This document shows positions 1 through 55,097 of a stretch of DNA of 55,097 bases, piece by piece. Source of the stretch: Methylocystis sp. (lineage in GTDB: Bacteria > Pseudomonadota > Alphaproteobacteria > Rhizobiales > Beijerinckiaceae). The stretch lies in assembly GCF_021731785.1 (NCBI RefSeq), contig NZ_JAKFWS010000022.1, positions 1 to 55,097 on the forward strand, read 5' to 3'. How positions within the stretch are numbered: position 1 is the first letter of the stretch; each line of letters opens with the position of its first letter. A program made the position numbers and the translations under genes. Below the pieces are notes generated by a model. It had not been told where the DNA came from, made no database searches, and was given only the letters and a program-made list of their open reading frames with translations.

Positions 1-127
1 TCGCCCCGCCCGTCTCCGCCAGAACCTTGGTGATCGCCGCCGTCAAAGACGTCTTGCCATGGTCGACGTGTCCGATCGTCCCAATGTTGCAGTGCGGCTT
101 CGTGCGTGAAAACTTTTCCTTGGCCAT
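1..127 (-). CDS. tuf: Elongation factor Tu, N-terminal fragment (runs off left edge)
   Basis: EF-Tu is the GTPase that delivers aminoacyl-tRNA to the ribosome. Only the first 42 codons are in the window. They begin [16 protein letters not shown] and contain the P-loop GHVDHGKTS, which is diagnostic of translation GTPases of this family. The ATG at 125-127 is preceded on the minus strand by an AAGGA-type ribosome binding site. The gene continues beyond the left edge, so fusA, rpsJ or a second tuf copy cannot be checked. Identification is very secure; the fragment is too short to see anything unusual. Confidence 0.97.
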
Positions 128-266
128 GATCCTTGTTCCGAATGGTCGCGGGCCCGCGCCCGGCGGGGCGAGGCTTTAAGGCTATTGGCGGGATTCTTCA
201 AGGGCGAAGGGTTGGAGCCCAAGGATCTCGACAAAAACTTCGGCCGCGCAGGAACAATCGCTGGAA

Positions 267-611
267 CTAGCTGCATCCGGAGTGACAGGTCACTTCGGTA
301 ATCACCGGCGCGGTTTCGCCGACGGTGCTGACGTCGATGACGACGCCCTTGCGCTTCCAGCGGAAAATGCAATTAGCGGCGCCCGTGCCGGCGCAAGAGA
401 CCGTCTCTGGGCGTCCTGTGCAGCGAGGATCGTCCTTCTGGCACACGAAACCCGCCTCTGGCTCATGCACAGGCTTCCAGCCCTTTTTCAAGAGAATTTT
501 GCGCGCCTTGGCGTAAGGCGCGTCGTTAGGAAAGCTCGGGACCTGCGCGAAGGCGCTTGAACATAAAGACATTGTGACGAAAACGGCGGTCGCGGCGAAA
601 AGCGGTTTCAT
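267..611 (-). CDS. Small exported cysteine-containing protein, unknown function
   Basis: This 114-residue protein starts with a clear Sec signal peptide (MKPLFAATAVFVTM, hydrophobic core, then SAFAQ cleavage-type sequence near residue 22). The mature part is about 90 residues with six cysteines after the signal, which suggests a disulfide-bonded periplasmic protein. An AGGAG ribosome binding site lies about 7 bases before the ATG, so the start is well supported. A smaller ORF ends 9 bases upstream and may be cotranscribed. I do not recognise the family; it resembles the many short lineage-specific exported proteins of Rhizobiales. Confidence 0.75.
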   Translation of the reverse strand: MKPLFAATAVFVTMSLCSSAFAQVPSFPNDAPYAKARKILLKKGWKPVHEPEAGFVCQKDDPRCTGRPETVSCAGTGAANCIFRWKRKGVVIDVSTVGETAPVITEVTCHSGCS

Positions 612-620
612 AGAATACTC

Positions 621-815
621 CTAATTCCTAGAAGCAGTCGTATGTTCATAAATGCAGCTGACGCATTCCTCAAGAGCCGCCGGCGAACATTCCCACGAAC
701 GACGTCGACGGCGCATGTCGCCACACCGGCCCATGAACACGCCGCCGCAATCGGCGCTCATCGGGATCGCGATCGCCGATCCGGACAGGATCTTACGCGC
801 GCTCGAAGTCTTCAT
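621..815 (-). CDS. Possible small Cys-rich ORF upstream of an exported protein gene
   Basis: A 64-codon reading frame ends 9 bases before the start of the exported protein gene at 611, and its stop overlaps that gene's ribosome binding region, as in an operon. The product has five cysteines and a run of five arginines. The N-terminus resembles a damaged signal peptide but lacks a proper hydrophobic core. No good ribosome binding site precedes the ATG. An AT-rich stretch at about 825-865 could be the promoter for both. It may be a real small protein, a frameshifted remnant or a chance frame. Confidence 0.35.
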   Translation of the reverse strand: MKTSSARKILSGSAIAIPMSADCGGVFMGRCGDMRRRRRSWECSPAALEECVSCIYEHTTASRN

Positions 816-987
816 GTTAATGACGAACTTTAACTTACATATCGCTAATTTTATTTGTATTTAAGCTGAGGTCTGGCTCAGCATGGAGGCGCTGAAGGCG
901 CGTCACCGCTTCGCGATCGCGATGGGCTAAAGCCATCTTCAGGAAACGCTGCGGCGCAGCCTCGATCGACGAAGGGACGCGTGACGA

Positions 988-2289
988 TTATTCTTCGTAA
1001 ACGATTTCGCCGCCGACGACGGTCGTTCTGACCACGCCCTGCAGTAGCGCGCCGTCGAATGGCGTGTTCTTGCAGCGCGAATGCAGCGCGGCGGGATCGA
1101 CGACGAAGGGTGCGTCAGGATCGAAGCGCATAATGTCGGCTGGCGCCCCCTTTTCGAGCCGTCCCTGCGGCAGCCCCAAAATTTTCGCCGGGCGCGAACT
1201 CATCGCGTCGAGCAGGCGGGAAAGCGCCACGTCTCCCGAATGAACGAGGCGCAGGCCGGCGGCAAGCATCGTCTCGACGCCGATCGCGCCATATTCGGCT
1301 TCTGCAAAAGGCAGCCGTTTCGTTTCCACGTCCTGAGGATCATGATCGGAGACGATCACGTCGATGAGGCCTTCGCCGAGCGCGGCGACGAGCGCCTTGC
1401 GCTCGTCCTCATGGCGCAGCGGCGGCTTCAGCTTGAGAAACGTGCGGTAGTCGCCGATGTCGTTCTCGTTCAGCGTCAAATGGTTGATGGACGTTCCGCA
1501 GGTCACGGGCAAGCCCGCGTCCTTGGCCCTTCTCAGGGCGTCGAGCGACAAGGTCGTCGTCACGATCGCCGCGTGATAGCGCGCGCCCGTCAAGGCGACG
1601 AGCCTCAAGTCGCGATCGAGCATGATCGCCTCGGATTCCCGCGGCGCGCCGGAGAGGCCAAGCCGATGCGCGAATTCGCCCTCATTCATGACGCCGGCGC
1701 CGAGATCCGGGTCTTCGGCGAAATGGATGACCAGCGCGTCAAAATCGCGCGCGTAGGTCAGCGCCCGGCGCATCGCCAGCGCGTTTCTCACCGAACGCGC
1801 GCCATCGCAGAACGCCACGGCGCCGGCTTGCTGGAGCAGGCCAAGTTCGGCGATCTCCCTGCCCTCGCGGCCTCTGGTAAGCGCCGCCATCGGCGCAACG
1901 CGCACGCGGCCGGTGTCGCGCGCGCGGCGCAGGACGAAATCGACGACGGCGGGATCGTCGACGGGCGGTAGCGTCGCCGCGGTCGAGACCAGCGTCGTCA
2001 CCCCGCCCGCCGCGGCGGCGAGAGTTGCGCTCGCGATGGTCTCGCGATGTTCGGCGCCGGGCTCGCCGACGAACGCCTGCATGTCGATGAGGCCGGGCGC
2101 GACGACTTCGCCGGCGCAGTCGATGAGGCGCGCGCCGTCTGGAGCATCGGCCGGTCTTACGGACTCGCCGAGTTCCGCGATGACGCCGTTTTGCGCCACG
2201 AGGCCGCCCCGCAACTCCCGTCCAGAGGCGGGATCAATCAGCCGGGCGTTATAAAAGAGCAGCGGCGCTGGAGCTTGGGGAGGCGACAT
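988..2289 (-). CDS. pyrC: Dihydroorotase-like protein (PyrC family), HxH metal motif absent
   Basis: This is a 433-residue amidohydrolase of the long PyrC type. Active dihydroorotase cyclises carbamoyl aspartate in pyrimidine synthesis. The segment at residues 66-78 reads GLIDMQAFVGEPG, where an active enzyme has D-x-H-x-H, so both metal-binding histidines are replaced (Q71, F73). Other family landmarks remain: H189 in VIHFAEDPDL, SINHLTLNEND, and VSDHDPQD. Degenerate paralogues of this kind are known to act as non-catalytic partners of aspartate carbamoyltransferase (PyrB). By recollection, similar sequences are common in Rhizobiales, usually beside pyrB, which is not seen here. Whether it retains any activity is uncertain. 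Confidence 0.9.
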   Translation of the reverse strand: MSPPQAPAPLLFYNARLIDPASGRELRGGLVAQNGVIAELGESVRPADAPDGARLIDCAGEVVAPGLIDMQAFVGEPGAEHRETIASATLAAAAGGVTTLVSTAATLPPVDDPAVVDFVLRRARDTGRVRVAPMAALTRGREGREIAELGLLQQAGAVAFCDGARSVRNALAMRRALTYARDFDALVIHFAEDPDLGAGVMNEGEFAHRLGLSGAPRESEAIMLDRDLRLVALTGARYHAAIVTTTLSLDALRRAKDAGLPVTCGTSINHLTLNENDIGDYRTFLKLKPPLRHEDERKALVAALGEGLIDVIVSDHDPQDVETKRLPFAEAEYGAIGVETMLAAGLRLVHSGDVALSRLLDAMSSRPAKILGLPQGRLEKGAPADIMRFDPDAPFVVDPAALHSRCKNTPFDGALLQGVVRTTVVGGEIVYEE

Positions 2290-2416
2290 GGCGCTTGCTT
2301 AGGCTATTTGTCGGGGGTTGCAAATGCGCCCTGTGGCAATAGGGCTTGACCTTCTTTCCCAAGAGCCTAGCTACTGCAAGACGGGAGAAGCGCGGACAGC
2401 GCCCCGGGGGCAAAGT

Positions 2417-3526
2417 ATGCGTTCCCTCAGCCATCCCGAATCCCCTTTTGCACCGCACGCGGCGGACGGCGAGCGACGCGTCGACCTCACCGCGACGATG
2501 GCTGCCGCGTTCGACGGAATCGTCGCGCTCGACGAGCGGGGGGCGGTGCGCGCGATAAACGGCGAAGCGGCGACCTTGTTCGGCTATGCGGCGGACGACG
2601 TCATCGGCCGGGACTTCGGGATGCTGACGCCCGAGTCGGACCGCAGCTATCGCGATGATCTGCGTCCCGGAGCGCCGAGCGTTCGCCGGCGCGTCGATGG
2701 CTTGCGCAAGAATGGGTCGATCTTCCCGATGGAGCTCGGCTTCAGCGAAATCGTTTGCGACGGGAAGCGACTGTTTATCGGTTTGATCCGCGATCTCAGT
2801 CAGCGCGGCCGCTTCGCGCAGGGCGTGCACGAACTTCAGGCGAACCGGCTTGATCTGATCGAAAACATGGCGGCTGGACTGGCGCATGAACTCAAGCAGC
2901 CGCTGGCGGCGATCGGCGCCTATCTCAATTTCGCCCGCCGCCACTTAAAGGAGAAAAACCTTTCCGTCGAGAAGGTTGCGGAGATGCTGGACAACGCCGA
3001 CGCGCAGGTCTTCCGCGCTTCGCAAATCATGGACAATCTTCGACAATTCATCGCCCGGGGAGCGACGGCGAAGTCTCCGCAATATTTGAATGCCGTTATC
3101 CAAACCGCTTGCGAGTTCACCGATGCGCTCGCCAAGCAACACAATGTCAAAACGACGATCGACCTTGCCGCCTCGCCGGACCTCGTCGTGATCAACAAGG
3201 TTCAGATTCAGCAGGTCGTCGTCAATCTCAAGCGTAACGCCGTCGAGGCGATGCAGAACTGCGAGCGGCGCGAGATGAGGGTCTCGACTCGCCTGGTCGA
3301 GGGCAATTTCATTCGGGCCGATGTCGCCGACACCGGTCCTGGCGTGCCAGAGGCGATCAAAGCCAGGCTCTTCGAGCAATTCGCGACGACCAAGCCGCAT
3401 GGTCTCGGCGTCGGGCTCTCCATATCGCGTTCGATCATCGAAGCGCATAAGGGGAAAATCTGGGCGGAGCCCAATCCGGGCGGCGGCGCCGTCTTCAGCT
3501 TCATGTTGCCGTTGGCGGATTCTTGA
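2417..3526 (+). CDS. PAS-domain sensor histidine kinase, FixL-like but without heme histidine
   Basis: The 369-residue protein has an N-terminal PAS domain (about residues 22-130), a dimerisation/phospho-acceptor helix with H157 in GLAHELKQPLAAIGAYL, and a C-terminal ATPase domain with N274, DTGPGVPE (about 305) and GLGVGLSISRS (about 329). No membrane segment is visible, so it is probably cytoplasmic. The PAS end RKNGSIFPMELGFSE and the kinase core resemble FixL. At the position of the FixL heme-ligand histidine I read glycine or proline, so heme binding is unlikely. The ATG at 2417 is preferred over an in-frame ATG 99 bases upstream because family similarity begins after it. No response regulator is adjacent, so it is an orphan kinase. 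Confidence 0.88.
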   Translation: MRSLSHPESPFAPHAADGERRVDLTATMAAAFDGIVALDERGAVRAINGEAATLFGYAADDVIGRDFGMLTPESDRSYRDDLRPGAPSVRRRVDGLRKNGSIFPMELGFSEIVCDGKRLFIGLIRDLSQRGRFAQGVHELQANRLDLIENMAAGLAHELKQPLAAIGAYLNFARRHLKEKNLSVEKVAEMLDNADAQVFRASQIMDNLRQFIARGATAKSPQYLNAVIQTACEFTDALAKQHNVKTTIDLAASPDLVVINKVQIQQVVVNLKRNAVEAMQNCERREMRVSTRLVEGNFIRADVADTGPGVPEAIKARLFEQFATTKPHGLGVGLSISRSIIEAHKGKIWAEPNPGGGAVFSFMLPLADS

Positions 3527-3740
3527 CCGCGCGGCCAGCCCCGAAGTCATTGAGAATAATGCTGTGAGAATCACGCTGTCGGCGAGCGCGCCGAAACGGT
3601 TCGCGCGCTTTTGAAGCCGCAAAGCGGCTCGGCGTAAGCAATCGGCAAGGCGAGTGTGGCTAAGAAGGCAGGAACTGCTATTGTTTCGCGACGCGCCATG
3701 CGTCCCAAGCGTCATTGGAATCTTTTGCGGAGAGGGCTTC

Positions 3741-4403
3741 GTGTTGAGCTTCGAGAACGTCGGCCTGCGTTATGGCGTCGGCGCCGAAACCCTTCGCGAC
3801 ATCAATTTTCAGATCGCGCCGCGTTCTTTCCAGTTTCTGACTGGCCCGTCGGGCGCAGGCAAGACCACCCTGATGCGCCTGATCATCATGGCGCTGCGGC
3901 CGACGCGCGGATTGATCAACATTTTCGGCAAGGACACGGCGGCGCTCAGCAATGAGCAAGTCGCCGAAACGCGCCGCGGGCTCGGCGTCGTCTTCCAGGA
4001 TTTCCGGCTACTGGACCATCTGACGCTTTACGAAAACGTCGCCCTGCCGTTGCGCGTGCTCGGCCGCGAAGAATCGACCTATCGCGCCGAAGTGACCGAA
4101 CTCCTGCGCTGGGTCGGCCTCGGCGAACGCGCGCATGCGTGCCCGACAATCCTTTCGGGCGGCGAAAAGCAGCGCGCCGCAATTGCCCGCGCGCTGATTT
4201 CGCAGCCCAAACTGCTGCTTGCGGACGAACCGACAGGCAACGTCGACCCGACGCTCGCGCGGCGGATCCTGCGCCTGTTCGTCGAGCTTCACAAAGCTGG
4301 CACCGCCGTCATCATCGCAACCCATGACCTGACCTTGATGGATCAGTATGAGGAAGCGCGACGTCTCGTCCTTGCCGACGGCCGGCTTCACATTTTCGAA
4401 TGA
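3741..4403 (+). CDS. ftsE: Cell division ATP-binding protein FtsE
   Basis: FtsE is the ATPase half of the FtsEX complex, which couples septum formation to periplasmic peptidoglycan hydrolase activation. The 220-residue product starts VLSFENVGLRYG, matching the usual FtsE start; the GTG at 3741 is therefore preferred over upstream ATGs. Walker A is GPSGAGKTT (35-43), the signature is LSGGEKQR (138-145), and Walker B is LLLADEPTGN (158-167). The stop lies 7 bases before the ftsX start at 4411, so the two are cotranscribed. Confidence 0.96.
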   Translation: MLSFENVGLRYGVGAETLRDINFQIAPRSFQFLTGPSGAGKTTLMRLIIMALRPTRGLINIFGKDTAALSNEQVAETRRGLGVVFQDFRLLDHLTLYENVALPLRVLGREESTYRAEVTELLRWVGLGERAHACPTILSGGEKQRAAIARALISQPKLLLADEPTGNVDPTLARRILRLFVELHKAGTAVIIATHDLTLMDQYEEARRLVLADGRLHIFE

Positions 4404-4410
4404 GCGGACG

Positions 4411-5379
4411 ATGGCCGTGATGCGATTTTGGTCCTCGACCCGCCAAACTGCTTCGGACATCGACGCCGACGTCGAAGAATTTCCGGCGCAAAACGCGCTG
4501 GTGCCTGCGGATTCCGTCCCCGGCCGTTCGCTCGTCATCGTCATTGCGATCATGACGTTTCTCGCGGCGCTCGCCGCCAATGTCGCCATTCTCGTCGCCG
4601 ACGCCAGCGTGGAATGGCGCGGCGATATTGCGCGCGAAGCGACGGTGCAGGTGCGTCCGGGCCCAGGCCGCGACATTGAGGCCGACGTCGCCGCTGCGGC
4701 GGAGGCGATGCGGCGGACGCCCGGCGTCCGAGAAGCGAGAATCTACGCCCAGTCCGAATCAGCGGCGTTGCTGACGCCCTGGCTCGGCGAGGGACTGGAC
4801 CTCTCCGAACTCCCGACGCCCCGCATGATCGTCTTGAAGCTCGAATCCGAAAGTCGCGCTGATTTCGAGAGGTTGCGCATGGAGCTCGAGCGCGTCGTTC
4901 CCAACGCCGTGCTCGACGATCACCATGTGTTTATCGAGCGTCTTGGCGACATGGCGCGCGCCGCCGTGGCGGCCGCCGCCCTGATCTTCATCTTGATTCT
5001 TGCGGCCATGGCCGTCGCCGTGGCGTCAGCGACCCGAGCCGCAGTCGCGACCAATCGCGAGATCGTCGAAGTGCTGCATATGGTCGGAGCCGCCGACGCT
5101 TTCATAGCTCGGGAGTTTCAGCGTCGCTTCATGGCGCTGGGGTTCCGCGGCGCGCTGATCGGCGGAGGCGGCGCGATCGCCTTTTTCCTGCTGGCGCAGT
5201 TTCTGGCGCAGCGATGGCGCGCGACGGGCGGCGGCGAGCAGATGGAAGCAATGTTCGGCGATTTTTCGCTTAGTCCAAGCGGAATCGTCGTGATTTTGCT
5301 GCTCGCGGGCGGGGTCGCCGCATTGACCGGATATCTGTCGCAGTTCATCGTGCTGCGCCACCTGCGGCATCTCGGTTAA
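4411..5379 (+). CDS. ftsX: Cell division protein FtsX
   Basis: FtsX is the permease-like partner of FtsE. The 322-residue protein has a cytoplasmic N-terminus and a first membrane segment at about residues 37-60 (SLVIVIAIMTFLAALAANVA). A large periplasmic domain of about 110 residues follows, then three membrane segments in the C-terminal half, the usual FtsX topology. The ATG at 4411 follows ftsE by 7 bases. An alternative in-frame ATG inside ftsE (4348) is less likely. Confidence 0.94.
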   Translation: MAVMRFWSSTRQTASDIDADVEEFPAQNALVPADSVPGRSLVIVIAIMTFLAALAANVAILVADASVEWRGDIAREATVQVRPGPGRDIEADVAAAAEAMRRTPGVREARIYAQSESAALLTPWLGEGLDLSELPTPRMIVLKLESESRADFERLRMELERVVPNAVLDDHHVFIERLGDMARAAVAAAALIFILILAAMAVAVASATRAAVATNREIVEVLHMVGAADAFIAREFQRRFMALGFRGALIGGGGAIAFFLLAQFLAQRWRATGGGEQMEAMFGDFSLSPSGIVVILLLAGGVAALTGYLSQFIVLRHLRHLG

Positions 5380-5489
5380 ATTAGGCATCCCGAAACTGCC
5401 GGCGCCAATAACATCGGCGCCAAAATCAGCCTATATTCGCATGAGAATCGCGCTTCGCGCGTTCGAAGGATGGGCGAAGGATTCCAATA

Positions 5490-6191
5490 TTGACGACCCC
5501 CGCGCCCCAGGGAGTGAAGATTGGGTGGTGCGCCATCCGCAAGATCGCCTGCGCAGTCTGCGCCGGCGGCGCGTTTCTCGGCGCGGCGTTTCTCTTCGGT
5601 TTTGCCGGCTTCGCGCTGTCGCTGCCGCGCGAGGAATTCGCCGTTCCGGTGCAGGCGGAAGGTGTCGTCGCGCTGACCGGCGGCTCGGATCGGGTGCTCG
5701 ATGCAGCGACCCTGCTTGCGAGCGGACAGGCGCGCCGTATGCTCATTACCGGCGTCAATCGCGCCACACGCAGCGCCGTGATCGCCAAAATTTTGCCGGT
5801 GTCGCGCGAGCTTTTCGAATGCTGCGTCGATCTCGGCTACCAGGCGCTCGATACCACTGGAAACGCCAAGGAAACGCGTGATTGGGCGCGCCAGCACAAC
5901 ATTACCCGAACGCTCATTGTCGTCACCTCGAACTACCATATGCCGCGCGCTCTGGTCGAAATCGCGGCCGTCTTGCCAGATGTCGAGCTCTATCCGTTTC
6001 CGGTCGTCAGCGAGCATATCGATGTCGCGGACTGGGCCAGCAATCTCCGCGTCGCACGCTTCATCGGCAAGGAATATGTGAAATATCTCGGGTCGCTGTT
6101 GCGCACCAAAGTATTTGGAGACTTCGACGATTCTGAGCCGCCGCCGCAGCTTCGGCGCAGCGTCGCCTCCGCGACGTATGATCTCGGTTGA
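5490..6191 (+). CDS. DUF218 / YdcF-SanA-like membrane-anchored protein
   Basis: The 233-residue protein has one N-terminal membrane segment (about residues 18-45) followed by a DUF218 domain. Landmarks are GVVALTGGSDRVLDAATLL, the conserved GxxxxTxxxA region with NAKETRDWA (about 127), and TLIVVTSNYHMPRALVE (about 142-158). Members of this family (YdcF, SanA, ElyC) affect envelope integrity and lipid-carrier metabolism; the reaction here is not known. The start is a TTG with GAAGGA about 8 bases upstream; a GTG 24 bases later is an alternative. It follows ftsEX by 110 bases and may share their transcript. Confidence 0.85.
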   Translation: MTTPAPQGVKIGWCAIRKIACAVCAGGAFLGAAFLFGFAGFALSLPREEFAVPVQAEGVVALTGGSDRVLDAATLLASGQARRMLITGVNRATRSAVIAKILPVSRELFECCVDLGYQALDTTGNAKETRDWARQHNITRTLIVVTSNYHMPRALVEIAAVLPDVELYPFPVVSEHIDVADWASNLRVARFIGKEYVKYLGSLLRTKVFGDFDDSEPPPQLRRSVASATYDLG

Positions 6192-6233
6192 GCGTCTGGC
6201 GTTCGTCGGTTTCAGCCCGCTCAACGCCCGTCC

Positions 6234-8060
6234 TCAGGCGGCGGCGCCGGCGCGGTCGGTGTCGAACTGGAGTTTCGCCAGCCGCGCATAAAGGCCGCCG
6301 GCGGCGCTCAGGCTCGCATGGGTGCCCTGCTCTACGATACGGCCTTCATCGATGACAATGATACGATCGGCTTCAAGCACGGTCGCGAGCCGGTGCGCGA
6401 TCACGAGGCTCGTGCGCCCCTGCATCACGTCATGCAGCGCCGCCTGCACCAGCGCCTCATTCTCGGCGTCGAGCGCCGATGTCGCCTCGTCGAGAAGCAG
6501 CACCGGCGCGTCGGCCAATATCGCGCGCGCGATGGCGAGACGCTGGCGCTGGCCGCCCGAGAGGGTTATGCCGCGCTCGCCGAGCAGCGTGTCGTAGCCC
6601 ATCGGCAGCGCCATGATGAAATTATGCGCCTGGGCGCGTTTCGCCGCGGCGACGATTTCTTCGCTCGACGCCTGCTCGCGGCCGTAGGCGATATTTTCAG
6701 CCACCGAAAGCCCGAAGATCACCGGGTCTTGCGGCGCAAGCGCGACCGCCCTGCGCAGCGCAGCCGGATCGAGGTCGCGCAGGTCGACGCCGTCAAGACT
6801 GATGGCGCCGGAGTCGACGTCGTAGAAGCGAAGGAGCAGCGCAAAGATCGTCGATTTGCCCGCGCCCGAAGGTCCGACAAGCGCGACTCGCTCGCCAGGC
6901 TCAACGACGAGCGAGAAATTTTGCAAGGCCAGCCTGTTCGGCGAGGTCTGATAGGCGAAGCGCACATGATCGAAGGCGATGCGTCCTTTCCAGCGCGCCG
7001 GCGGCGGAACCGGCTGCGGCGGCGCGACGATCCGCGGGTGAATGGCGAGAATATCAGCGATGCGACCTGCCGCGCCGGCCGCGGCGGAGAGTTCGCTCCA
7101 CGTCTGCGAGAGCTCGCCCAATGAACTCGCGCCGAGCACCGCGTAAAGGACGAATTGCGACAGAACCCCCGACGTCATGCGACCGGCGAGCACATCCTGC
7201 GCGCCGAGCCACAAAACGCCGACCACGCTGGTGAAGACAACGAGAATGGCTCCCGCGGTCACGAGGGCGCGAAGCAGCGTCGCGGCCTGCGCGGCGTCGT
7301 AGGCGGCTTCGACCGCGCGCGCGAATCGCCCGGTCGTATAGGCCTGCGCGCCGTTGGCCTGCATCGCGCGCACGGCCGAGAGGTTTTCGCCGGCATAGGC
7401 TGAAGCCTGCGCCAGCGTGTCCTGCGCGTGGCGCGAACGGCGGCGCACCGCGCGGCCGGAAGCGATGAGCGGCAGAACGATGATCGGGATTGCCGCGAGC
7501 GCAAGGCCTGCAAGCTTGGGACTCGTTGCGACCATCATCACGATCGCCCCGAAGAACATGAAGAGATTGCGCAACGCGACCGACGCCGACGAGCCGAAGG
7601 CGGATTTCAGCTGCGTCGTATCCGCTGTGAGCCGCGAAAGAAGCTCGCCCGTTTTCGCCGTGTCATAGAAGGACGCGTCGAGTGTCGTGAGATGTTTGAA
7701 GAGGGCGGCGCGCAGATCGGCGACGACGCGCTCGCCCAGCGTCATGACGAAATAATAGCGGGTGGCGGAAGCCATCGCGAGGGTCGCGGCGACCGCGATC
7801 ATCGCCCCGAAATAAGCGTTCACCACGCCGGCGCTATCAGAAGAAAAGCCGTGATCGATCATTCCGCGCACGGCGAGCGGCAAGGTAAGAGTCGCGCCCG
7901 CGGCCATGAGCAGCGCGATGAAGGCGAAAACGATCGTTCGCTTGTAGCGCAGCGCGTATGGCAGCAGGGGCCGAAGCGGAGCGAGAGTGGCCTTGAGACC
8001 GCGATCGGGTTTGCGAGCCACAGGATCGGCGGAGTCGACGTCAGCGTTCTTTTTGGTCAT
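6234..8060 (-). CDS. ABC transporter, fused permease and ATPase (MsbA-like exporter)
   Basis: This is a 608-residue half-transporter with an N-terminal six-helix domain (about 35-320) and a C-terminal nucleotide-binding domain (about 350-600). Walker A GPSGAGKST is near residue 393, the signature LSGGQRQR near 498 and Walker B VLLLDEATSALD near 520; the switch histidine is in VIAHRL. Two such chains form a homodimeric exporter. The family includes lipid and drug exporters such as MsbA; the sequence alone does not fix the substrate. It converges with the DUF218 gene and is divergent from the mini-protein unit at 8372. Confidence 0.93.
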   Translation of the reverse strand: MTKKNADVDSADPVARKPDRGLKATLAPLRPLLPYALRYKRTIVFAFIALLMAAGATLTLPLAVRGMIDHGFSSDSAGVVNAYFGAMIAVAATLAMASATRYYFVMTLGERVVADLRAALFKHLTTLDASFYDTAKTGELLSRLTADTTQLKSAFGSSASVALRNLFMFFGAIVMMVATSPKLAGLALAAIPIIVLPLIASGRAVRRRSRHAQDTLAQASAYAGENLSAVRAMQANGAQAYTTGRFARAVEAAYDAAQAATLLRALVTAGAILVVFTSVVGVLWLGAQDVLAGRMTSGVLSQFVLYAVLGASSLGELSQTWSELSAAAGAAGRIADILAIHPRIVAPPQPVPPPARWKGRIAFDHVRFAYQTSPNRLALQNFSLVVEPGERVALVGPSGAGKSTIFALLLRFYDVDSGAISLDGVDLRDLDPAALRRAVALAPQDPVIFGLSVAENIAYGREQASSEEIVAAAKRAQAHNFIMALPMGYDTLLGERGITLSGGQRQRLAIARAILADAPVLLLDEATSALDAENEALVQAALHDVMQGRTSLVIAHRLATVLEADRIIVIDEGRIVEQGTHASLSAAGGLYARLAKLQFDTDRAGAAA

Positions 8061-8371
8061 CGGCAGCGGGTATAGCGTCCGTCTTCGACGAAAACGAATT
8101 TGGCGGGTGGCGCGTCGACCGAAGCGCGGTCACGAAACGGCGGTGAAACCGAAATTTGGTTTGCTCATCGAAACGCGAAAACGCTATCGTCCATAGAATA
8201 TGGTTATATATCATATAATTACATAAGCAACTTCCTACCGCATGTTTGATTGACTCAGCGCCAACTTATGCTAACCTCCGCCTGCGTCGAAATGACGCGC
8301 CCTTTTGTGATGAGAACTCGCCGGCGAACAAGGCGCGACTCAGGGAACGAAAATAAGAGGAGTGAAGAACA
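8061..8371. promoter_or_regulatory. AT-rich divergent intergenic region with palindrome and candidate promoter
   Basis: These 311 bases contain no gene. The segment 8195-8225 is strikingly AT-rich for this genome and holds a perfect inverted repeat TTATAT-ATC-ATATAA at 8204-8218, a possible operator or DNA-bending site. A candidate promoter for the downstream mini-protein gene is TTGATT (8246-8251), a 17-base spacer and TGCTAA (8269-8274). Promoter boxes are weak matches and were chosen by eye. Confidence 0.4.
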
Positions 8372-8539
8372 ATGGCTCAGAAAGAACTCGAAATCACCAC
8401 GAACACCTACGTTTTTGCTGGCATCGGCGCGGTCATTCTCGGCGGTCTCGCTTCTGTCGCGCTTGGCGGCATCGCGAACACGGTCGCGGCTGCTGTCGTC
8501 GGCGGTCTCGCGGGCGGCTGCCTCGGCCTGTTCTTCTAA
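8372..8539 (+). CDS. 55-residue glycine-rich membrane mini-protein
   Basis: The ORF is 56 codons long and too short for most gene finders. It has a strong AGAGGAG ribosome binding site 8-9 bases before the ATG and a Rho-independent terminator about 50 bases after the stop, so it looks like a dedicated transcription unit. After a polar N-terminus (MAQKELEITTNTY) the rest is hydrophobic with GxxxG-type spacing (GIGAVILGGLASVALGG, VVGGLAGGCLG), enough for one or two membrane helices, and it ends in LFF. There is no signal cleavage site. Function is unknown; glycine zippers suggest helix packing or oligomerisation in the membrane. Confidence 0.75.
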   Translation: MAQKELEITTNTYVFAGIGAVILGGLASVALGGIANTVAAAVVGGLAGGCLGLFF

Positions 8540-8591
8540 TTTAGCGAGATTAGCGAGGCGCGGAAAGTTTCGGCCTTCCGCCCTCGACGCG

Positions 8592-8626
8592 AAGCCGGCA
8601 GTCTTGAAGACTGCTGGCTTTTTTGT
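8592..8626 (+). terminator. Rho-independent terminator of the mini-protein unit
   Basis: A 14-bp stem (AAGCCGGCAGTCTT pairing with AAGACTGCTGGCTT, one G-U pair) with a 2-base loop is followed by a T-rich run, TTTTGTTTTG. It lies 52 bases after the stop codon of the 55-residue ORF and is oriented to end its transcript. In the other direction there is no T tract. Confidence 0.85.
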
Positions 8627-8670
8627 TTTGGACGCCTTTTGGAGCTTCGGCGTCAATCTTTCAGGGTTTT

Positions 8671-10329
8671 TTAAAGTGACGCCGTAGTCGCTCGCGCCGG
8701 CCAGATTTCTCGCGCGCGTTCGCGCAGAACATATTTGCGTATTTTGCCCGTCGAGGTCTTCGGCAGCTCGCAAAAGACCACGTGGCGGGGGCATTTGAAA
8801 TGCGCCAAGTGCTGACGCGCCCAGTCAATCAGCTCCTCCGCCGTCACCGCTTCGCCATCCTTCAGCTCGACGAAGGCGCAAGGCGTTTCGCCCCATTTGT
8901 CATCGGGGGCGGCGACAACCGCCGCGGCGCGAACCTTGGGGTGGCGAAACAGCGCGTCCTCGACCTCGATCGAGGAGATATTCTCGCCGCCCGAGATGAT
9001 GATGTCCTTCGACCGGTCCTTCAGCTGGATATAGCCGTCGGGATGACGCACGCCCAAATCGCCTGAATGAAACCAGCCGCCGTTAAAGGCCGCGTCCGAG
9101 GCGGCCTTATTTTTCAGATAGCCCTTCATGACCACGTTGCCGCGAAACATGACTTCGCCCATCGTTGCGCCGTCGCGCGGCACCGGCAGCATCGTATCGG
9201 GGTCGATGACGTCGAGATCTTCGAGAACGAGATAACGCACGCCTTGACGCGCCTTCAGCTGTGCCTGCGCGCCGCCATCAAGCGAATCCCAGTCGTCCTG
9301 CCATTCGTTGACGGCGGCAGGACCGTAGGTCTCGGTCAATCCGTAAAGATGCGTAACTTCGAAGCCGGCGGCCTTCATGCCCGCGAGCACCGCCTGCGGC
9401 GGCGGGGCAGCGGCGGTGAAGAAGCGCGCGGTCCGCTTCAGCGGCCTCTTTTCCGATTCGCTGGCGTTGAGCAGCGTCGACATGACGATGGGCGCGCCGC
9501 AGAGATGCGTGACGCCGTGCTCGGCCATCAGTTCGTAGATATGGCCGGCGCGCACCTGCCGAAGGCAGACATGCATGCCGGCGTTGACCGATATCGACCA
9601 GGGGAAGCACCAGCCGTTGCAATGGAACATCGGCAGCGTCCACAGATAGACCGGATGTCGGTCCATGTCGCCGGTGAGCACATTGCCGAGCGCGGTCAGA
9701 TAGGCGCCGCGATGATGGTAGACGACCCCTTTCGGATCGCCCGTCGTGCCGGACGTGTAATTGAGCGAGATCGCGTCCCATTCATCGCGCGGCAGCGACC
9801 ATTGATAATCGGCGTTGCCCGATAGCAGGAAGTCCTCATAGTCGACGGAGCCCAGCGGCTCGCCGGGCCCGTCATATTCGCGATCGTGGTAGTCGATGAT
9901 CAAGGGCCTCGCCTTCGCAAGCGAAAGCGCCTCGCGAATGACGCCCGAGAACTCCCGATCGACGATCAGCGCCTTCGCCTCGGCATGGTCCAGCGTGAAG
10001 GCCAGGATTGCAGCGTCGAGCCGCGTATTCAGCGTGTTCAGCACGCCGCCCATCATCGGAACGCCGTAATGGCATTCGAGCATCGCCGGCGTGTTGGCCA
10101 GCATGACGGAAATGGTGTCGCCACGGCCAAGGCCGGCCTTTTCGAGCGCGCTAGCGAGCCGAAGGCTGCGCGCATAAAAGTCCCGGTAATTGCGTCGCAG
10201 CGCGCCGTGAACGATCGCGATGCGTTCGGGAAAGACGGCCGCCGCCCGCTCCAGGAAGGTGATTGGCGTCAGCGGCTGAAAATTCGCGGGATTTCGTTCG
10301 AGGTCGCGATCATAAGGCGAATCGGTCAT
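8671..10329 (-). CDS. AMP-forming acyl-CoA synthetase
   Basis: The 552-residue protein activates a carboxylic acid with ATP and couples it to CoA. Motifs of the ANL superfamily are complete. They are TSGTTGDPKG (about residue 195), GLTETYGP (about 333), GWFHSGDLG, the hinge KDRSKDIIISGGENIS, and the catalytic lysine in STGKIRK (about 528). The overall sequence, including WTLPMFHCNGWCFPW, matches the medium-chain/methylmercaptopropionyl-CoA ligase (DmdB-like) branch. The actual acid cannot be read from sequence. It is monocistronic as far as visible. Confidence 0.92.
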   Translation of the reverse strand: MTDSPYDRDLERNPANFQPLTPITFLERAAAVFPERIAIVHGALRRNYRDFYARSLRLASALEKAGLGRGDTISVMLANTPAMLECHYGVPMMGGVLNTLNTRLDAAILAFTLDHAEAKALIVDREFSGVIREALSLAKARPLIIDYHDREYDGPGEPLGSVDYEDFLLSGNADYQWSLPRDEWDAISLNYTSGTTGDPKGVVYHHRGAYLTALGNVLTGDMDRHPVYLWTLPMFHCNGWCFPWSISVNAGMHVCLRQVRAGHIYELMAEHGVTHLCGAPIVMSTLLNASESEKRPLKRTARFFTAAAPPPQAVLAGMKAAGFEVTHLYGLTETYGPAAVNEWQDDWDSLDGGAQAQLKARQGVRYLVLEDLDVIDPDTMLPVPRDGATMGEVMFRGNVVMKGYLKNKAASDAAFNGGWFHSGDLGVRHPDGYIQLKDRSKDIIISGGENISSIEVEDALFRHPKVRAAAVVAAPDDKWGETPCAFVELKDGEAVTAEELIDWARQHLAHFKCPRHVVFCELPKTSTGKIRKYVLRERAREIWPARATTASL

Positions 10330-10590
10330 CCGGCGAGTCCATGATCCGAAAGGGCGCCGCGCGCCGGTTAACGAACGAATTTAATCGCCGCGAAGACAAG
10401 AACCCGCGAGCGCGATTTGCGTCACGTTGAGCCAGCGAAGAATTTCGACGCGAAGATTCGCGGCTGGCGCCCCCATTTCTGAGGCGATCGACATACGCGA
10501 GCCGGTCGAATGCAAGCGCGGAAGACGTCACAACCCAAAGGATACGCGCGAGCAGGAGGTTGATCAATCGGTCCGCGTTTCAGCCCAGCG

Positions 10591-11304
10591 CTATTCGCCG
10601 AAATCGACGTCTTTCAGCCGCCTGAACACCCGGTCGGCGTCGAAATTGTCTTCCTCGTCCGGCGCCGCCGCCGGTTTGGCCTTGCCGAAGACATCCTCGG
10701 TCGTCGTCGGCTCGACCCGCGGACTGGTGGTGACGCTCGCCGGCACCAGCGTCTGTCCATGATCCTCGACCGCCGGCTTGTCCTTGGCCGCGCGGTTGAC
10801 CTCAAAGTCGAGCTCGATTTGCGAGCAAAGTCCGAGCGTCACTGGGTCCATCGGCGTCAGCGCGGCAGAGTTCCAGTGCGTGCGTTCGCGGATCGCCTTC
10901 AGCGTCGTCTTTGTGGTGCCGACAAGACGCATGATCTGGGCGTCCTTCAGCTCGGGGTGATTGCGCACGAGCCACAAAATGGCGTTCGGACGATCCTGGC
11001 GGCGCGAAAGCGGCGTATAGCGGGGACCGCGCGCCTTCTTGACCTCCGGCACGACCACTTTCGAGACGGAGAGATGGAGGCGATTGTCAGGGTTTCTCTC
11101 GCCTTTCTCGATTTCCTCACGCGTGAGCTGCCCGGAGGTGATCGGATCGTGCCCGCGAATGCCGGCCGCGACCTCGCCGTCGGCAATGCCTTTCACTTCG
11201 AGCGGATGCAATTTGCAGAAATCGGCGATCTGGTCGAACGTCAGCGACGTATTTTCGACGAGCCAAACGGCCGTGGCCTTCGGCATCAACGGGGCGTTGC
11301 CCAT
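10591..11304 (-). CDS. trcR: DUF1013 cell-cycle regulator (TrcR family)
   Basis: This 237-residue protein belongs to the DUF1013 family, annotated in alphaproteobacteria as cell-cycle transcriptional regulator TrcR. The conserved N-terminal half starts MGNAPLMPKATAVWLVENT and includes EVKGIADGEVAAGIRG and YTPLSRRQDRPNAILWL. The C-terminal part (about 170-237) is acidic and Pro/Ala-rich. The ATG at 11304 has GAGGAG upstream; a much longer reading frame runs in from upstream but that extension lacks family similarity. The assignment is firm; the symbol is from memory of current family naming. Confidence 0.87.
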   Translation of the reverse strand: MGNAPLMPKATAVWLVENTSLTFDQIADFCKLHPLEVKGIADGEVAAGIRGHDPITSGQLTREEIEKGERNPDNRLHLSVSKVVVPEVKKARGPRYTPLSRRQDRPNAILWLVRNHPELKDAQIMRLVGTTKTTLKAIRERTHWNSAALTPMDPVTLGLCSQIELDFEVNRAAKDKPAVEDHGQTLVPASVTTSPRVEPTTTEDVFGKAKPAAAPDEEDNFDADRVFRRLKDVDFGE

Positions 11305-11477
11305 CCTGGAAACTCCTCGATCGAGACACAGCAGCGGCGTCCGGCGCCGCGCCACTCGGCGCCAGCGACCCACAGAACGACCGTACATGTTGGGATTCCG
11401 CCTATATAGTCCGCATCCGCCTAAAGCGCAATCAATCCTTGGCCTGCCGTCCACGTCGCAGGGGGCTCCGCCCATGC

Positions 11478-12557
11478 TTACCCTGGCTCGCGCGCATGGG
11501 CCGGGCGGAGTCCGCGCAAATGCGCCGGCAGCAGTTCGCCGATCTCCGCGCCGATGGCCGCGCCATGGCGATGGAACATGAGCCCGAAGACGATCAGCAG
11601 AACGCCGATCCCCGAGAGCGCGAAGGGGAAGAGGATCGAATCCTGGAAAACGCTGCTGGCGAGATAGCCAAGATAGATCGTGACCCCGACCGCGCCGAAC
11701 ACGGCATAGGCCCGGCGCATCAGGAACACCGACAGGAAAATCAGCATGACGTTGATCGCGCAGTAGAGCGCCTTGCCCAGTTCGTCGCCGCTGTGCTGCG
11801 CCGTCAGACCGCCCCAAAAAGCCATCAGTCCGAAAAGATGCAGCCAGAAGGCGAAATCGCCGCTGCGCCAGCGCTTAAGATCGACGAGCCATGCGGCGGC
11901 AAGCACGGCGAGGCCGAAATACATGCTCACGCTCGCGCGCTGATCCCATGAAAATTCTTGGACGCCCATCAGCCAGGGCGTCAGATCCATCGACATGAAC
12001 CACAGCGAAAAGGCGATGATCATGACAAGGAATGGGAAAGGGAAGGCGAGCAGGGCGACGCAGGCCGCAGCGATCGTTCCCAGCTCCATCGGAAGCCAGC
12101 TCGATTTGATCCAGACGTAAAAGTCGCCATAGGGACGCGCCTCCCCCGCCGGGTTGACGCCGAACATGGATTGCAGCGCGAAGATCGCGAGCGGCGTCAT
12201 GCCGACCGCGCAGGCGATGAGTAAGCCACCCGGCGTGTGCAGATCGCGTTTGCGCCACAGATAGGCGCCGGCCAAGGCGAACAGGACGGCATAGACGATC
12301 GCCGTGGCGAGCAGCGCCTTGTCGCCCCAGAGGCCGAAAGCCGTTGTTGAGAACATGCCCATGGCGGTGAGCACGATCAGCGCGCCGGCATACCAAAGCA
12401 GATTGACGACGTCATAGCGCGGCGTCTGGGACGTCGCCTCCGCGACCGCAGCTTGTCGCGACGCCAAAAATTGCGACAGCCGCTCGAATGTCACGGCGTC
12501 AATGGCGCCCGCGTCTCGGGCGGCCGCGATATCGTCAATAGTGAAACGGAACTTCAT
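11478..12557 (-). CDS. DUF2157-like multi-spanning membrane protein
   Basis: This 359-residue protein begins with a short soluble region (MKFRFTIDDIAAARDAGAID, then SQFLASRQ), followed by roughly eight to ten membrane segments up to residue 340. The layout, a helical N-terminal domain then stacked membrane helices, resembles DUF2157 proteins of unknown function. AAGGAG lies 7 bases before the ATG at 12557, which decides the start against an in-frame codon 24 bases upstream. It is divergent from purM. Confidence 0.72.
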   Translation of the reverse strand: MKFRFTIDDIAAARDAGAIDAVTFERLSQFLASRQAAVAEATSQTPRYDVVNLLWYAGALIVLTAMGMFSTTAFGLWGDKALLATAIVYAVLFALAGAYLWRKRDLHTPGGLLIACAVGMTPLAIFALQSMFGVNPAGEARPYGDFYVWIKSSWLPMELGTIAAACVALLAFPFPFLVMIIAFSLWFMSMDLTPWLMGVQEFSWDQRASVSMYFGLAVLAAAWLVDLKRWRSGDFAFWLHLFGLMAFWGGLTAQHSGDELGKALYCAINVMLIFLSVFLMRRAYAVFGAVGVTIYLGYLASSVFQDSILFPFALSGIGVLLIVFGLMFHRHGAAIGAEIGELLPAHLRGLRPAHAREPG

Positions 12558-12645
12558 GGCGCCACTCCTTTGCAGCGGCATTCAACATGACGCGCCACGA
12601 AAAAAATTGTGCAAACGCACAACAGCGTAGCCTTTCCAAGCGGAT

Positions 12646-12676
12646 TTGACAGCACCCGCGGCTTGCGCCCATCTAA
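12646..12676 (+). promoter_or_regulatory. Possible promoter of purM-purN
   Basis: A perfect TTGACA (12646-12651) lies 60 bases before the purM start. The best -10 candidate, ATCTAA (12671-12676), is separated by 19 bases, longer than ideal. It is supported only by position and the -35 match. Confidence 0.3.
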
Positions 12677-12705
12677 CCGCCGGCGCCCACTGCGCGAAGG
12701 ATGAA

Positions 12706-13770
12706 ATGCAACAGAGAGTTCCGGGCCTTACCTACGCAGAAGCCGGCGTCGACATCGACGCAGGCAACCGGCTCGTCGACATGATCCGTCCCGCGGTCCG
12801 CTCGACTCGCCGCTCCGGCGCCGACGGCGAGATTGGCGGTTTTGGCGGCGTGTTCGACCTCAAGGCGGCGGGATTTTCCGATCCTGTGCTCGTTGCAGCC
12901 AATGACGGCGTCGGTACCAAGGTGAAGATCGCGATCGAATCCGGTCTCAACGACACAATCGGAATCGATCTCGTCGCCATGTGCGTCAACGACCTCGTCG
13001 TTCAAGGCGCCGAGCCGCTGTTCTTTCTCGATTATTATGCAACCGGAAAGCTCGACCCTACAGCCGCCGCGGCGGTGGTGAAGGGCATCGCCGCCGGATG
13101 CGTCGAGGCAGGCTGCGCATTGCTCGGCGGAGAGACCGCGGAAATGCCCGGCCTCTACGCGCGCGGCGACTATGATCTCGCCGGATTCGCGGTCGGCGCA
13201 GCCGAGCGCAATCGTCTCCTGCCCCGCGACGTCTGCGCAGGCGACGTCGTCTTTGGCCTTCCCTCCTCCGGCGTCCACTCCAACGGCTTTTCGCTCGTGC
13301 GCAGCATTGTGAAGCGCGCCGGACTGGCGTGGAGCGCCACGGCGCCTTTCGCCCGTGACCTCAATCTCGCCAAGGCGCTGTTGACGCCGACGCACATCTA
13401 CGTGAAGCCGCTCCTCGCCGCCCTAAAGGCGACGCCGCATATCGTCGCCCTCGCCCACATCACCGGCGGCGGATTTCCCGACAATCTGCCGCGCGTGCTG
13501 CCGAGCGGGCTTGGCGTGGCGCTCGATCTGTCGGCTTTCGACGTCCCGCCGGTTTTCCATTGGCTGGCGCAAACGGGAGAAATCGCCCAAGGCGAGATGC
13601 TGCGCACCTTCAACTGCGGAATCGGCATGGTTGTCGTCGCGTCTGCGCCCGCCGCCAGCGAGGTGGAAGCTGCGTTGCGCGCCGTAGGAGAGAAGCCTGT
13701 GCGCATTGGCCAGGTCATCGAGACGGACGGCGCCGAGCGAGTCGTTACCCAAGGGACTCTGGCGTTGTGA
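12706..13770 (+). CDS. purM: Phosphoribosylformylglycinamidine cyclo-ligase (AIR synthetase)
   Basis: PurM closes the imidazole ring in purine synthesis, using ATP. The 354-residue product starts [20 protein letters not shown], as in other PurM proteins. It has the conserved [49 protein letters not shown] and [12 protein letters not shown] segments. The ATG at 12706 has GAAGGA 5 bases upstream and is preferred to an upstream frame start at 12646. It overlaps purN by 4 bases (GTGA). Confidence 0.97.
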
Positions 13771-14438
13771 CGCGGTTGCGCACCGCAATTCTCATTTCCG
13801 GGCGCGGGTCAAACATGGACGCGCTGATCGCGGCGTCCAAAGACCCGAGCTTTCCGGCTGACATTGCGCTCGTGCTCTCGAACCGCCCCGATGCGCCCGG
13901 CCTCGCCAAAGCGAAGGCCGCGGGCGTCGCCACGGCTGCGGTCGATCACAAGATCTACGCGGGCCGCGAAGAATTCGAGCGCTCGCTGCAAATCGCGCTC
14001 GAAACCTATCGCATCGAATTCATCTGCCTTGCCGGCTTCATGCGGCTCTTCACGCCCTGGTTCATCAAACAGTGGCGCGGGCGAATGCTGAACATCCACC
14101 CTGCCCTGCTGCCCGCCTACCGCGGCCTCGACACGCATGAGCGGGCGCTCGCCGACGGCGTGAAGATTCACGGCGCCACCGTGCATTTTGTCGTGCCCGA
14201 AATGGACGAAGGTCCGATCGTGGCGCAAGTGGCCGTGCCGGTGCTCGACGACGACACGCCAGAAACGCTCGCCGCGCGCGTGCTCGCCCAGGAGCATGTC
14301 GTCTATCCGATGGCGCTGCGGCTGGTCGCGTCAGGCGCCCTGCGGATCGAGGGCAATCGCGTGCTCGGCGCGCTTGCGCCGCATGAGACGGCGCTTATCG
14401 TTCCTGACGCCGCGGCGGCGCCAAGGAGGATTTCATGA
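13767..14438 (+). CDS. purN: Phosphoribosylglycinamide formyltransferase
   Basis: PurN transfers a formyl group from 10-formyl-tetrahydrofolate to GAR in purine synthesis. The 223-residue protein starts at a GTG that overlaps the purM stop. It has [14 protein letters not shown] at the phosphate-binding loop, [31 protein letters not shown] with catalytic N and H, and [16 protein letters not shown] with the catalytic aspartate. Tight overlaps with purM and the downstream GST-like gene indicate one operon. Confidence 0.96.
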
Positions 14439-15148
14439 CGATCACGCTCTATTGCTTTCGTCCCGCCGCCGGCCTGCCGGACGCATCGCCATTCGTGACG
14501 AAGGCGATGGTTCTTCTGAAGATGGCGGGGCTCGACTATGTCGAAGACCGCAACGGGTTTTCAAAAGCGCCAAAGGGCAAACAGCCCTATATCAACGACG
14601 ATGGCGACATCGTCGCCGACTCGACCTTCATCCGCTTTCATATCGAACAGAAATACGGAAAGGACTTCGACGCACATCTATCCGACGAACAAGAGGCCGT
14701 CGGCTGGTGCGTCGAGAAAATGTGCGAAGAGCATCTCTATTGGATCATCGTTCGTATGCGCTGGATGGATGACGCAAATTTCGAACGCGGTGCGGCGCGT
14801 TTTTTCGAGAGCGTGCCCGCCGTCGCGCGCCCGCTGGCGAAATGGTTCATTCGTCGCAGGATCGCCAAATCGCTATGGGCCCAAGGCATGGGCCGTCACA
14901 GCCCAGCCGAAGTCGACGCGCTCGGCGTGCGTGATATTGAGGCGCTGTCGACGCTGATCGGCGATAAGCCGTACCTATTCGGTGACGAGTCCTGCGGCGC
15001 CGACGCTACGGTTTTCGCCTTTGTGGCGTCGGTCTTATCGCCGATGGCGGAGAGCGCCATTCGAGACGCGGCGCTCGCGAAAGCCAATCTCGTGGCCTAT
15101 CGCGACAGGATGATGCGAACATATTTTCCTGAGAGCGCGGCGGCCTAA
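14435..15148 (+). CDS. Glutathione S-transferase-like protein
   Basis: This 237-residue protein has a thioredoxin-fold N-terminal domain ([20 protein letters not shown], then QPYINDDGDIVADSTFI) and an all-helical C-terminal domain. This is the arrangement of the GST/FAXC/metaxin-like group. The usual Ser/Cys catalytic motif is not evident, so glutathione chemistry is not proven. An AGGAGG ribosome binding site lies just before the ATG, which overlaps the purN stop by 4 bases. It is unrelated in function to purine synthesis and is probably carried along in the transcript. Confidence 0.8.
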   Translation: MTITLYCFRPAAGLPDASPFVTKAMVLLKMAGLDYVEDRNGFSKAPKGKQPYINDDGDIVADSTFIRFHIEQKYGKDFDAHLSDEQEAVGWCVEKMCEEHLYWIIVRMRWMDDANFERGAARFFESVPAVARPLAKWFIRRRIAKSLWAQGMGRHSPAEVDALGVRDIEALSTLIGDKPYLFGDESCGADATVFAFVASVLSPMAESAIRDAALAKANLVAYRDRMMRTYFPESAAA

Positions 15149-15161
15149 TTTCCCCGCGAGC

Positions 15162-15236
15162 GTTCATGGCCCGGCTTGGCCCGGGCCATCCACGCCGTCC
15201 AAGGGTGGATGCTCACGACCAGCGCGGGCATGACCC
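15162..15236. repeat. REP-like double palindrome between GST and ndk genes
   Basis: The stretch holds two imperfect hairpin arms: ATGGCCCGGCTTGGCC followed by its complement around 15166-15190, and GGATGCTCACGACC/AGCGCGGGCATGACC around 15206-15236. This layout is typical of intergenic REP-type elements that are abundant in Rhizobiales genomes. It sits between convergent genes. I saw no second copy in this window, so calling it a dispersed repeat rests on resemblance. Confidence 0.55.
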
Positions 15237-15242
15237 GCCCGC

Positions 15243-15665
15243 TTAGCCGACGATTTCGTTGCCGGAGAAGAACTGCGCGATTTCGACGGCGGCGGTTTCC
15301 GGCGCGTCGGAGCCATGCACCGAATTCTCGCCGACGCTCAGCGCATGTTCCTTGCGGATTGTTCCCGGCGCGGCGTTCGCCGGATTGGTCGCGCCCATGA
15401 CTTCACGGTAGCGCGCAATGGCGTTTTCGCCTTCGAGCACCTGCACGACGACAGGTTCGGAAATCATGAAGTCGACGAGTTCGCCGAAAAACGGGCGCTC
15501 CTTGTGCACGGCGTAAAAGGCTTCCGCCTGCTCGCGGGTCATGCGGATGCGTTTTTGGGCGATGACGCGCAGGCCCGCGTCTTCGATCAGCGCATTGATC
15601 TTGCCGGTGAGATTGCGCTTCGTTGCGTCAGGCTTAATGATGGAAAAAGTGCGTTCGATCGCCAT
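15243..15665 (-). CDS. ndk: Nucleoside diphosphate kinase
   Basis: Ndk equilibrates nucleoside di- and triphosphates through a phosphohistidine. The 140-residue product starts [18 protein letters not shown] and contains the active-site [12 protein letters not shown] with the catalytic histidine, at full family length. Reading frame continues upstream but similarity begins at this ATG. Confidence 0.97.
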
Positions 15666-15738
15666 TGGAGCGCATCGCCTCATCGTTTGAGTATGGTAGG
15701 CGTCGCGCTTATATCGGGCGTCCCGCGAAGCGGCAAGC

Positions 15739-16824
15739 CTACAGAGCCTCGGCCTTTTCCACTTCGCTGCTCCGTGACCCCGGCCGGACCTGTGTCGCGG
15801 GATCGTTGCGATCTTTTCGCCAATAGGGATGGTGGAAATGCAGGACGCGATCGCCGTTATAGGAGGCGACGGCGTTATCGAAGGTGATCGCGCCGATCCT
15901 TCGCCATTCACGGAACGCGCCCTTTTTGAAGCCGGGTCGGCCAGTCACTTCGCCATGGTCGGTGACTTCGATGGTCAAGACAATTTTGCGCTTGGGGGTC
16001 GGATCGCCCTTGTCGAACATCATCGCCAGCAATTCATCGCGCGAATCCAGTCCCTCTCCTTCAATTCGCGGATGGTTAGGCGCAAGCCTCAAGCGCATGA
16101 AGCGCGGCGCGCGCGTCGGAAGGTTGCGCGGCTTGCCGAGTTCGGCGATTTCATGGAGCTGGCGCTCGGTGGCGTTCGTATCGATGATGGTGAATACGAC
16201 GCCCGCGGCCATGATGATCGGCGACGTCGGCCAATCGTTCGAAAGCGTGACGTTCGGCGCATTGACGAATTCGACATCGTTGATGTGGCGCGTCGACGCG
16301 CCGACGATATCGTCGACCGTGAAGAAATTCGCCGTCTGCAACGGCGCTTGATGGTTGGGGTCGGTTGTCGGGAAGAGCTTGCCGGCGAGCCCCTGTCCAC
16401 GCGGCTTGCCGCGCTGCACGGCCCCGCCGTTCGAATAGCGCGCGACAATAAGCGCCCTGCTGCCCTTCTGGAAATAGCCAGTATAGCCGCTGTCTTCGGT
16501 GATTTCCCAAAGTCCGGTCAGAACGACTCCCCAGGGATGGACGATGCGTCTGAAGCCTTTTTTGTCAGGCCCCCACCTCAGATCGCTGCGCGCGTCGACT
16601 GATCGCTGGGCGGCCTCCGTCAGGAAGTGCCTCCCCTTCCACAGCATACGCAACATGTCGAGAAAACTCGGCATCACGAAGGGGAGTGGCGGCTCTCCTG
16701 ACGCGCCCCAGACCCTTTGATAGGGATTGGCGAAAACCGCGTCGCGAACCTCGCTGAATCGTGAGCCGGGATAGTCGTGATCGTCTTCGACGATCCCAAT
16801 GGCGCCGAAATCGTTCGGGTCCAT
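15739..16824 (-). CDS. Uncharacterised protein, possibly catalase-fold
   Basis: This 361-residue soluble protein has segments that recall the heme-catalase fold. They are [61 protein letters not shown], and [18 protein letters not shown]. This is a weak, by-eye resemblance to distant catalase-related proteins and not to true catalases. The heme-ligand tyrosine motif is not obvious. The ATG at 16824 has AAGGGA about 6 bases upstream and is preferred over ATG 16839 and TTG 16872. It lies between tpiA and ndk on the same strand. Confidence 0.7.
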
Positions 16825-16914
16825 GGTATGTCCCTTCATCCAATCAATTTTGAGAGCGCCGGGCTCCTCCAACAGAACGACTTTATCGGCCTTAGTCCGA
16901 TTGTCCAGCTTCGC

Positions 16915-17667
16915 TCAGCAATAAGCCTTCGCAACGCCGATGAAATCCTTGGCGGTGAGGCTCGCGCCGCCGACGAGCGCGCCATCGACATTAGCGACGC
17001 ACAGCAACTCACGCGCGTTCGACGGCTTGACCGAGCCGCCATAGAGAATGCGCACGTCCGCACTTTTGCCGCCGCCGAGCCGGGTCTCAATCCGCTCGCG
17101 CGCGAAGGCGTGCATCTCGGCGACGTCCTTGGCCGTCGGCGTCAAGCCCGTGCCGATCGCCCAGACCGGTTCATAGGCCACGACAATATGACCCGGCGCG
17201 TCGGCGGGGAGCGATCCCTCAATTTGCGCGCCGACCACCGACAGCGCGTCGCCAGCCTCGCGCTCGGCGCGCGTCTCGCCGACGCAGATGATCGGCGTGA
17301 GCCCGGCGCGCAGGGCCGCCGCCGCCTTCGCCTGCACGTCCGCATCGGTCTCGCCGTGATCCGAACGGCGTTCACTGTGGCCGACGATGACGCATGAAGC
17401 GCCGGCGTCTTTGAGCATCTCGGCGGAAATATCGCCCGTGTGGGCGCCCCCTGACGCAGCATGGCAGTCCTGCCCGCCAAGTCCCAAGCCGCCGCGCACC
17501 GCAATGTCGCTGGCGAGCGCGATCAGCGTGGCCGGCGGGCAGACGATCAGCTCGGCGCGCGCGCGAAGCGCTTGGTCATAGGCGGCGCCCATCGCCTCGA
17601 TCTCGGCAAGCGAGGCGCGCAGCCCGTGCATTTTCCAGTTTCCGGCGACGATCGGACGGCGGGTCAT
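16915..17667 (-). CDS. tpiA: Triosephosphate isomerase
   Basis: TpiA interconverts dihydroxyacetone phosphate and glyceraldehyde 3-phosphate. The 250-residue protein has the catalytic lysine in AGNWKMHG, histidine in IVGHSERR, glutamate in [12 protein letters not shown] and the phosphate-binding [15 protein letters not shown] lies 7 bases before the ATG at 17667. It is divergent from the arsenic operon. Confidence 0.97.
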
Positions 17668-17770
17668 GCAAAGCGCTCCTTGACGTTCGAAATGGGTAAC
17701 AGAGCAGCGGGCGCGCAACAATGCGCCTGAAGCGCAGCCGTCAGCGACGCGCTGTCATTGCGCCGTCATT

Positions 17771-17791
17771 TATTTCGATATATCTGGATTT
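17771..17791 (+). promoter_or_regulatory. Possible ArsR operator before arsR
   Basis: An AT-rich stretch directly before the arsR start contains the palindrome GATATATC (17777-17784) flanked by imperfect dyad bases. ArsR-type repressors commonly bind such AT-rich dyads next to their own start. No clear ribosome binding site separates it from the ATG. Confidence 0.35.
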
Positions 17792-18130
17792 ATGGAAATC
17801 GAAACGGCCCTCGGCTGCCTCGCGGCGCTTTCGCAGCCCACGCGGCTCGAGGCGTTCCGACTGCTCGTGCGGCATGAGCCCGAAGGTCTGCCGGCCGGGG
17901 ACGTCGCCCGCGCGCTCTGCGTGCCGCAGAACACGCTTTCGGCGCATCTCAACGTCCTGTCGCAGGCCAGGCTCGTGGTCAGCGCGCGCAGCGGCCGCCG
18001 CATCGTCTATCGGGCCAACCTTTCGCGGCTCAATGCGCTGGCGCGCTTTCTCGCCGAAGACTGTTGCGGCGGAACGGCATGCGCGCCCGCCGACTGGGTT
18101 TCACCCATCAAATGCGAGTCTGACCAATGA
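17792..18130 (+). CDS. arsR: ArsR-family metalloregulator
   Basis: The 112-residue winged-helix repressor has the family pattern ALSQPTRLEAFRLLV, the recognition helix region PQNTLSAHLNVLSQARLV and a wing RSGRRIVYR. A C-terminal CC-x4-C cluster (about residues 90-96) is a plausible arsenite sensor site. Its stop overlaps the arsC start (ATGA), and acr3 follows, so it almost certainly represses this arsenic operon. Confidence 0.92.
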   Translation: MEIETALGCLAALSQPTRLEAFRLLVRHEPEGLPAGDVARALCVPQNTLSAHLNVLSQARLVVSARSGRRIVYRANLSRLNALARFLAEDCCGGTACAPADWVSPIKCESDQ

Positions 18131-18654
18131 CAGACAGGATTTATAACGTGCTGTTTCTCTGTACCGGCAACAGCGCGCGTTCGATCATGGCCGAGGCGCT
18201 GCTGCGCGCGCGCGGCGGCGGCCGGTTTAACGCCTATTCCGCCGGCAGCCACCCCAAGGGAGCGGTGAATCCTTACGCGCTGACAACGCTGGAAACGATG
18301 GGCCTTCCTGCTGAGGGCTTTCGCTCAAAGAGCTGGGACGAGTTCGCCGGATCGGACGCGCCGCGCATGGATTTCGTCTTCACCGTCTGCGACAGCGCGG
18401 CCGGCGAAATCTGCCCGGCCTGGCCCGGTCAGCCAATGACCGCACATTGGGGGATCGAAGACCCGGCGGCGGTGGAAGGCACCGACATAGAGAAGCAGCG
18501 CGCCTTCGCCACCGCCTTCCGCTATCTGCGCAACCGGGTCGATCAGTTCTGCGCGATTCCATTGCATCGTCTTGACCGACTCGCGCTCAGCAAGCGTCTG
18601 CGCGAGATCGGCGAGATGGAAGGCGCAACGCCGCCGAACGCCATAGCGGACTAA
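18127..18654 (+). CDS. arsC: Arsenate reductase, low-molecular-weight phosphatase type
   Basis: The 175-residue protein reduces arsenate to arsenite. It has the LMW-PTP P-loop CTGNSARS near residue 12 with the nucleophilic cysteine. A second conserved cysteine follows in FTVCDSAAGEICP. It is longer than the 130-140 residue minimum by a helical C-terminal extension typical of alphaproteobacterial members. It overlaps arsR by 4 bases and is 3 bases from acr3. Confidence 0.92.
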   Translation: MTDRIYNVLFLCTGNSARSIMAEALLRARGGGRFNAYSAGSHPKGAVNPYALTTLETMGLPAEGFRSKSWDEFAGSDAPRMDFVFTVCDSAAGEICPAWPGQPMTAHWGIEDPAAVEGTDIEKQRAFATAFRYLRNRVDQFCAIPLHRLDRLALSKRLREIGEMEGATPPNAIAD

Positions 18655-18657
18655 GCC

Positions 18658-19728
18658 ATGACCACTTTCGAACGTTATCTTTCGCTCTGGGTCGGGCTCT
18701 GCATTATCGCAGGAGTCGCGCTCGGCCATTTCGTTCCGGGCGTGTTTCGCGCGATCGGCGCGATCGAAATCGCAAAGGTCAATTTGCCGGTCGCCGCGCT
18801 GATCTGGCTGATGATCACGCCGATGCTGATGAAAATCGACTTCGCCGCGCTTGCCGAAGTCGGGCGTCACTGGCGCGGCATCGGCGTGACGCTTGTCATC
18901 AATTGGGCGGTGAAGCCTTTTTCGATGGCGCTGCTCGGATGGGTCTTCATCGGCTATCTGTTTCGACCCTATCTGCCGGCGGACCAGATCGATTCCTATA
19001 TCGCCGGCCTCATCCTGCTGGCGGCGGCGCCTTGCACCGCGATGGTGTTCGTTTGGTCGAATCTCACCAAGGGCGAGCCGCATTTCACCTTGAGCCAGGT
19101 CGCGCTCAATGACGCGATCATGATCGTCGCCTTCGCGCCAATCGTGGGGTTGCTGCTTGGACTGTCGTCGATCGTCGTGCCTTGGGACACGCTGTTCCTG
19201 TCGGTCGTCCTTTATATCGTCGTTCCGGTGATCGCCGCTCAGATCATGCGCAAACGGCTGCTTGCGGCGGGCGGCGAAAAGCGTCTCGCACAGTTGCTCG
19301 CGCATGTCGGCCCGGCGTCGCTTATCGCGCTGCTCGCAACGCTCGTCCTGCTCTTTGGTTTTCAGGGAGAGCAGATCATCCGGCAGCCGGCGATCATCGC
19401 CATGCTCGCGGCGCCGATTCTGATCCAGGTCTATTTCAACGCCGGGCTCGCCTATCTGCTCAATCGGGCGGCGGGAGAGGCGCATTGCGTCGCCGGCCCC
19501 TCCGCCTTGATCGGCGCAAGCAATTTCTTCGAACTCGCGGTCGCGGCGGCGATCAGCCTGTTTGGCTTTGATTCTGGCGCCGCGCTCGCCACGGTCGTCG
19601 GGGTCCTGATTGAAGTTCCGGTAATGCTGAGCGTCGTCTGGATCGTGAATCGAAGCAAGGGCTGGTATGAGCGCGGAGCGCTTCGATCGCCCGATCGAAT
19701 CTCCGCGCCACCCATCGATCTGCCTTAA
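18658..19728 (+). CDS. acr3: ACR3-family arsenite efflux permease
   Basis: The 356-residue protein has about ten membrane helices and exports arsenite using the proton gradient. The diagnostic ACR3 segment AAPCTAMVFVWSNLTKGEP with the essential cysteine is at about residue 120-140. Others are NLPVAALIWLMITPMLMKID near the start and AGPSALIGASNFFELAVA near 280. It completes the arsR-arsC-acr3 operon. Confidence 0.95.
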   Translation: MTTFERYLSLWVGLCIIAGVALGHFVPGVFRAIGAIEIAKVNLPVAALIWLMITPMLMKIDFAALAEVGRHWRGIGVTLVINWAVKPFSMALLGWVFIGYLFRPYLPADQIDSYIAGLILLAAAPCTAMVFVWSNLTKGEPHFTLSQVALNDAIMIVAFAPIVGLLLGLSSIVVPWDTLFLSVVLYIVVPVIAAQIMRKRLLAAGGEKRLAQLLAHVGPASLIALLATLVLLFGFQGEQIIRQPAIIAMLAAPILIQVYFNAGLAYLLNRAAGEAHCVAGPSALIGASNFFELAVAAAISLFGFDSGAALATVVGVLIEVPVMLSVVWIVNRSKGWYERGALRSPDRISAPPIDLP

Positions 19729-19731
19729 CGA

Positions 19732-20169
19732 TCAGCAGAGGCGGTAACCATATGCCGCGAGCTGCCGGCCAGTGATGCGCAGCATCGGTCCGGGCGCTTG
19801 ATTGCCGTTGCGGTAGACGTGAGCCATGAAGACCCGTCGCAAGGCGGGCTTATAATGGGCGGCGAACACCGCGGTCATGCGAGGATCGATGACGCCCCCC
19901 TCGGGCCCGCCAAACCAAGGCGCATGGAAGCCGAACACCGCGCCCTCGGAAACACATGAATTGTGAGACGCCAAATAGAGCGTGCATGAGGAATCGCACT
20001 CGGTCGGGCCGATCCGAATATGCTCCCCCCGAGCCTCCGCCCGCGCAAGCCTGGCTTGATATTTCTCCACGCGCCCGCCGTAGTCCGGGGCCATCACGTC
20101 GAAAGCGTGCGCTGGAGCCGTCAAAAGTACAGCCGTCATCATTCCTGCAAGACCGAGAGATCGCAGCAT
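19732..20169 (-). CDS. Exported protein with ClpP-like serine/histidine spacing, unknown function
   Basis: The 145-residue product has a signal peptide (MLRSLGLAGMMTAVLLTAPAHA) and a mature domain of about 120 residues. The segments CDSSCTLYLAS (about residue 60) and AVFGFHAPW (about 80) have the Ser-then-His layout of periplasmic proteins distantly related to the ClpP/crotonase fold found in Rhizobiales. Cysteines at these positions and at the very C-terminus suggest disulfides. Enzymatic activity is only a guess. It is convergent with acr3, with 3 bases between stops. Confidence 0.75.
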   Translation of the reverse strand: MLRSLGLAGMMTAVLLTAPAHAFDVMAPDYGGRVEKYQARLARAEARGEHIRIGPTECDSSCTLYLASHNSCVSEGAVFGFHAPWFGGPEGGVIDPRMTAVFAAHYKPALRRVFMAHVYRNGNQAPGPMLRITGRQLAAYGYRLC

Positions 20170-20522
20170 AGGAGTTCCTTTTTGGGGCGCTCGTTAGTGG
20201 CGGCCGCGCCGCCGAATGGCTGTCAGGGCTCAGTCGACCGAGCGCATGTCTCGGGCCCTTCGGGAAGGGGAAGGGCTGCGACTCGCGCCTCCTCCAGCTT
20301 CAGCGTTTCATTTCTAAACTAAAGGCCAATTGCACTGCAAGCGGGGCCTTAACTTTGTGGTTAAATTTTTTTGAAGATGACGCTTGCCGAGTTCGAAATC
20401 CGCCCTAACGCCCTAAGCTCGACAAGAAGACCCCAGAAGGAATGGCCCTCAACAACCGCGGCTGATCCATTCCCCCAAAGCGCTATATTCATTTTTCCCG
20501 CATTCGCAAAGGCGCCAAAGGT
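20170..20522. other. Divergent intergenic region, no gene recognised
   Basis: These 353 bases separate the exported protein gene from the redox fusion gene. They include an AT-rich segment around 20300-20375 that could carry promoters for one or both directions. No tRNA, riboswitch-like structure or terminator was recognised. Confidence 0.5.
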
Positions 20523-21653
20523 TTGAGACTCCTTCCATTTCGCGTCGCACTCGGCGTTCTTCTCGCCCTCGCCTTCGCGTGGCTGCAACTCGCAGAGCGA
20601 CTCGTCTCGCAGCCTGCGCAAATCGAATGGCGAGAAGATGGCCGTCTGCATGTGTTTTTCTCGCCCGACTGCCCGCATTGCCATGAAGCCATCGAGTTCC
20701 TGAAAGAGCGACGCAAGATCGATTACGTGCTGCACGACGTTTCGAAGCCCTCGAGCGAGGCGCTCTTTCAACGCGTCGTGAAGCATTACGGCATAGAAGA
20801 CCCGGCCGTTCCCCTCTTCGTGCACGGCTCGCGTTATGTGATCGGCTTCGACTCAGTCGAAACGACGGGGCGCGAAATTCTCGCGCTGCTTTCAAATCCA
20901 GAAACTGTCGCGCGACGCGCGGCCGAGTCGAAAATCGTCATTCCTTTCATCGGGGAAATCGATCCGACACACCACTCTCTTCTCGCGCTTACTGCGCTGA
21001 TGGGCCTGTCCGACGGGTTCAATCCATGCGCGATGTGGGTGTTGATCTATCTGATATCTCTTATCGTGAATATTCAGGATCGGCAAAAAATCTGGTGGCT
21101 GGTCGGCACGTTCGTGCTCGCGTCGGGAGTCTTATACTTCCTGTTCATGACCGCATGGCTGAACACTTTTCTATTCATTGGATATATTCGTCCGCTCACG
21201 CAGCTCATCGCGCTCACGGCTATTGGATTTGGCCTCGACCATCTCATCGGCCTCGTCGCGGCGCGCGGCGAGGTCGTCTGCGAAGTGGACAACATAGAGC
21301 AACGCCAGCGCACAATGCGATGGGGGCGCGAAATTGTCGCGGCACCCGTGGGGATAGCAAGTCTCGTCATGGTGATCGCGCTCGCCTTTGCGGTGAACGC
21401 GATCGAGTTCATCTGCTCCGCGGCGCTGCCGGCGATCTACACGCACTTGCTCGCGTTGACCGATCTCCCCATCGCTTTGCATTACGCCTACATCGGGCTC
21501 TATGTCGTGTTTTTCATGCTGGACGATCTCATAATCTTCGGGCTCGCGGCCTTCGCCGTGCAGAAACTCGTCAATACCCGTTACGCCGCCATCAGCCGCA
21601 CAATCGGCGGAGTCATCCTTATTGGCCTCGGCGGTTGGATGCTGGCGCGTTGA
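20523..21653 (+). CDS. Thioredoxin-like domain fused to a CcdA/DsbD-type membrane domain
   Basis: The 376-residue protein has an N-terminal anchor (residues 5-22). An extracytoplasmic glutaredoxin/thioredoxin-like domain carries C50-P-H-C53 in FSPDCPHCHEAIEFL. A C-terminal domain of about six helices (150-376) follows. That domain has single cysteines in DGFNPCAMW (C169) and EFICSAALP (C298), matching the paired membrane cysteines by which CcdA/DsbD pass electrons across the membrane. The likely role is delivering reductant to periplasmic thiols. The start is TTG at 20523; an AAAGG lies close upstream. No substrate protein is adjacent. Confidence 0.8.
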   Translation: MRLLPFRVALGVLLALAFAWLQLAERLVSQPAQIEWREDGRLHVFFSPDCPHCHEAIEFLKERRKIDYVLHDVSKPSSEALFQRVVKHYGIEDPAVPLFVHGSRYVIGFDSVETTGREILALLSNPETVARRAAESKIVIPFIGEIDPTHHSLLALTALMGLSDGFNPCAMWVLIYLISLIVNIQDRQKIWWLVGTFVLASGVLYFLFMTAWLNTFLFIGYIRPLTQLIALTAIGFGLDHLIGLVAARGEVVCEVDNIEQRQRTMRWGREIVAAPVGIASLVMVIALAFAVNAIEFICSAALPAIYTHLLALTDLPIALHYAYIGLYVVFFMLDDLIIFGLAAFAVQKLVNTRYAAISRTIGGVILIGLGGWMLAR

Positions 21654-21670
21654 CGCGAGGAGTTAGCCCA

Positions 21671-22420
21671 TTAGCGAACCTCATGTAACAGGCTCCATGC
21701 GAGGACTTGGTGGACGCCTATGCTGAGCGCGAAGCCGGCCGCGAACCAGCCGACTCGGCCATACCGCTGCGCCATCGGCATGAGCTCATGGAGCGAGACG
21801 AAGATCATCGCGCCAGCGGCAACGGCCAGAAAGTAGGGATTCAGCTCGGCGTATGCGTCTGTCGCCAGCAGACCGGCGATGGCTCCGACCGGCTCCGCGA
21901 AGGCCGAGAGTATCGCAGCGCTGATCAGAAATCGTTTGCTTCTGAGAGTGATTGCCGGAACGGCGACCGCCAGTTCCTCGGGCAAATTATGGAGAGCGAT
22001 CGCTATAGCCACGAAAACGCCAAGCGATGGCGATGCAAGGAAGGCGTTCGCCATGGCGAAGCCCTCAACGACGTCATGAAGGATGAGGCCCATCGCCACC
22101 AGATAAACGGAATTAGCAAGGCGAACGTCAGCTTCGCCGTGCTCGGCGATAAGATGAATATGGGGTATCGAGAAATTGGCGAGCCAAAGAATTGCGGCGC
22201 CGATCGCCACGGTCAAACCGGCATGCGGCGGCGTGATCTTGGCGCACGCTTCGGGGATTAGCTCCAACCCCGCAATCAAAAGCATGATTCCAGTCGAGAA
22301 GCCGATGCCTGCCGCGATGGCCCTGTCGTTTTCTCGGATCAGCAACGCCAGCAGGACGCCCATGACGGTCGTGACGACCGAAAGGAGCGAAAGGGTCAAA
22401 ACCGCAGCGTACGTTGACAT
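21671..22420 (-). CDS. ZIP-family divalent metal transporter
   Basis: The 249-residue protein has about eight membrane helices. The two metal-site helices are present: LHDVVEGFAMA (helix IV pattern H-D/N-x-x-E-G) and IALHNLPEELAVA (helix V, H-N-x-P-E). A histidine-rich loop (PHIHLIAEHGE, about residue 86-96) precedes them. The family, including ZupT, imports zinc, iron or manganese. It follows a ferritin-like gene on the same strand by 9 bases, so the pair may handle iron or another metal together. Confidence 0.88.
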   Translation of the reverse strand: MSTYAAVLTLSLLSVVTTVMGVLLALLIRENDRAIAAGIGFSTGIMLLIAGLELIPEACAKITPPHAGLTVAIGAAILWLANFSIPHIHLIAEHGEADVRLANSVYLVAMGLILHDVVEGFAMANAFLASPSLGVFVAIAIALHNLPEELAVAVPAITLRSKRFLISAAILSAFAEPVGAIAGLLATDAYAELNPYFLAVAAGAMIFVSLHELMPMAQRYGRVGWFAAGFALSIGVHQVLAWSLLHEVR

Positions 22421-22429
22421 AAGTAGCGC

Positions 22430-22846
22430 TCAAAATGAGCGCGATTCGCGGTCCAAACAGTGGCGGAACGCGGGCAGATGGCGTTCTTGCGACGCCTGCT
22501 GGAGCCGCTGCAGGATTTCGCGCGCCCGTGGATCGCTGACTTGCGTCATCAGCCGACCATACATCGCTGCATTCTCGATCTCGGCCTCGACGCCCGCCCT
22601 GCACGCTTCAAGAAGGCTCGCCGCCGCCGGAACGCATCCCGCCCATCTGTCCTTCGGTGGCTCGACACCGAACTGTCTGAACAGAGCAAGCAACGCGCTC
22701 GCATGGCGTTCTTCAGCTTCAATGATGTTCACGAAAGGTCTGACCGGCCCGAACCGGTCGATCACGCTCTGGTAGGTCGCGCGCGCTTTATATTCGTCGT
22801 CGAGCGCCTCACGCAGCACTTCGATCGTCTTCTCGTCGACGGACAT
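22430..22846 (-). CDS. Ferritin-like diiron protein
   Basis: The 138-residue all-helical protein shows a duplicated four-helix-bundle pattern: E18 in DDEYKA, E45-x-x-H48 in EAEERHAS, glutamates around 87-91 in VEAEIENAAMY, and ERH at 121-123. This fits a rubrerythrin/DUF2202-type diiron site, though I cannot confirm every ligand. It lacks the rubredoxin tail of rubrerythrin. The stop is 9 bases before the ZIP transporter start, implying a metal-handling operon. Confidence 0.82.
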   Translation of the reverse strand: MSVDEKTIEVLREALDDEYKARATYQSVIDRFGPVRPFVNIIEAEERHASALLALFRQFGVEPPKDRWAGCVPAAASLLEACRAGVEAEIENAAMYGRLMTQVSDPRAREILQRLQQASQERHLPAFRHCLDRESRSF

Positions 22847-23095
22847 GCCGCAATCTCCTATTTAAATCACGCCAAACTTAAAATGGGCGGTAATGCGCTC
22901 GAGGCCAAGTAGGCGTCGCACTGGAGATGGCGGGAGTTTCGGCGAAAATATGCGCGCGCGAGAGCGTCAATTCGCCACGGCGAGCCGCGCCGCATCGTCG
23001 AGCCGCACGCTTGAATTTACGTAGCGCGGCTCTTATCCATCAAACAAGCGCGCATCGTGCTCGCCGGATAACTCGCTTTTCAAGGAGACGCGGCG

Positions 23096-23656
23096 ATGAC
23101 GACTGATGCGGAACGGCGCCAAGTGCGCGAGGTCGTGGGCGTGTTCAACGACGCCGATACGCTTCAAGACGCCATAGACGAGTTGATGTCGTCGGGCTTC
23201 GATCGCGCGGAGATCAGTCTGCTCGCCAGCGAGGAGGCCGTCGACGAGAAACTCGGGCACAAATACAAGAAGGTCACCGAACTCGAAGACCAGAACGCGG
23301 CGCCGCGCACGCATTATGTGTCGGTGGAGTCGATCGGCGATGCGGAAGGCGGCGTGATTGGGGGCTTGGTATATGTCGGCGCCGGCGCGGCGATCAGCGC
23401 CATTTTCGCGTCAGGCGGCGCCCTGGCCACTGTGATCGCAGGCGCGCTGCTTGCGGGAGGAAGCGCCGGCGTGCTCGGCGCGGCGTTGGCGAGGCTGATC
23501 GGCGAACGTCACGCGAAACACCTCGAAGAACAGCTGCGCCACGGCGGCTTGCTCCTCTGGGTGCGGACCTGGGACGCCGAGCGCGAACGGAAAGCGAAAG
23601 AGATTTTGGCGCGGCACTCCGGGCGGGACGTTCACGCGCATGTGGTGGCGGCCTGA
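23096..23656 (+). CDS. General-stress-like protein with central glycine-rich membrane segment
   Basis: The 186-residue protein has an N-terminal domain that resembles general stress protein 17M (REVVGVFNDADTLQDAIDELMSSGF). A glycine/alanine-rich hydrophobic stretch (about residues 85-140) then has two hairpin-like membrane helices, and a charged C-terminal helix ends the protein. GGAG lies about 10 bases before the ATG. Proteins of this layout are linked to stress responses; the molecular role is unknown. It converges with ppk2. Confidence 0.75.
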   Translation: MTTDAERRQVREVVGVFNDADTLQDAIDELMSSGFDRAEISLLASEEAVDEKLGHKYKKVTELEDQNAAPRTHYVSVESIGDAEGGVIGGLVYVGAGAAISAIFASGGALATVIAGALLAGGSAGVLGAALARLIGERHAKHLEEQLRHGGLLLWVRTWDAERERKAKEILARHSGRDVHAHVVAA

Positions 23657-23671
23657 GGGTCCGCCTAGACT

Positions 23672-24673
23672 CTAGCGCTTGCGCTTCTTCTCGACATCCA
23701 TCGCAAGCGACTTGCCCAAAATGTGCTCGTCGCGCCCGATGACATGGGCGCTGGAGCCGACGATGAGCGGATCCGGCCCGTGCACGACGCCGTGCTCCTT
23801 GTTCGGATAATCGAGGCTTGACAAAAAGTGCTGCATGCAGTTGAGGCGGGCGCGCTTCTTGTCGTCCGATTTGATGACGATCCAGGGCGCGTCGGCGGTG
23901 TCGGTGAAGAAGAACATCGCCTCCTTCGCCTCGGTGTAATCGTCCCATTTATTCATCGATGCGCGATCAATCGGCGACAGCTTCCATTGTTTTAATGGAT
24001 CGTTCATTCGCGACCGGAAACGACGCTCCTGCTCTTCGCGCGTCACCGAGAACCAATATTTGTAGAGATGAACGCCGGAATTGACGAACATGCGCTCAAG
24101 GTCGGGACATTGGCGCATGAAGTCGAGATATTCGTTCGGCTTGCAGAAATTCATTACGCGCTCGACGCCAGCGCGGTTGTACCAGGAGCGGTCGAAGAAA
24201 ACGATCTCTCCGGCCGCCGGCAGGTGCTGGATGTAGCGCTGGAAATACCACTGGGTCCGCTCGCGCTCCGATGGCTTCTCCAGGGCGACGACCCGGGCGC
24301 CGCGCGGATTGAGATGCTCCATGAAACGCTTGATCGTGCCGCCCTTGCCGGCCGCGTCACGCCCTTCGAACAGCATGACGATGCACTGACCCGTCTCCTT
24401 CACCCAGTTTTGCGCTTTCAGGAGCTCCACCTGGAGGAGCTCCATGTGCTTCAGATAGACCTTTTCGCTCAGGCGCGTCTTGTAGGGAAATTCGCCCGAT
24501 TCAAACGCCTTGCGGATCGCCTCGGAGTCGGCGCGCAGACGGCGGATATCCTGGTGCAGCGCATGGGCGCGCGCCTCATGTTCGACCCCGCGAATGACCG
24601 CGGCCCCCTCCTCGATTTTCGGCGCCGCAGCCGCTGAGCCGGCTTCGGCGACGGGGTCCACGGTCTCGTCCAT
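23672..24673 (-). CDS. ppk2: Polyphosphate kinase 2
   Basis: PPK2 uses polyphosphate to phosphorylate nucleotides, mainly regenerating GTP or ATP. The 333-residue protein has Walker A in FEGRDAAGKGGTIKR (about residue 100), Walker B in VFFDRSWYNRAGVER (about 160) and the lid arginines RRFRSRMNDPLKQWKLS. Length fits single-domain class I enzymes with an Ala-rich N-terminal extension. AGGGGAG before the ATG at 24673 supports this start over longer in-frame options. Confidence 0.94.
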   Translation of the reverse strand: MDETVDPVAEAGSAAAAPKIEEGAAVIRGVEHEARAHALHQDIRRLRADSEAIRKAFESGEFPYKTRLSEKVYLKHMELLQVELLKAQNWVKETGQCIVMLFEGRDAAGKGGTIKRFMEHLNPRGARVVALEKPSERERTQWYFQRYIQHLPAAGEIVFFDRSWYNRAGVERVMNFCKPNEYLDFMRQCPDLERMFVNSGVHLYKYWFSVTREEQERRFRSRMNDPLKQWKLSPIDRASMNKWDDYTEAKEAMFFFTDTADAPWIVIKSDDKKRARLNCMQHFLSSLDYPNKEHGVVHGPDPLIVGSSAHVIGRDEHILGKSLAMDVEKKRKR

Positions 24674-24918
24674 TGTCTCGACTCCCCTCTTCGGCGCAAG
24701 CGCGGCCTGGCGCTCTCCGGATTTTAGGAGCGCAGGCGCTGCTTCAGGTGCGCGGCGACACTGCAAGCTTTAGAAATTCAAAAGCAATAGCGCATATCGC
24801 CGCGTCGGCGGTCCGGTCGCGGCGCGGCGCGGCGCATTGCAACGCGCGCGCCCGCTCCCTATAGTCCGCCGCCAAAAGCCGGAGAGCCGGCTCGAACGCA
24901 CCCAAGGAAGCATTCCTC

Positions 24919-26826
24919 ATGTTAGAAGGCCTGCGCGTCGCTTCGCAGAACTGGATCGGCCGCGCCATTATGGCGCTGGTGATGGGCGTTATCGTGGTCA
25001 GTTTCGCGATCTGGGGCGTCGGAGACGTTTTTCGCGGCATGACGTCACAACGGCTCGCCCGCGTCGGCGGCGGCGAAGTCTCCGTCGAAGCCTACCGCGC
25101 CGCTTATCAAAACGAGCTTCGACGCATTCAACAGCGGATGCGGCGCGCGATCACCAACGAGGAAGCGCATCAGTCGGGCCTGGACCTGCAGATTTTGGAG
25201 CGTCTGGTCACCGAAGTCGCGCTGGATCAAAAAGCGCATCAACTCGGACTGGCGGTCAGCGACGACACCGCCCAGCGCCTGCTCGCGTCTGAAAAAGCGT
25301 TCCAGGGCCCGGATGGCAAATTCGACGCCGCGCGCTTCAAGCAGATCGCCAATGACGCCGGCTTCAGCGAGCGCGGCTTCCTCGCCGATCAGAAAAACGC
25401 CTATTTGCGCAAGATGGTCACGGATGTCGTCGTCGCCGGCGTCGAGCCGCCTAAACTCATGATCGAAGCGATCCACCGCTTCCGCAATGAATCACGAACG
25501 ATCGACTACGTCATTCTGCCGCCGTCCCTGGTCGCCGCAGCAGCCGCGCCGTCCGACGAGGAACTCAAAAAATATTTCGGCGAGCGGGAGCAGACCTTCC
25601 GCGCCAAGGAATATCGCAAACTGACGACGCTGGTCGTCAGCCCGGCCGCGATCGGCAAGCCGGAAAGCGTTTCCGCTGAGGACGCGCGCAAGTTTTACGA
25701 CGAAGTGAAGTCGAAGCGCTATGGAACCCCGGAAAAACGCGACGTGCGGCAAATCGTGTTCAAGACCGACAAGGAAGCTGAAGAGGCGCTCGGCAGGCTG
25801 AGAGCCGGCGCCGATTTTGAAGCGCTGGCGGCGGAGCTAAAATTCAATTCCAAGGACGTCAATCTGGGACTGGTCGAGCAACGCGATTTCGGCGATCCCA
25901 GGGTCGGGGCGGCCGTTTTCGCGCTCCCCCAGCCGGGACTGACCGAGCCGGTCCATACGGCCTTTGGCGCCGTCGTGTCGCAAGTCAAAAGCATCACCCC
26001 CGCCGTCTACGCCAAGACCTTCGAACAGGCGGAGCCGGAACTTCGCGCTGAAATCGCCGCGCAGCGCGCGACGCCCGAAGTGCGCAAGCTCCACGAGGCC
26101 ATCGAAGATCAGCGCGCCTCCGGCAAGACGCTGGCCGAAGCCGCGAGCGGCGTGGGACTGGAGACGAAGGTCTATGACGGCGTCGACGACGCCGGCAATG
26201 ATCGCAGCGGCAAGCCGATCGCAAGCCTTCCGGCGGGTCCGGACCTCGTTAAGGCCGCCTTCGCGTCGGACATCGGCGTCGACAACGACACCGTCGCGAC
26301 CCGGGACGGCGGCTATGTCTGGTATGAGGTCAACGGCATCGAGCCTGCGCGGCAAAAAACTTTCGATGAGGTGAAGGAGGCGGTCGCCGAGGCGATGCGC
26401 AGCGAAGCGGCGCAAAAGGCGCTCGCCGCCAAAGCCGAAGATATTGTCGCCAAGCTGGCCGCCGGCCAGCCGATCGAAGACCTCGCCAAGCAGCTCGGCG
26501 TTCAGGCGCAGCGCGCCAATGACGTGAAGCGCGAGGCGCGTCCGGACTTCACCTCGAACGTGATCGTTCAATTCTTCGACGTCGCGCCGCGCAACGCCGG
26601 CTCCGTCGTCGTCGATAATGGACGACTGGTGTTTTTCGTGCGCGACGCAACGACCCCTGTTTTCGATCCTAATTCAATCGAATCGAAGACGATCGCTCAG
26701 CAATTGCAGCCGGCGTTGCATAACGACCTGCTGGAGCAATATGTCGGCGGTCTGGAGAAGGCGCTCGGCGTCGACATCAACCAACGGGCGCTCGTAGCCG
26801 CGACCGGAGCGGAACGCGACAGGTGA
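24919..26826 (+). CDS. ppiD: Membrane-anchored peptidyl-prolyl isomerase (PpiD/SurA-like)
   Basis: The 635-residue protein has one N-terminal membrane anchor (about residues 14-36, RAIMALVMGVIVVSFAIWGV) and a periplasmic SurA_N-like chaperone domain with FQGPDGKFDAARFKQIAN. A parvulin domain follows at about residues 270-360 (RDVRQIVFKTDKEAEEAL to VHTAFGAVVSQVK). It helps fold outer-membrane and periplasmic proteins. Its stop overlaps the trpE start (GTGA), a linkage seen in other alphaproteobacteria, so trpE depends on this transcript. Confidence 0.92.
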   Translation: MLEGLRVASQNWIGRAIMALVMGVIVVSFAIWGVGDVFRGMTSQRLARVGGGEVSVEAYRAAYQNELRRIQQRMRRAITNEEAHQSGLDLQILERLVTEVALDQKAHQLGLAVSDDTAQRLLASEKAFQGPDGKFDAARFKQIANDAGFSERGFLADQKNAYLRKMVTDVVVAGVEPPKLMIEAIHRFRNESRTIDYVILPPSLVAAAAAPSDEELKKYFGEREQTFRAKEYRKLTTLVVSPAAIGKPESVSAEDARKFYDEVKSKRYGTPEKRDVRQIVFKTDKEAEEALGRLRAGADFEALAAELKFNSKDVNLGLVEQRDFGDPRVGAAVFALPQPGLTEPVHTAFGAVVSQVKSITPAVYAKTFEQAEPELRAEIAAQRATPEVRKLHEAIEDQRASGKTLAEAASGVGLETKVYDGVDDAGNDRSGKPIASLPAGPDLVKAAFASDIGVDNDTVATRDGGYVWYEVNGIEPARQKTFDEVKEAVAEAMRSEAAQKALAAKAEDIVAKLAAGQPIEDLAKQLGVQAQRANDVKREARPDFTSNVIVQFFDVAPRNAGSVVVDNGRLVFFVRDATTPVFDPNSIESKTIAQQLQPALHNDLLEQYVGGLEKALGVDINQRALVAATGAERDR

Positions 26827-28352
26827 ACGGCCCGCTGTTCGAGCCCGACTTCGACGCCTTTGGGTCCGATTACGACGCCGGTCGGCCGCAGCTGGTCGTA
26901 ACGCGCCTCGTCGCCGATCTCGAAACGCCGGTCTCGGCCTATCTCAAGCTCAAGCACAATCGGCGCGGCGCCGCTTTTCTGCTGGAATCCGTCGAAGGCG
27001 GCGCCGCCCGCGGGCGGTATTCGATGATCGGCCTCGACCCCGACGTGATCTTTCGCGTTGTCGGCGACAGGGCGGAAATCAATCGCGCCGCGCTCGATGG
27101 CGCGAACGCGTTTACGCCTTGCGAGGGGCCGCCGCTTGTTGCGTTGCGTCAGCTCATCGCCCTGTCCGCCGTGCCCCAGGCCGCCGGCCTGCCGCCGATG
27201 GCCGCGGGCGTGTTTGGCTATCTCGGCTACGATATGGTGCGCCAGACGGAGCGCCTCGCGCCGGCAAAGGCAGATAAGATCGGCGTCCCCGACGCCCTGT
27301 TCGTGCGTCCGACTTTGATGATCGTCTTCGACACGGTCCGCGACGAAATCTCTATTGTCACGCCTGTCCGGCCGAATTCCGGCGTTGCGGCGAAGCCGGC
27401 CTATGAAGCGGCGCTCGCGCGTCTCGACAAAGTCGTCGCGACGCTGGAGGCGCCGCTGGAGCATCGCGACGGCGGGACGGACGCGCAGCTTCTCACTCAG
27501 GAGCCGGTCTCGAACACTTCACATTCGCGCTTCCTTGAAATGGTCGAGCGCGCCAAGGAATACATTCGCGCCGGCGACATCTTTCAGGTCGTGCTGTCGC
27601 AGCGCTTCACCGCGCCTTTCGCTTTGCCCGCCTTTGCGCTCTATCGCGCGCTCAGGCGTGTCAACCCGGCGCCTTTTCTTTGCTTTCTCGATTTCGGGGA
27701 ATTCCAGATCGTTTGTTCGAGCCCCGAAATCCTCGTACGGGTCGCCGACGGCAAAGTGACGATTCGTCCGATCGCCGGCACGCGCTGGCGCAGCGAGGTC
27801 AAGGCCGAGGACGAACGTCTCGCCTCAGATCTCCTCGCCGACGAAAAGGAATGCGCCGAACATCTGATGCTGCTCGATCTCGGCCGCAATGATGTGGGTC
27901 GCGTCGCTAAGACGGGAACGGTGCGCGTCACCGACAGTTTCACGATCGAACGCTACAGTCATGTGATGCACATCGTCTCTAATGTCGAAGGAGAACTTGA
28001 TGCGCGCCATGATTGCATTGACGCGCTCGCCGCAGGTTTTCCTGCCGGCACCGTCTCCGGCGCGCCGAAAGTGCGCGCGATGGAAATCATCGACGAGCTC
28101 GAGACCGACAAGCGTGGAATCTATGGCGGTTGTATCGGCTATTTCGGCGCCGGCGGACAAATGGACACCTGCATCGTGTTGCGCACGGCGATCGTGAAGG
28201 ATGGCAAGATGCATGTGCAGGCCGGCGCTGGCGTCGTCTACGACAGCGAGCCTGAATACGAACACCGCGAATGCGTCAACAAGGCGAAAGCGCTGTTTCG
28301 CGCCGCCGAGGAAGCGGTTCGCTTCGCAACACGCCCGCGGCGGAGCCAATAG
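26823..28352 (+). CDS. trpE: Anthranilate synthase component I
   Basis: TrpE makes anthranilate from chorismate with ammonia supplied by TrpG. The 509-residue protein has the tryptophan-feedback region FLLESVEGGAARGRYSMIG (about 45-63). The catalytic core has RPIAGTRWRSEVKAEDE, LLDLGRNDVGRVAKTG, SHVMHIVSNVEGEL, FPAGTVSGAPKVRAMEII and QAGAGVVYDSEPEYE. It starts at a GTG inside the ppiD stop. It is not fused to TrpG, unlike in several rhizobia; trpG is 2.7 kb downstream. Confidence 0.97.
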   Translation: MNGPLFEPDFDAFGSDYDAGRPQLVVTRLVADLETPVSAYLKLKHNRRGAAFLLESVEGGAARGRYSMIGLDPDVIFRVVGDRAEINRAALDGANAFTPCEGPPLVALRQLIALSAVPQAAGLPPMAAGVFGYLGYDMVRQTERLAPAKADKIGVPDALFVRPTLMIVFDTVRDEISIVTPVRPNSGVAAKPAYEAALARLDKVVATLEAPLEHRDGGTDAQLLTQEPVSNTSHSRFLEMVERAKEYIRAGDIFQVVLSQRFTAPFALPAFALYRALRRVNPAPFLCFLDFGEFQIVCSSPEILVRVADGKVTIRPIAGTRWRSEVKAEDERLASDLLADEKECAEHLMLLDLGRNDVGRVAKTGTVRVTDSFTIERYSHVMHIVSNVEGELDARHDCIDALAAGFPAGTVSGAPKVRAMEIIDELETDKRGIYGGCIGYFGAGGQMDTCIVLRTAIVKDGKMHVQAGAGVVYDSEPEYEHRECVNKAKALFRAAEEAVRFATRPRRSQ

Positions 28353-28367
28353 CGATTCCGGAATCGC
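28352..28367. repeat. Perfect 16-bp palindrome at the trpE stop
   Basis: GCGATTCCGGAATCGC starts at the last base of the trpE stop codon. It could form a short hairpin, but no T tract follows, so it is not a convincing terminator. Confidence 0.5.
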
Positions 28368-28400
28368 GCGCGGACAGCAAAAAGGGCGGCGGCGTATCTC

Positions 28401-28907
28401 ATGGACGGCCCGACGATCTACGACGACGGCGATGATCCTTCCCGCGCGATCCGCGTCGGCGAGCCCAATGGCGTCGACGCCGCAAAATGGGGAGTCCTGC
28501 TCTCGCGCTTCATGCGCATCATCGCCTTCTTTTGGCTGGTGCAGGGCTTGATGCAGTGGCGGATCATTCTCGCCGCTGATCGTTCCATTTTCGAAACCAT
28601 GCCTCAGAGCGCTGCCTTCGCCGTTATCTTTTTTGCGGTGCTCGATTTGATCGCCGGCGTCGGCTTGTGGCTGGCGACGCCGTGGGGCGGCGTGTTGTGG
28701 CTGCTGGTTGCGAGCGCGCAGATTTTTCTCACGCTCAGCATGCCGAGTTTCTTCATCGGCGGCTATTGGCTGATCGGCGTCGACGCCGTGCTGATCGCCA
28801 TGTATTTCGGCCTGACCTTCGAGGCCGGGCGCGACGTCGAGGCGCAGCGGATGCGCGAACGGCGCCGCCGCCGCAGATTCGACAGAAAGCCGCCAAAACC
28901 TTCATGA
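28401..28907 (+). CDS. DUF6163-type inner membrane protein
   Basis: The 168-residue protein has an acidic N-terminus and about four membrane helices between residues 35 and 142, then a strongly basic tail (RMRERRRRRRFDRKPPK). It matches the DUF6163 family, which in Rhizobiales sits beside an LdtR-type regulator as here. Function is unknown; association with LdtR suggests an envelope-related role. Confidence 0.78.
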   Translation: MDGPTIYDDGDDPSRAIRVGEPNGVDAAKWGVLLSRFMRIIAFFWLVQGLMQWRIILAADRSIFETMPQSAAFAVIFFAVLDLIAGVGLWLATPWGGVLWLLVASAQIFLTLSMPSFFIGGYWLIGVDAVLIAMYFGLTFEAGRDVEAQRMRERRRRRRFDRKPPKPS

Positions 28908-28942
28908 ACGACAAGGTTTGTTAGAGGCGCGTTACCGTAAAT

Positions 28943-28958
28943 TGAACGTTTAAGTTCA
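28943..28958. promoter_or_regulatory. Inverted repeat upstream of ldtR, possible MarR-type operator
   Basis: TGAAC-GTTTAA-GTTCA is a perfect 5-bp inverted repeat with a 6-base, AT-rich centre in the gap between the DUF6163 gene and ldtR. The size and symmetry suit a dimeric MarR-family regulator, so autoregulation is plausible. No experiment or second copy supports it here. Confidence 0.4.
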
Positions 28959-29106
28959 TTTCTCATTCACCGCAACGCGGCTCTGTCGCGGTAAACGCGC
29001 GATTCAGGCTGTTGCTTAAACCGCTTTTCACCCGCCTCGACCTAATTTGATCTCATCGAACGCCGATCAAGAGATGCCAGACGCATCCGCCCTGATGGAG
29101 AAGACG

Positions 29107-29616
29107 ATGAGCGCCGTGACCAAGACCGCCCCCCAGGCCCGCGAGGATCGCGTCAGCGAGATCCGGCCAGTTTATCTCGAAGCGCTGACGCTGGTCGAAC
29201 GCCTCCATCGCCGATTGCTCGACGTCGTCAAGGACGAATTCGATCGCCGGGATCTTGGCGACGTCAACTCGGTGCAGGCGCTGCTGCTCTATAATATCGG
29301 CGACAAGGAACTGACTGCGAGCGAGTTGCGCACGCGCGGCTATTATCTCGGGTCCAATGTTTCCTACAACGTCAAGAAGCTTGTCGAGACGGGTTATATG
29401 CATTACGCCCGCTCGCGCCTCGACCGCCGCTCGGTGCGCATCAGCTTGACCCCGAAGGGCAAGCAAATTCACGACATCGTCGCCCAGCTTTATGAAAAGC
29501 ACGCGCTGACCGTTGAGCAGATCGGCGGCGTGTCCTGCGACGAGTTCCGCAGCCTTAACGCCTCGCTTTCGCGGCTGGAGCGTTTTTGGACCGATCAGGT
29601 CCGCTATCGGCTCTGA
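29107..29616 (+). CDS. ldtR: LdtR-type MarR-family winged-helix regulator
   Basis: The 169-residue regulator has a MarR fold with helix-turn-helix around ELTASELRTRGYYLGSNVSYNVKKLVETGYM and a wing with RSRLDRRSVRISLTPKG. It closely matches the LdtR regulators of Rhizobiales, which control L,D-transpeptidase and stress genes in Liberibacter. Start choice is uncertain: GGAG before the ATG at 29107 is best, but in-frame ATGs at 29074 and 29095 and a TTG at 29047 exist. The neighbouring DUF6163 gene supports the assignment. Confidence 0.85.
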   Translation: MSAVTKTAPQAREDRVSEIRPVYLEALTLVERLHRRLLDVVKDEFDRRDLGDVNSVQALLLYNIGDKELTASELRTRGYYLGSNVSYNVKKLVETGYMHYARSRLDRRSVRISLTPKGKQIHDIVAQLYEKHALTVEQIGGVSCDEFRSLNASLSRLERFWTDQVRYRL

Positions 29617-29895
29617 CCCGGTCTCGCGCCTCTTCTCGTCTTTCGCCTGCTCTCTCGTCTCTCGCCGGCAAGCGCCTCAGGGCCGCTTCGCTGGCGTTTT
29701 TCGATTACGCCCGCGCCCCAAAGTCCGGCTGGCGACATTGCAGAATCCGGCTTTTCGCGACGAGCGCGCTCTAGGCTATTAAGTTCGATCACATGACCCG
29801 CATTGAGGCGATTCCGCCCAAATGGAGCGTGATCTGGCGCAACCCGCCTCTCAGACCTATCTTAACGGCTGTCAACCACGACCCAGGATGCTCAA

Positions 29896-31008
29896 ATGCG
29901 ATGGTCCGTCACGATCGGCTCCTTTAAGGGAACCGCCGTGCGCATTCACGTCACTTTCCTGCTGCTGTTGGGCTGGATCGGCTTTGCGGCTTACCAGCGC
30001 GGCGGCGCCGTCGCGGCGCGCGACAGCATTTTGTTCATCGTCGCGATTTTCGTCTGCGTCGTGCTGCATGAGTTCGGCCACATATTGACCGCGCGTCGCT
30101 ATGGAATCGTCTCGCCGGTGATTACGCTGTTGCCGATCGGCGGCGTGGCCGACATGGATCGGATGCCCGAAAAGCCCGGACAGGAGCTGCTGATCGCGCT
30201 CGCGGGTCCGGCCGTCAATCTCGTCATCGCGATTGCGCTGATCGCTTTTCTCGGCGCCGTAGATGTTTCCGACGCGATCCAGATCGGCGATCCTTCCGTC
30301 AATCTTTTGAAGCGCTTGGCGGCAGTGAATGTTTTCTTGGCGGCGTTCAATTTGATCCCCGCCTTCCCGATGGACGGCGGTCGCGTGCTGCGCGCCGCCC
30401 TGTCGATCTGGATAGGCAAGGGCCGCGCGACGCGCATTGCCGCCCAGATCGGTCAGGGATTTGCTTTTCTACTGGGTTTTCTGGGACTGTTCGGCAATCC
30501 GCTGCTGCTGTTCATCGCGATTTTCGTCTATATCGCGGCTGCGGGCGAGGCGCAGATGACCACGATGTCCGAGGCGGCGCGCGGACTGAAGGCCGCCGAC
30601 GCGATGGAGACCCGCATCGCCGTGATTGACCGCGGCTCGACCGTGCGGGAAGCGATCGACATCCTTCTGGCCACTTCTCAGGACGAATTCCCGGTCGTCG
30701 ACGCCGCGCGGCGGCTGAGCGGCTTCCTGTCCCGCGCCAACATCATCGAAGCCTTGCGCGATTCCGATCCCGGCGCGCCGATCGCGCCCTTCGTTCGCCA
30801 GGAGCCGGCGACGATCGGCGTCGGCGACACCGTCGACGCTGCATTGCCCAGTCTCACCGGGGGAGATGTGATCGGGGTCCTCGATGGGGATGGTCGGTTC
30901 CTGGGTCTTCTCACCCGCCAATCGCTCACCGAGATCATGATGATCAAAGACGTTCGGCCGGACTGGCGCTTCTCGCCGCGCGACGACAGCCCTCGGACGG
31001 TTGCCTAA
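29896..31008 (+). CDS. Site-2 protease family zinc metalloprotease with CBS domains
   Basis: The 370-residue protein is an intramembrane protease of peptidase family M50. The zinc motif HEFGH is at residues 58-62 inside a membrane helix, and the second metal motif is in FPMDGGRVLRAAL at about 155. Two C-terminal CBS-type repeats (about 230-350) may sense nucleotides. AGGA lies about 8 bases before the ATG. Its substrate, possibly an anti-sigma factor or other membrane regulator, is not adjacent. Confidence 0.92.
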   Translation: MRWSVTIGSFKGTAVRIHVTFLLLLGWIGFAAYQRGGAVAARDSILFIVAIFVCVVLHEFGHILTARRYGIVSPVITLLPIGGVADMDRMPEKPGQELLIALAGPAVNLVIAIALIAFLGAVDVSDAIQIGDPSVNLLKRLAAVNVFLAAFNLIPAFPMDGGRVLRAALSIWIGKGRATRIAAQIGQGFAFLLGFLGLFGNPLLLFIAIFVYIAAAGEAQMTTMSEAARGLKAADAMETRIAVIDRGSTVREAIDILLATSQDEFPVVDAARRLSGFLSRANIIEALRDSDPGAPIAPFVRQEPATIGVGDTVDAALPSLTGGDVIGVLDGDGRFLGLLTRQSLTEIMMIKDVRPDWRFSPRDDSPRTVA

Positions 31009-31079
31009 GCCCCGCCGGCGGCCTATGCACTCCTTAAACCCGCGCCAGCCCCACGCTAGGAGCGCCGGACCGTAGCCAA

Positions 31080-31694
31080 ATGTCCAACGTCACGCTCATC
31101 GACAATTACGACAGCTTCACCTTCAACCTGGTCCATTATTTCGGCCAGTTGGGCGCGAACGTCACAGTGCACCGAAACGATGCGGTGTCGGTCGCCGAAG
31201 TGCTCGCCGGAGGACCCGACGCGATTGTGCTGTCGCCGGGCCCCTGCACGCCGCATGAAGCCGGCATCTGCATGGAGCTGATTTCGGCCGCCGCCGAGAC
31301 CGTGCCGATTTTCGGGGTTTGCCTCGGCCACCAGTCAATCGGAGAGGTGTTTGGCGGCGACGTCATTCGCGCGCCCTTGCCGATCCATGGCAAGATGGCG
31401 ACGATCCTGCACCACGGCGACGCTGTGTTTCGCGGCATCGAAGGGCCGTTTCAAGCGACGCGCTATCATTCGCTGATCGTTAGTCGCGACACCCTGCCCG
31501 ACAGCCTGCGGATCACGGCCGAGACCCCGGACGGCCTCATCATGGCGCTGTCGCATAAGACGCTGCCCACGCATGGCGTGCAGTTCCATCCCGAGAGCAT
31601 CACCTCTCAGCACGGCCACAAAATTTTGCAGAATTTCCTCGACCTTGCGCGGGAATGGAACGAAGGGCCGCGGCGCCGCGAGAAGGCGGCGTGA
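31080..31694 (+). CDS. trpG: Anthranilate synthase glutamine amidotransferase component II
   Basis: TrpG supplies ammonia to TrpE from glutamine. The 204-residue class I amidotransferase has LIDNYDSFTFNLV, the oxyanion strand LSPGPCTP, the nucleophile in VPIFGVCLGHQSIGE (Cys about 81), and the His-Glu pair in GVQFHPESI. It heads the trpG-trpD-trpC run. It could also serve as PabA for folate, as in many bacteria. Confidence 0.96.
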   Translation: MSNVTLIDNYDSFTFNLVHYFGQLGANVTVHRNDAVSVAEVLAGGPDAIVLSPGPCTPHEAGICMELISAAAETVPIFGVCLGHQSIGEVFGGDVIRAPLPIHGKMATILHHGDAVFRGIEGPFQATRYHSLIVSRDTLPDSLRITAETPDGLIMALSHKTLPTHGVQFHPESITSQHGHKILQNFLDLAREWNEGPRRREKAA

Positions 31695-31761
31695 CGCTTG
31701 TTTGCGCCGCGCCGCGTCGGCTTACGAGCCTGCGCTTGGCATTTCCTCGCCTTGCCTGCCG

Positions 31762-32784
31762 ATGAGTGAGGGCTTCAAATCCTACATCGCCGCTCTCGCC
31801 TCCGGCGCGCCGCTCGCGCGCGACGAGGCAAAAGCAGCGTTTTCCCTGATTTTCCGGGGCGAAGCGACGCCGGCGCAGCTTGGCGCCTTTCTCATGGGCC
31901 TGAGACTGCGCGGCGAGACGATTGACGAAATCATCGGGGCGGCGCAGGCCATGCGCGCGGCCATGACGCCGGTCGAAGCGCCGCCGGGCGCGATCGACAT
32001 CGTCGGAACCGGCGGCGACGGCGCCGGCACCTACAATATTTCCACGCTGGCCGCGATCATCGCCGCAGCCTCCGGCGCGATCGTCGCGAAACATGGCGGA
32101 AAAGCCGCTTCGTCGCTGTCGGGCGCCTCCGACGTTCTCGGCGAACTCGGCGTCAAGGTCGGAATTTCTCCAAGCGCCGCCGCCGCCTCGCTGCGAGACG
32201 CTGGCATCTGCTTCATGGCCGCGACCACGCATCATCCGGCGATGCGCCACGCTGCAGCGGTCAGAAGCGAACTGGGCGTGCGCACGATCTTCAATCTGCT
32301 CGGTCCGCTGTGCAACCCGGCGCGGGTTGAGCGGCAAACGATCGGAGTCTTCTCCCGCGACTGGCTCGAACCCTTGGCGGGCGCGCTCCGGGAACTCGGC
32401 GCCACGCGCGTCTGGCTGCTGCATGGCGGCGACGGACTAGACGAAGCGACGACGACCGGCGTGACTCATGTCGTCGCGCTCGAAGACGGCAAAATCCGGG
32501 CCTTTGACTTCTCGCCGGAAGACGCTGGATTGCCGCGCGCCACGACACAGGCGCTCGTCGGCGGCGATGCGGTGCATAACGCCAGAGCGCTTCGCAGCGT
32601 TCTCGAAGGCGAGAAGAACGCCTATCGTGACATCGCCGCGCTCAACGCCGGGGTAGCGCTGGTCGTCTCGGGGCGGGCGGCAAATTTGCGCGAGGGGGTC
32701 GCGCTCGCCGAGGCGGCGCTCGATTCCGGCGCGGCGCGGGATAAGCTCGACGCGCTGATCCGTTGCTCCAACAGAGAGAACTGA
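31762..32784 (+). CDS. trpD: Anthranilate phosphoribosyltransferase
   Basis: TrpD joins anthranilate to phosphoribosyl pyrophosphate, the second committed step of tryptophan synthesis. The 340-residue protein has GTGGDGAGTYNIST at the PRPP site, KHGGKAASSLSGASDVLGEL, HHPAMRHAA and NPARVERQTIGVFS. The ATG at 31762 gives normal family length; the frame is open upstream but without similarity. Confidence 0.96.
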   Translation: MSEGFKSYIAALASGAPLARDEAKAAFSLIFRGEATPAQLGAFLMGLRLRGETIDEIIGAAQAMRAAMTPVEAPPGAIDIVGTGGDGAGTYNISTLAAIIAAASGAIVAKHGGKAASSLSGASDVLGELGVKVGISPSAAAASLRDAGICFMAATTHHPAMRHAAAVRSELGVRTIFNLLGPLCNPARVERQTIGVFSRDWLEPLAGALRELGATRVWLLHGGDGLDEATTTGVTHVVALEDGKIRAFDFSPEDAGLPRATTQALVGGDAVHNARALRSVLEGEKNAYRDIAALNAGVALVVSGRAANLREGVALAEAALDSGAARDKLDALIRCSNREN

Positions 32785-32901
32785 TCGCCATCCGATCGGG
32801 ATAGGATTGCGGCCGTTTATCGGCTATTCATAGCGAGCCGGCAATTGACGGAACGAATTCGAGCGAGGCGGCCGCGGTCCGACTTCGCCGCAGGCGAGCA
32901 A

Positions 32902-33741
32902 ATGACCGACATCTTACGCAAAATTGAAGCTTATAAGCGCACCGAGATTTCCGAGGCCAAAGTGCGCATGCCATTGGCGACGCTCGAGCGCAACGTGCGT
33001 GACCATGATCCGCCGCGCGGCTTCGTCCATGCGATCGAGCAAAAACTGAACGAGCGCCGCATCGCGCTCGTCGCCGAAATCAAAAAGGCGAGTCCGTCCA
33101 AAGGGATCATTCGGCCGGACTTCGATCCGCCGAAACTGGCGCGCGCTTATGAAGCAGCCGGGGCGACATGTCTATCAGTGCTGACCGATACGCCTTCGTT
33201 CAAAGGCAGGCTCGAAGATCTTGAAGCCGCGCGAAAGGCGACGCATCTGCCGGCGCTGCGAAAGGATTTCATGTTCGATCCCTATCAGGTCTATGAAGCG
33301 CGCGCTTACGGCGCCGACTGCATTCTCATCATCATGGCCGCCGTCGATGACGACGAGGCGAAGGCGCTGAACACCGCCGCGCATGATCTGCGCATCGACG
33401 TGCTCGTCGAAGTGCATGATGAGCGCGAGCTTGATCGCGCTTTGGCGCTGGAGACGCGCCTCATCGGAATCAACAATCGCAATCTCCACGACTTCAACGT
33501 GTCGCTCGAAGTGAGCGAGAAGCTCGCCGAGAAAATTCCGCGCGACAAAATCATTGTCGCGGAAAGCGGCATCGAGACGCATGACGACTGCCTGCGCCTC
33601 GAAAAGTCGCATATCTTCGCCTTCCTCGTCGGCGAAAGCCTGATGCGCAAGCATGACGTCGAAGCGGCCACGCGCGAACTGCTGCATGGCGCTCAAGCGA
33701 ATCATAACACGGGCGCGCATAAATCTCCCGCCGGCGCGTGA
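32902..33741 (+). CDS. trpC: Indole-3-glycerol phosphate synthase
   Basis: TrpC closes the indole ring. The 279-residue barrel starts [16 protein letters not shown] and has the conserved [56 protein letters not shown] (given here as adjoining motifs), [11 protein letters not shown] and VAESGI segments. The ATG at 32902 has only a weak AGGCGAG upstream, but matches the family start. It ends 1 base before moaC. Confidence 0.95.
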
Positions 33742-33742
33742 C

Positions 33743-34222
33743 ATGAGCGCGCTCACTCACATCGGCACCGCCGGAGAAGCGCATATGGTCGACGTGTCGG
33801 CAAAGCCCGAAGCGTTGCGCGTGGCGCGTGCGCGCGGCCAGGTGACGATGGCGCGCGAAACCTTGCAACTCGCCGTCGACGGTCAGGCCAAGAAAGGCGA
33901 CGTCTTCGGCGTCGCGCGCATCGCGGGAATCATGGCGGCGAAGAAGACGAGCGAGCTTATCCCGCTCTGCCATCCTCTCGCCTTGTCGAGCGTCTCGGTC
34001 GAGATCACGCCCGACGATGCGCTGCCGGGTCTGCGCGTGCTTGCCGAAGCATCGGTCACCGGCAAGACCGGCGTCGAGATGGAGGCGCTCACGGCCGTCT
34101 CGGTCGCCTGTCTGACGATCTACGACATGCTGAAGGCCGTCGATCGCGGCATGCGGATTGAAGGCGTCGAACTTGTCGAAAAGCGCGGCGGCAAGTCCGG
34201 CGACTGGCGCCGCGACGAATAG
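33743..34222 (+). CDS. moaC: Cyclic pyranopterin monophosphate synthase accessory protein MoaC
   Basis: MoaC acts with MoaA in the first step of molybdenum cofactor synthesis. The 159-residue protein has [16 protein letters not shown] and the catalytic region [19 protein letters not shown], then YDMLKAVDR, at full length. It begins 1 base after the trpC stop, so it is cotranscribed with the trp genes; moeA follows after two unknown genes. Confidence 0.97.
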
Positions 34223-34289
34223 TTCGACTTGGGCCGCACAGCTCGATATCGTAACAATTCGACATATTTAATGATTGGCGGAGGCCGCC

Positions 34290-35246
34290 ATGCGGCGCTT
34301 TTTTTTCTCTCTCGCGTTGCTGTTGTTGGCGAGCATGCCTGCGATCGCCGATCGGGCGAGCGAATGCCGGCGCCGGTGCGGCGACGACGCAGCCTGCTAC
34401 CGGCGCTGCATGGGCTATTCCTTTCATCATTATGGCCGCCCGGGTTCCTATTGGGGCTACCCCTCGACTGGGGGCGGCCAGCCGCGCGCCTATCGCCGCG
34501 CGCCATCGGTCAAGGCGCCGAGCGCTCCGGATGCTTCGGAACCGGGCGGCGGCGGCGGCGGCCCCGCCGAAAAGCCCTCCATCCTCGGCACGGCCTATGA
34601 CTTTCTTTACGCGCCGGGCGCCGAGACGGACGGCTATGGCCTCTATTCCTATGTCATCCTGCCTCGACCCGGCGAACGCGCCGTCGCGTTTTCGCGTGAA
34701 CTCGTGGGTCGCTTTCCCGCAGCCTCGGACGTTACGGAGTCGAAGCAGCGGATCAATATTCTCTACCTGCCGACCAAGGCGGGCGCGCGCGGGCAAGCCG
34801 CGTTCCCCGCCGACGCCGGGCCGGCGTTGGTCCAAGCGTTTCTTGACAAGAACTATGATTTCGCCATGGCGCAGGGCTTGCTGTTCCATTTGTGCGACAA
34901 GCCGGCGCCGGCGGTCGCGCAGCTTTGCGCGAATGATCTTTCCGGCGGTCCCTATCTGCTCACTTACGCGACCAAGGTCAGCGATCTTTCGCCCCTACCG
35001 CCGCCGTTTTTGTTCGTCGATCTGACCAATGTGCGTCCGCGCGCCTTTTCGCGCTTCGTCGCCGCATACGCCGCGCAGGTGAAGCGGCCGGACTTCTCGG
35101 ACGGCGCGCGTCTTGGCGACTTCCGTCTCCAGCTCCTCAATATCATCCTGACCGCCGCCGATTGGGTGCAGCCCGTCCGCGCGGCGGTGGCGGACATCGC
35201 GCATTTCGCCGAGGCCAAGAAGAGCGACGGGGAGGCGCCGAAATGA
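34290..35246 (+). CDS. Exported protein of unknown function with Cys-rich N-terminus
   Basis: The 318-residue protein has a signal peptide (MRRFFFSLALLLLASMPAIA). A short Cys motif follows (CRRRC and CYRRC, about residues 28-43). Next comes a Gly/Pro-rich linker with a run of seven glycines, then a domain of about 220 residues with no recognised fold. GGAGG lies 7 bases before the ATG at 34290. Its stop overlaps the next small gene by 4 bases. Position between moaC and moeA suggests cotranscription but no shared function can be claimed. Confidence 0.8.
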   Translation: MRRFFFSLALLLLASMPAIADRASECRRRCGDDAACYRRCMGYSFHHYGRPGSYWGYPSTGGGQPRAYRRAPSVKAPSAPDASEPGGGGGGPAEKPSILGTAYDFLYAPGAETDGYGLYSYVILPRPGERAVAFSRELVGRFPAASDVTESKQRINILYLPTKAGARGQAAFPADAGPALVQAFLDKNYDFAMAQGLLFHLCDKPAPAVAQLCANDLSGGPYLLTYATKVSDLSPLPPPFLFVDLTNVRPRAFSRFVAAYAAQVKRPDFSDGARLGDFRLQLLNIILTAADWVQPVRAAVADIAHFAEAKKSDGEAPK

Positions 35247-35428
35247 AATTGTCCCTTCCTCGGGTCGTCGCCGTTTTTTTATTGGCGATCGCTCTTGGCG
35301 CGGCGTTCTCCTTCACTTATCCCGACGTCGACATTGACGCGACGCTTGCGACCGTGATCGTGCTGGTCGCGCTCGCGGTCGAAAGCCTCGCAGCGTTCAT
35401 CTATCGACACGTCGCGAACCGAGGATAA
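35243..35428 (+). CDS. Small two-helix membrane protein
   Basis: The 61-residue protein has two hydrophobic segments (about residues 7-25 and 37-55) separated by an acidic turn (YPDVDIDATLATV). Its ATG overlaps the stop of the preceding exported protein and GGAG precedes it, so translation is coupled. It may work with that protein; family unknown. Confidence 0.75.
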   Translation: MKLSLPRVVAVFLLAIALGAAFSFTYPDVDIDATLATVIVLVALAVESLAAFIYRHVANRG

Positions 35429-35436
35429 GATTTCGC

Positions 35437-36639
35437 GTGGATAAGCTGCTTTCGGTTTCGGAGGCTCTCGCGCGCGTGCTCGCTGGCGCTGCGCGCCTTG
35501 GCGCAGAATCGGCGCCACTCGCGCAGGCGCGGGGCCGCACGCTGGCCGCCGATCTCGTCGCGCAGCGCACTCAGCCGCCGGTCGCCGTCTCGGCCATGGA
35601 CGGCTTTGCGCTGCGCGCCGCTGATCTTGCCGCCGGCCCACTGCGCATCGTCGGCGAAAGCGCCGCAGGCGGCGGCTACGGCGCGGCGCTCAACACGGGC
35701 GAAGCCGTGCGCATTTTCACCGGCGCGCCTGTTCCCACCGGCGCCGACGCGATATTGCTGCAAGAGGACGCCAGCGTCGCCGTCGGCGTGCTGACCGCGA
35801 GCGCCCCGCCCGGCCCGCATATCCGGGCGGCCGGCCTCGATTTTCGCGAAGGCGCGGTCGCGCTCTCCGCCGGGACCCGCCTCGGCCCGGCCGAACTCGC
35901 GCTCGCTGGGGCGATGAACCATGCCGCAGTTCCCGTCGCGCGCCGCCCGCGCGTCGCGATCTTAGCGTCCGGCGACGAACTCGTCCCGCCGGGCGCCGAA
36001 CCCGGTCCCTCGCAAATCATTTCCTGCAACAATCTGGCGGTCGCCGCGATCGCCGAAGACGCCGGCGCCGAGGTCGTCGATCTCGGCATTTTCCGTGACG
36101 ATCTCGCCGAACTCGAACGCGGCATCGGACTTGCCCGCGAGGCGCGCGCCGACGTTCTCGTCACGCTCGGCGGCGCATCGGTCGGCGACCATGATCTGTT
36201 GCGGCCGGCGCTGTCGCGCCAGGGCATGTCGCTCGACTTCTGGAAGATTGCGATGCGGCCGGGCAAACCCCTGATTCACGGGACGCTCGGCGAATCGCGA
36301 ATCCTCGGCCTTCCCGGCAATCCGGTCGCGGCTTTTGTCTGCGCGCTGGCGTTCCTGGCGCCGCTGCTACGCGCCCTGCAGGGCGATGCCGACGCCGGCG
36401 CCGACCGGACCGAACTGGCGCTTGCAGGGTGCGACCTTCCCGCCAACAAAGGACGGCGGGACTATATGCGGGCGCGGCTCGCCACCGACGAAAACGGAGC
36501 GCTCGTCGCCACGCCGCAACCGCTGCAGGATTCGTCGTTGCTCACTGAGTTGGTCCAATCCCAGGCGCTGCTGATCCGGGAGCCCGGCGCGCCGGCGGCG
36601 GCGAAAGGCGACCCCTGCCGCATCCTTCGGTTGCCTTGA
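35437..36639 (+). CDS. moeA: Molybdopterin molybdotransferase
   Basis: MoeA inserts molybdate into adenylylated molybdopterin. The 400-residue protein has the family landmarks QPPVAVSAMDGFALRA, IFTGAPVPTGADAILLQED, ILASGDELVPPGAEPG, LVTLGGASVGDHD, FWKIAMRPGKPL and ILGLPGNPVAAFV. It starts at a GTG 8 bases after the small membrane protein gene. With moaC it forms a molybdenum-cofactor pair inside the trp-mo operon. Confidence 0.96.
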   Translation: MDKLLSVSEALARVLAGAARLGAESAPLAQARGRTLAADLVAQRTQPPVAVSAMDGFALRAADLAAGPLRIVGESAAGGGYGAALNTGEAVRIFTGAPVPTGADAILLQEDASVAVGVLTASAPPGPHIRAAGLDFREGAVALSAGTRLGPAELALAGAMNHAAVPVARRPRVAILASGDELVPPGAEPGPSQIISCNNLAVAAIAEDAGAEVVDLGIFRDDLAELERGIGLAREARADVLVTLGGASVGDHDLLRPALSRQGMSLDFWKIAMRPGKPLIHGTLGESRILGLPGNPVAAFVCALAFLAPLLRALQGDADAGADRTELALAGCDLPANKGRRDYMRARLATDENGALVATPQPLQDSSLLTELVQSQALLIREPGAPAAAKGDPCRILRLP

Positions 36640-36723
36640 CCGAGTCCGCACATTCGTGACTCTGGCGCCGCAACATGGCAAAGGAAACGCGCGCTCGCCG
36701 ATGCGCCACGAAAGCAGGCCTGC

Positions 36724-37422
36724 ATGTCGATCATCGATTCCGTCCGCAAATCGCTCGTTCCGATCCATCCGGAAGGCTATGTTTTCATCGCCGGTTTCGC
36801 GGTCGCCGCTTTCCTGCTCGACTGGCTGTCGCCGACGCTCGGCTGGATCGGCTTCATCGCCACCGCCTGGTGCGCCTATTTTTTCCGCGATCCACAGCGC
36901 ATCACGCCGCTTCGAGACGGGCTCGTCGTCTCGCCCGCCGATGGCGTCGTCAGCGCGGTCGGCTTCTATCTGCCGCCGGCCGAACTCGGTCTCGGGGCCG
37001 AGCCGATGCAGCGCATTTCTGTATTCATGAGCGTTTTCGACGTGCATGTGAATCGCGCGCCGATCACCGGCCGTATCTCGCGGATCGCATACAAGCCGGG
37101 CCTGTTCCTCAACGCCGACCTCGACAAGGCGAGCGAAGATAATGAACGCAGCGGCATGGTCATCGACGCGCCATCCGGGCGTTTCGGCGTGGTGCAGATC
37201 GCAGGCCTGGTGGCGCGCCGCATCGTCGGATTCGTCAAGGAAGGCGAACAGATCGGCGTCGGCGACCGTTTCGGCCTTATTCGTTTCGGCTCGCGCGTCG
37301 ACGTCTATATGCCGTCATCAGCGCGACCGATGGTGGCGGTAGGCTCGCGGGCGATCGCCGGAGAGACCATTCTCGCCGACATGACCGCAGGCGCCGCCGC
37401 GCTCACCTTCAAGGCGGGTTAG
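36724..37422 (+). CDS. psd: Phosphatidylserine decarboxylase, short proenzyme
   Basis: Psd decarboxylates phosphatidylserine to phosphatidylethanolamine. The 232-residue proenzyme has a hydrophobic N-terminal anchor (about 20-50), [31 protein letters not shown], and the self-cleavage GS in [11 protein letters not shown], which yields the pyruvoyl group. This is the short class common in alphaproteobacteria. pssA follows 8 bases later and makes its substrate. Confidence 0.96.
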
Positions 37423-37430
37423 GTAAAGAC

Positions 37431-38279
37431 ATGGCCGATCCGTTCTTCTCCGGGCGCGACTCGCAAGAGGGATCGCTGACGCCCTCGGAACGCCGTCGGC
37501 TGCGTTTCCGCAATATTCCGTTGCGCATCGTTCTGCCCAACCTCGTCACGCTGCTCGCGCTGTCAATGGGGCTGACCGCGATCCGTTACGGAATAGAAGG
37601 ACGGTTCGAGACTGCCGTCACCGCGGTGATGGCTGCGGCGGTGCTCGATGGACTGGACGGGCGCCTTGCGCGCGCCCTCAAAGGTACCTCGCGCTTCGGC
37701 GCCGAACTCGACTCGCTTTCGGATTTCGTCGATTTCGGCGTCGCGCCCGGCCTTCTCCTTTATCTGTGGACGCTGCAGGAAATCAAAGGGCTTGGCTGGT
37801 TTGCCGTGCTCGTCTTCGCTATCGCCTGCGCGCTGCGCCTCGCGCGCTTCAATGTGGCGATCGACGACCCGACGAAGCCCGCCTGGCAGGCGGAATTCTT
37901 CGTCGGCATGCCGGCGCCCGCCGGCGCGGTGACGGTGCTATTGCCGCTCTACCTGCATTTCTCCGTCCTGGAACTGCCGGCCTCGAAGGCGATGACGCCT
38001 TTCTACATCGTCTACGTGCTGGGAATCGCCTTCCTGATGGCGAGCCGCATTCCGCATTTTTCGGGCAAGCGCATCGGCCGCATACCGCGCGATCTGGTCA
38101 TTCCCGTGCTTTTCGGCGTCGGCGTGACGGCGCTGCTGCTCGCGATCTATCCGATGGAGCTGCTAGCCGTTTTGAGCGTCGCCTTTCTGGCGGCCATTCC
38201 GCTCAGCGTGCGGCGCTACAACCGGCTCGCGAAAGCCGAGGCGGAAAAGCCGGCGCCGACAGAGGCGCCGCAGGCGTAG
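37431..38279 (+). CDS. pssA: CDP-diacylglycerol-serine O-phosphatidyltransferase
   Basis: PssA makes phosphatidylserine from CDP-diacylglycerol and serine. The 282-residue protein has the CDP-alcohol phosphatidyltransferase motif from D73 to D98 (DGLDGRLAR, then G90, D94, D98) and about eight membrane helices. The C-terminal tail is Glu/Ala/Pro-rich. It pairs with psd upstream as the complete phosphatidylethanolamine branch. Confidence 0.95.
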   Translation: MADPFFSGRDSQEGSLTPSERRRLRFRNIPLRIVLPNLVTLLALSMGLTAIRYGIEGRFETAVTAVMAAAVLDGLDGRLARALKGTSRFGAELDSLSDFVDFGVAPGLLLYLWTLQEIKGLGWFAVLVFAIACALRLARFNVAIDDPTKPAWQAEFFVGMPAPAGAVTVLLPLYLHFSVLELPASKAMTPFYIVYVLGIAFLMASRIPHFSGKRIGRIPRDLVIPVLFGVGVTALLLAIYPMELLAVLSVAFLAAIPLSVRRYNRLAKAEAEKPAPTEAPQA

Positions 38280-38282
38280 TCG

Positions 38283-38663
38283 CTATAGTTTGGTCTTCGC
38301 GACATAGAGGACGCCTGGCAAGTTTTTGAAGTGCGCGTCGCAAGTCAGAACACCTGCGTCGTGTTCCAGCGATGTGGCGTAGACGATAGCATCAGCAGTG
38401 GCCAGACGATGTTTGGAGCATAGTTCTGCAGCCGTGAGCGCGATTTTTGTATTGAGCGGCGCCACTACACAAAGTTGAGTGAAGGCGATCACCTGGTCCG
38501 CCCTTTCTTCATCTGCCTCGCGGCTCATCCATTTAAAGAGCTCAAGCTGAACTATCGTAGGAACAAGCCAGTCGTCCCGCGAGGGAATCGCAGACCCCAG
38601 CGCCTTTCCCGTGGGCGACGCGATAAGCCATTCGATTCAAGCCGAGGTATCTACGAGACGCAC
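38283..38663 (-). pseudogene. vapC: vapC PIN-domain toxin, inactivated by an early stop codon
   Basis: The frame starting at GTG 38663, inside the vapB end, encodes VRLVDTSA, then a TGA at 38637-38639, then resumes in the same frame with IEWLIASPTGKALGSA through to the normal end KTKL. The full product would be 126 residues and matches PIN-domain toxins: catalytic Asp in LVDTSA, Glu in VQLELFKW, and Asp in LATADAIVYATS. In relatives the stop position is tryptophan, so a single TGG-to-TGA change explains it. Restart at the internal ATG (38528) would lose the first catalytic Asp. A sequencing error or readthrough is the alternative. Confidence 0.85.
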
Positions 38664-38881
38664 CAAAAACGGTCTTTACGATCGCGGTAGTTCTCTGGTT
38701 TTGCGCCCTTCGCGATCCCTGCCAGTTGATCTCGCTCAGGCACGGGAACAAGCAGAACTCCAGATCCCTTCGGGATGAAGGCGAACTCCTGACCGGCCTT
38801 CCATTTGCGCGCTTCGCGAACCGCTTTTGGGATCGAGATCTGAAATTTTGCGGAAAGAGTGGCGGTGTCCGACATTTTCAT
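38651..38881 (-). CDS. vapB: VapB antitoxin, AbrB/MazE-like DNA-binding domain
   Basis: The 76-residue protein has a swapped-hairpin AbrB-type domain (TLSAKFQISIPKAVREARKW, then EFAFIPKGSGVLLVPV) and a C-terminal toxin-wrapping tail ending YRDRKDRFWCVS. It would repress its own promoter and neutralise VapC. The last 13 bases overlap the vapC start. The gene looks intact although its toxin is broken. Confidence 0.87.
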   Translation of the reverse strand: MKMSDTATLSAKFQISIPKAVREARKWKAGQEFAFIPKGSGVLLVPVPERDQLAGIAKGAKPENYRDRKDRFWCVS

Positions 38882-38942
38882 ACCGAAATCAGATCGATGG
38901 TAGCTTCGTAAGAAAATAGTGGAAGATCAACAAAAAGCAACC

Positions 38943-40094
38943 TCACCGCGCGGCAAGGGGCGCCAGCGGCTGGGTCTCGACCTTCTGACTGGGAGCAGCG
39001 GGCGCGGCTTCAGACGCGGCCGCTGTCCCGCGCGCATCAATCACCGCCTGCGTCTCGGCCTCGGCCGGCCGCGGCGCCGTCAATTGCGCGCCGATCGTTC
39101 GCACCACGTCGGGCGCTTCGGCGAATGCGCCATGGCCGACGAAGTCGGTCGAGAAGGATGAAATATCGTGAACGGCGACGCCAAGCCGATCGAGTTCCGC
39201 CTTGTCTTCGGGATTGGTTGGATTCATCGCCCCGAGACGCTGACGGTCGCCGGCGATGCGCGACGAGAGCGACAACGCGCGATCGTTGTTGGCGACGAAG
39301 ATCGACACGTGGCGCGGATCGAGGCGCGCGACTTGTTGCCGGAATACATTGAGATCAATGTCCGGAGCGGCCAACATGACCTCGCCGAGTTTCCCGTCGA
39401 GATCGCGATGGCCGGATTGGGCGACTCCGCGCAGCGTCTCCATCGTCAGCCAAGCGCCCATCGAATGGGCGAGCACATGAATGCGTCCGACGCCGGGCGT
39501 GTGCGACAGTTCCACGATGAGCCTTTCGAGCGCGTCGCGCGAAACCGTCGCCGCTTCCTTGTCGGACTCGTAGTTGAACAGCCCGCCCCGGGAATTCCAA
39601 ACAAAGAGGGCGGGAACGCCGGAAAAACGTCCGTCGGCGACGATCTGCGCCAGCCGATAGCGCGCGTCATCGGCGCTGGTGTTGAAGCCATGCACGTAAA
39701 GCAGCACGTCGCGAGAATTACCGACGCGGCCAGACACATGCGAAGCGACCTCGCCGTAAAATTCCGGCTCGTCCATGTTGCGCTTCGACATCACTGTGAA
39801 ATGCCGCCGCCGATCGGCGCCGCCGAAGCTTGGACGCTCGACGCTTCCAGCGCGATGATTGAGCGGAACGCCAATCGACGTCAGCGAAAAATGCGCGCGG
39901 CCGTCATCCGCCGCGCCTTCCGACCGGCGGGTTGAAGCAACAAAAATGGCGACATTCGCCGGCTCGCCCTGCGGCCCCGCGACAAGAGAAACGGCGTTGC
40001 CGACATGGCCGTCGACCATGCGCATGCCGTCCGACACGCAGCCGGCAAGCGACGCCGCGACCAAGAGCGCGCAAAAGCGCGTTAACATGTGCAT
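38943..40094 (-). CDS. Lipoprotein alpha/beta hydrolase (DUF900 type)
   Basis: The 383-residue protein has a lipobox (LVAASLAGC, lipidated Cys at about 19) and a DUF900-like hydrolase domain. That domain has VLLYVHGFNTS for the oxyanion region and the nucleophile serine in HVLAHSMGAW (G/A-x-S-x-G type). A Pro/Ala-rich tail follows residue 345. It is likely an outer- or inner-membrane-anchored esterase; substrate unknown. The start may be ATG 40094 or ATG 40088; a longer open frame upstream overlaps the pqqB promoter region and is not convincing. Confidence 0.85.
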   Translation of the reverse strand: MHMLTRFCALLVAASLAGCVSDGMRMVDGHVGNAVSLVAGPQGEPANVAIFVASTRRSEGAADDGRAHFSLTSIGVPLNHRAGSVERPSFGGADRRRHFTVMSKRNMDEPEFYGEVASHVSGRVGNSRDVLLYVHGFNTSADDARYRLAQIVADGRFSGVPALFVWNSRGGLFNYESDKEAATVSRDALERLIVELSHTPGVGRIHVLAHSMGAWLTMETLRGVAQSGHRDLDGKLGEVMLAAPDIDLNVFRQQVARLDPRHVSIFVANNDRALSLSSRIAGDRQRLGAMNPTNPEDKAELDRLGVAVHDISSFSTDFVGHGAFAEAPDVVRTIGAQLTAPRPAEAETQAVIDARGTAAASEAAPAAPSQKVETQPLAPLAAR

Positions 40095-40374
40095 CCCAAA
40101 GTTGCGCAAATTGGTTGGCTCGATCCGGCGCCTGTCCGGGGACATCGGCGCGCTTCGACTGAGGCGGCTCGCCTCTCCGCCTTCCGTTCTGACGAAAGAA
40201 AGCGACCAAAGCGGGGCGAGACGCCCGCCGCAATAGGGAAAAAGTCTCGACATTTCATGAAGACCGCGCAAATCGGTCGCACTTGCGCGATTGCTGGCCG
40301 CCTGCGCATAGTGCCAAGAAAATAACGTTAGGGAGACCCGACGTAGCGGCGCGCTCGCTATGTTGAAAACGCCA

Positions 40375-41304
40375 ATGCGGATCAAGGTCTTGGGGTCGGG
40401 TGCCGGCGGCGGCTTCCCGCAATGGAACTGCAACTGCGCCAATTGCCGGGCGGTCCGCGCTGGAACGCCGGGATATGCGCCGCGCACCCAGTCGTCATTG
40501 GCGGTCAGCGCCAATGGCGCCGACTGGCTTCTGCTCAACGCTTCGCCCGATTTACGCCAGCAAATCGCAGCTGCGCCCGAGCTCGCGCCCGGCGCTGATG
40601 ACGGCTTGCGCGCGAGCCCGATCAAGGCGGTGGCGCTGACCAATGGCGACGTCGATCACGTCGCGGGCCTTCTCAACATGCGCGAAGCGCAGCCGTTCAG
40701 CCTTTACGCCGCGGGACGCGTTCTCGATGCGCTCGGCGTCAATCCGATTTTCACAATACTGCAGACGCAGCTCGTGCCGCGCATCGAACTTCGGATGGAC
40801 GAAGCGGTCGCAATAAGAGGCGCCGGCCTCGATCTGGGGCTCGCCATCCGCGCCTTTCCGGTTCCGGGCAAGATTGCGCTCTACCTTGAGAACGCCAACG
40901 CGCCGAACTTCGGCACAAGCGCAGGCGACACGCTCGGGCTGGAGATCATCGAAGCGGCAACCGGAGACTCATTCTTTTACATTCCCGGCTGCGCAAGTAT
41001 CGACGCGCCGCTCGCCGACCGTCTGCGCGGCGCCAAGCTTGTCTTCTTCGACGGAACGCTGTTCCACGAGAACGAGATGATCGAGCAGGGTCTGCTGGGC
41101 AAGACCGGTTCGCGCATGGGCCATATCAACGTCAGCGGCGCCGACGGCTCCATCGCCGCCTTCGCGCCGCTCGACGTGACGCGCAAAATCTACGTGCACA
41201 TCAACAATTCGAATCCGCTTCTCAACGAGTTCTCGGACGAATATTCGATCGCGCAAGCGGCCGGCTGGGAAGTCGGCGAGGATGGGATGGAGGTCAAGCT
41301 GTGA
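40375..41304 (+). CDS. pqqB: PQQ biosynthesis protein PqqB
   Basis: PqqB is a metallo-beta-lactamase-fold enzyme needed for pyrroloquinoline quinone, the cofactor of methanol dehydrogenase; it acts in tyrosine hydroxylation of the processed precursor. The 309-residue product starts MRIKVLGSGAGGGFPQWNC and has the metal motif TNGDVDHVAGLL and FDGTLFHENEMI. The zinc-structural cysteines CNCANC follow PQWN. ATG 40375 matches the start of known PqqB; ATG 40360 is an alternative. It overlaps pqqC by 4 bases. No pqqA was found in front of it. Confidence 0.94.
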   Translation: MRIKVLGSGAGGGFPQWNCNCANCRAVRAGTPGYAPRTQSSLAVSANGADWLLLNASPDLRQQIAAAPELAPGADDGLRASPIKAVALTNGDVDHVAGLLNMREAQPFSLYAAGRVLDALGVNPIFTILQTQLVPRIELRMDEAVAIRGAGLDLGLAIRAFPVPGKIALYLENANAPNFGTSAGDTLGLEIIEAATGDSFFYIPGCASIDAPLADRLRGAKLVFFDGTLFHENEMIEQGLLGKTGSRMGHINVSGADGSIAAFAPLDVTRKIYVHINNSNPLLNEFSDEYSIAQAAGWEVGEDGMEVKL

Positions 41305-42071
41305 ACGAGATCGTAGCCATCGATTGGCGCGAGGCGGCGCCGCTCCCCCGCGACGCATTTGAAGCCGCGATCCGCGCAGTCGGAGCCGAGCGCTATCACG
41401 ACAAGCATGAATTTCATAAGCTGCTGCACGGCGGCAAGCTCAAGAAGGAGCAGGTCGCCGCCTGGGCGCTCAACCGCTACTGTTACCAGGAGGCGGTGCC
41501 ACGGAAGGACGCCGCCTTCATGAGCCGCGTCCACGACCGCGAGCTGCGCCGCGAATGGATCCATCGCATCCACGATCATGACGGCCTCGGCGACGAAGGC
41601 GGCGGCATCGAGCGCTGGCTGGTGCTGACCAACGCGTTGGGCTTCTCGCGCGATTACGTCACCTCTCGTCGGGGCGCCCTGCCCGCAACCAAATTCGCGG
41701 TCGAAGCCTATGTCCGCTTCGTCGTCGAGCAGCCGCTCACGGTCGCGGTGGCGTCTTCGCTGACCGAGCTCTTCGCGCCGTCGATCCATCGAGAACGCAT
41801 CGCCGGAATGCTCGAAAACTACGATTTCGTCGACGACCGCGTTATGGCCTATTTCAAGCGCCGCCTGAGCCAGGCGCCGCGCGATTCCGAATTTGCGCTG
41901 GGCTTCGTGCTCGATAACGCCAAATCCCGCGCCGAGCAGGAGGCCTGCGTCGGCGCGGTGCGGTTCAAATGCGACGTCTTGTGGGCGCAGCTTGACGCAT
42001 TACATCACGCCTACGTCACGCCCGGGCTGATCCCGCCCGGCGCATGGCGGCCAGGAGAAGCAAATGTCTGA
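41301..42071 (+). CDS. pqqC: Pyrroloquinoline-quinone synthase PqqC
   Basis: PqqC carries out the final ring closure and eight-electron oxidation to PQQ using oxygen, without a metal. The 256-residue helical protein has the conserved YHDKHEFHKLLHGGKL, WALNRYCYQEAVPRKDAAF, RVHDRELRREWIHRI and SSLTELFAPSIH segments. It starts at a GTG overlapping pqqB and overlaps pqqDE by 8 bases. Here PqqC is free-standing, not fused to PqqD as in Methylobacterium. Confidence 0.96.
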   Translation: MNEIVAIDWREAAPLPRDAFEAAIRAVGAERYHDKHEFHKLLHGGKLKKEQVAAWALNRYCYQEAVPRKDAAFMSRVHDRELRREWIHRIHDHDGLGDEGGGIERWLVLTNALGFSRDYVTSRRGALPATKFAVEAYVRFVVEQPLTVAVASSLTELFAPSIHRERIAGMLENYDFVDDRVMAYFKRRLSQAPRDSEFALGFVLDNAKSRAEQEACVGAVRFKCDVLWAQLDALHHAYVTPGLIPPGAWRPGEANV

Positions 42072-43536
42072 GGCGCGCGTCGCGCGGTTCGTGATCGGCC
42101 CGGACTCGCGTCCGGCCTTCACGCGCTATGCGCGGCTGCACGAAGACCGCGCGCGATCGCGAACGGTCATTCTCGCGCCTGAGCGCGCGTATGAACTCGA
42201 TCCGATCGGACTCATTGTCCTGCGCGCGATCGACGGCGCGACGCGCCTCGCCGATCTCTGCGCGCGGCTTGCGCAGCAATATGCCGCGCCGCTCGACGTC
42301 ATTACGCGAGACGTCACCGCGCTTCTGCAAGGGCTCGCCGACAAGCGGCTGCTGCGTGACGGACCGGACGAATTTGCGCCGCCGCCACCTTCCGCCTTCG
42401 CCTCTTCAATTACGCCGTCCGCAGGCGGGCCGGCTGGACTGCTCGCGGAACTCACCCATCGCTGTCCGCTGCAATGTCCCTATTGCTCAAATCCGCTCGA
42501 ACTCGAGCGATCGAATGCGGAGCTCACCGCTGACGAATGGGGCGAGACGTTTCGCCAGGCGGCGTCGATCGGCGCATTGCAGCTGCATCTTTCCGGCGGC
42601 GAACCCACTGCGCGACGCGATCTTGAAGAGATACTCGTTCACGCAGTCGACGCCGGGCTCTACACCAATCTCGTCACCTCCGCCGTGCTGCTGACGCGCG
42701 AACGATTGCAGCGACTTGCCGAGATCGGCCTCGATCATGTGCAGGTCTCTATCCAGGACGTCGTCGCCGAGAGCGCGGACCGCATCTCAGGCTTTCAAGG
42801 CGGCGTCGCCAAGAAGCGCGACGTTGCGCGATGGACACGCGAATTCGGCATGGGATTGACGATCAACGCGCCGATGCACCGTCAGAACATCGCGCATCTG
42901 CCGCAGATCATCGATTTCGCCGTCGAGGTCGACGCGCAGCGCATCGAGATCGCGCACATCCAATATTACGCCTGGGCGCAGGTGAACCGCGCTGCGCTGA
43001 TTCCGACGCGCGAAACCTTTATGGAAACGGTCGGAATTGTCGACGAGGCGAAGAAGCGTCTCGCCGGCGTTCTCAACTTCGATTTCGTTATTCACGATCA
43101 TTACGCCAAGCGGCCGAAAGCATGCACGGGCGGCTGGGGCCGGTCGATCATGGCGGTGACGCCATCAGGCAAGGCCCTGCCCTGCCACGCCGCGCAAACT
43201 TTACCGGGACTGACATTCGACGATGTGCGCGAGCGACCGCTCGCCGACACCTGGCGAAACGGCTCGGCCTTCAACGCCTTCCGCGGCACGGAGTGGATGA
43301 AGGAGCCCTGTCGTTCTTGCGAGCGTCGCGAGATCGATTTCGGCGGGTGCCGCTGTCAGGCGTTCGCGATCGTCGGCGACGTTGCGGCGACCGATCCTGC
43401 CTGTCATCTTTCCCCGGACCATGCGCGCTTCGCCGCTTACGCGGAAGTCGAATCGCATGCCCCGGCTCCCGACTTCATCTACCGCCGCTATGGCGGCGCC
43501 GCGGCGTCAACGGCGCGCGCCAAGGAGCCCGCGTAG
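42064..43536 (+). CDS. pqqDE: PqqD-PqqE fusion: peptide chaperone plus radical-SAM crosslinking enzyme
   Basis: The 490-residue protein joins a PqqD domain (about 10-105, with LDPIGLIVLRAIDGATRLADL) through a Pro/Ala/Ser linker to a complete PqqE. The radical-SAM cluster is C134-x3-C138-x2-C141 (HRCPLQCPYC). The SPASM region has CTGGWGRSIMAVTPSGK, ALPCHAAQT, and a cysteine-rich end CRSCERREIDFGGCRCQAF. PqqE links Glu and Tyr of the PqqA peptide presented by PqqD, so fusion places chaperone and enzyme together. PqqD-PqqE fusions are known from a few methylotrophs. The peptide gene pqqA must lie elsewhere. Confidence 0.95.
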   Translation: MSEARVARFVIGPDSRPAFTRYARLHEDRARSRTVILAPERAYELDPIGLIVLRAIDGATRLADLCARLAQQYAAPLDVITRDVTALLQGLADKRLLRDGPDEFAPPPPSAFASSITPSAGGPAGLLAELTHRCPLQCPYCSNPLELERSNAELTADEWGETFRQAASIGALQLHLSGGEPTARRDLEEILVHAVDAGLYTNLVTSAVLLTRERLQRLAEIGLDHVQVSIQDVVAESADRISGFQGGVAKKRDVARWTREFGMGLTINAPMHRQNIAHLPQIIDFAVEVDAQRIEIAHIQYYAWAQVNRAALIPTRETFMETVGIVDEAKKRLAGVLNFDFVIHDHYAKRPKACTGGWGRSIMAVTPSGKALPCHAAQTLPGLTFDDVRERPLADTWRNGSAFNAFRGTEWMKEPCRSCERREIDFGGCRCQAFAIVGDVAATDPACHLSPDHARFAAYAEVESHAPAPDFIYRRYGGAAASTARAKEPA

Positions 43537-43561
43537 CGTTAGAGCTGGAGCGGGCGCAGCG

Positions 43562-44032
43562 TTACCGCTGAGCCGCCCGAGGATCGTCTCGCGGATCAAG
43601 ATAGGTGATATTCCACGGGCCGATGCCCGTCACTTGAATCACCGTATTGTCGTCGAAACTTACCCAGTGGCCGACCTCCGCGGGCGTCGCCGCAAAGCCG
43701 CCGGCGCCAAGAGTCTTTTCGGCGTTTGCCTCAAGCTTATTTCCCTGACCGTAACGAACCGCGCCGGACAGGACCGTCATCGTTTCCATCCCGTTGTGCT
43801 TATGCGGCCCAATTTTATATCCCTTCGGCGCGCGCATCCGCAGGATGTAGGGCCCGCCTCCCATCGGATCGCCGAACAGCATCGCCACTTCGGCGCCTCT
43901 CGGCAGTTCTGGCGGACCCGCCTTCCATTCGAGTCTGTCTTGCGAATAGACGAAGCCTGGAGCCTCGCCGAGGGCATTTGACGCTGCGAGGCTTATGGCC
44001 GCGCTCGCAACGATTGCAGCAAGAATCCGCAT
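43562..44032 (-). CDS. Exported cupin-domain protein
   Basis: The 156-residue protein has a signal peptide (MRILAAIVASAAISLAASNALG) and a single cupin barrel. First-motif residues are in GPHKHNGMETMTVLSG with two His and one Glu, and the second-motif His is in PAEVGHWVSF. These could hold a metal ion in the periplasm. GGAGG precedes the ATG at 44032, which is preferred over an in-frame start 15 bases upstream. Convergent with pqqDE. The reaction is unknown. Confidence 0.85.
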   Translation of the reverse strand: MRILAAIVASAAISLAASNALGEAPGFVYSQDRLEWKAGPPELPRGAEVAMLFGDPMGGGPYILRMRAPKGYKIGPHKHNGMETMTVLSGAVRYGQGNKLEANAEKTLGAGGFAATPAEVGHWVSFDDNTVIQVTGIGPWNITYLDPRDDPRAAQR

Positions 44033-44199
44033 AGTTTGCGCCTCCAAAGCGCGCCCCTCGCTTGAGATAGGGCGCAGAATGAAGCCCGCGAAAAAAATTG
44101 CGCCCGGTAACTAAGGAGCAACTTCCGCGAGGCATATTAAGGCCCGTCTCGCGGAGTTAAGAATTTGTTTCGCATAAGTCGCGTAGCGGAGTTTGTCGC

Positions 44200-44604
44200 A
44201 TGAAATCGCGGGATACGCTTGTCCGTCTCAAACGGTTCCAGGCCGAGGAAAAACGCCGTCGCGTCGTCCAGCTCAACGCGATGATCGCCGAATTCACGCG
44301 GGTGGCCAATGAGCTTGAACGCGAAATCGGCCAGGAAGAGCGGCGCGCCAACATCAGCGACCTCAACCATTTCGCCTATCCGACCTATGCGCGCGCGGCG
44401 CGCACAAGGCGCGACAACATTCTCGCGTCAATCGCCGAACTGCGGGGGCAACTCGATGAGGCCGAGGCGCAGTTCAAAGAGGCAAGCGAAGATCACGCCA
44501 AGGCGCAAAGCCAGGAGGCGCGCGATCGCGGCGCCGAGCGCATGATCGACGTCGTCGCCGATCGGCGCCACGTCGAAATGCCCGACGCGTTTCGTCGCGC
44601 CTAG
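44200..44604 (+). CDS. fliJ: Flagellar export chaperone FliJ (Rhizobiales type)
   Basis: The 134-residue protein is an almost continuous coiled coil starting MKSRDTLVRLKRFQAEEKRR, with the conserved ISDLNHFAYPTYARAA segment seen in Rhizobiales FliJ. FliJ joins the export-gate ATPase FliI to the flagellar secretion gate. It stands alone: no fliI, ctrA or other flagellar gene is adjacent in the window. Confidence 0.82.
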   Translation: MKSRDTLVRLKRFQAEEKRRRVVQLNAMIAEFTRVANELEREIGQEERRANISDLNHFAYPTYARAARTRRDNILASIAELRGQLDEAEAQFKEASEDHAKAQSQEARDRGAERMIDVVADRRHVEMPDAFRRA

Positions 44605-44677
44605 CCACACGCTCTAAACTTTCAAGATCAATCACATTATTCGCCTTTTGGACGGTTTCGCCCAAGGGCGGCGTGAT

Positions 44678-45271
44678 CTAAGGCGGCGCAATCTGGCGCG
44701 GGAAGAGTCGCCAGCGCAGCCTGCCGCGCGGCAGTCGCGCCCAGACGCCGACGGCGCCCCGACGAATAGCGCTGACGTCTTCGTCTTTGGCGAGGGAGTT
44801 TGCGATTGAGGCGATGTCGAACTCGAATCGCCTAAAAAATAGCGCCGGGCCGGAACGCCCCGCCTCGACGAACGCAAGTTCGAAACGCGCGAGATCGACG
44901 ATCCAAACTGGCGCCAGATCGCGCTGCGCGATGCGTCGCTCAAGAAGCGCGACAAGCGCTGCAGCGTCTGCGCGGAGCTTTCCGTCGCTCGCGCGCCCGC
45001 GGATCGCCTCCCACAGAAGCGCGTCGAATCGATCGCCCAATGCGCGCGCCGTGAGCGGCAGCGCCTTGCGCGCGTAAAGCGTGCGCTTGCCGATCAGACT
45101 CCGCGCAAAAGCTTCCGTTTCGCACCGATCGAGCGCGGCGAGACGCTGCGTGTCGTACACGCTCAAACCGAACCGAGTCGCTACGGCGAGCGGCGCCTCG
45201 AAGTATTCGCGGCGCAGTTCTTCCTCCGTGAAAAGGCGCGCCAGCAGCGCCTGGGTTTCGGCTAACGCCAT
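44678..45271 (-). CDS. MNIO partner protein (RRE/DUF2063-like)
   Basis: The 197-residue protein begins with a small helical domain (ALLARLFTEEELRREYFEAP, then FGLSVYDTQRLAALD) and a second region with WIVDLARFELAFVEA. This two-part layout is that of the small partners that accompany DUF692/MNIO enzymes (MbnC, TglI, HvfC/BufC-like), which recognise the precursor peptide. Its start overlaps the MNIO stop by 10 bases, indicating coupled translation. The family call is by context and pattern and is less certain than for its neighbour. Confidence 0.75.
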   Translation of the reverse strand: MALAETQALLARLFTEEELRREYFEAPLAVATRFGLSVYDTQRLAALDRCETEAFARSLIGKRTLYARKALPLTARALGDRFDALLWEAIRGRASDGKLRADAAALVALLERRIAQRDLAPVWIVDLARFELAFVEAGRSGPALFFRRFEFDIASIANSLAKDEDVSAIRRGAVGVWARLPRGRLRWRLFPRQIAPP

Positions 45272-46113
45272 CGTCGATTTTCCACGAGCGTTGCGCGCGC
45301 CCGCGCCGCTTCGTCGATGAGTTCTAAGAACGGCGGCATGTTTTCGTCGCGCTCAAGAACGACGCCCCTGACCGGCGCGCGCGCCACGACGCGATCGTAG
45401 AGCGTCCAGACCGCTTCGCTCGTCGCAGCGTCATGGCTGTCGATCAGCAGCCCGTTGCGCGCGCGGCCGCCGGCGTAGTGAATTTGCACGAGCCTGTCCC
45501 ATGGCCAGCAATTAAAATCCCTTTCGAGATCGAAGCTGAAATTGGTCGCATTCACATGCAGGTTGGCGACGTCGCAGAGCCAGCCGCACCCTGTCGCTTC
45601 CAGCGTGCGCGACAAAAATTCAGCTTCGTCCATTTCGCCGCCCGGAATACGCACGACCGTCGTGACGTTTTCCAGGATCAGCGGCGTCTTTATGCGCCTT
45701 CTCACATAATCGACATTGCGCGCGACTGCGTCGATCGCCTCCCGCGTGTAGGGCAGCGAAGCGAGATGGCCGATGCGCACGCCGCCGGCGCGGGTGAAGC
45801 AAAGATGCTCGCTCCACCAGGGCGGATCGATGCGTTCGATCAGCGCGGCGATTTTGTCGAGATAGCGCGGATCGACGCCGTCTGCGCTGCCGATCGAGAG
45901 ATCGAGACCATGCGCGACGAGCGGGAAGTGCGATCTTAGAAGGTCGAGTTCGTCGAGCTTCTCTCGCGTTGCGTCGAGATAATGGTCGGCGACAATCTCA
46001 AGAAAATCGATCCGGTCTCGATGAGCGAAGAGATCGGCCCGAAACTCCGGGCGATAGCCGATTCCGGAACCTAGCGCTGGCGCGTCAATCGCCGCCACCA
46101 TTCGCTCCGCCAT
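45262..46113 (-). CDS. DUF692 multinuclear iron oxidase (MNIO)
   Basis: The 283-residue TIM-barrel protein belongs to the family of MbnB and TglH, iron enzymes that oxidatively modify cysteine residues in peptides. Expected metal-site residues are visible: H68 in VAHGLDLSIG, E102-H103 in WWSEHLCFT, E148-N149 in LENVTT, D181 and H186 in CDVANLHVNATN, H212 in QIHYAGG, D225 and H227 in IDSHDA, and E254 in LERDENMP. The N-terminal GSGIGYRPEF is typical. It overlaps the upstream membrane-protein gene by 29 bases (17 if ATG 46101 is used) and its partner gene downstream. The likely substrate is the Cys/Gly tail of that upstream protein. Confidence 0.92.
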   Translation of the reverse strand: MAERMVAAIDAPALGSGIGYRPEFRADLFAHRDRIDFLEIVADHYLDATREKLDELDLLRSHFPLVAHGLDLSIGSADGVDPRYLDKIAALIERIDPPWWSEHLCFTRAGGVRIGHLASLPYTREAIDAVARNVDYVRRRIKTPLILENVTTVVRIPGGEMDEAEFLSRTLEATGCGWLCDVANLHVNATNFSFDLERDFNCWPWDRLVQIHYAGGRARNGLLIDSHDAATSEAVWTLYDRVVARAPVRGVVLERDENMPPFLELIDEAARARATLVENRRWR

Positions 46114-47002
46114 CGCCGCAACTGCCGCTGCAGCTCATCCCGCAATTGGCGCCCTGGCTTTGGGAGCTGCGGCTGAAGGTTTCGGCGAACATCGCCTCCG
46201 TCGTGCCCTTGAGCGGCGAGAATCCATAAAGGCCGATAAGAAACAGCGCGGCACCATGGAACGCGCGCGCCTCCGGCCCCGGCGAGCCGATGTGCGCGAC
46301 CGCCTCTTTCAAGCGCCCGCCATAGGCGAGTCGCATCGCTTCGAGATAGGCGTGGCCGCGACGGCTTGCATGCGTTCTGGTCATCACATAGGCGAGCGCG
46401 AAAAGCGCGGCGACGGAAGCGGCGGCGAGAAAGATGAGATAGGCGAGGTTCGCAGGACCCTTCGACCATTCGACAACGATCTTCGCAAGCGCCACGCCGA
46501 CGATGATCAGCGTTCCGCCGATCTGCGCGCGCCGGCGCCAGATTTTCACCGACTGAGGTTTGATCAGATCCTCCGCCGCGAGTTTGGCGCGGATCGGCGC
46601 GAGCTGCTCGAGCAGCGGCCGCCGCAGGCTGCGATCTTCAAACAGCGCATGCGCCTTCGGCTTCGCCTGCGCGGCTTCAAGCAGTAGCGTCTCCATCGCG
46701 TTGAGGTCGCCCGGTTGCGGCTGGTTTTCGGTGGGGATCACGTGATCCTCAGGCGCAAGGGCGACAAAGCCGCGCTGAGCAAGATCGTAAATCAAGGTTC
46801 GGATGACCTGATTGACGCCGCCCTGCAGGAAGGCGACTTCCATTGCATCCGGGTTTTGCGGCACAGGCGGCGGCGGGCGGCGATCCGTGCGATCCGCGAG
46901 GCGGATGCAGAGATAGACGGCAGCGAGCACGCCAATGACGACGAGCCCGAAGACGTTGAGGAACTCCGGGCCGGGAAGATCGAGGATCGCTAAATTTTGC
47001 AT
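46085..47002 (-). CDS. Membrane protein with Cys/Gly-rich C-terminal tail (TIGR04222-like), putative MNIO substrate
   Basis: The 305-residue protein has an N-terminal membrane helix (about 15-35), a cytoplasmic-type domain of about 130 residues starting with NPDAMEVAFLQGGVNQVI, two more helices (about 175-225), and a short C-terminal domain. The last 26 residues hold NCGMSCSGSCGDGG with cysteines at 287, 291 and 295, ending in glycines. By memory this fits the TIGR04222 family, membrane proteins with Cys/Gly tails found beside DUF692 genes. It starts 9 bases after ctaA and overlaps the MNIO gene. Modification of the tail cysteines is inferred from context. Confidence 0.85.
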   Translation of the reverse strand: MQNLAILDLPGPEFLNVFGLVVIGVLAAVYLCIRLADRTDRRPPPPVPQNPDAMEVAFLQGGVNQVIRTLIYDLAQRGFVALAPEDHVIPTENQPQPGDLNAMETLLLEAAQAKPKAHALFEDRSLRRPLLEQLAPIRAKLAAEDLIKPQSVKIWRRRAQIGGTLIIVGVALAKIVVEWSKGPANLAYLIFLAAASVAALFALAYVMTRTHASRRGHAYLEAMRLAYGGRLKEAVAHIGSPGPEARAFHGAALFLIGLYGFSPLKGTTEAMFAETFSRSSQSQGANCGMSCSGSCGDGGANGGGD

Positions 47003-47011
47003 GCCGCCGCC

Positions 47012-48121
47012 TCAGCGCACTACGTATTGCGCAAGACGTCGCGCCTGCAGCGTCGCGACCGCCAGCACCGCCATGCCGATCGCCTGATGCGCGAGCGCCA
47101 GCGCCAGATGCGGCGCGCCGGCGAAGGGCGGCTCGACCAACACCAAAGTCGCGATTCCGAGCGCGATCTGCATGAGCACATGTCCGAACAGAATCCCGGC
47201 GCCGCGGCGCACGCGTCCTTCCGCATTCATCCACGCATCGATGAGATGCCCGAGCGCCAGAGCAAAAATCGCATAGGCGATCATGCGGTGGAAGAATTGG
47301 ACGGTAACGGGATTGTCGACGAGATTCGTCCACACCGGCTCCAAGCGCCACAACACGTCGGCCGGCGGAATGAAAACCCCGTCCATCAGCGGCCAGGTGT
47401 TGTCGATGAGCCCCGCGCGCAGCCCGGCGACCAGGCCGCCGACGAAAATCTGCAGAAAAACCGAAACGAGAATCGTCAGCGCGACCGCCTTCAATCGGCC
47501 TGCCCCGTCGTGCACGAGCGCGACGGCGCGCGGCCCAAGGCCGCCAGCCACCCATAGACAAGCAGAAAAGATCAGCGCCGCCAGCAGCAGGTGAATCGCC
47601 AGGCGCTCCTGCGCCACCTCGACACGATTGATTAGTCCGGACGCCACCATCCACCAGCCGACGCCGCCCTGAGCCGCGCCAAGCGCAATAATGCCCAAGA
47701 GCTTCGGCTTCACCGAGCGCGGCAGTTGGCCCCTCGCCCAAAACCATATCAGCGGAACGGCGAAAACGACGCCGATCAGGCGCCCGAGCAGGCGATGCGC
47801 CCATTCCCAGGCATAGATATACTTGAACCCGGCAAGGTCCATGTCCGGGAACAGTTCCTTATACTGCGGAATCTGCTTGTATTCCTCGAAGGCCTCCTGC
47901 CACTCCTGCTGCGACAGTGGCGGCAGCGCGCCGGTAACCGGCTTCCATTGCACGATGGAGAGGCCCGATTCGGTCAGCCGCGTCGCGCCGCCGACGACGA
48001 CCATCAGAAAAACCAGAGCCGCCACAACCCAGAGCCAGTTGCGCACCGCAATGGCGTTCGCCTCGGTGACATGGTGTCTGATCGCCGGGACCGGATGGGG
48101 GAAGTGCAGCCAATCTTCCAT
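47012..48121 (-). CDS. ctaA: Heme A synthase (CtaA/Cox15)
   Basis: CtaA oxidises heme O to heme A for aa3-type cytochrome oxidases. The 369-residue protein has eight membrane helices and the family landmarks VVGGATRLTESGLSIVQW and WEWAHRLLGRLIG. Other conserved histidines are in LAIHLLLA, FFHRMIAY and LAHQAIG. Length and motif set fit the type 2 (Cox15) class of alphaproteobacteria. ATG 48121 is chosen; a GTG at 48187 would add a Pro-rich 22 residues and cannot be excluded. The stop is 9 bases before the Cys-tail membrane protein. Confidence 0.94.
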   Translation of the reverse strand: MEDWLHFPHPVPAIRHHVTEANAIAVRNWLWVVAALVFLMVVVGGATRLTESGLSIVQWKPVTGALPPLSQQEWQEAFEEYKQIPQYKELFPDMDLAGFKYIYAWEWAHRLLGRLIGVVFAVPLIWFWARGQLPRSVKPKLLGIIALGAAQGGVGWWMVASGLINRVEVAQERLAIHLLLAALIFSACLWVAGGLGPRAVALVHDGAGRLKAVALTILVSVFLQIFVGGLVAGLRAGLIDNTWPLMDGVFIPPADVLWRLEPVWTNLVDNPVTVQFFHRMIAYAIFALALGHLIDAWMNAEGRVRRGAGILFGHVLMQIALGIATLVLVEPPFAGAPHLALALAHQAIGMAVLAVATLQARRLAQYVVR

Positions 48122-48188
48122 GAGACGCCGAGGGTTGGGAGCCGGATGACGGGGGCCAGTTAAGGGATGCGGCGCCCGCTTGTCCACA

Positions 48189-48211
48189 CCCTGCGGCCGG
48201 CTCCCGCAGGG
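48189..48211. repeat. Strong GC-rich hairpin between ctaA and merR-type gene
   Basis: CCCTGCGG and CCGCAGGG form a perfect 8-bp stem with a 7-base loop in the divergent gap. It has no T tract on either side, so it could be a leader structure or a binding site. If ctaA starts at GTG 48187 the hairpin abuts its start codon. Confidence 0.5.
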
Positions 48212-48282
48212 CCGCCCGATTTTGGGCTGAAAAGAACGCTGTGACGGATGTATGAATAGCTCGCCTTGAGTCGAGGAATCAG

Positions 48283-48834
48283 GTGGTCAGGACCGAAGAA
48301 GCGATGCGCACGATTGGCGAGGTCGCGGCGAGCCTCGACCTTCCCGCGCATGTTCTGCGCTTCTGGGAAACCCGCTTCAAGCAGATCAACCCCTTAAAGC
48401 GCGCCGGCGGTCGGCGCTTCTATCGTCAGCGCGACATCGATCTCGTGATCGCGATCCGGCGCCTGCTCTACGACGAGGGCTACACGATCCGCGGCGTGCA
48501 GCGCATCCTTAAGGAAAATGGGGTGGAGGCCGTCATCGCCGGCGCGGGCCGCCGGCAAGAGAACCGACAGGGGGAGCCGCCGATGGGCGCGCCAGTCCCG
48601 CCTGTCCCGACGGGCGAGCGCGGCGACGAGGACCTGTCCGCGCGCGCGCTCGATCCGGATGAAGCCATTGACCAGGGCGACGCGGCTGCAATCCTGGAGA
48701 TCGACCCGCGCTATACGCCGCCCGAGCTTTCTGGCCAACGGCGTCCGCTTACGGAAAGGGAAGCGCGTATCCTGCGCGAAGCTCTCGCCGAAATTGAAGA
48801 ATGCAAGCGCCTGCTCAGGCTGACCAAACACTAG
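48283..48834 (+). CDS. MerR-family transcriptional regulator
   Basis: The 183-residue protein has a MerR-type DNA-binding domain (TIGEVAASLDLPAHVLRFWETR, given as adjoining TIGEVAASLDL and PAHVLRFWETR, then GGRRFYRQRDIDLVIAIRRL and EGYTIRGVQRILKENG). A Pro/Gly-rich middle and a short helical C-terminus follow. It matches the regulators commonly found downstream of ihfA in alphaproteobacteria; ihfA is not here. No Cys metal-sensor motif is present. It starts at a GTG, with an internal ATG at 48304 as alternative. Confidence 0.87.
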   Translation: MVRTEEAMRTIGEVAASLDLPAHVLRFWETRFKQINPLKRAGGRRFYRQRDIDLVIAIRRLLYDEGYTIRGVQRILKENGVEAVIAGAGRRQENRQGEPPMGAPVPPVPTGERGDEDLSARALDPDEAIDQGDAAAILEIDPRYTPPELSGQRRPLTEREARILREALAEIEECKRLLRLTKH

Positions 48835-48881
48835 CCGCCGGCGTTGCCAGCGCCGCCCCGCCTCTCTATAACGGCGCCAGT

Positions 48882-48959
48882 CGGAGTGTAGCGCAGCCCG
48901 GTTAGCGCACTTGTCTGGGGGACAAGGGGTCGTCGGTTCGAATCCGGCCACTCCGACCA
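48882..48959 (+). tRNA. tRNA-Pro(GGG)
   Basis: The sequence folds as a complete tRNA. The acceptor stem is CGGAGTG/CACTCCG, the D-arm includes AGCGCAGCCCGGTTAGCGC, the anticodon stem is CTTGT/ACAAG with loop CTGGGGG (anticodon GGG), and the T-arm is GTCGGTTCGAATCCGGC, with encoded CCA at 48957-48959. The start CGG at position 1 is typical of bacterial tRNA-Pro. It marks the left border of the mobile region. Confidence 0.96.
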
Positions 48960-49427
48960 AATTCCGACAACAAAATCAGCGACTTGCGAAGTCAGGCAAA
49001 TGGCGGGGTTTCCGCCGCTCGCGCCGTGGGTTCACGGTGGGTTCAAACCCGTTTGGGTAGGGGCCAAACACAAAAAAGCCTCGCGCGGGGCATGTCGAGG
49101 GGGCGCAATCAGGCTATGCCGGACGGCCCGTTGCACAGTGAAACGAAGACGCCCCTGCGCCTGCCCCTCTCATACGAAAAAGCCCAGTCGTCGCCGGCCG
49201 GGCTGTTAAGTGGATCAGGACGGCGGGGCAAAAGTGCCGCTATATCCCTAAAAGCCTCACATCGGCTTCGGCTTCGTTAACGCTTCACTGATCTTCTGAT
49301 CATAGCCGTTATCACTCAAGTCCTCGTGCGCTCGCTTGGGATCAGATAGCGCGCGACTGGCGCATCTCGTCACTGTTTCGGAATCGTAGCGGAGCGTCCG
49401 ACGGCGGTAGGTTTGAGGGCTATATAG
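48960..49427. other. Spacer between tRNA-Pro and island cargo gene
   Basis: I see no convincing gene in these 468 bases. They contain a T-arm-like palindrome GGGTTCAAACCC (49039-49050), a weak hairpin followed on the minus strand by a T run (about 49073-49091) and a better minus-strand terminator-like hairpin (49176-49204). GC content falls towards the right. Such a spacer is usual at the tRNA end of an integrated element. Confidence 0.5.
49176..49204 (-). terminator. Possible minus-strand Rho-independent terminator
   Basis: Read on the minus strand, AGCCCGG and CTGGGCT form a 7-bp stem (one G-U pair) around a 10-base loop and are followed by TTTTTC. No minus-strand gene ends directly upstream of it, so it may be an insulator at the island border. 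Confidence 0.4.
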
Positions 49428-50018
49428 ATGCTCGATAAAGACCCGTGGATTGCAGAGAATTCTCCGATCGAGCCTGAGAGGCTGCACGCGATCGGCGTAA
49501 TCAATTTCTTTTGGAGCCAGAGCGAATTTGGAATTTTCTGCATCTTTTCGGTGCTATGCGGCCTCGATATCGATCGAACAACAGCCGCCTTTCAATCATT
49601 GAGCAGTAGGACGCTGATTGAGGCCATACGAAACCTTGCGAGAACGATGCCGAGCCAGTTTTTAACCGATCCGGACGGCAGGGCAGAGAAATTAAGAGAT
49701 GCGATCTGCTATGCGACGGACTTATTCGAAGCTAATAGGCAAAATCGCAATTCGATTGTTCACGCCTATTATTCTGGAAGAAAGACTGAGATTAGACTCC
49801 AAAACCGATCCCCAAAAAAATCTTGGGTATTTAAGGACATTCCATCGTCTCTTGAGGATCTGAGAGCAATCTCTACGGAGCTCAAGGAATTATGCGCATA
49901 CCTCAGTGGAATTATAGGCTATCTTTTTGCTCTAAATCTTCCAAACTCTCGGCGACACGGCGACGACGCACTTCCTCCATTGCCAAGTAAACCTTCACTG
50001 CCGCCCGTTCGGCGATAA
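49428..50018 (+). CDS. HEPN-like helical protein, cargo gene of the island
   Basis: The 196-residue, mainly helical protein has NRQNRNSIVHAYY at about residues 103-115, fitting the R-x4-6-H pattern (R107, H112) of HEPN ribonucleases with the usual polar residue after the arginine. The gene is clearly more AT-rich than its surroundings and faces the opposite way to the phage-like genes, both signs of cargo. HEPN proteins often act in phage defence or toxin-antitoxin pairs. Fold assignment is by motif only. GAGGG lies about 11 bases before the ATG. Confidence 0.65.
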   Translation: MLDKDPWIAENSPIEPERLHAIGVINFFWSQSEFGIFCIFSVLCGLDIDRTTAAFQSLSSRTLIEAIRNLARTMPSQFLTDPDGRAEKLRDAICYATDLFEANRQNRNSIVHAYYSGRKTEIRLQNRSPKKSWVFKDIPSSLEDLRAISTELKELCAYLSGIIGYLFALNLPNSRRHGDDALPPLPSKPSLPPVRR

Positions 50019-50213
50019 GGTAGTCAGCTTCCTCTTCAAGCACCGAGCCGCCAGCCTCAGCCATTTCTACCGATATCGAAGGCGACCAGATGCTTGGACG
50101 CCACTGCGAATTTCCATCCATCCTGCCTCTCCCTCCGCGCCCTAACGCAACGACGAACCCCAGCGCCGAGGCGTAACGTGACGCCTGCTTTAGCGGGGAT
50201 GGTGGGTCCTTCC

Positions 50214-50456
50214 TTAGTTCATCGCCACATGGCGATCTTCTTTGACTTCGTTCTCAAGGATAGCAGTCAGTTTCTTCATGAAGTCGATCGCGAAGTCGTA
50301 ACCCGCCGCCGTTACCAGCGCCGCAGCGCCGCCATGCACAAATCTCATGGCAAGGTCGCACGTTTGATCGGCAGTCGCGCACGCCGCGCACTGCGACAGA
50401 ACGAGATTCACGACTCGTATCGTGTCGTCTTTTTCGGCGAGCGTCATTATCGTCAT
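50214..50456 (-). CDS. Small phage-island protein, unknown
   Basis: The 80-residue acidic protein (MTIMTLAEKDDTIRVVNLVL start) has three cysteines, including CAAC, and no recognised domain. GGAGG lies 9 bases before the ATG, which overlaps the stop of the upstream Nu1-like gene by 4 bases. It is the last gene of the minus-strand island run. Confidence 0.65.
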   Translation of the reverse strand: MTIMTLAEKDDTIRVVNLVLSQCAACATADQTCDLAMRFVHGGAAALVTAAGYDFAIDFMKKLTAILENEVKEDRHVAMN

Positions 50457-50929
50457 TTGCTTTCTGCCTCCCCGCCGTCAGCCCCGAGAGCGTCGGCGGC
50501 TTCGTGGAGCGCGTCGCGGATCGCGGAATCGATCGCCAGGATGTCATGTTTCGACAGATGCGGGAGTAGCTGCGCAATGTCGGAGGCGAGCGCCAGCATA
50601 CGCGCTCGGATGGTGGACAAAATGTCAGACCATTCGGCCTCGACTTCGGCAGCTGGCACAAGCTCGCGCCTCGTCGCCGCGTTTTTTAGCTCTTGCGCAT
50701 CGCGTTGGCTTTGCGCGAGCGCGGTGCGAGCCTCGGTTAGTGACGAACCGGCCCTTCCCGCCGCCTGCTCGCGATAATGGCCGAGGAGCTGCTGCAAAGC
50801 CTGCGGGTGAGAATAAAATCCCCTGCGCGATTTTTTTATTATTTTTCGCGCCTCGAATTGCCCCAAGGCTTGGACGGTAATTCCTACCAGTCGCGCTAAA
50901 TCTTCCGTCTTTATTTCGCCCGCCGCCAA
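50453..50929 (-). CDS. Nu1-like terminase small subunit / phage DNA-packaging protein
   Basis: The 158-residue protein has an N-terminal winged-helix-type domain (GEIKTEDLARLVGITVQALG, then KIIKKSRRGFYSHPQAL) followed by a long helix and a helical C-terminus. This is the pattern of lambda Nu1-like small terminase subunits that recognise packaging sites. AAGGAG sits 8 bases before a TTG at 50929, which I choose; a GTG at 50938 lies directly on that site and is less likely. It could instead be an element-specific DNA-binding regulator. Confidence 0.72.
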   Translation of the reverse strand: MAAGEIKTEDLARLVGITVQALGQFEARKIIKKSRRGFYSHPQALQQLLGHYREQAAGRAGSSLTEARTALAQSQRDAQELKNAATRRELVPAAEVEAEWSDILSTIRARMLALASDIAQLLPHLSKHDILAIDSAIRDALHEAADALGADGGEAESK

Positions 50930-50946
50930 GGATTTCACTCCTTATT

Positions 50947-50966
50947 AATGGGAATTAAACCCCATT
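50947..50966. promoter_or_regulatory. Inverted repeat upstream of the Nu1-like gene
   Basis: AATGGG and CCCATT form a perfect 6-bp inverted repeat around an AT-rich centre, 18 bases before the TTG start. It is a candidate operator for an element regulator. Confidence 0.35.
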
Positions 50967-51144
50967 ACATAAATTCTGCATAGGTCTCTCCCCCGCGCCC
51001 CGTCCACTCTCGATGGCGTCAGAGGCCCAGAAGGACCCGCGTTCGCATGTGCCCGCTCTTACCCCAAGCGCTCTGCGCCTTCGCTTACGTGTGGGCCGCC
51101 CTGAGTCACTGAGGGGCTATCCATCTCACCAACGTCGCATCGCC

Positions 51145-51339
51145 TCACGATGGCCGCACGAGCATTCGGACGCGGCCACTGGCTTGCGCACGACGGAAAG
51201 CCGCGAAGTCGGCGAACGACATAAATTCGGCGCGCGCCTTCGGATCGGCGGTGAATTCGATCCGGAGCATTTGGTCTGAGAGTTCGTGCGGCGTTGTGTC
51301 AGCATGGCTGCGCGTGGGGGTGGTTTTGTCTTGTCGCAT
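51145..51339 (-). CDS. Small phage-island protein, unknown
   Basis: The 64-residue product starts MRQDKTTPTRSHADTTPHEL and continues with SDQMLRIEFTADPKARAEFM. GGAG lies about 7 bases before the ATG at 51339, which is preferred over a longer in-frame start overlapping the upstream gene. No domain is recognised. Confidence 0.6.
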   Translation of the reverse strand: MRQDKTTPTRSHADTTPHELSDQMLRIEFTADPKARAEFMSFADFAAFRRAQASGRVRMLVRPS

Positions 51340-51436
51340 TTCAGTCTCCAGTTCTTGTGAAAGGTAGGCGCGCAGCCGCCGAGCAGACTGCGCGCCCGCC
51401 CGGCGAGCGGCTATGAGCAAAAACCGCCGCCGGGAT

Positions 51437-52189
51437 TCATGCCGCCTCGGCGTCGCCATTGCGCAGCGCCGCCGCCTTCGATCGAAGCGGCGAGACGAGG
51501 AGCAATCGGGCTGTATCGGATGCTGGTAAAATCCGGCTTTCCTCGCCGCACAAGCCAGCGAGGCGCGGAACCAACACGTCGCCGATTAGCGAATGGATGG
51601 CCAGCGCGCGCTCGACGCCGCCGCCAAAGCCAGCAAAAGCCGGGCGTTGCCTTTGCATTTCGAAAATCGAGGGGCAGGCGTCGTAAAGCGCAGCGGCGAG
51701 AATTATTCGCGCCAAGGCTTCGGCATTGGCCGGCTGCGCCGTCGTATGGCCGTCGGAATATTTCAGCAGGAAGGTTTCGGCCGGAATCGATCTCACGAGA
51801 GTGGCGAAGGCTTCCGCGACAGGCGCGATCGCCGCTTCCAAGTTTTTCGTGGCCGGCTCGATCGCCGCGGCTGCGCGCTCAAATTCAGCGGCCAGGCGAG
51901 CCCGATCGGCGGAGTCGCGAGCCCGTTCGATGCGCTCGACTAACTCAAGTTCGCAAATCTCCAGGCGCTCTAGGCGAATTTGCGCGAGGGCGGCGGCGGC
52001 GTCCAATTCCGCAATGGCACTGTCGGCAACGTCCGAGAGCAGCATCGCGGCGCGCCGGGCTCCATGGCTCTCGACTACGTTTTCAAATTCTTTACGCTCT
52101 GCGCGCAAGCGTTCGAGGCTTGCTTGCATTTCTTGGATTGCTGCTGCGGGCGAAGACTTCTTCGTCTTCAAAAAATCCAGAACGCTCAT
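51437..52189 (-). CDS. Coiled-coil phage-island protein, unknown
   Basis: The 250-residue protein is rich in Ala, Glu and Arg with a long predicted coiled coil over residues 15-130, then a more globular Ala/Leu-rich end. Its start overlaps the stop of the upstream gene by 4 bases. Function is unknown; a scaffold or DNA-replication accessory role would fit but is not shown. Confidence 0.7.
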   Translation of the reverse strand: MSVLDFLKTKKSSPAAAIQEMQASLERLRAERKEFENVVESHGARRAAMLLSDVADSAIAELDAAAALAQIRLERLEICELELVERIERARDSADRARLAAEFERAAAAIEPATKNLEAAIAPVAEAFATLVRSIPAETFLLKYSDGHTTAQPANAEALARIILAAALYDACPSIFEMQRQRPAFAGFGGGVERALAIHSLIGDVLVPRLAGLCGEESRILPASDTARLLLVSPLRSKAAALRNGDAEAA

Positions 52190-52593
52190 TGCGTCTCCCC
52201 GTTTCCATTTTCGGGAGAAGCTTCGTCCGGAAGTTTATGCAATCGCAAGCACCAACAATTGCATTTTTTGGCAACGTCAAAAATTCTTCGCGCCTTAATG
52301 CCTTCGCCGTTGCGCGATCGCGCTATCCGATGAAGCGCGCGCCGCAATGGCGACGAAGTTTCGGGAAGGCTTTCAAGATCGCGCTCGCGCAGCCACGCGA
52401 CGCCCAAATAGTGCTGAAGATCGGTCTCCAGTGCGGCTGAGCGCGTCGTCAGCGGGCCTTCGTAAAGCTGCAATCCGGATTCGATCGCATCGCGACGCTC
52501 TCGCACTTGGAGACGGCGCGCTTCGGCTAAAGCGGCTTCGTAGCGCGCGAGATACTCGGCGGCTTCTGCGAAGCGAGCCTCGGCGGGCGTCAT
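52186..52593 (-). CDS. Phage-island protein, unknown
   Basis: The 135-residue protein has a charged helical N-terminal half (ARFAEAAEYLARYEAALAEA) and a CNCWC cluster near residue 112, possibly metal-binding. Both ends overlap neighbours by 4 bases, so it is part of one translationally coupled operon. Confidence 0.65.
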   Translation of the reverse strand: MTPAEARFAEAAEYLARYEAALAEARRLQVRERRDAIESGLQLYEGPLTTRSAALETDLQHYLGVAWLRERDLESLPETSSPLRRALHRIARSRNGEGIKARRIFDVAKKCNCWCLRLHKLPDEASPENGNGETQ

Positions 52594-52799
52594 CGCGAAC
52601 GGCGCTCGGCTTTGCGCGGCGGCGGGGGCTCTGGCGGCCGGCGCGATGGAAGGCGGACGATCTTATCGCTGCGTCGGTCGACTTTCATCTCGACGAAGCG
52701 CGGCGAATAACCGTGCCGCTTCAAATCCGCGAGATGCAAAATCGTCGATTCTTTGTGCGCGGCGCGGACTTTCGCCGATTCGGGATCGAAGTCGCTCAT
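52590..52799 (-). CDS. Small basic phage-island protein, unknown
   Basis: The 69-residue product starts MSDFDPESAKVRAAHKES and ends in a Pro/Arg-rich tail (RRPPEPPPPRKAERRSR), which suggests nucleic-acid contact. The ATG at 52799 overlaps the upstream stop by 4 bases and is preferred over a start 39 bases upstream. Confidence 0.6.
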   Translation of the reverse strand: MSDFDPESAKVRAAHKESTILHLADLKRHGYSPRFVEMKVDRRSDKIVRLPSRRPPEPPPPRKAERRSR

Positions 52800-53491
52800 G
52801 CCCGCCCCCATGCCGGGGCGCATTCGTCGCAAGTCCACACCGGCCGGCCATCAACGCCGGGCCAGGCGAAGGTCGCGAGGCGGCCGCAGGCGCAAAATTT
52901 GTCGGTCGAACGGTTGCGCGCTGCTTCGGCGTTCTGGCGGCCTGCTTGGCGCTGATCGACAAGCCGGAATTGATACGCGCGGCCCGGCGTCGCCTTTGCC
53001 CGCGCCATGCGGATCAACTCGGCGACTGTCTCGAATGGATCGGCGCCGGCCGGAACAGTCACGATGGCCCTTTGGTCGCGCGAGAGGGGCGACGCGGCGG
53101 GTTCAAGCGGGCTCGCTACGCCGCCTGCTACGCCCTCAAAGACATCTTTTTGGAACTCTGTGTTTTTGACACGTAGCGGGCGTAGCTGGCGTATTTCCGG
53201 GGGTTTTGAGGCGTAGCGCGCTACAGCCGCTACGCCTGCTACGCCCGTAGCGCCACCGACGCCGCCGTCGTAAGTCCGCCGGCCTTCCCCACCTTGGCGG
53301 AGCGGCGGTCTGACGGTCTGACTGTCTGACGCTGCTAGTTCGGCCAGTAGCTCGGACTTATGCTCGCGAAGGATAGGCAGCCATTTCGCTCGCGCCTCGG
53401 CGGGGCCACAAGCCTTTAATTTATTGTCGCTTTCCAGCTTGACGCTAATGCCTTCGGCGGCTGCTTTTTTGAGAAGGTGGGAGGCGCTCAT
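52796..53491 (-). CDS. Protein with TubC-like N-terminal domain and C-terminal zinc-finger-like motif
   Basis: The 231-residue protein has three parts. Residues 1-53 (ASHLLKKAAAEGISVKLESD, then LPILREHKSELLAELA) resemble the TubC N-terminal docking domain, a small fold also seen at the start of phage and integrative-element replication proteins. The middle (60-130) is low complexity and is encoded by repeated short DNA motifs. The C-terminus has C-x-C at about residue 205 and C-x-x-C at about 222, a likely zinc ribbon. It overlaps the helicase gene upstream by 4 bases, suggesting a replication partner. Confidence 0.68.
   Translation of the reverse strand: MSASHLLKKAAAEGISVKLESDNKLKACGPAEARAKWLPILREHKSELLAELAASDSQTVRPPLRQGGEGRRTYDGGVGGATGVAGVAAVARYASKPPEIRQLRPLRVKNTEFQKDVFEGVAGGVASPLEPAASPLSRDQRAIVTVPAGADPFETVAELIRMARAKATPGRAYQFRLVDQRQAGRQNAEAARNRSTDKFCACGRLATFAWPGVDGRPVWTCDECAPAWGRA
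53113..53252. repeat. Cluster of GTAGC/GCTAC motifs inside the TubC-like gene
   Basis: Nine copies of GTAGC or its complement GCTAC, mostly in the context GGCGTAGC, occur in about 140 bases. This exceeds what the encoded residues (VAGVAAVARYA) would require. Confidence 0.6.
53308..53331. repeat. Three tandem 8-bp GTCTGAC repeats
   Basis: GTCTGAC occurs three times in perfect 8-base period at 53308, 53316 and 53324, each followed by one variable base. The 8-base period cannot come from a repeated amino-acid sequence. Confidence 0.7.
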
Positions 53492-55097
53492 ATCTCATCC
53501 TCTCCCTCTTCAGGTATGTCTTCCCTAGAGGGGGGGCCTGAAAATGGAACATTGGAACATTCCCGGTTTTCCGGGGGATTCGTCGTTCCATTCGCGTTCC
53601 GGTTCCACTTTGATTTTGGAACAGGCGACGAATTGAGGGTGGAGTCGGCATGTTCCGATTCTGAAACTGGAACTGGAACGCCGTCGGAACGCTCAGACGC
53701 TTGGTTTTCCAGCGATGTTCCATTGTTCCGATTCTGAGGGGTGCTCTCAGGGGAAGCATGGTCCTCGCCATCAAGGTAACGACTCCAAGAGTCCTCGAAT
53801 TGCCGGCGCTCGAACCCCTGCGCCGTCGTGTAGGCGTTGAGACGAACCTTCTTTGTCTTGATCGCAAAGGCGGCGAGCCGCTTCCGGAACTGTGCCGCCG
53901 ACATTGGCTTGCCCTTGTTCCAAGTCGCCCATGGTCCTTCTTCGTCGCCGACGAGGCGGCGCAGCAGTTCTTCGCGTGACAACTTGTCTGCCCCGTCCTG
54001 ATCAAAGGCGTCGCGTATCGAGAGAAGCAGTTGCTCGCCGAGCGATAGGTCTTCGCGATCATTGGCTCCGCATATCGCCAAGGCGGCGCGCATCGCTTCT
54101 TGGGGCCATGCGCCACCGGCCAAGTTGGCGATTGCGAGCAAGCCTTCCCAATTGTCCTGTTCGCGATCGCCCAGCGCTTCCGGCAGTTGCGGCCGCGCGC
54201 GGCCTATGGCGCTGCCGTGATCCTGTCCGAAGCGCGCGAGCCGTGCGGCAAGCGCCTCAAACATGCGGGGCGGCGAATGGCGCAGCCGCTGCACGCTTTC
54301 GGTTTTGAGCTTGCGGCGCAGATTCAGAACAACGCCGCGCGACATGACCGTTTCGGGCAGCCGCCCAATGCCGGCAATCGCCTTTGCGCCCCACGTCGAG
54401 AAACGCTTTACTTCAAAATCGTCGCCAACAGTCCGAATCACATACGCGCTCGTCCGCGTATGTCCGCTGTTTACGACGCCGCGCAGTTCCTCGTTCTCTC
54501 GAAAGAAGGCGTCGGCTTCGTCAATTAACAGCGTCGGCGTCATGGCCTCGATGGCGCGGAACGTAGCGGCCGGCGTTATGTTTGATGCGAACAACGGACG
54601 CCGGGACATGCGGCCAATAACGTCGAGCAATTGAGTTTTGCCGCAGCCCTTCTCCGGCGCCGTGATGATCGCGAGCGGCGCGACGTGAACGTGTTCGATG
54701 CACCAGGTGAAGGCGCACCAAAGCGCCGTCGCCGTCGCCGTGTTCTTGTCGCATACAATGAACCGATGCACTGTCGCGCGAACGTCATTCAGCAGTTCGC
54801 AGACGTTCACAGGATCGGCGCTCGGCTCAATGTCGGCGCAGAGCGATGCGGCGTCGGTCGCCGCGCGTTCGCCGCGTCGCTTCCCAACTTCCTTGTCGAG
54901 CGTCGAGATTCGGCAACCAAGCGTTTCAGCCGCTGGAGCCCGCTCGGCGTCATAGGCAATCGGATCGAGCGAGGCGAGGCGACCGATTTCATCTTGGTGT
55001 TTGGCAGACGCCGCCTTTTTATGAAGGGACGCCTTCGCCGCAGCGACTTCGGCCGCTGCGTCCCATTGCTCCGGCTTTTGTTCCTCGGGCCAATTCG
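53488..55097 (-). CDS. DUF3631-type replication helicase/ATPase, N-terminus beyond right edge
   Basis: At least 536 residues are present; the frame stays open to the window end, so the start lies outside. An N-terminal helical stretch with ASLDPIAYDAERAPAAETLG precedes an ATPase core: P-loop region TAPEKGCGKTQLLD, Walker B TPTLLIDEADAFF, a sensor segment NSGHTRTSAYVIRTVG and an arginine-finger-like RGVVLNLRRKL. A DUF3631 domain follows, with MSAAQFRKRLAAF. The last 80 residues are low complexity (Pro/Asn/Ser/Glu). The family is typical of phage and plasmid-like elements and probably unwinds DNA at the element's origin. Confidence 0.85.
   Translation of the reverse strand, partial: NWPEEQKPEQWDAAAEVAAAKASLHKKAASAKHQDEIGRLASLDPIAYDAERAPAAETLGCRISTLDKEVGKRRGERAATDAASLCADIEPSADPVNVCELLNDVRATVHRFIVCDKNTATATALWCAFTWCIEHVHVAPLAIITAPEKGCGKTQLLDVIGRMSRRPLFASNITPAATFRAIEAMTPTLLIDEADAFFRENEELRGVVNSGHTRTSAYVIRTVGDDFEVKRFSTWGAKAIAGIGRLPETVMSRGVVLNLRRKLKTESVQRLRHSPPRMFEALAARLARFGQDHGSAIGRARPQLPEALGDREQDNWEGLLAIANLAGGAWPQEAMRAALAICGANDREDLSLGEQLLLSIRDAFDQDGADKLSREELLRRLVGDEEGPWATWNKGKPMSAAQFRKRLAAFAIKTKKVRLNAYTTAQGFERRQFEDSWSRYLDGEDHASPESTPQNRNNGTSLENQASERSDGVPVPVSESEHADSTLNSSPVPKSKWNRNANGTTNPPENRECSNVPFSGPPSREDIPEEGEDEI
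53545..53732. repeat. Cluster of GGAAC/GTTCC motifs in the 3' end of the helicase gene
   Basis: Twelve copies of GGAAC or GTTCC, many as TGGAACATT or TGTTCCATTGTTCCG, fall within about 190 bases that encode the low-complexity C-terminal tail of the helicase. Confidence 0.65.

Follow-up and report, generated by a model that had tools for sequence, protein, structure and literature searches.

A TIGR04222–MNIO cassette of Methylocystis whose conserved cysteine tail is the probable target of modification

Among the described systems, the closest to the locus considered here are gene clusters in which a gene for a TIGR04222 protein precedes an MNIO gene. According to the accessible text of Antoine et al. 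(2025; PMC12452194), many TIGR04222 genes are placed in this way, and a subset of the encoded proteins has Ser/Gly-rich, Cys-containing C-termini that are predicted to be periplasmic. These Cys-tailed proteins were proposed as MNIO substrates together with PME-type 2 partners, which are encoded in at least 10% of such clusters. The same text states that the C-proximal Cys are missing in more than one quarter of these TIGR04222 proteins and that the MNIO gene is missing in one third of the genomes with TIGR04222 genes; the modification and the role of the tails were left open. Within the accessible texts of the literature searched, TIGR04222 was found only in this paper and in a Pseudonocardia paper, and a cassette of this kind was not found described in the accessible part of the 2013 methanobactin genome-mining paper.

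Membrane-anchored MNIO products are also known from the lipoprotein-RiPP hybrids (DAG-RiPPs), for which a cytosolic enzyme is proposed, in the text available, to act before lipidation (PMC12636315). These hybrids share the anchoring of the product with our locus and, as described there, differ from it in their N-terminal lipid anchor, in the small size of the peptides, and in the MNIO subfamilies involved. Thiooxazoles with Cu(I) binding have been assigned to PME1-dependent MNIO products, as far as the accessible texts go (PMC13097082; tentatively PMC12538549). For SbtM, the accessible part of a review describes the formation of a thiooxazole from Cys with the loss of four hydrogens (PMC11002830).

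The cassette and its relation to described MNIO systems

The window, i.e., the whole stretch of 55,097 nucleotides analyzed here, comes from a Methylocystis contig, and its cassette belongs to the kind already proposed in the accessible text of Antoine et al. (2025; PMC12452194). It comprises, with its immediate surroundings, the following features.

47002-46085, minus strand: TIGR04222 membrane protein, hereafter T, 305 aa (ORF list, TIGR04222 profile, hydropathy)
46088..46165, minus strand: Gly/Ser/Cys tail of T, residues 280-305 (sequence, motif conservation in the genus)
within 46118-46144, minus strand: codons of the tail residues Cys287, Cys291, and Cys295
46113-45262, minus strand: MNIO enzyme (PF05114, MbnB/TglH/ChrH), 283 aa (Pfam and NCBIfam profiles)
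45271-44678, minus strand: partner protein, 197 aa (N-terminal NHLP-like region and a region remotely DUF2063-like)
47012..48187, minus strand: heme A synthase-like CtaA, upstream neighbor (324 bits, under the equivalog cut-off of 550)
44200..44604, plus strand: FliJ-like gene, convergent, downstream border of the cassette (30 bits, under the cut-off of 50)

An earlier note on this DNA had described three overlapping genes for a membrane protein, a DUF692 protein, and a small partner, and the open reading frames, all on the minus strand, bear this out. The MNIO and partner genes overlap by 10 nt, and the T and MNIO genes by up to 29 nt (the latter if the first ATG of the MNIO gene counts as its start); therefore, the three genes very likely form a single operon. 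The neighboring ctaA is recorded here as genomic context, with no claim that it is a component of the system. A search of the cassette for a second plausible precursor rich in Cys found none; between 43 and 49 kb, the four small ORFs with at least four Cys and at least 5% Cys are all nested in larger ORFs in other frames.

With the TIGR04222–MNIO–PME-type 2 clusters, as presented in the accessible text of PMC12452194, the cassette shares the position of the T gene before the MNIO gene, the Cys in a Ser/Gly-rich C-terminus, the predicted periplasmic location of this tail, and a partner without Pfam-detectable DUF2063, whose putative DUF2063-likeness emerges by profile comparison only. It differs in belonging to Pseudomonadota, whereas the published clusters are mostly from Actinomycetota, and in the conserved C-G-x-S-C-x3-C spacing and the joint-loss evidence within the genus, unlike that account. 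In addition, the charges weakly suggest a cytoplasmic large loop here, in contrast to the large periplasmic domains mentioned in the paper. The earlier note had seen in the cassette a new use of MNIO chemistry; the cassette is real, but the idea had already been published (PMC12452194) and other membrane-bound MNIO products have been described (PMC12636315), as judged from the accessible texts of both papers. What is new in our analysis is the joint absence of the tail, MNIO, and partner, the selected tail-less core of T, and a radical SAM variant.

The 283-aa protein is assigned to the MNIO family by PF05114 (277 bits against a gathering cut-off of 25). Its metal site, previously described as intact, indeed appears so: 20 columns are invariant across six aligned MNIOs (the window's enzyme, the two bufferin-type enzymes and the MbnB of the same genome, a relative from the family, and an actinobacterial TIGR04222-linked one), including those of the probable metal-site residues His, Asp, Glu, and Asn, which we take to be the iron ligands. 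Among the named NCBIfam models, BufB of the bufferins/captophorins is the nearest, and Cys-Gly sites are also shared with these systems, as far as they are described in the accessible text of PMC13097082. However, the 241 bits of the window's enzyme are under the BufB cut-off of 310 and it falls outside the sampled bufferin-type clades, its precursor would be a 305-aa membrane protein with several segments rather than a small peptide, and the partner is not DUF2063 by Pfam. With the methanobactin system (MbnB/MbnC) the enzyme shares the MNIO superfamily, but its score of 49 bits is far under the MbnB cut-off of 325.

The genome that carries the window has a single TIGR04222 gene and four genes for MNIOs. 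Two of these MNIOs exceed the BufB cut-off and one, on another contig (L108), exceeds that of MbnB; the window's enzyme exceeds neither. In an MNIO tree built by a quick method, 12 of the 13 T-linked MNIOs, all from the window's family, formed one clade (99) separate from the sampled bufferin-type MNIOs. A Tsukamurella T-linked MNIO and a Streptomyces MNIO without an annotated TIGR04222 neighbor joined these 12 in an unstarred group (94). From the loci L006–L018, L074–L105, and L161–L184 and the window, only 12 of the T-linked MNIO ORFs were entered in this tree, and L134 and L135 were omitted from its remaining rows.

In the bufferin-type loci of the same genome, the MNIOs are preceded by small ORFs that contain Cys, including one of DUF2282. 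They would suit a reading in which the tail of T is a docking or leader-like segment that brings the MNIO and partner to the membrane, while the oxidized substrate is a peptide encoded elsewhere; the persistence of the T core without the tail in some relatives (see below) points in the same direction. We regard this as very improbable, given that the other MNIO loci lie on other contigs, that their MNIOs fall outside the T-linked clade, and that invariant Cys would be unlikely in a docking signal.

We favor the tail itself as the substrate. For the 197-aa partner, no family over cut-off was found in Pfam or NCBIfam. Its N-terminal region matched the Os1348-family NHLP model in 12 of the 13 family members at E values up to 1 (best 1.5e-8, with only 0.059 for the partner in the window) and TIGR04509 in nine of the 13 (best 1.7e-5), while Pfam DUF2063 gave no match at E 1 in any of them. 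In an hhalign comparison with a DUF2063-type profile made of 32 bufferin-type partner matches (Pfam DUF2063 was confirmed in all six tested), residues 68–167 reached a score of 31.0, with an E value of 6.6e-4 for this one pair and a probability of only 27%. The control scores were lower (19.3 for the best of 60 column shuffles, 20.4 for the reversed profile, and at most 17.5 for T or the MNIO), and the alignment spans only the second half of the Pfam DUF2063 domain and what follows it. Judging by these profile comparisons, the partner is likely, but not proven, to be PME-type 2-like, and it may be speculated that its leader-like domain supplies the docking signal that the tail lacks. AlphaFold2 gave no usable model of the partner from its single sequence (pLDDT 46.8). 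A capsid- or coat-like identity was considered and rejected as a chance result, the profile having only two matches among solved structures, at E 0.7.

The membrane protein and its cysteine tail

The assignment of the 305-residue protein to TIGR04222, which the earlier note had suggested checking by an HMM search, was positive: the profile matched residues 20–254 with 86 bits, against a cut-off of 43. The hydropathy analysis placed hydrophobic segments at residues 15–33, 159–177, and 189–207, and a weaker one at 247–265, whose mean Kyte-Doolittle value is 1.1–1.4 in the four genus T proteins scanned. The charges and hydropathy of 13 T proteins would fit a topology with the N-terminus outside and with the loop between segments 1 and 2 and the loop before segment 4 inside. 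The latter, of 29–39 residues, had more K+R than D+E in all 12 proteins where the scan left it whole, whereas the charge of the long loop between segments 1 and 2 is nearly balanced and points only weakly to the cytoplasm. Accordingly placed, the tail would be outside if segment 4 spans the membrane; given the weakness of this segment, a cytoplasmic tail is the alternative. AlphaFold2 with 13 close sequences gave no usable model of T (pLDDT 40.1).

The tail segment GANCGMSCSGSCGDGG holds Cys287, Cys291, and Cys295, and the last 26 residues of T thus carry the C-x3-C-x3-C in a Gly/Ser context, as had been noticed. This motif alone is not rare, and five of the 742 window ORFs of at least 20 aa contain one; as compared across the tails, it is the conservation of the motif and not its mere presence that exceeds chance expectation. 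The disappearance of the tail Cys in relatives beside DUF692, named beforehand as an observation that would count against the tail, was not what the relatives displayed: C-G-x-S-C-x3-C is kept in 26 of the 27 T loci of the genus with an MNIO, although these 26 are close kin and hence not 26 independent cases. Across these 26 tails, the three Cys are invariant, as are the Ser before the second and the Gly that follows both the first and the third, while several neighboring positions vary. The lone exception has a 34-base deletion in T. A natural T–MNIO fusion in L017/L184 was rejected, as the single reading frame there results from this deletion, which lies in the 3' part of T on one metagenome-derived contig.

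The proposal that the tail is the MNIO substrate stands in part. The tail is the likeliest candidate: no other Cys-rich one was found in the operon, its Cys are kept where an MNIO adjoins, and in the genus they are missing along with the MNIO and partner; yet a Cys tail alone implies no modification.

Joint absence of the tail, MNIO, and partner within the genus

TIGR04222 is present in 33 of the 39 genomes of the genus. At 27 of these 33 loci, T is followed by MNIO and partner matches, and at the other six neither was matched within the stretch examined around T. C-G-x-S-C-x3-C was found in none of the six (five readable, one masked by N), the five readable T proteins ending about 20 residues earlier and having 0 or 1 Cys. 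A genome-wide search for any MNIO found none in five of the six genomes, three of which five are only 66–81% complete; in G238 an MNIO is located elsewhere in the genome, not beside T.

The absence falls at the same genomic place in the order ctaA, T, MNIO, partner, fliJ, from which the MNIO and partner drop out. Upstream of T, ctaA was present in 11 of the 12 tabulated genus loci, and the twelfth (L101) ends beside T. The convergent fliJ-like gene was downstream in all 12, after the partner or, in the losers, directly after T, and it was followed by pqqE in nine. A family-wide link between ctaA and T was rejected, as ctaA was not found near T in L092, L100, L103, and L104.

The T tree was unrooted and included 42 of 46 rows. 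Left out were L017 because of its deletion, the highly divergent L081, L091, which is open at the end of its contig, and L096, which duplicates L018. A 24-row clade (99/98) comprised every MNIO-bearing row together with three of the five losers. A 20-row clade (100/99) united the losers with genus rows that have an MNIO, the other MNIO-bearing rows branching outside it. The three losers present in the tree were one starred clade (100/99), the other two being absent from it, and the fork joining them to the window's group was unstarred (89/73). Gain and loss are not separable by this tree itself; the simplest reading is the loss of the tail, MNIO, and partner as a single module, and the five losers are probably the result of one event.

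The three lost pieces are contiguous, and one deletion without any functional link could have removed them all. Together with the single starred clade of the three losers in the tree, this would agree with a neutral deletion that spared the core by chance and carries no functional information. We consider such an explanation quite unlikely, as C-G-x-S-C also accompanies the MNIO at two of four loci outside the genus, as it is missing from all 26 loci that lack an MNIO, and as the remaining core is under selection, with dN/dS of 0.14 in two close pairs. More exactly, the values for these tail-less T genes were 0.139 and 0.144 over 265 codons (NG86), and those for six close pairs of tail-keeping T were 0.119–0.138 (NG86). 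Two wider tail-less pairs had 0.27 and 0.30, and dS was undefined (saturated) in six of the ten tail-less pairs. The tail-less core of T is under purifying selection. These low values indicate that the core is kept for a tail-independent function, which argues against T as a mere carrier of a peptide product.

TIGR04222 loci beyond the genus and the proposed role of the tail

The close relatives of T came from 13 loci in named genomes, nine of Methylocystis, one of Methylocystaceae, and three designated 'Alphaproteobacteria bacterium.' The tails were compared over 57 T loci (the window, L074–L105, and L161–L184; L006–L018 were left out because they repeat or resemble genus loci) with a regular expression for C-G-x-S-C that was picked after the tails had been viewed. 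The spacing was found in 28 of the 31 loci with an adjoining MNIO (26 of 27 inside the genus, two of four outside) and in 0 of the 26 without one, these being four of the radical SAM group (two tails cut by contig ends) and 22 with neither enzyme (one masked). At least two tail Cys were present in 14 of these 22, with CGGCG in ten of the 14, and seven of the 14 belong to genomes where no MNIO was found; the notion that tail cysteines imply an MNIO was rejected on these counts. Judging from the compared tails, the Cys/Gly tail predates the MNIO or is independent of it, and what accompanies the enzyme, chiefly in the genus, is the C-G-x-S-C spacing.

The 14 Cys-tailed loci with no enzyme beside them, half of them from genomes where no MNIO was found, would be compatible with tail Cys that act unmodified, as a plain metal- or redox-binding appendage, the MNIO acting elsewhere or only tuning the tail. 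This seems unlikely to us in view of the confinement of C-G-x-S-C to MNIO loci in the sample, the disappearance of the Cys together with the MNIO in the genus, and the failure to find another candidate precursor in the operon.

Of two actinobacterial plasmid records compared, one, from Tsukamurella (L186), has TIGR04222 beside DUF692, with T, DUF692, and a 61-aa ORF as successive genes and the tail SCGGASCGGDGGGGCGGCGG..., and the other has no annotated TIGR04222. Neither the window's T nor that of L083 had a match in the plasmids.

The explanation that we prefer, and to which we would give a reasonably good chance, is that the MNIO and its partner modify the tail Cys of T, perhaps to thiooxazoles, and thereby create a membrane-tethered, probably Cu(I)-binding site. 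T would be an inner-membrane protein with four segments, to which the partner would hold the cytosolic MNIO. The enzyme would oxidize one or more of the three tail Cys by four-electron chemistry, with 5-thiooxazole as our best guess for the product, and would do so before the tail passes through the membrane or comes to rest at it. The modified tail would stay attached to T and would most likely bind copper(I) or a similar soft metal at the periplasmic face. In this explanation, the role of the tail as substrate, the type of chemistry, the topology, and the identity of the metal are all inferred. If the tail is periplasmic, the cytosolic enzyme would have a short window for access to it, which counts against this explanation, as do the Cys-tailed loci with neither enzyme and the finding of C-G-x-S-C at only two of the four MNIO loci outside the genus. 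Overall, the cassette is conserved and real, its tail is probably the MNIO target, and it is a well-supported member of the proposed kind.

If the tail is modified, MNIO chemistry would extend beyond peptides that are released by cleavage, secreted, or lipidated to an integral membrane protein, where it would provide a fixed metal site in organisms that depend on copper enzymes. A test system is at hand in the genus, with close relatives that have or lack the tail, MNIO, and partner, and a second lineage offers a radical SAM enzyme at the MNIO's place after T.

In this second lineage, the T proteins of G445 and G516 have a CGGCG tail, and the next gene, 3 bases downstream, encodes a radical SAM/SPASM protein; no MNIO was found in either genome (G516 is 77% complete). 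Close relatives of this protein, at E 1e-20 or better, occurred in four of 21 TIGR04222 genomes (G445, G516, G484, and G520); at the same threshold there was no match in the window's genome. In G484 and G520, T runs off the contig end inside its Gly-rich tail and the radical SAM gene opens another contig, which fits but does not prove the adjacency of the two genes. Like the SbtM systems, as described in the accessible part of PMC11002830, these loci would have Cys as the target, and SbtM is the nearest NCBIfam model for three of the four radical SAM proteins, ACGX being the nearest for the fourth. However, all four are below the cut-offs, and roughly the first 195 positions of the SbtM model are left unmatched. 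The pairing of T with a radical SAM protein was not found described in the accessible texts of the literature searched; the accessible main text of Antoine et al. (2025; PMC12452194) has no SbtM, and radical SAM is named there only in the references.

The thiooxazole is favored for the tail because the SbtM-like and MNIO chemistries converge on this same group; by analogy with enzymes whose model cut-offs neither protein reaches, the chemistry of both can here only be guessed. A broader and more tentative reading, which we regard as possible but doubtful, is that TIGR04222 proteins are membrane platforms whose Cys tails two unrelated enzymes would convert, depending on the lineage, to metal sites of the thiooxazole type. 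These enzymes would be the MNIO with its partner in Methylocystis and its relatives and, in the MNIO-less lineage, a radical SAM enzyme similar to SbtM. The modification would then be a removable enhancement of a membrane protein that has a selected function of its own, and not the production of a peptide natural product. Within our analysis, the greatest novelty lies in the radical SAM variant.

Forms of the TIGR04222 protein

Longer MNIO-less T proteins (the TIGR04222 membrane proteins) of about 470–540 aa with an N-terminal extension were found at L074–L076, L078, L079, L084, L093, and L094. A separate ORF lies upstream of T at L077, L082, L083, and L085. In BLAST clustering, some of the long MNIO-less T proteins group with a separate gene of 183–186 aa located directly upstream of T in other genomes; among the tested proteins of this kind, Pfam yielded no matches.

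At two loci (L017, 8001–9713; L184, 4944–6656), T has lost 34 bases from its 3′ part, and this deletion joins T and the MNIO in one frame of 570 aa. The two contigs have the same length and were taken as one; a single metagenome-derived contig underlies this frame.

Radical SAM proteins near TIGR04222 genes

Four radical SAM/SPASM proteins each adjoin a TIGR04222 gene or are located at a contig end, possibly facing one:

L086, 4747–5802 (-), radical SAM/SPASM protein
L087, 4780–5823 (-), radical SAM/SPASM protein
L189, 29–1054, radical SAM/SPASM protein
L190, 2–1114, radical SAM/SPASM protein

No MNIO was found in the genomes of these four loci. The closest NCBIfam model was SbtM for three of the proteins and ACGX for the remaining one, all under the cut-offs.

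Partner gene

The N-terminal region of the window partner (44678–45271, minus strand) appears to be an NHLP-type leader-like domain, which is located in a presumed maturation partner, not in a precursor. The partner gene of L102 (genome G919) gave two matches, 7681–8385 and 8034–8258, and may be frameshifted, because these fall in different frames.

Other MNIO systems and pqq genes

The genome of the window holds three more MNIO systems, on contigs 14 (L106), 63 (L107), and 29 (L108). Two of its MNIOs exceed the BufB cut-off, each with a DUF2063 partner and small Cys-containing ORFs upstream, the one at L107 being DUF2282; an MbnB exceeding the methanobactin cut-off is also encoded. The window itself carries pqq genes:

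41301–42071, PqqC, preceding the fusion ORF
42064–43536 (+), PqqD-PqqE fusion, a single ORF of 490 aa (PqqD at 17–97, PqqE at 121–474)
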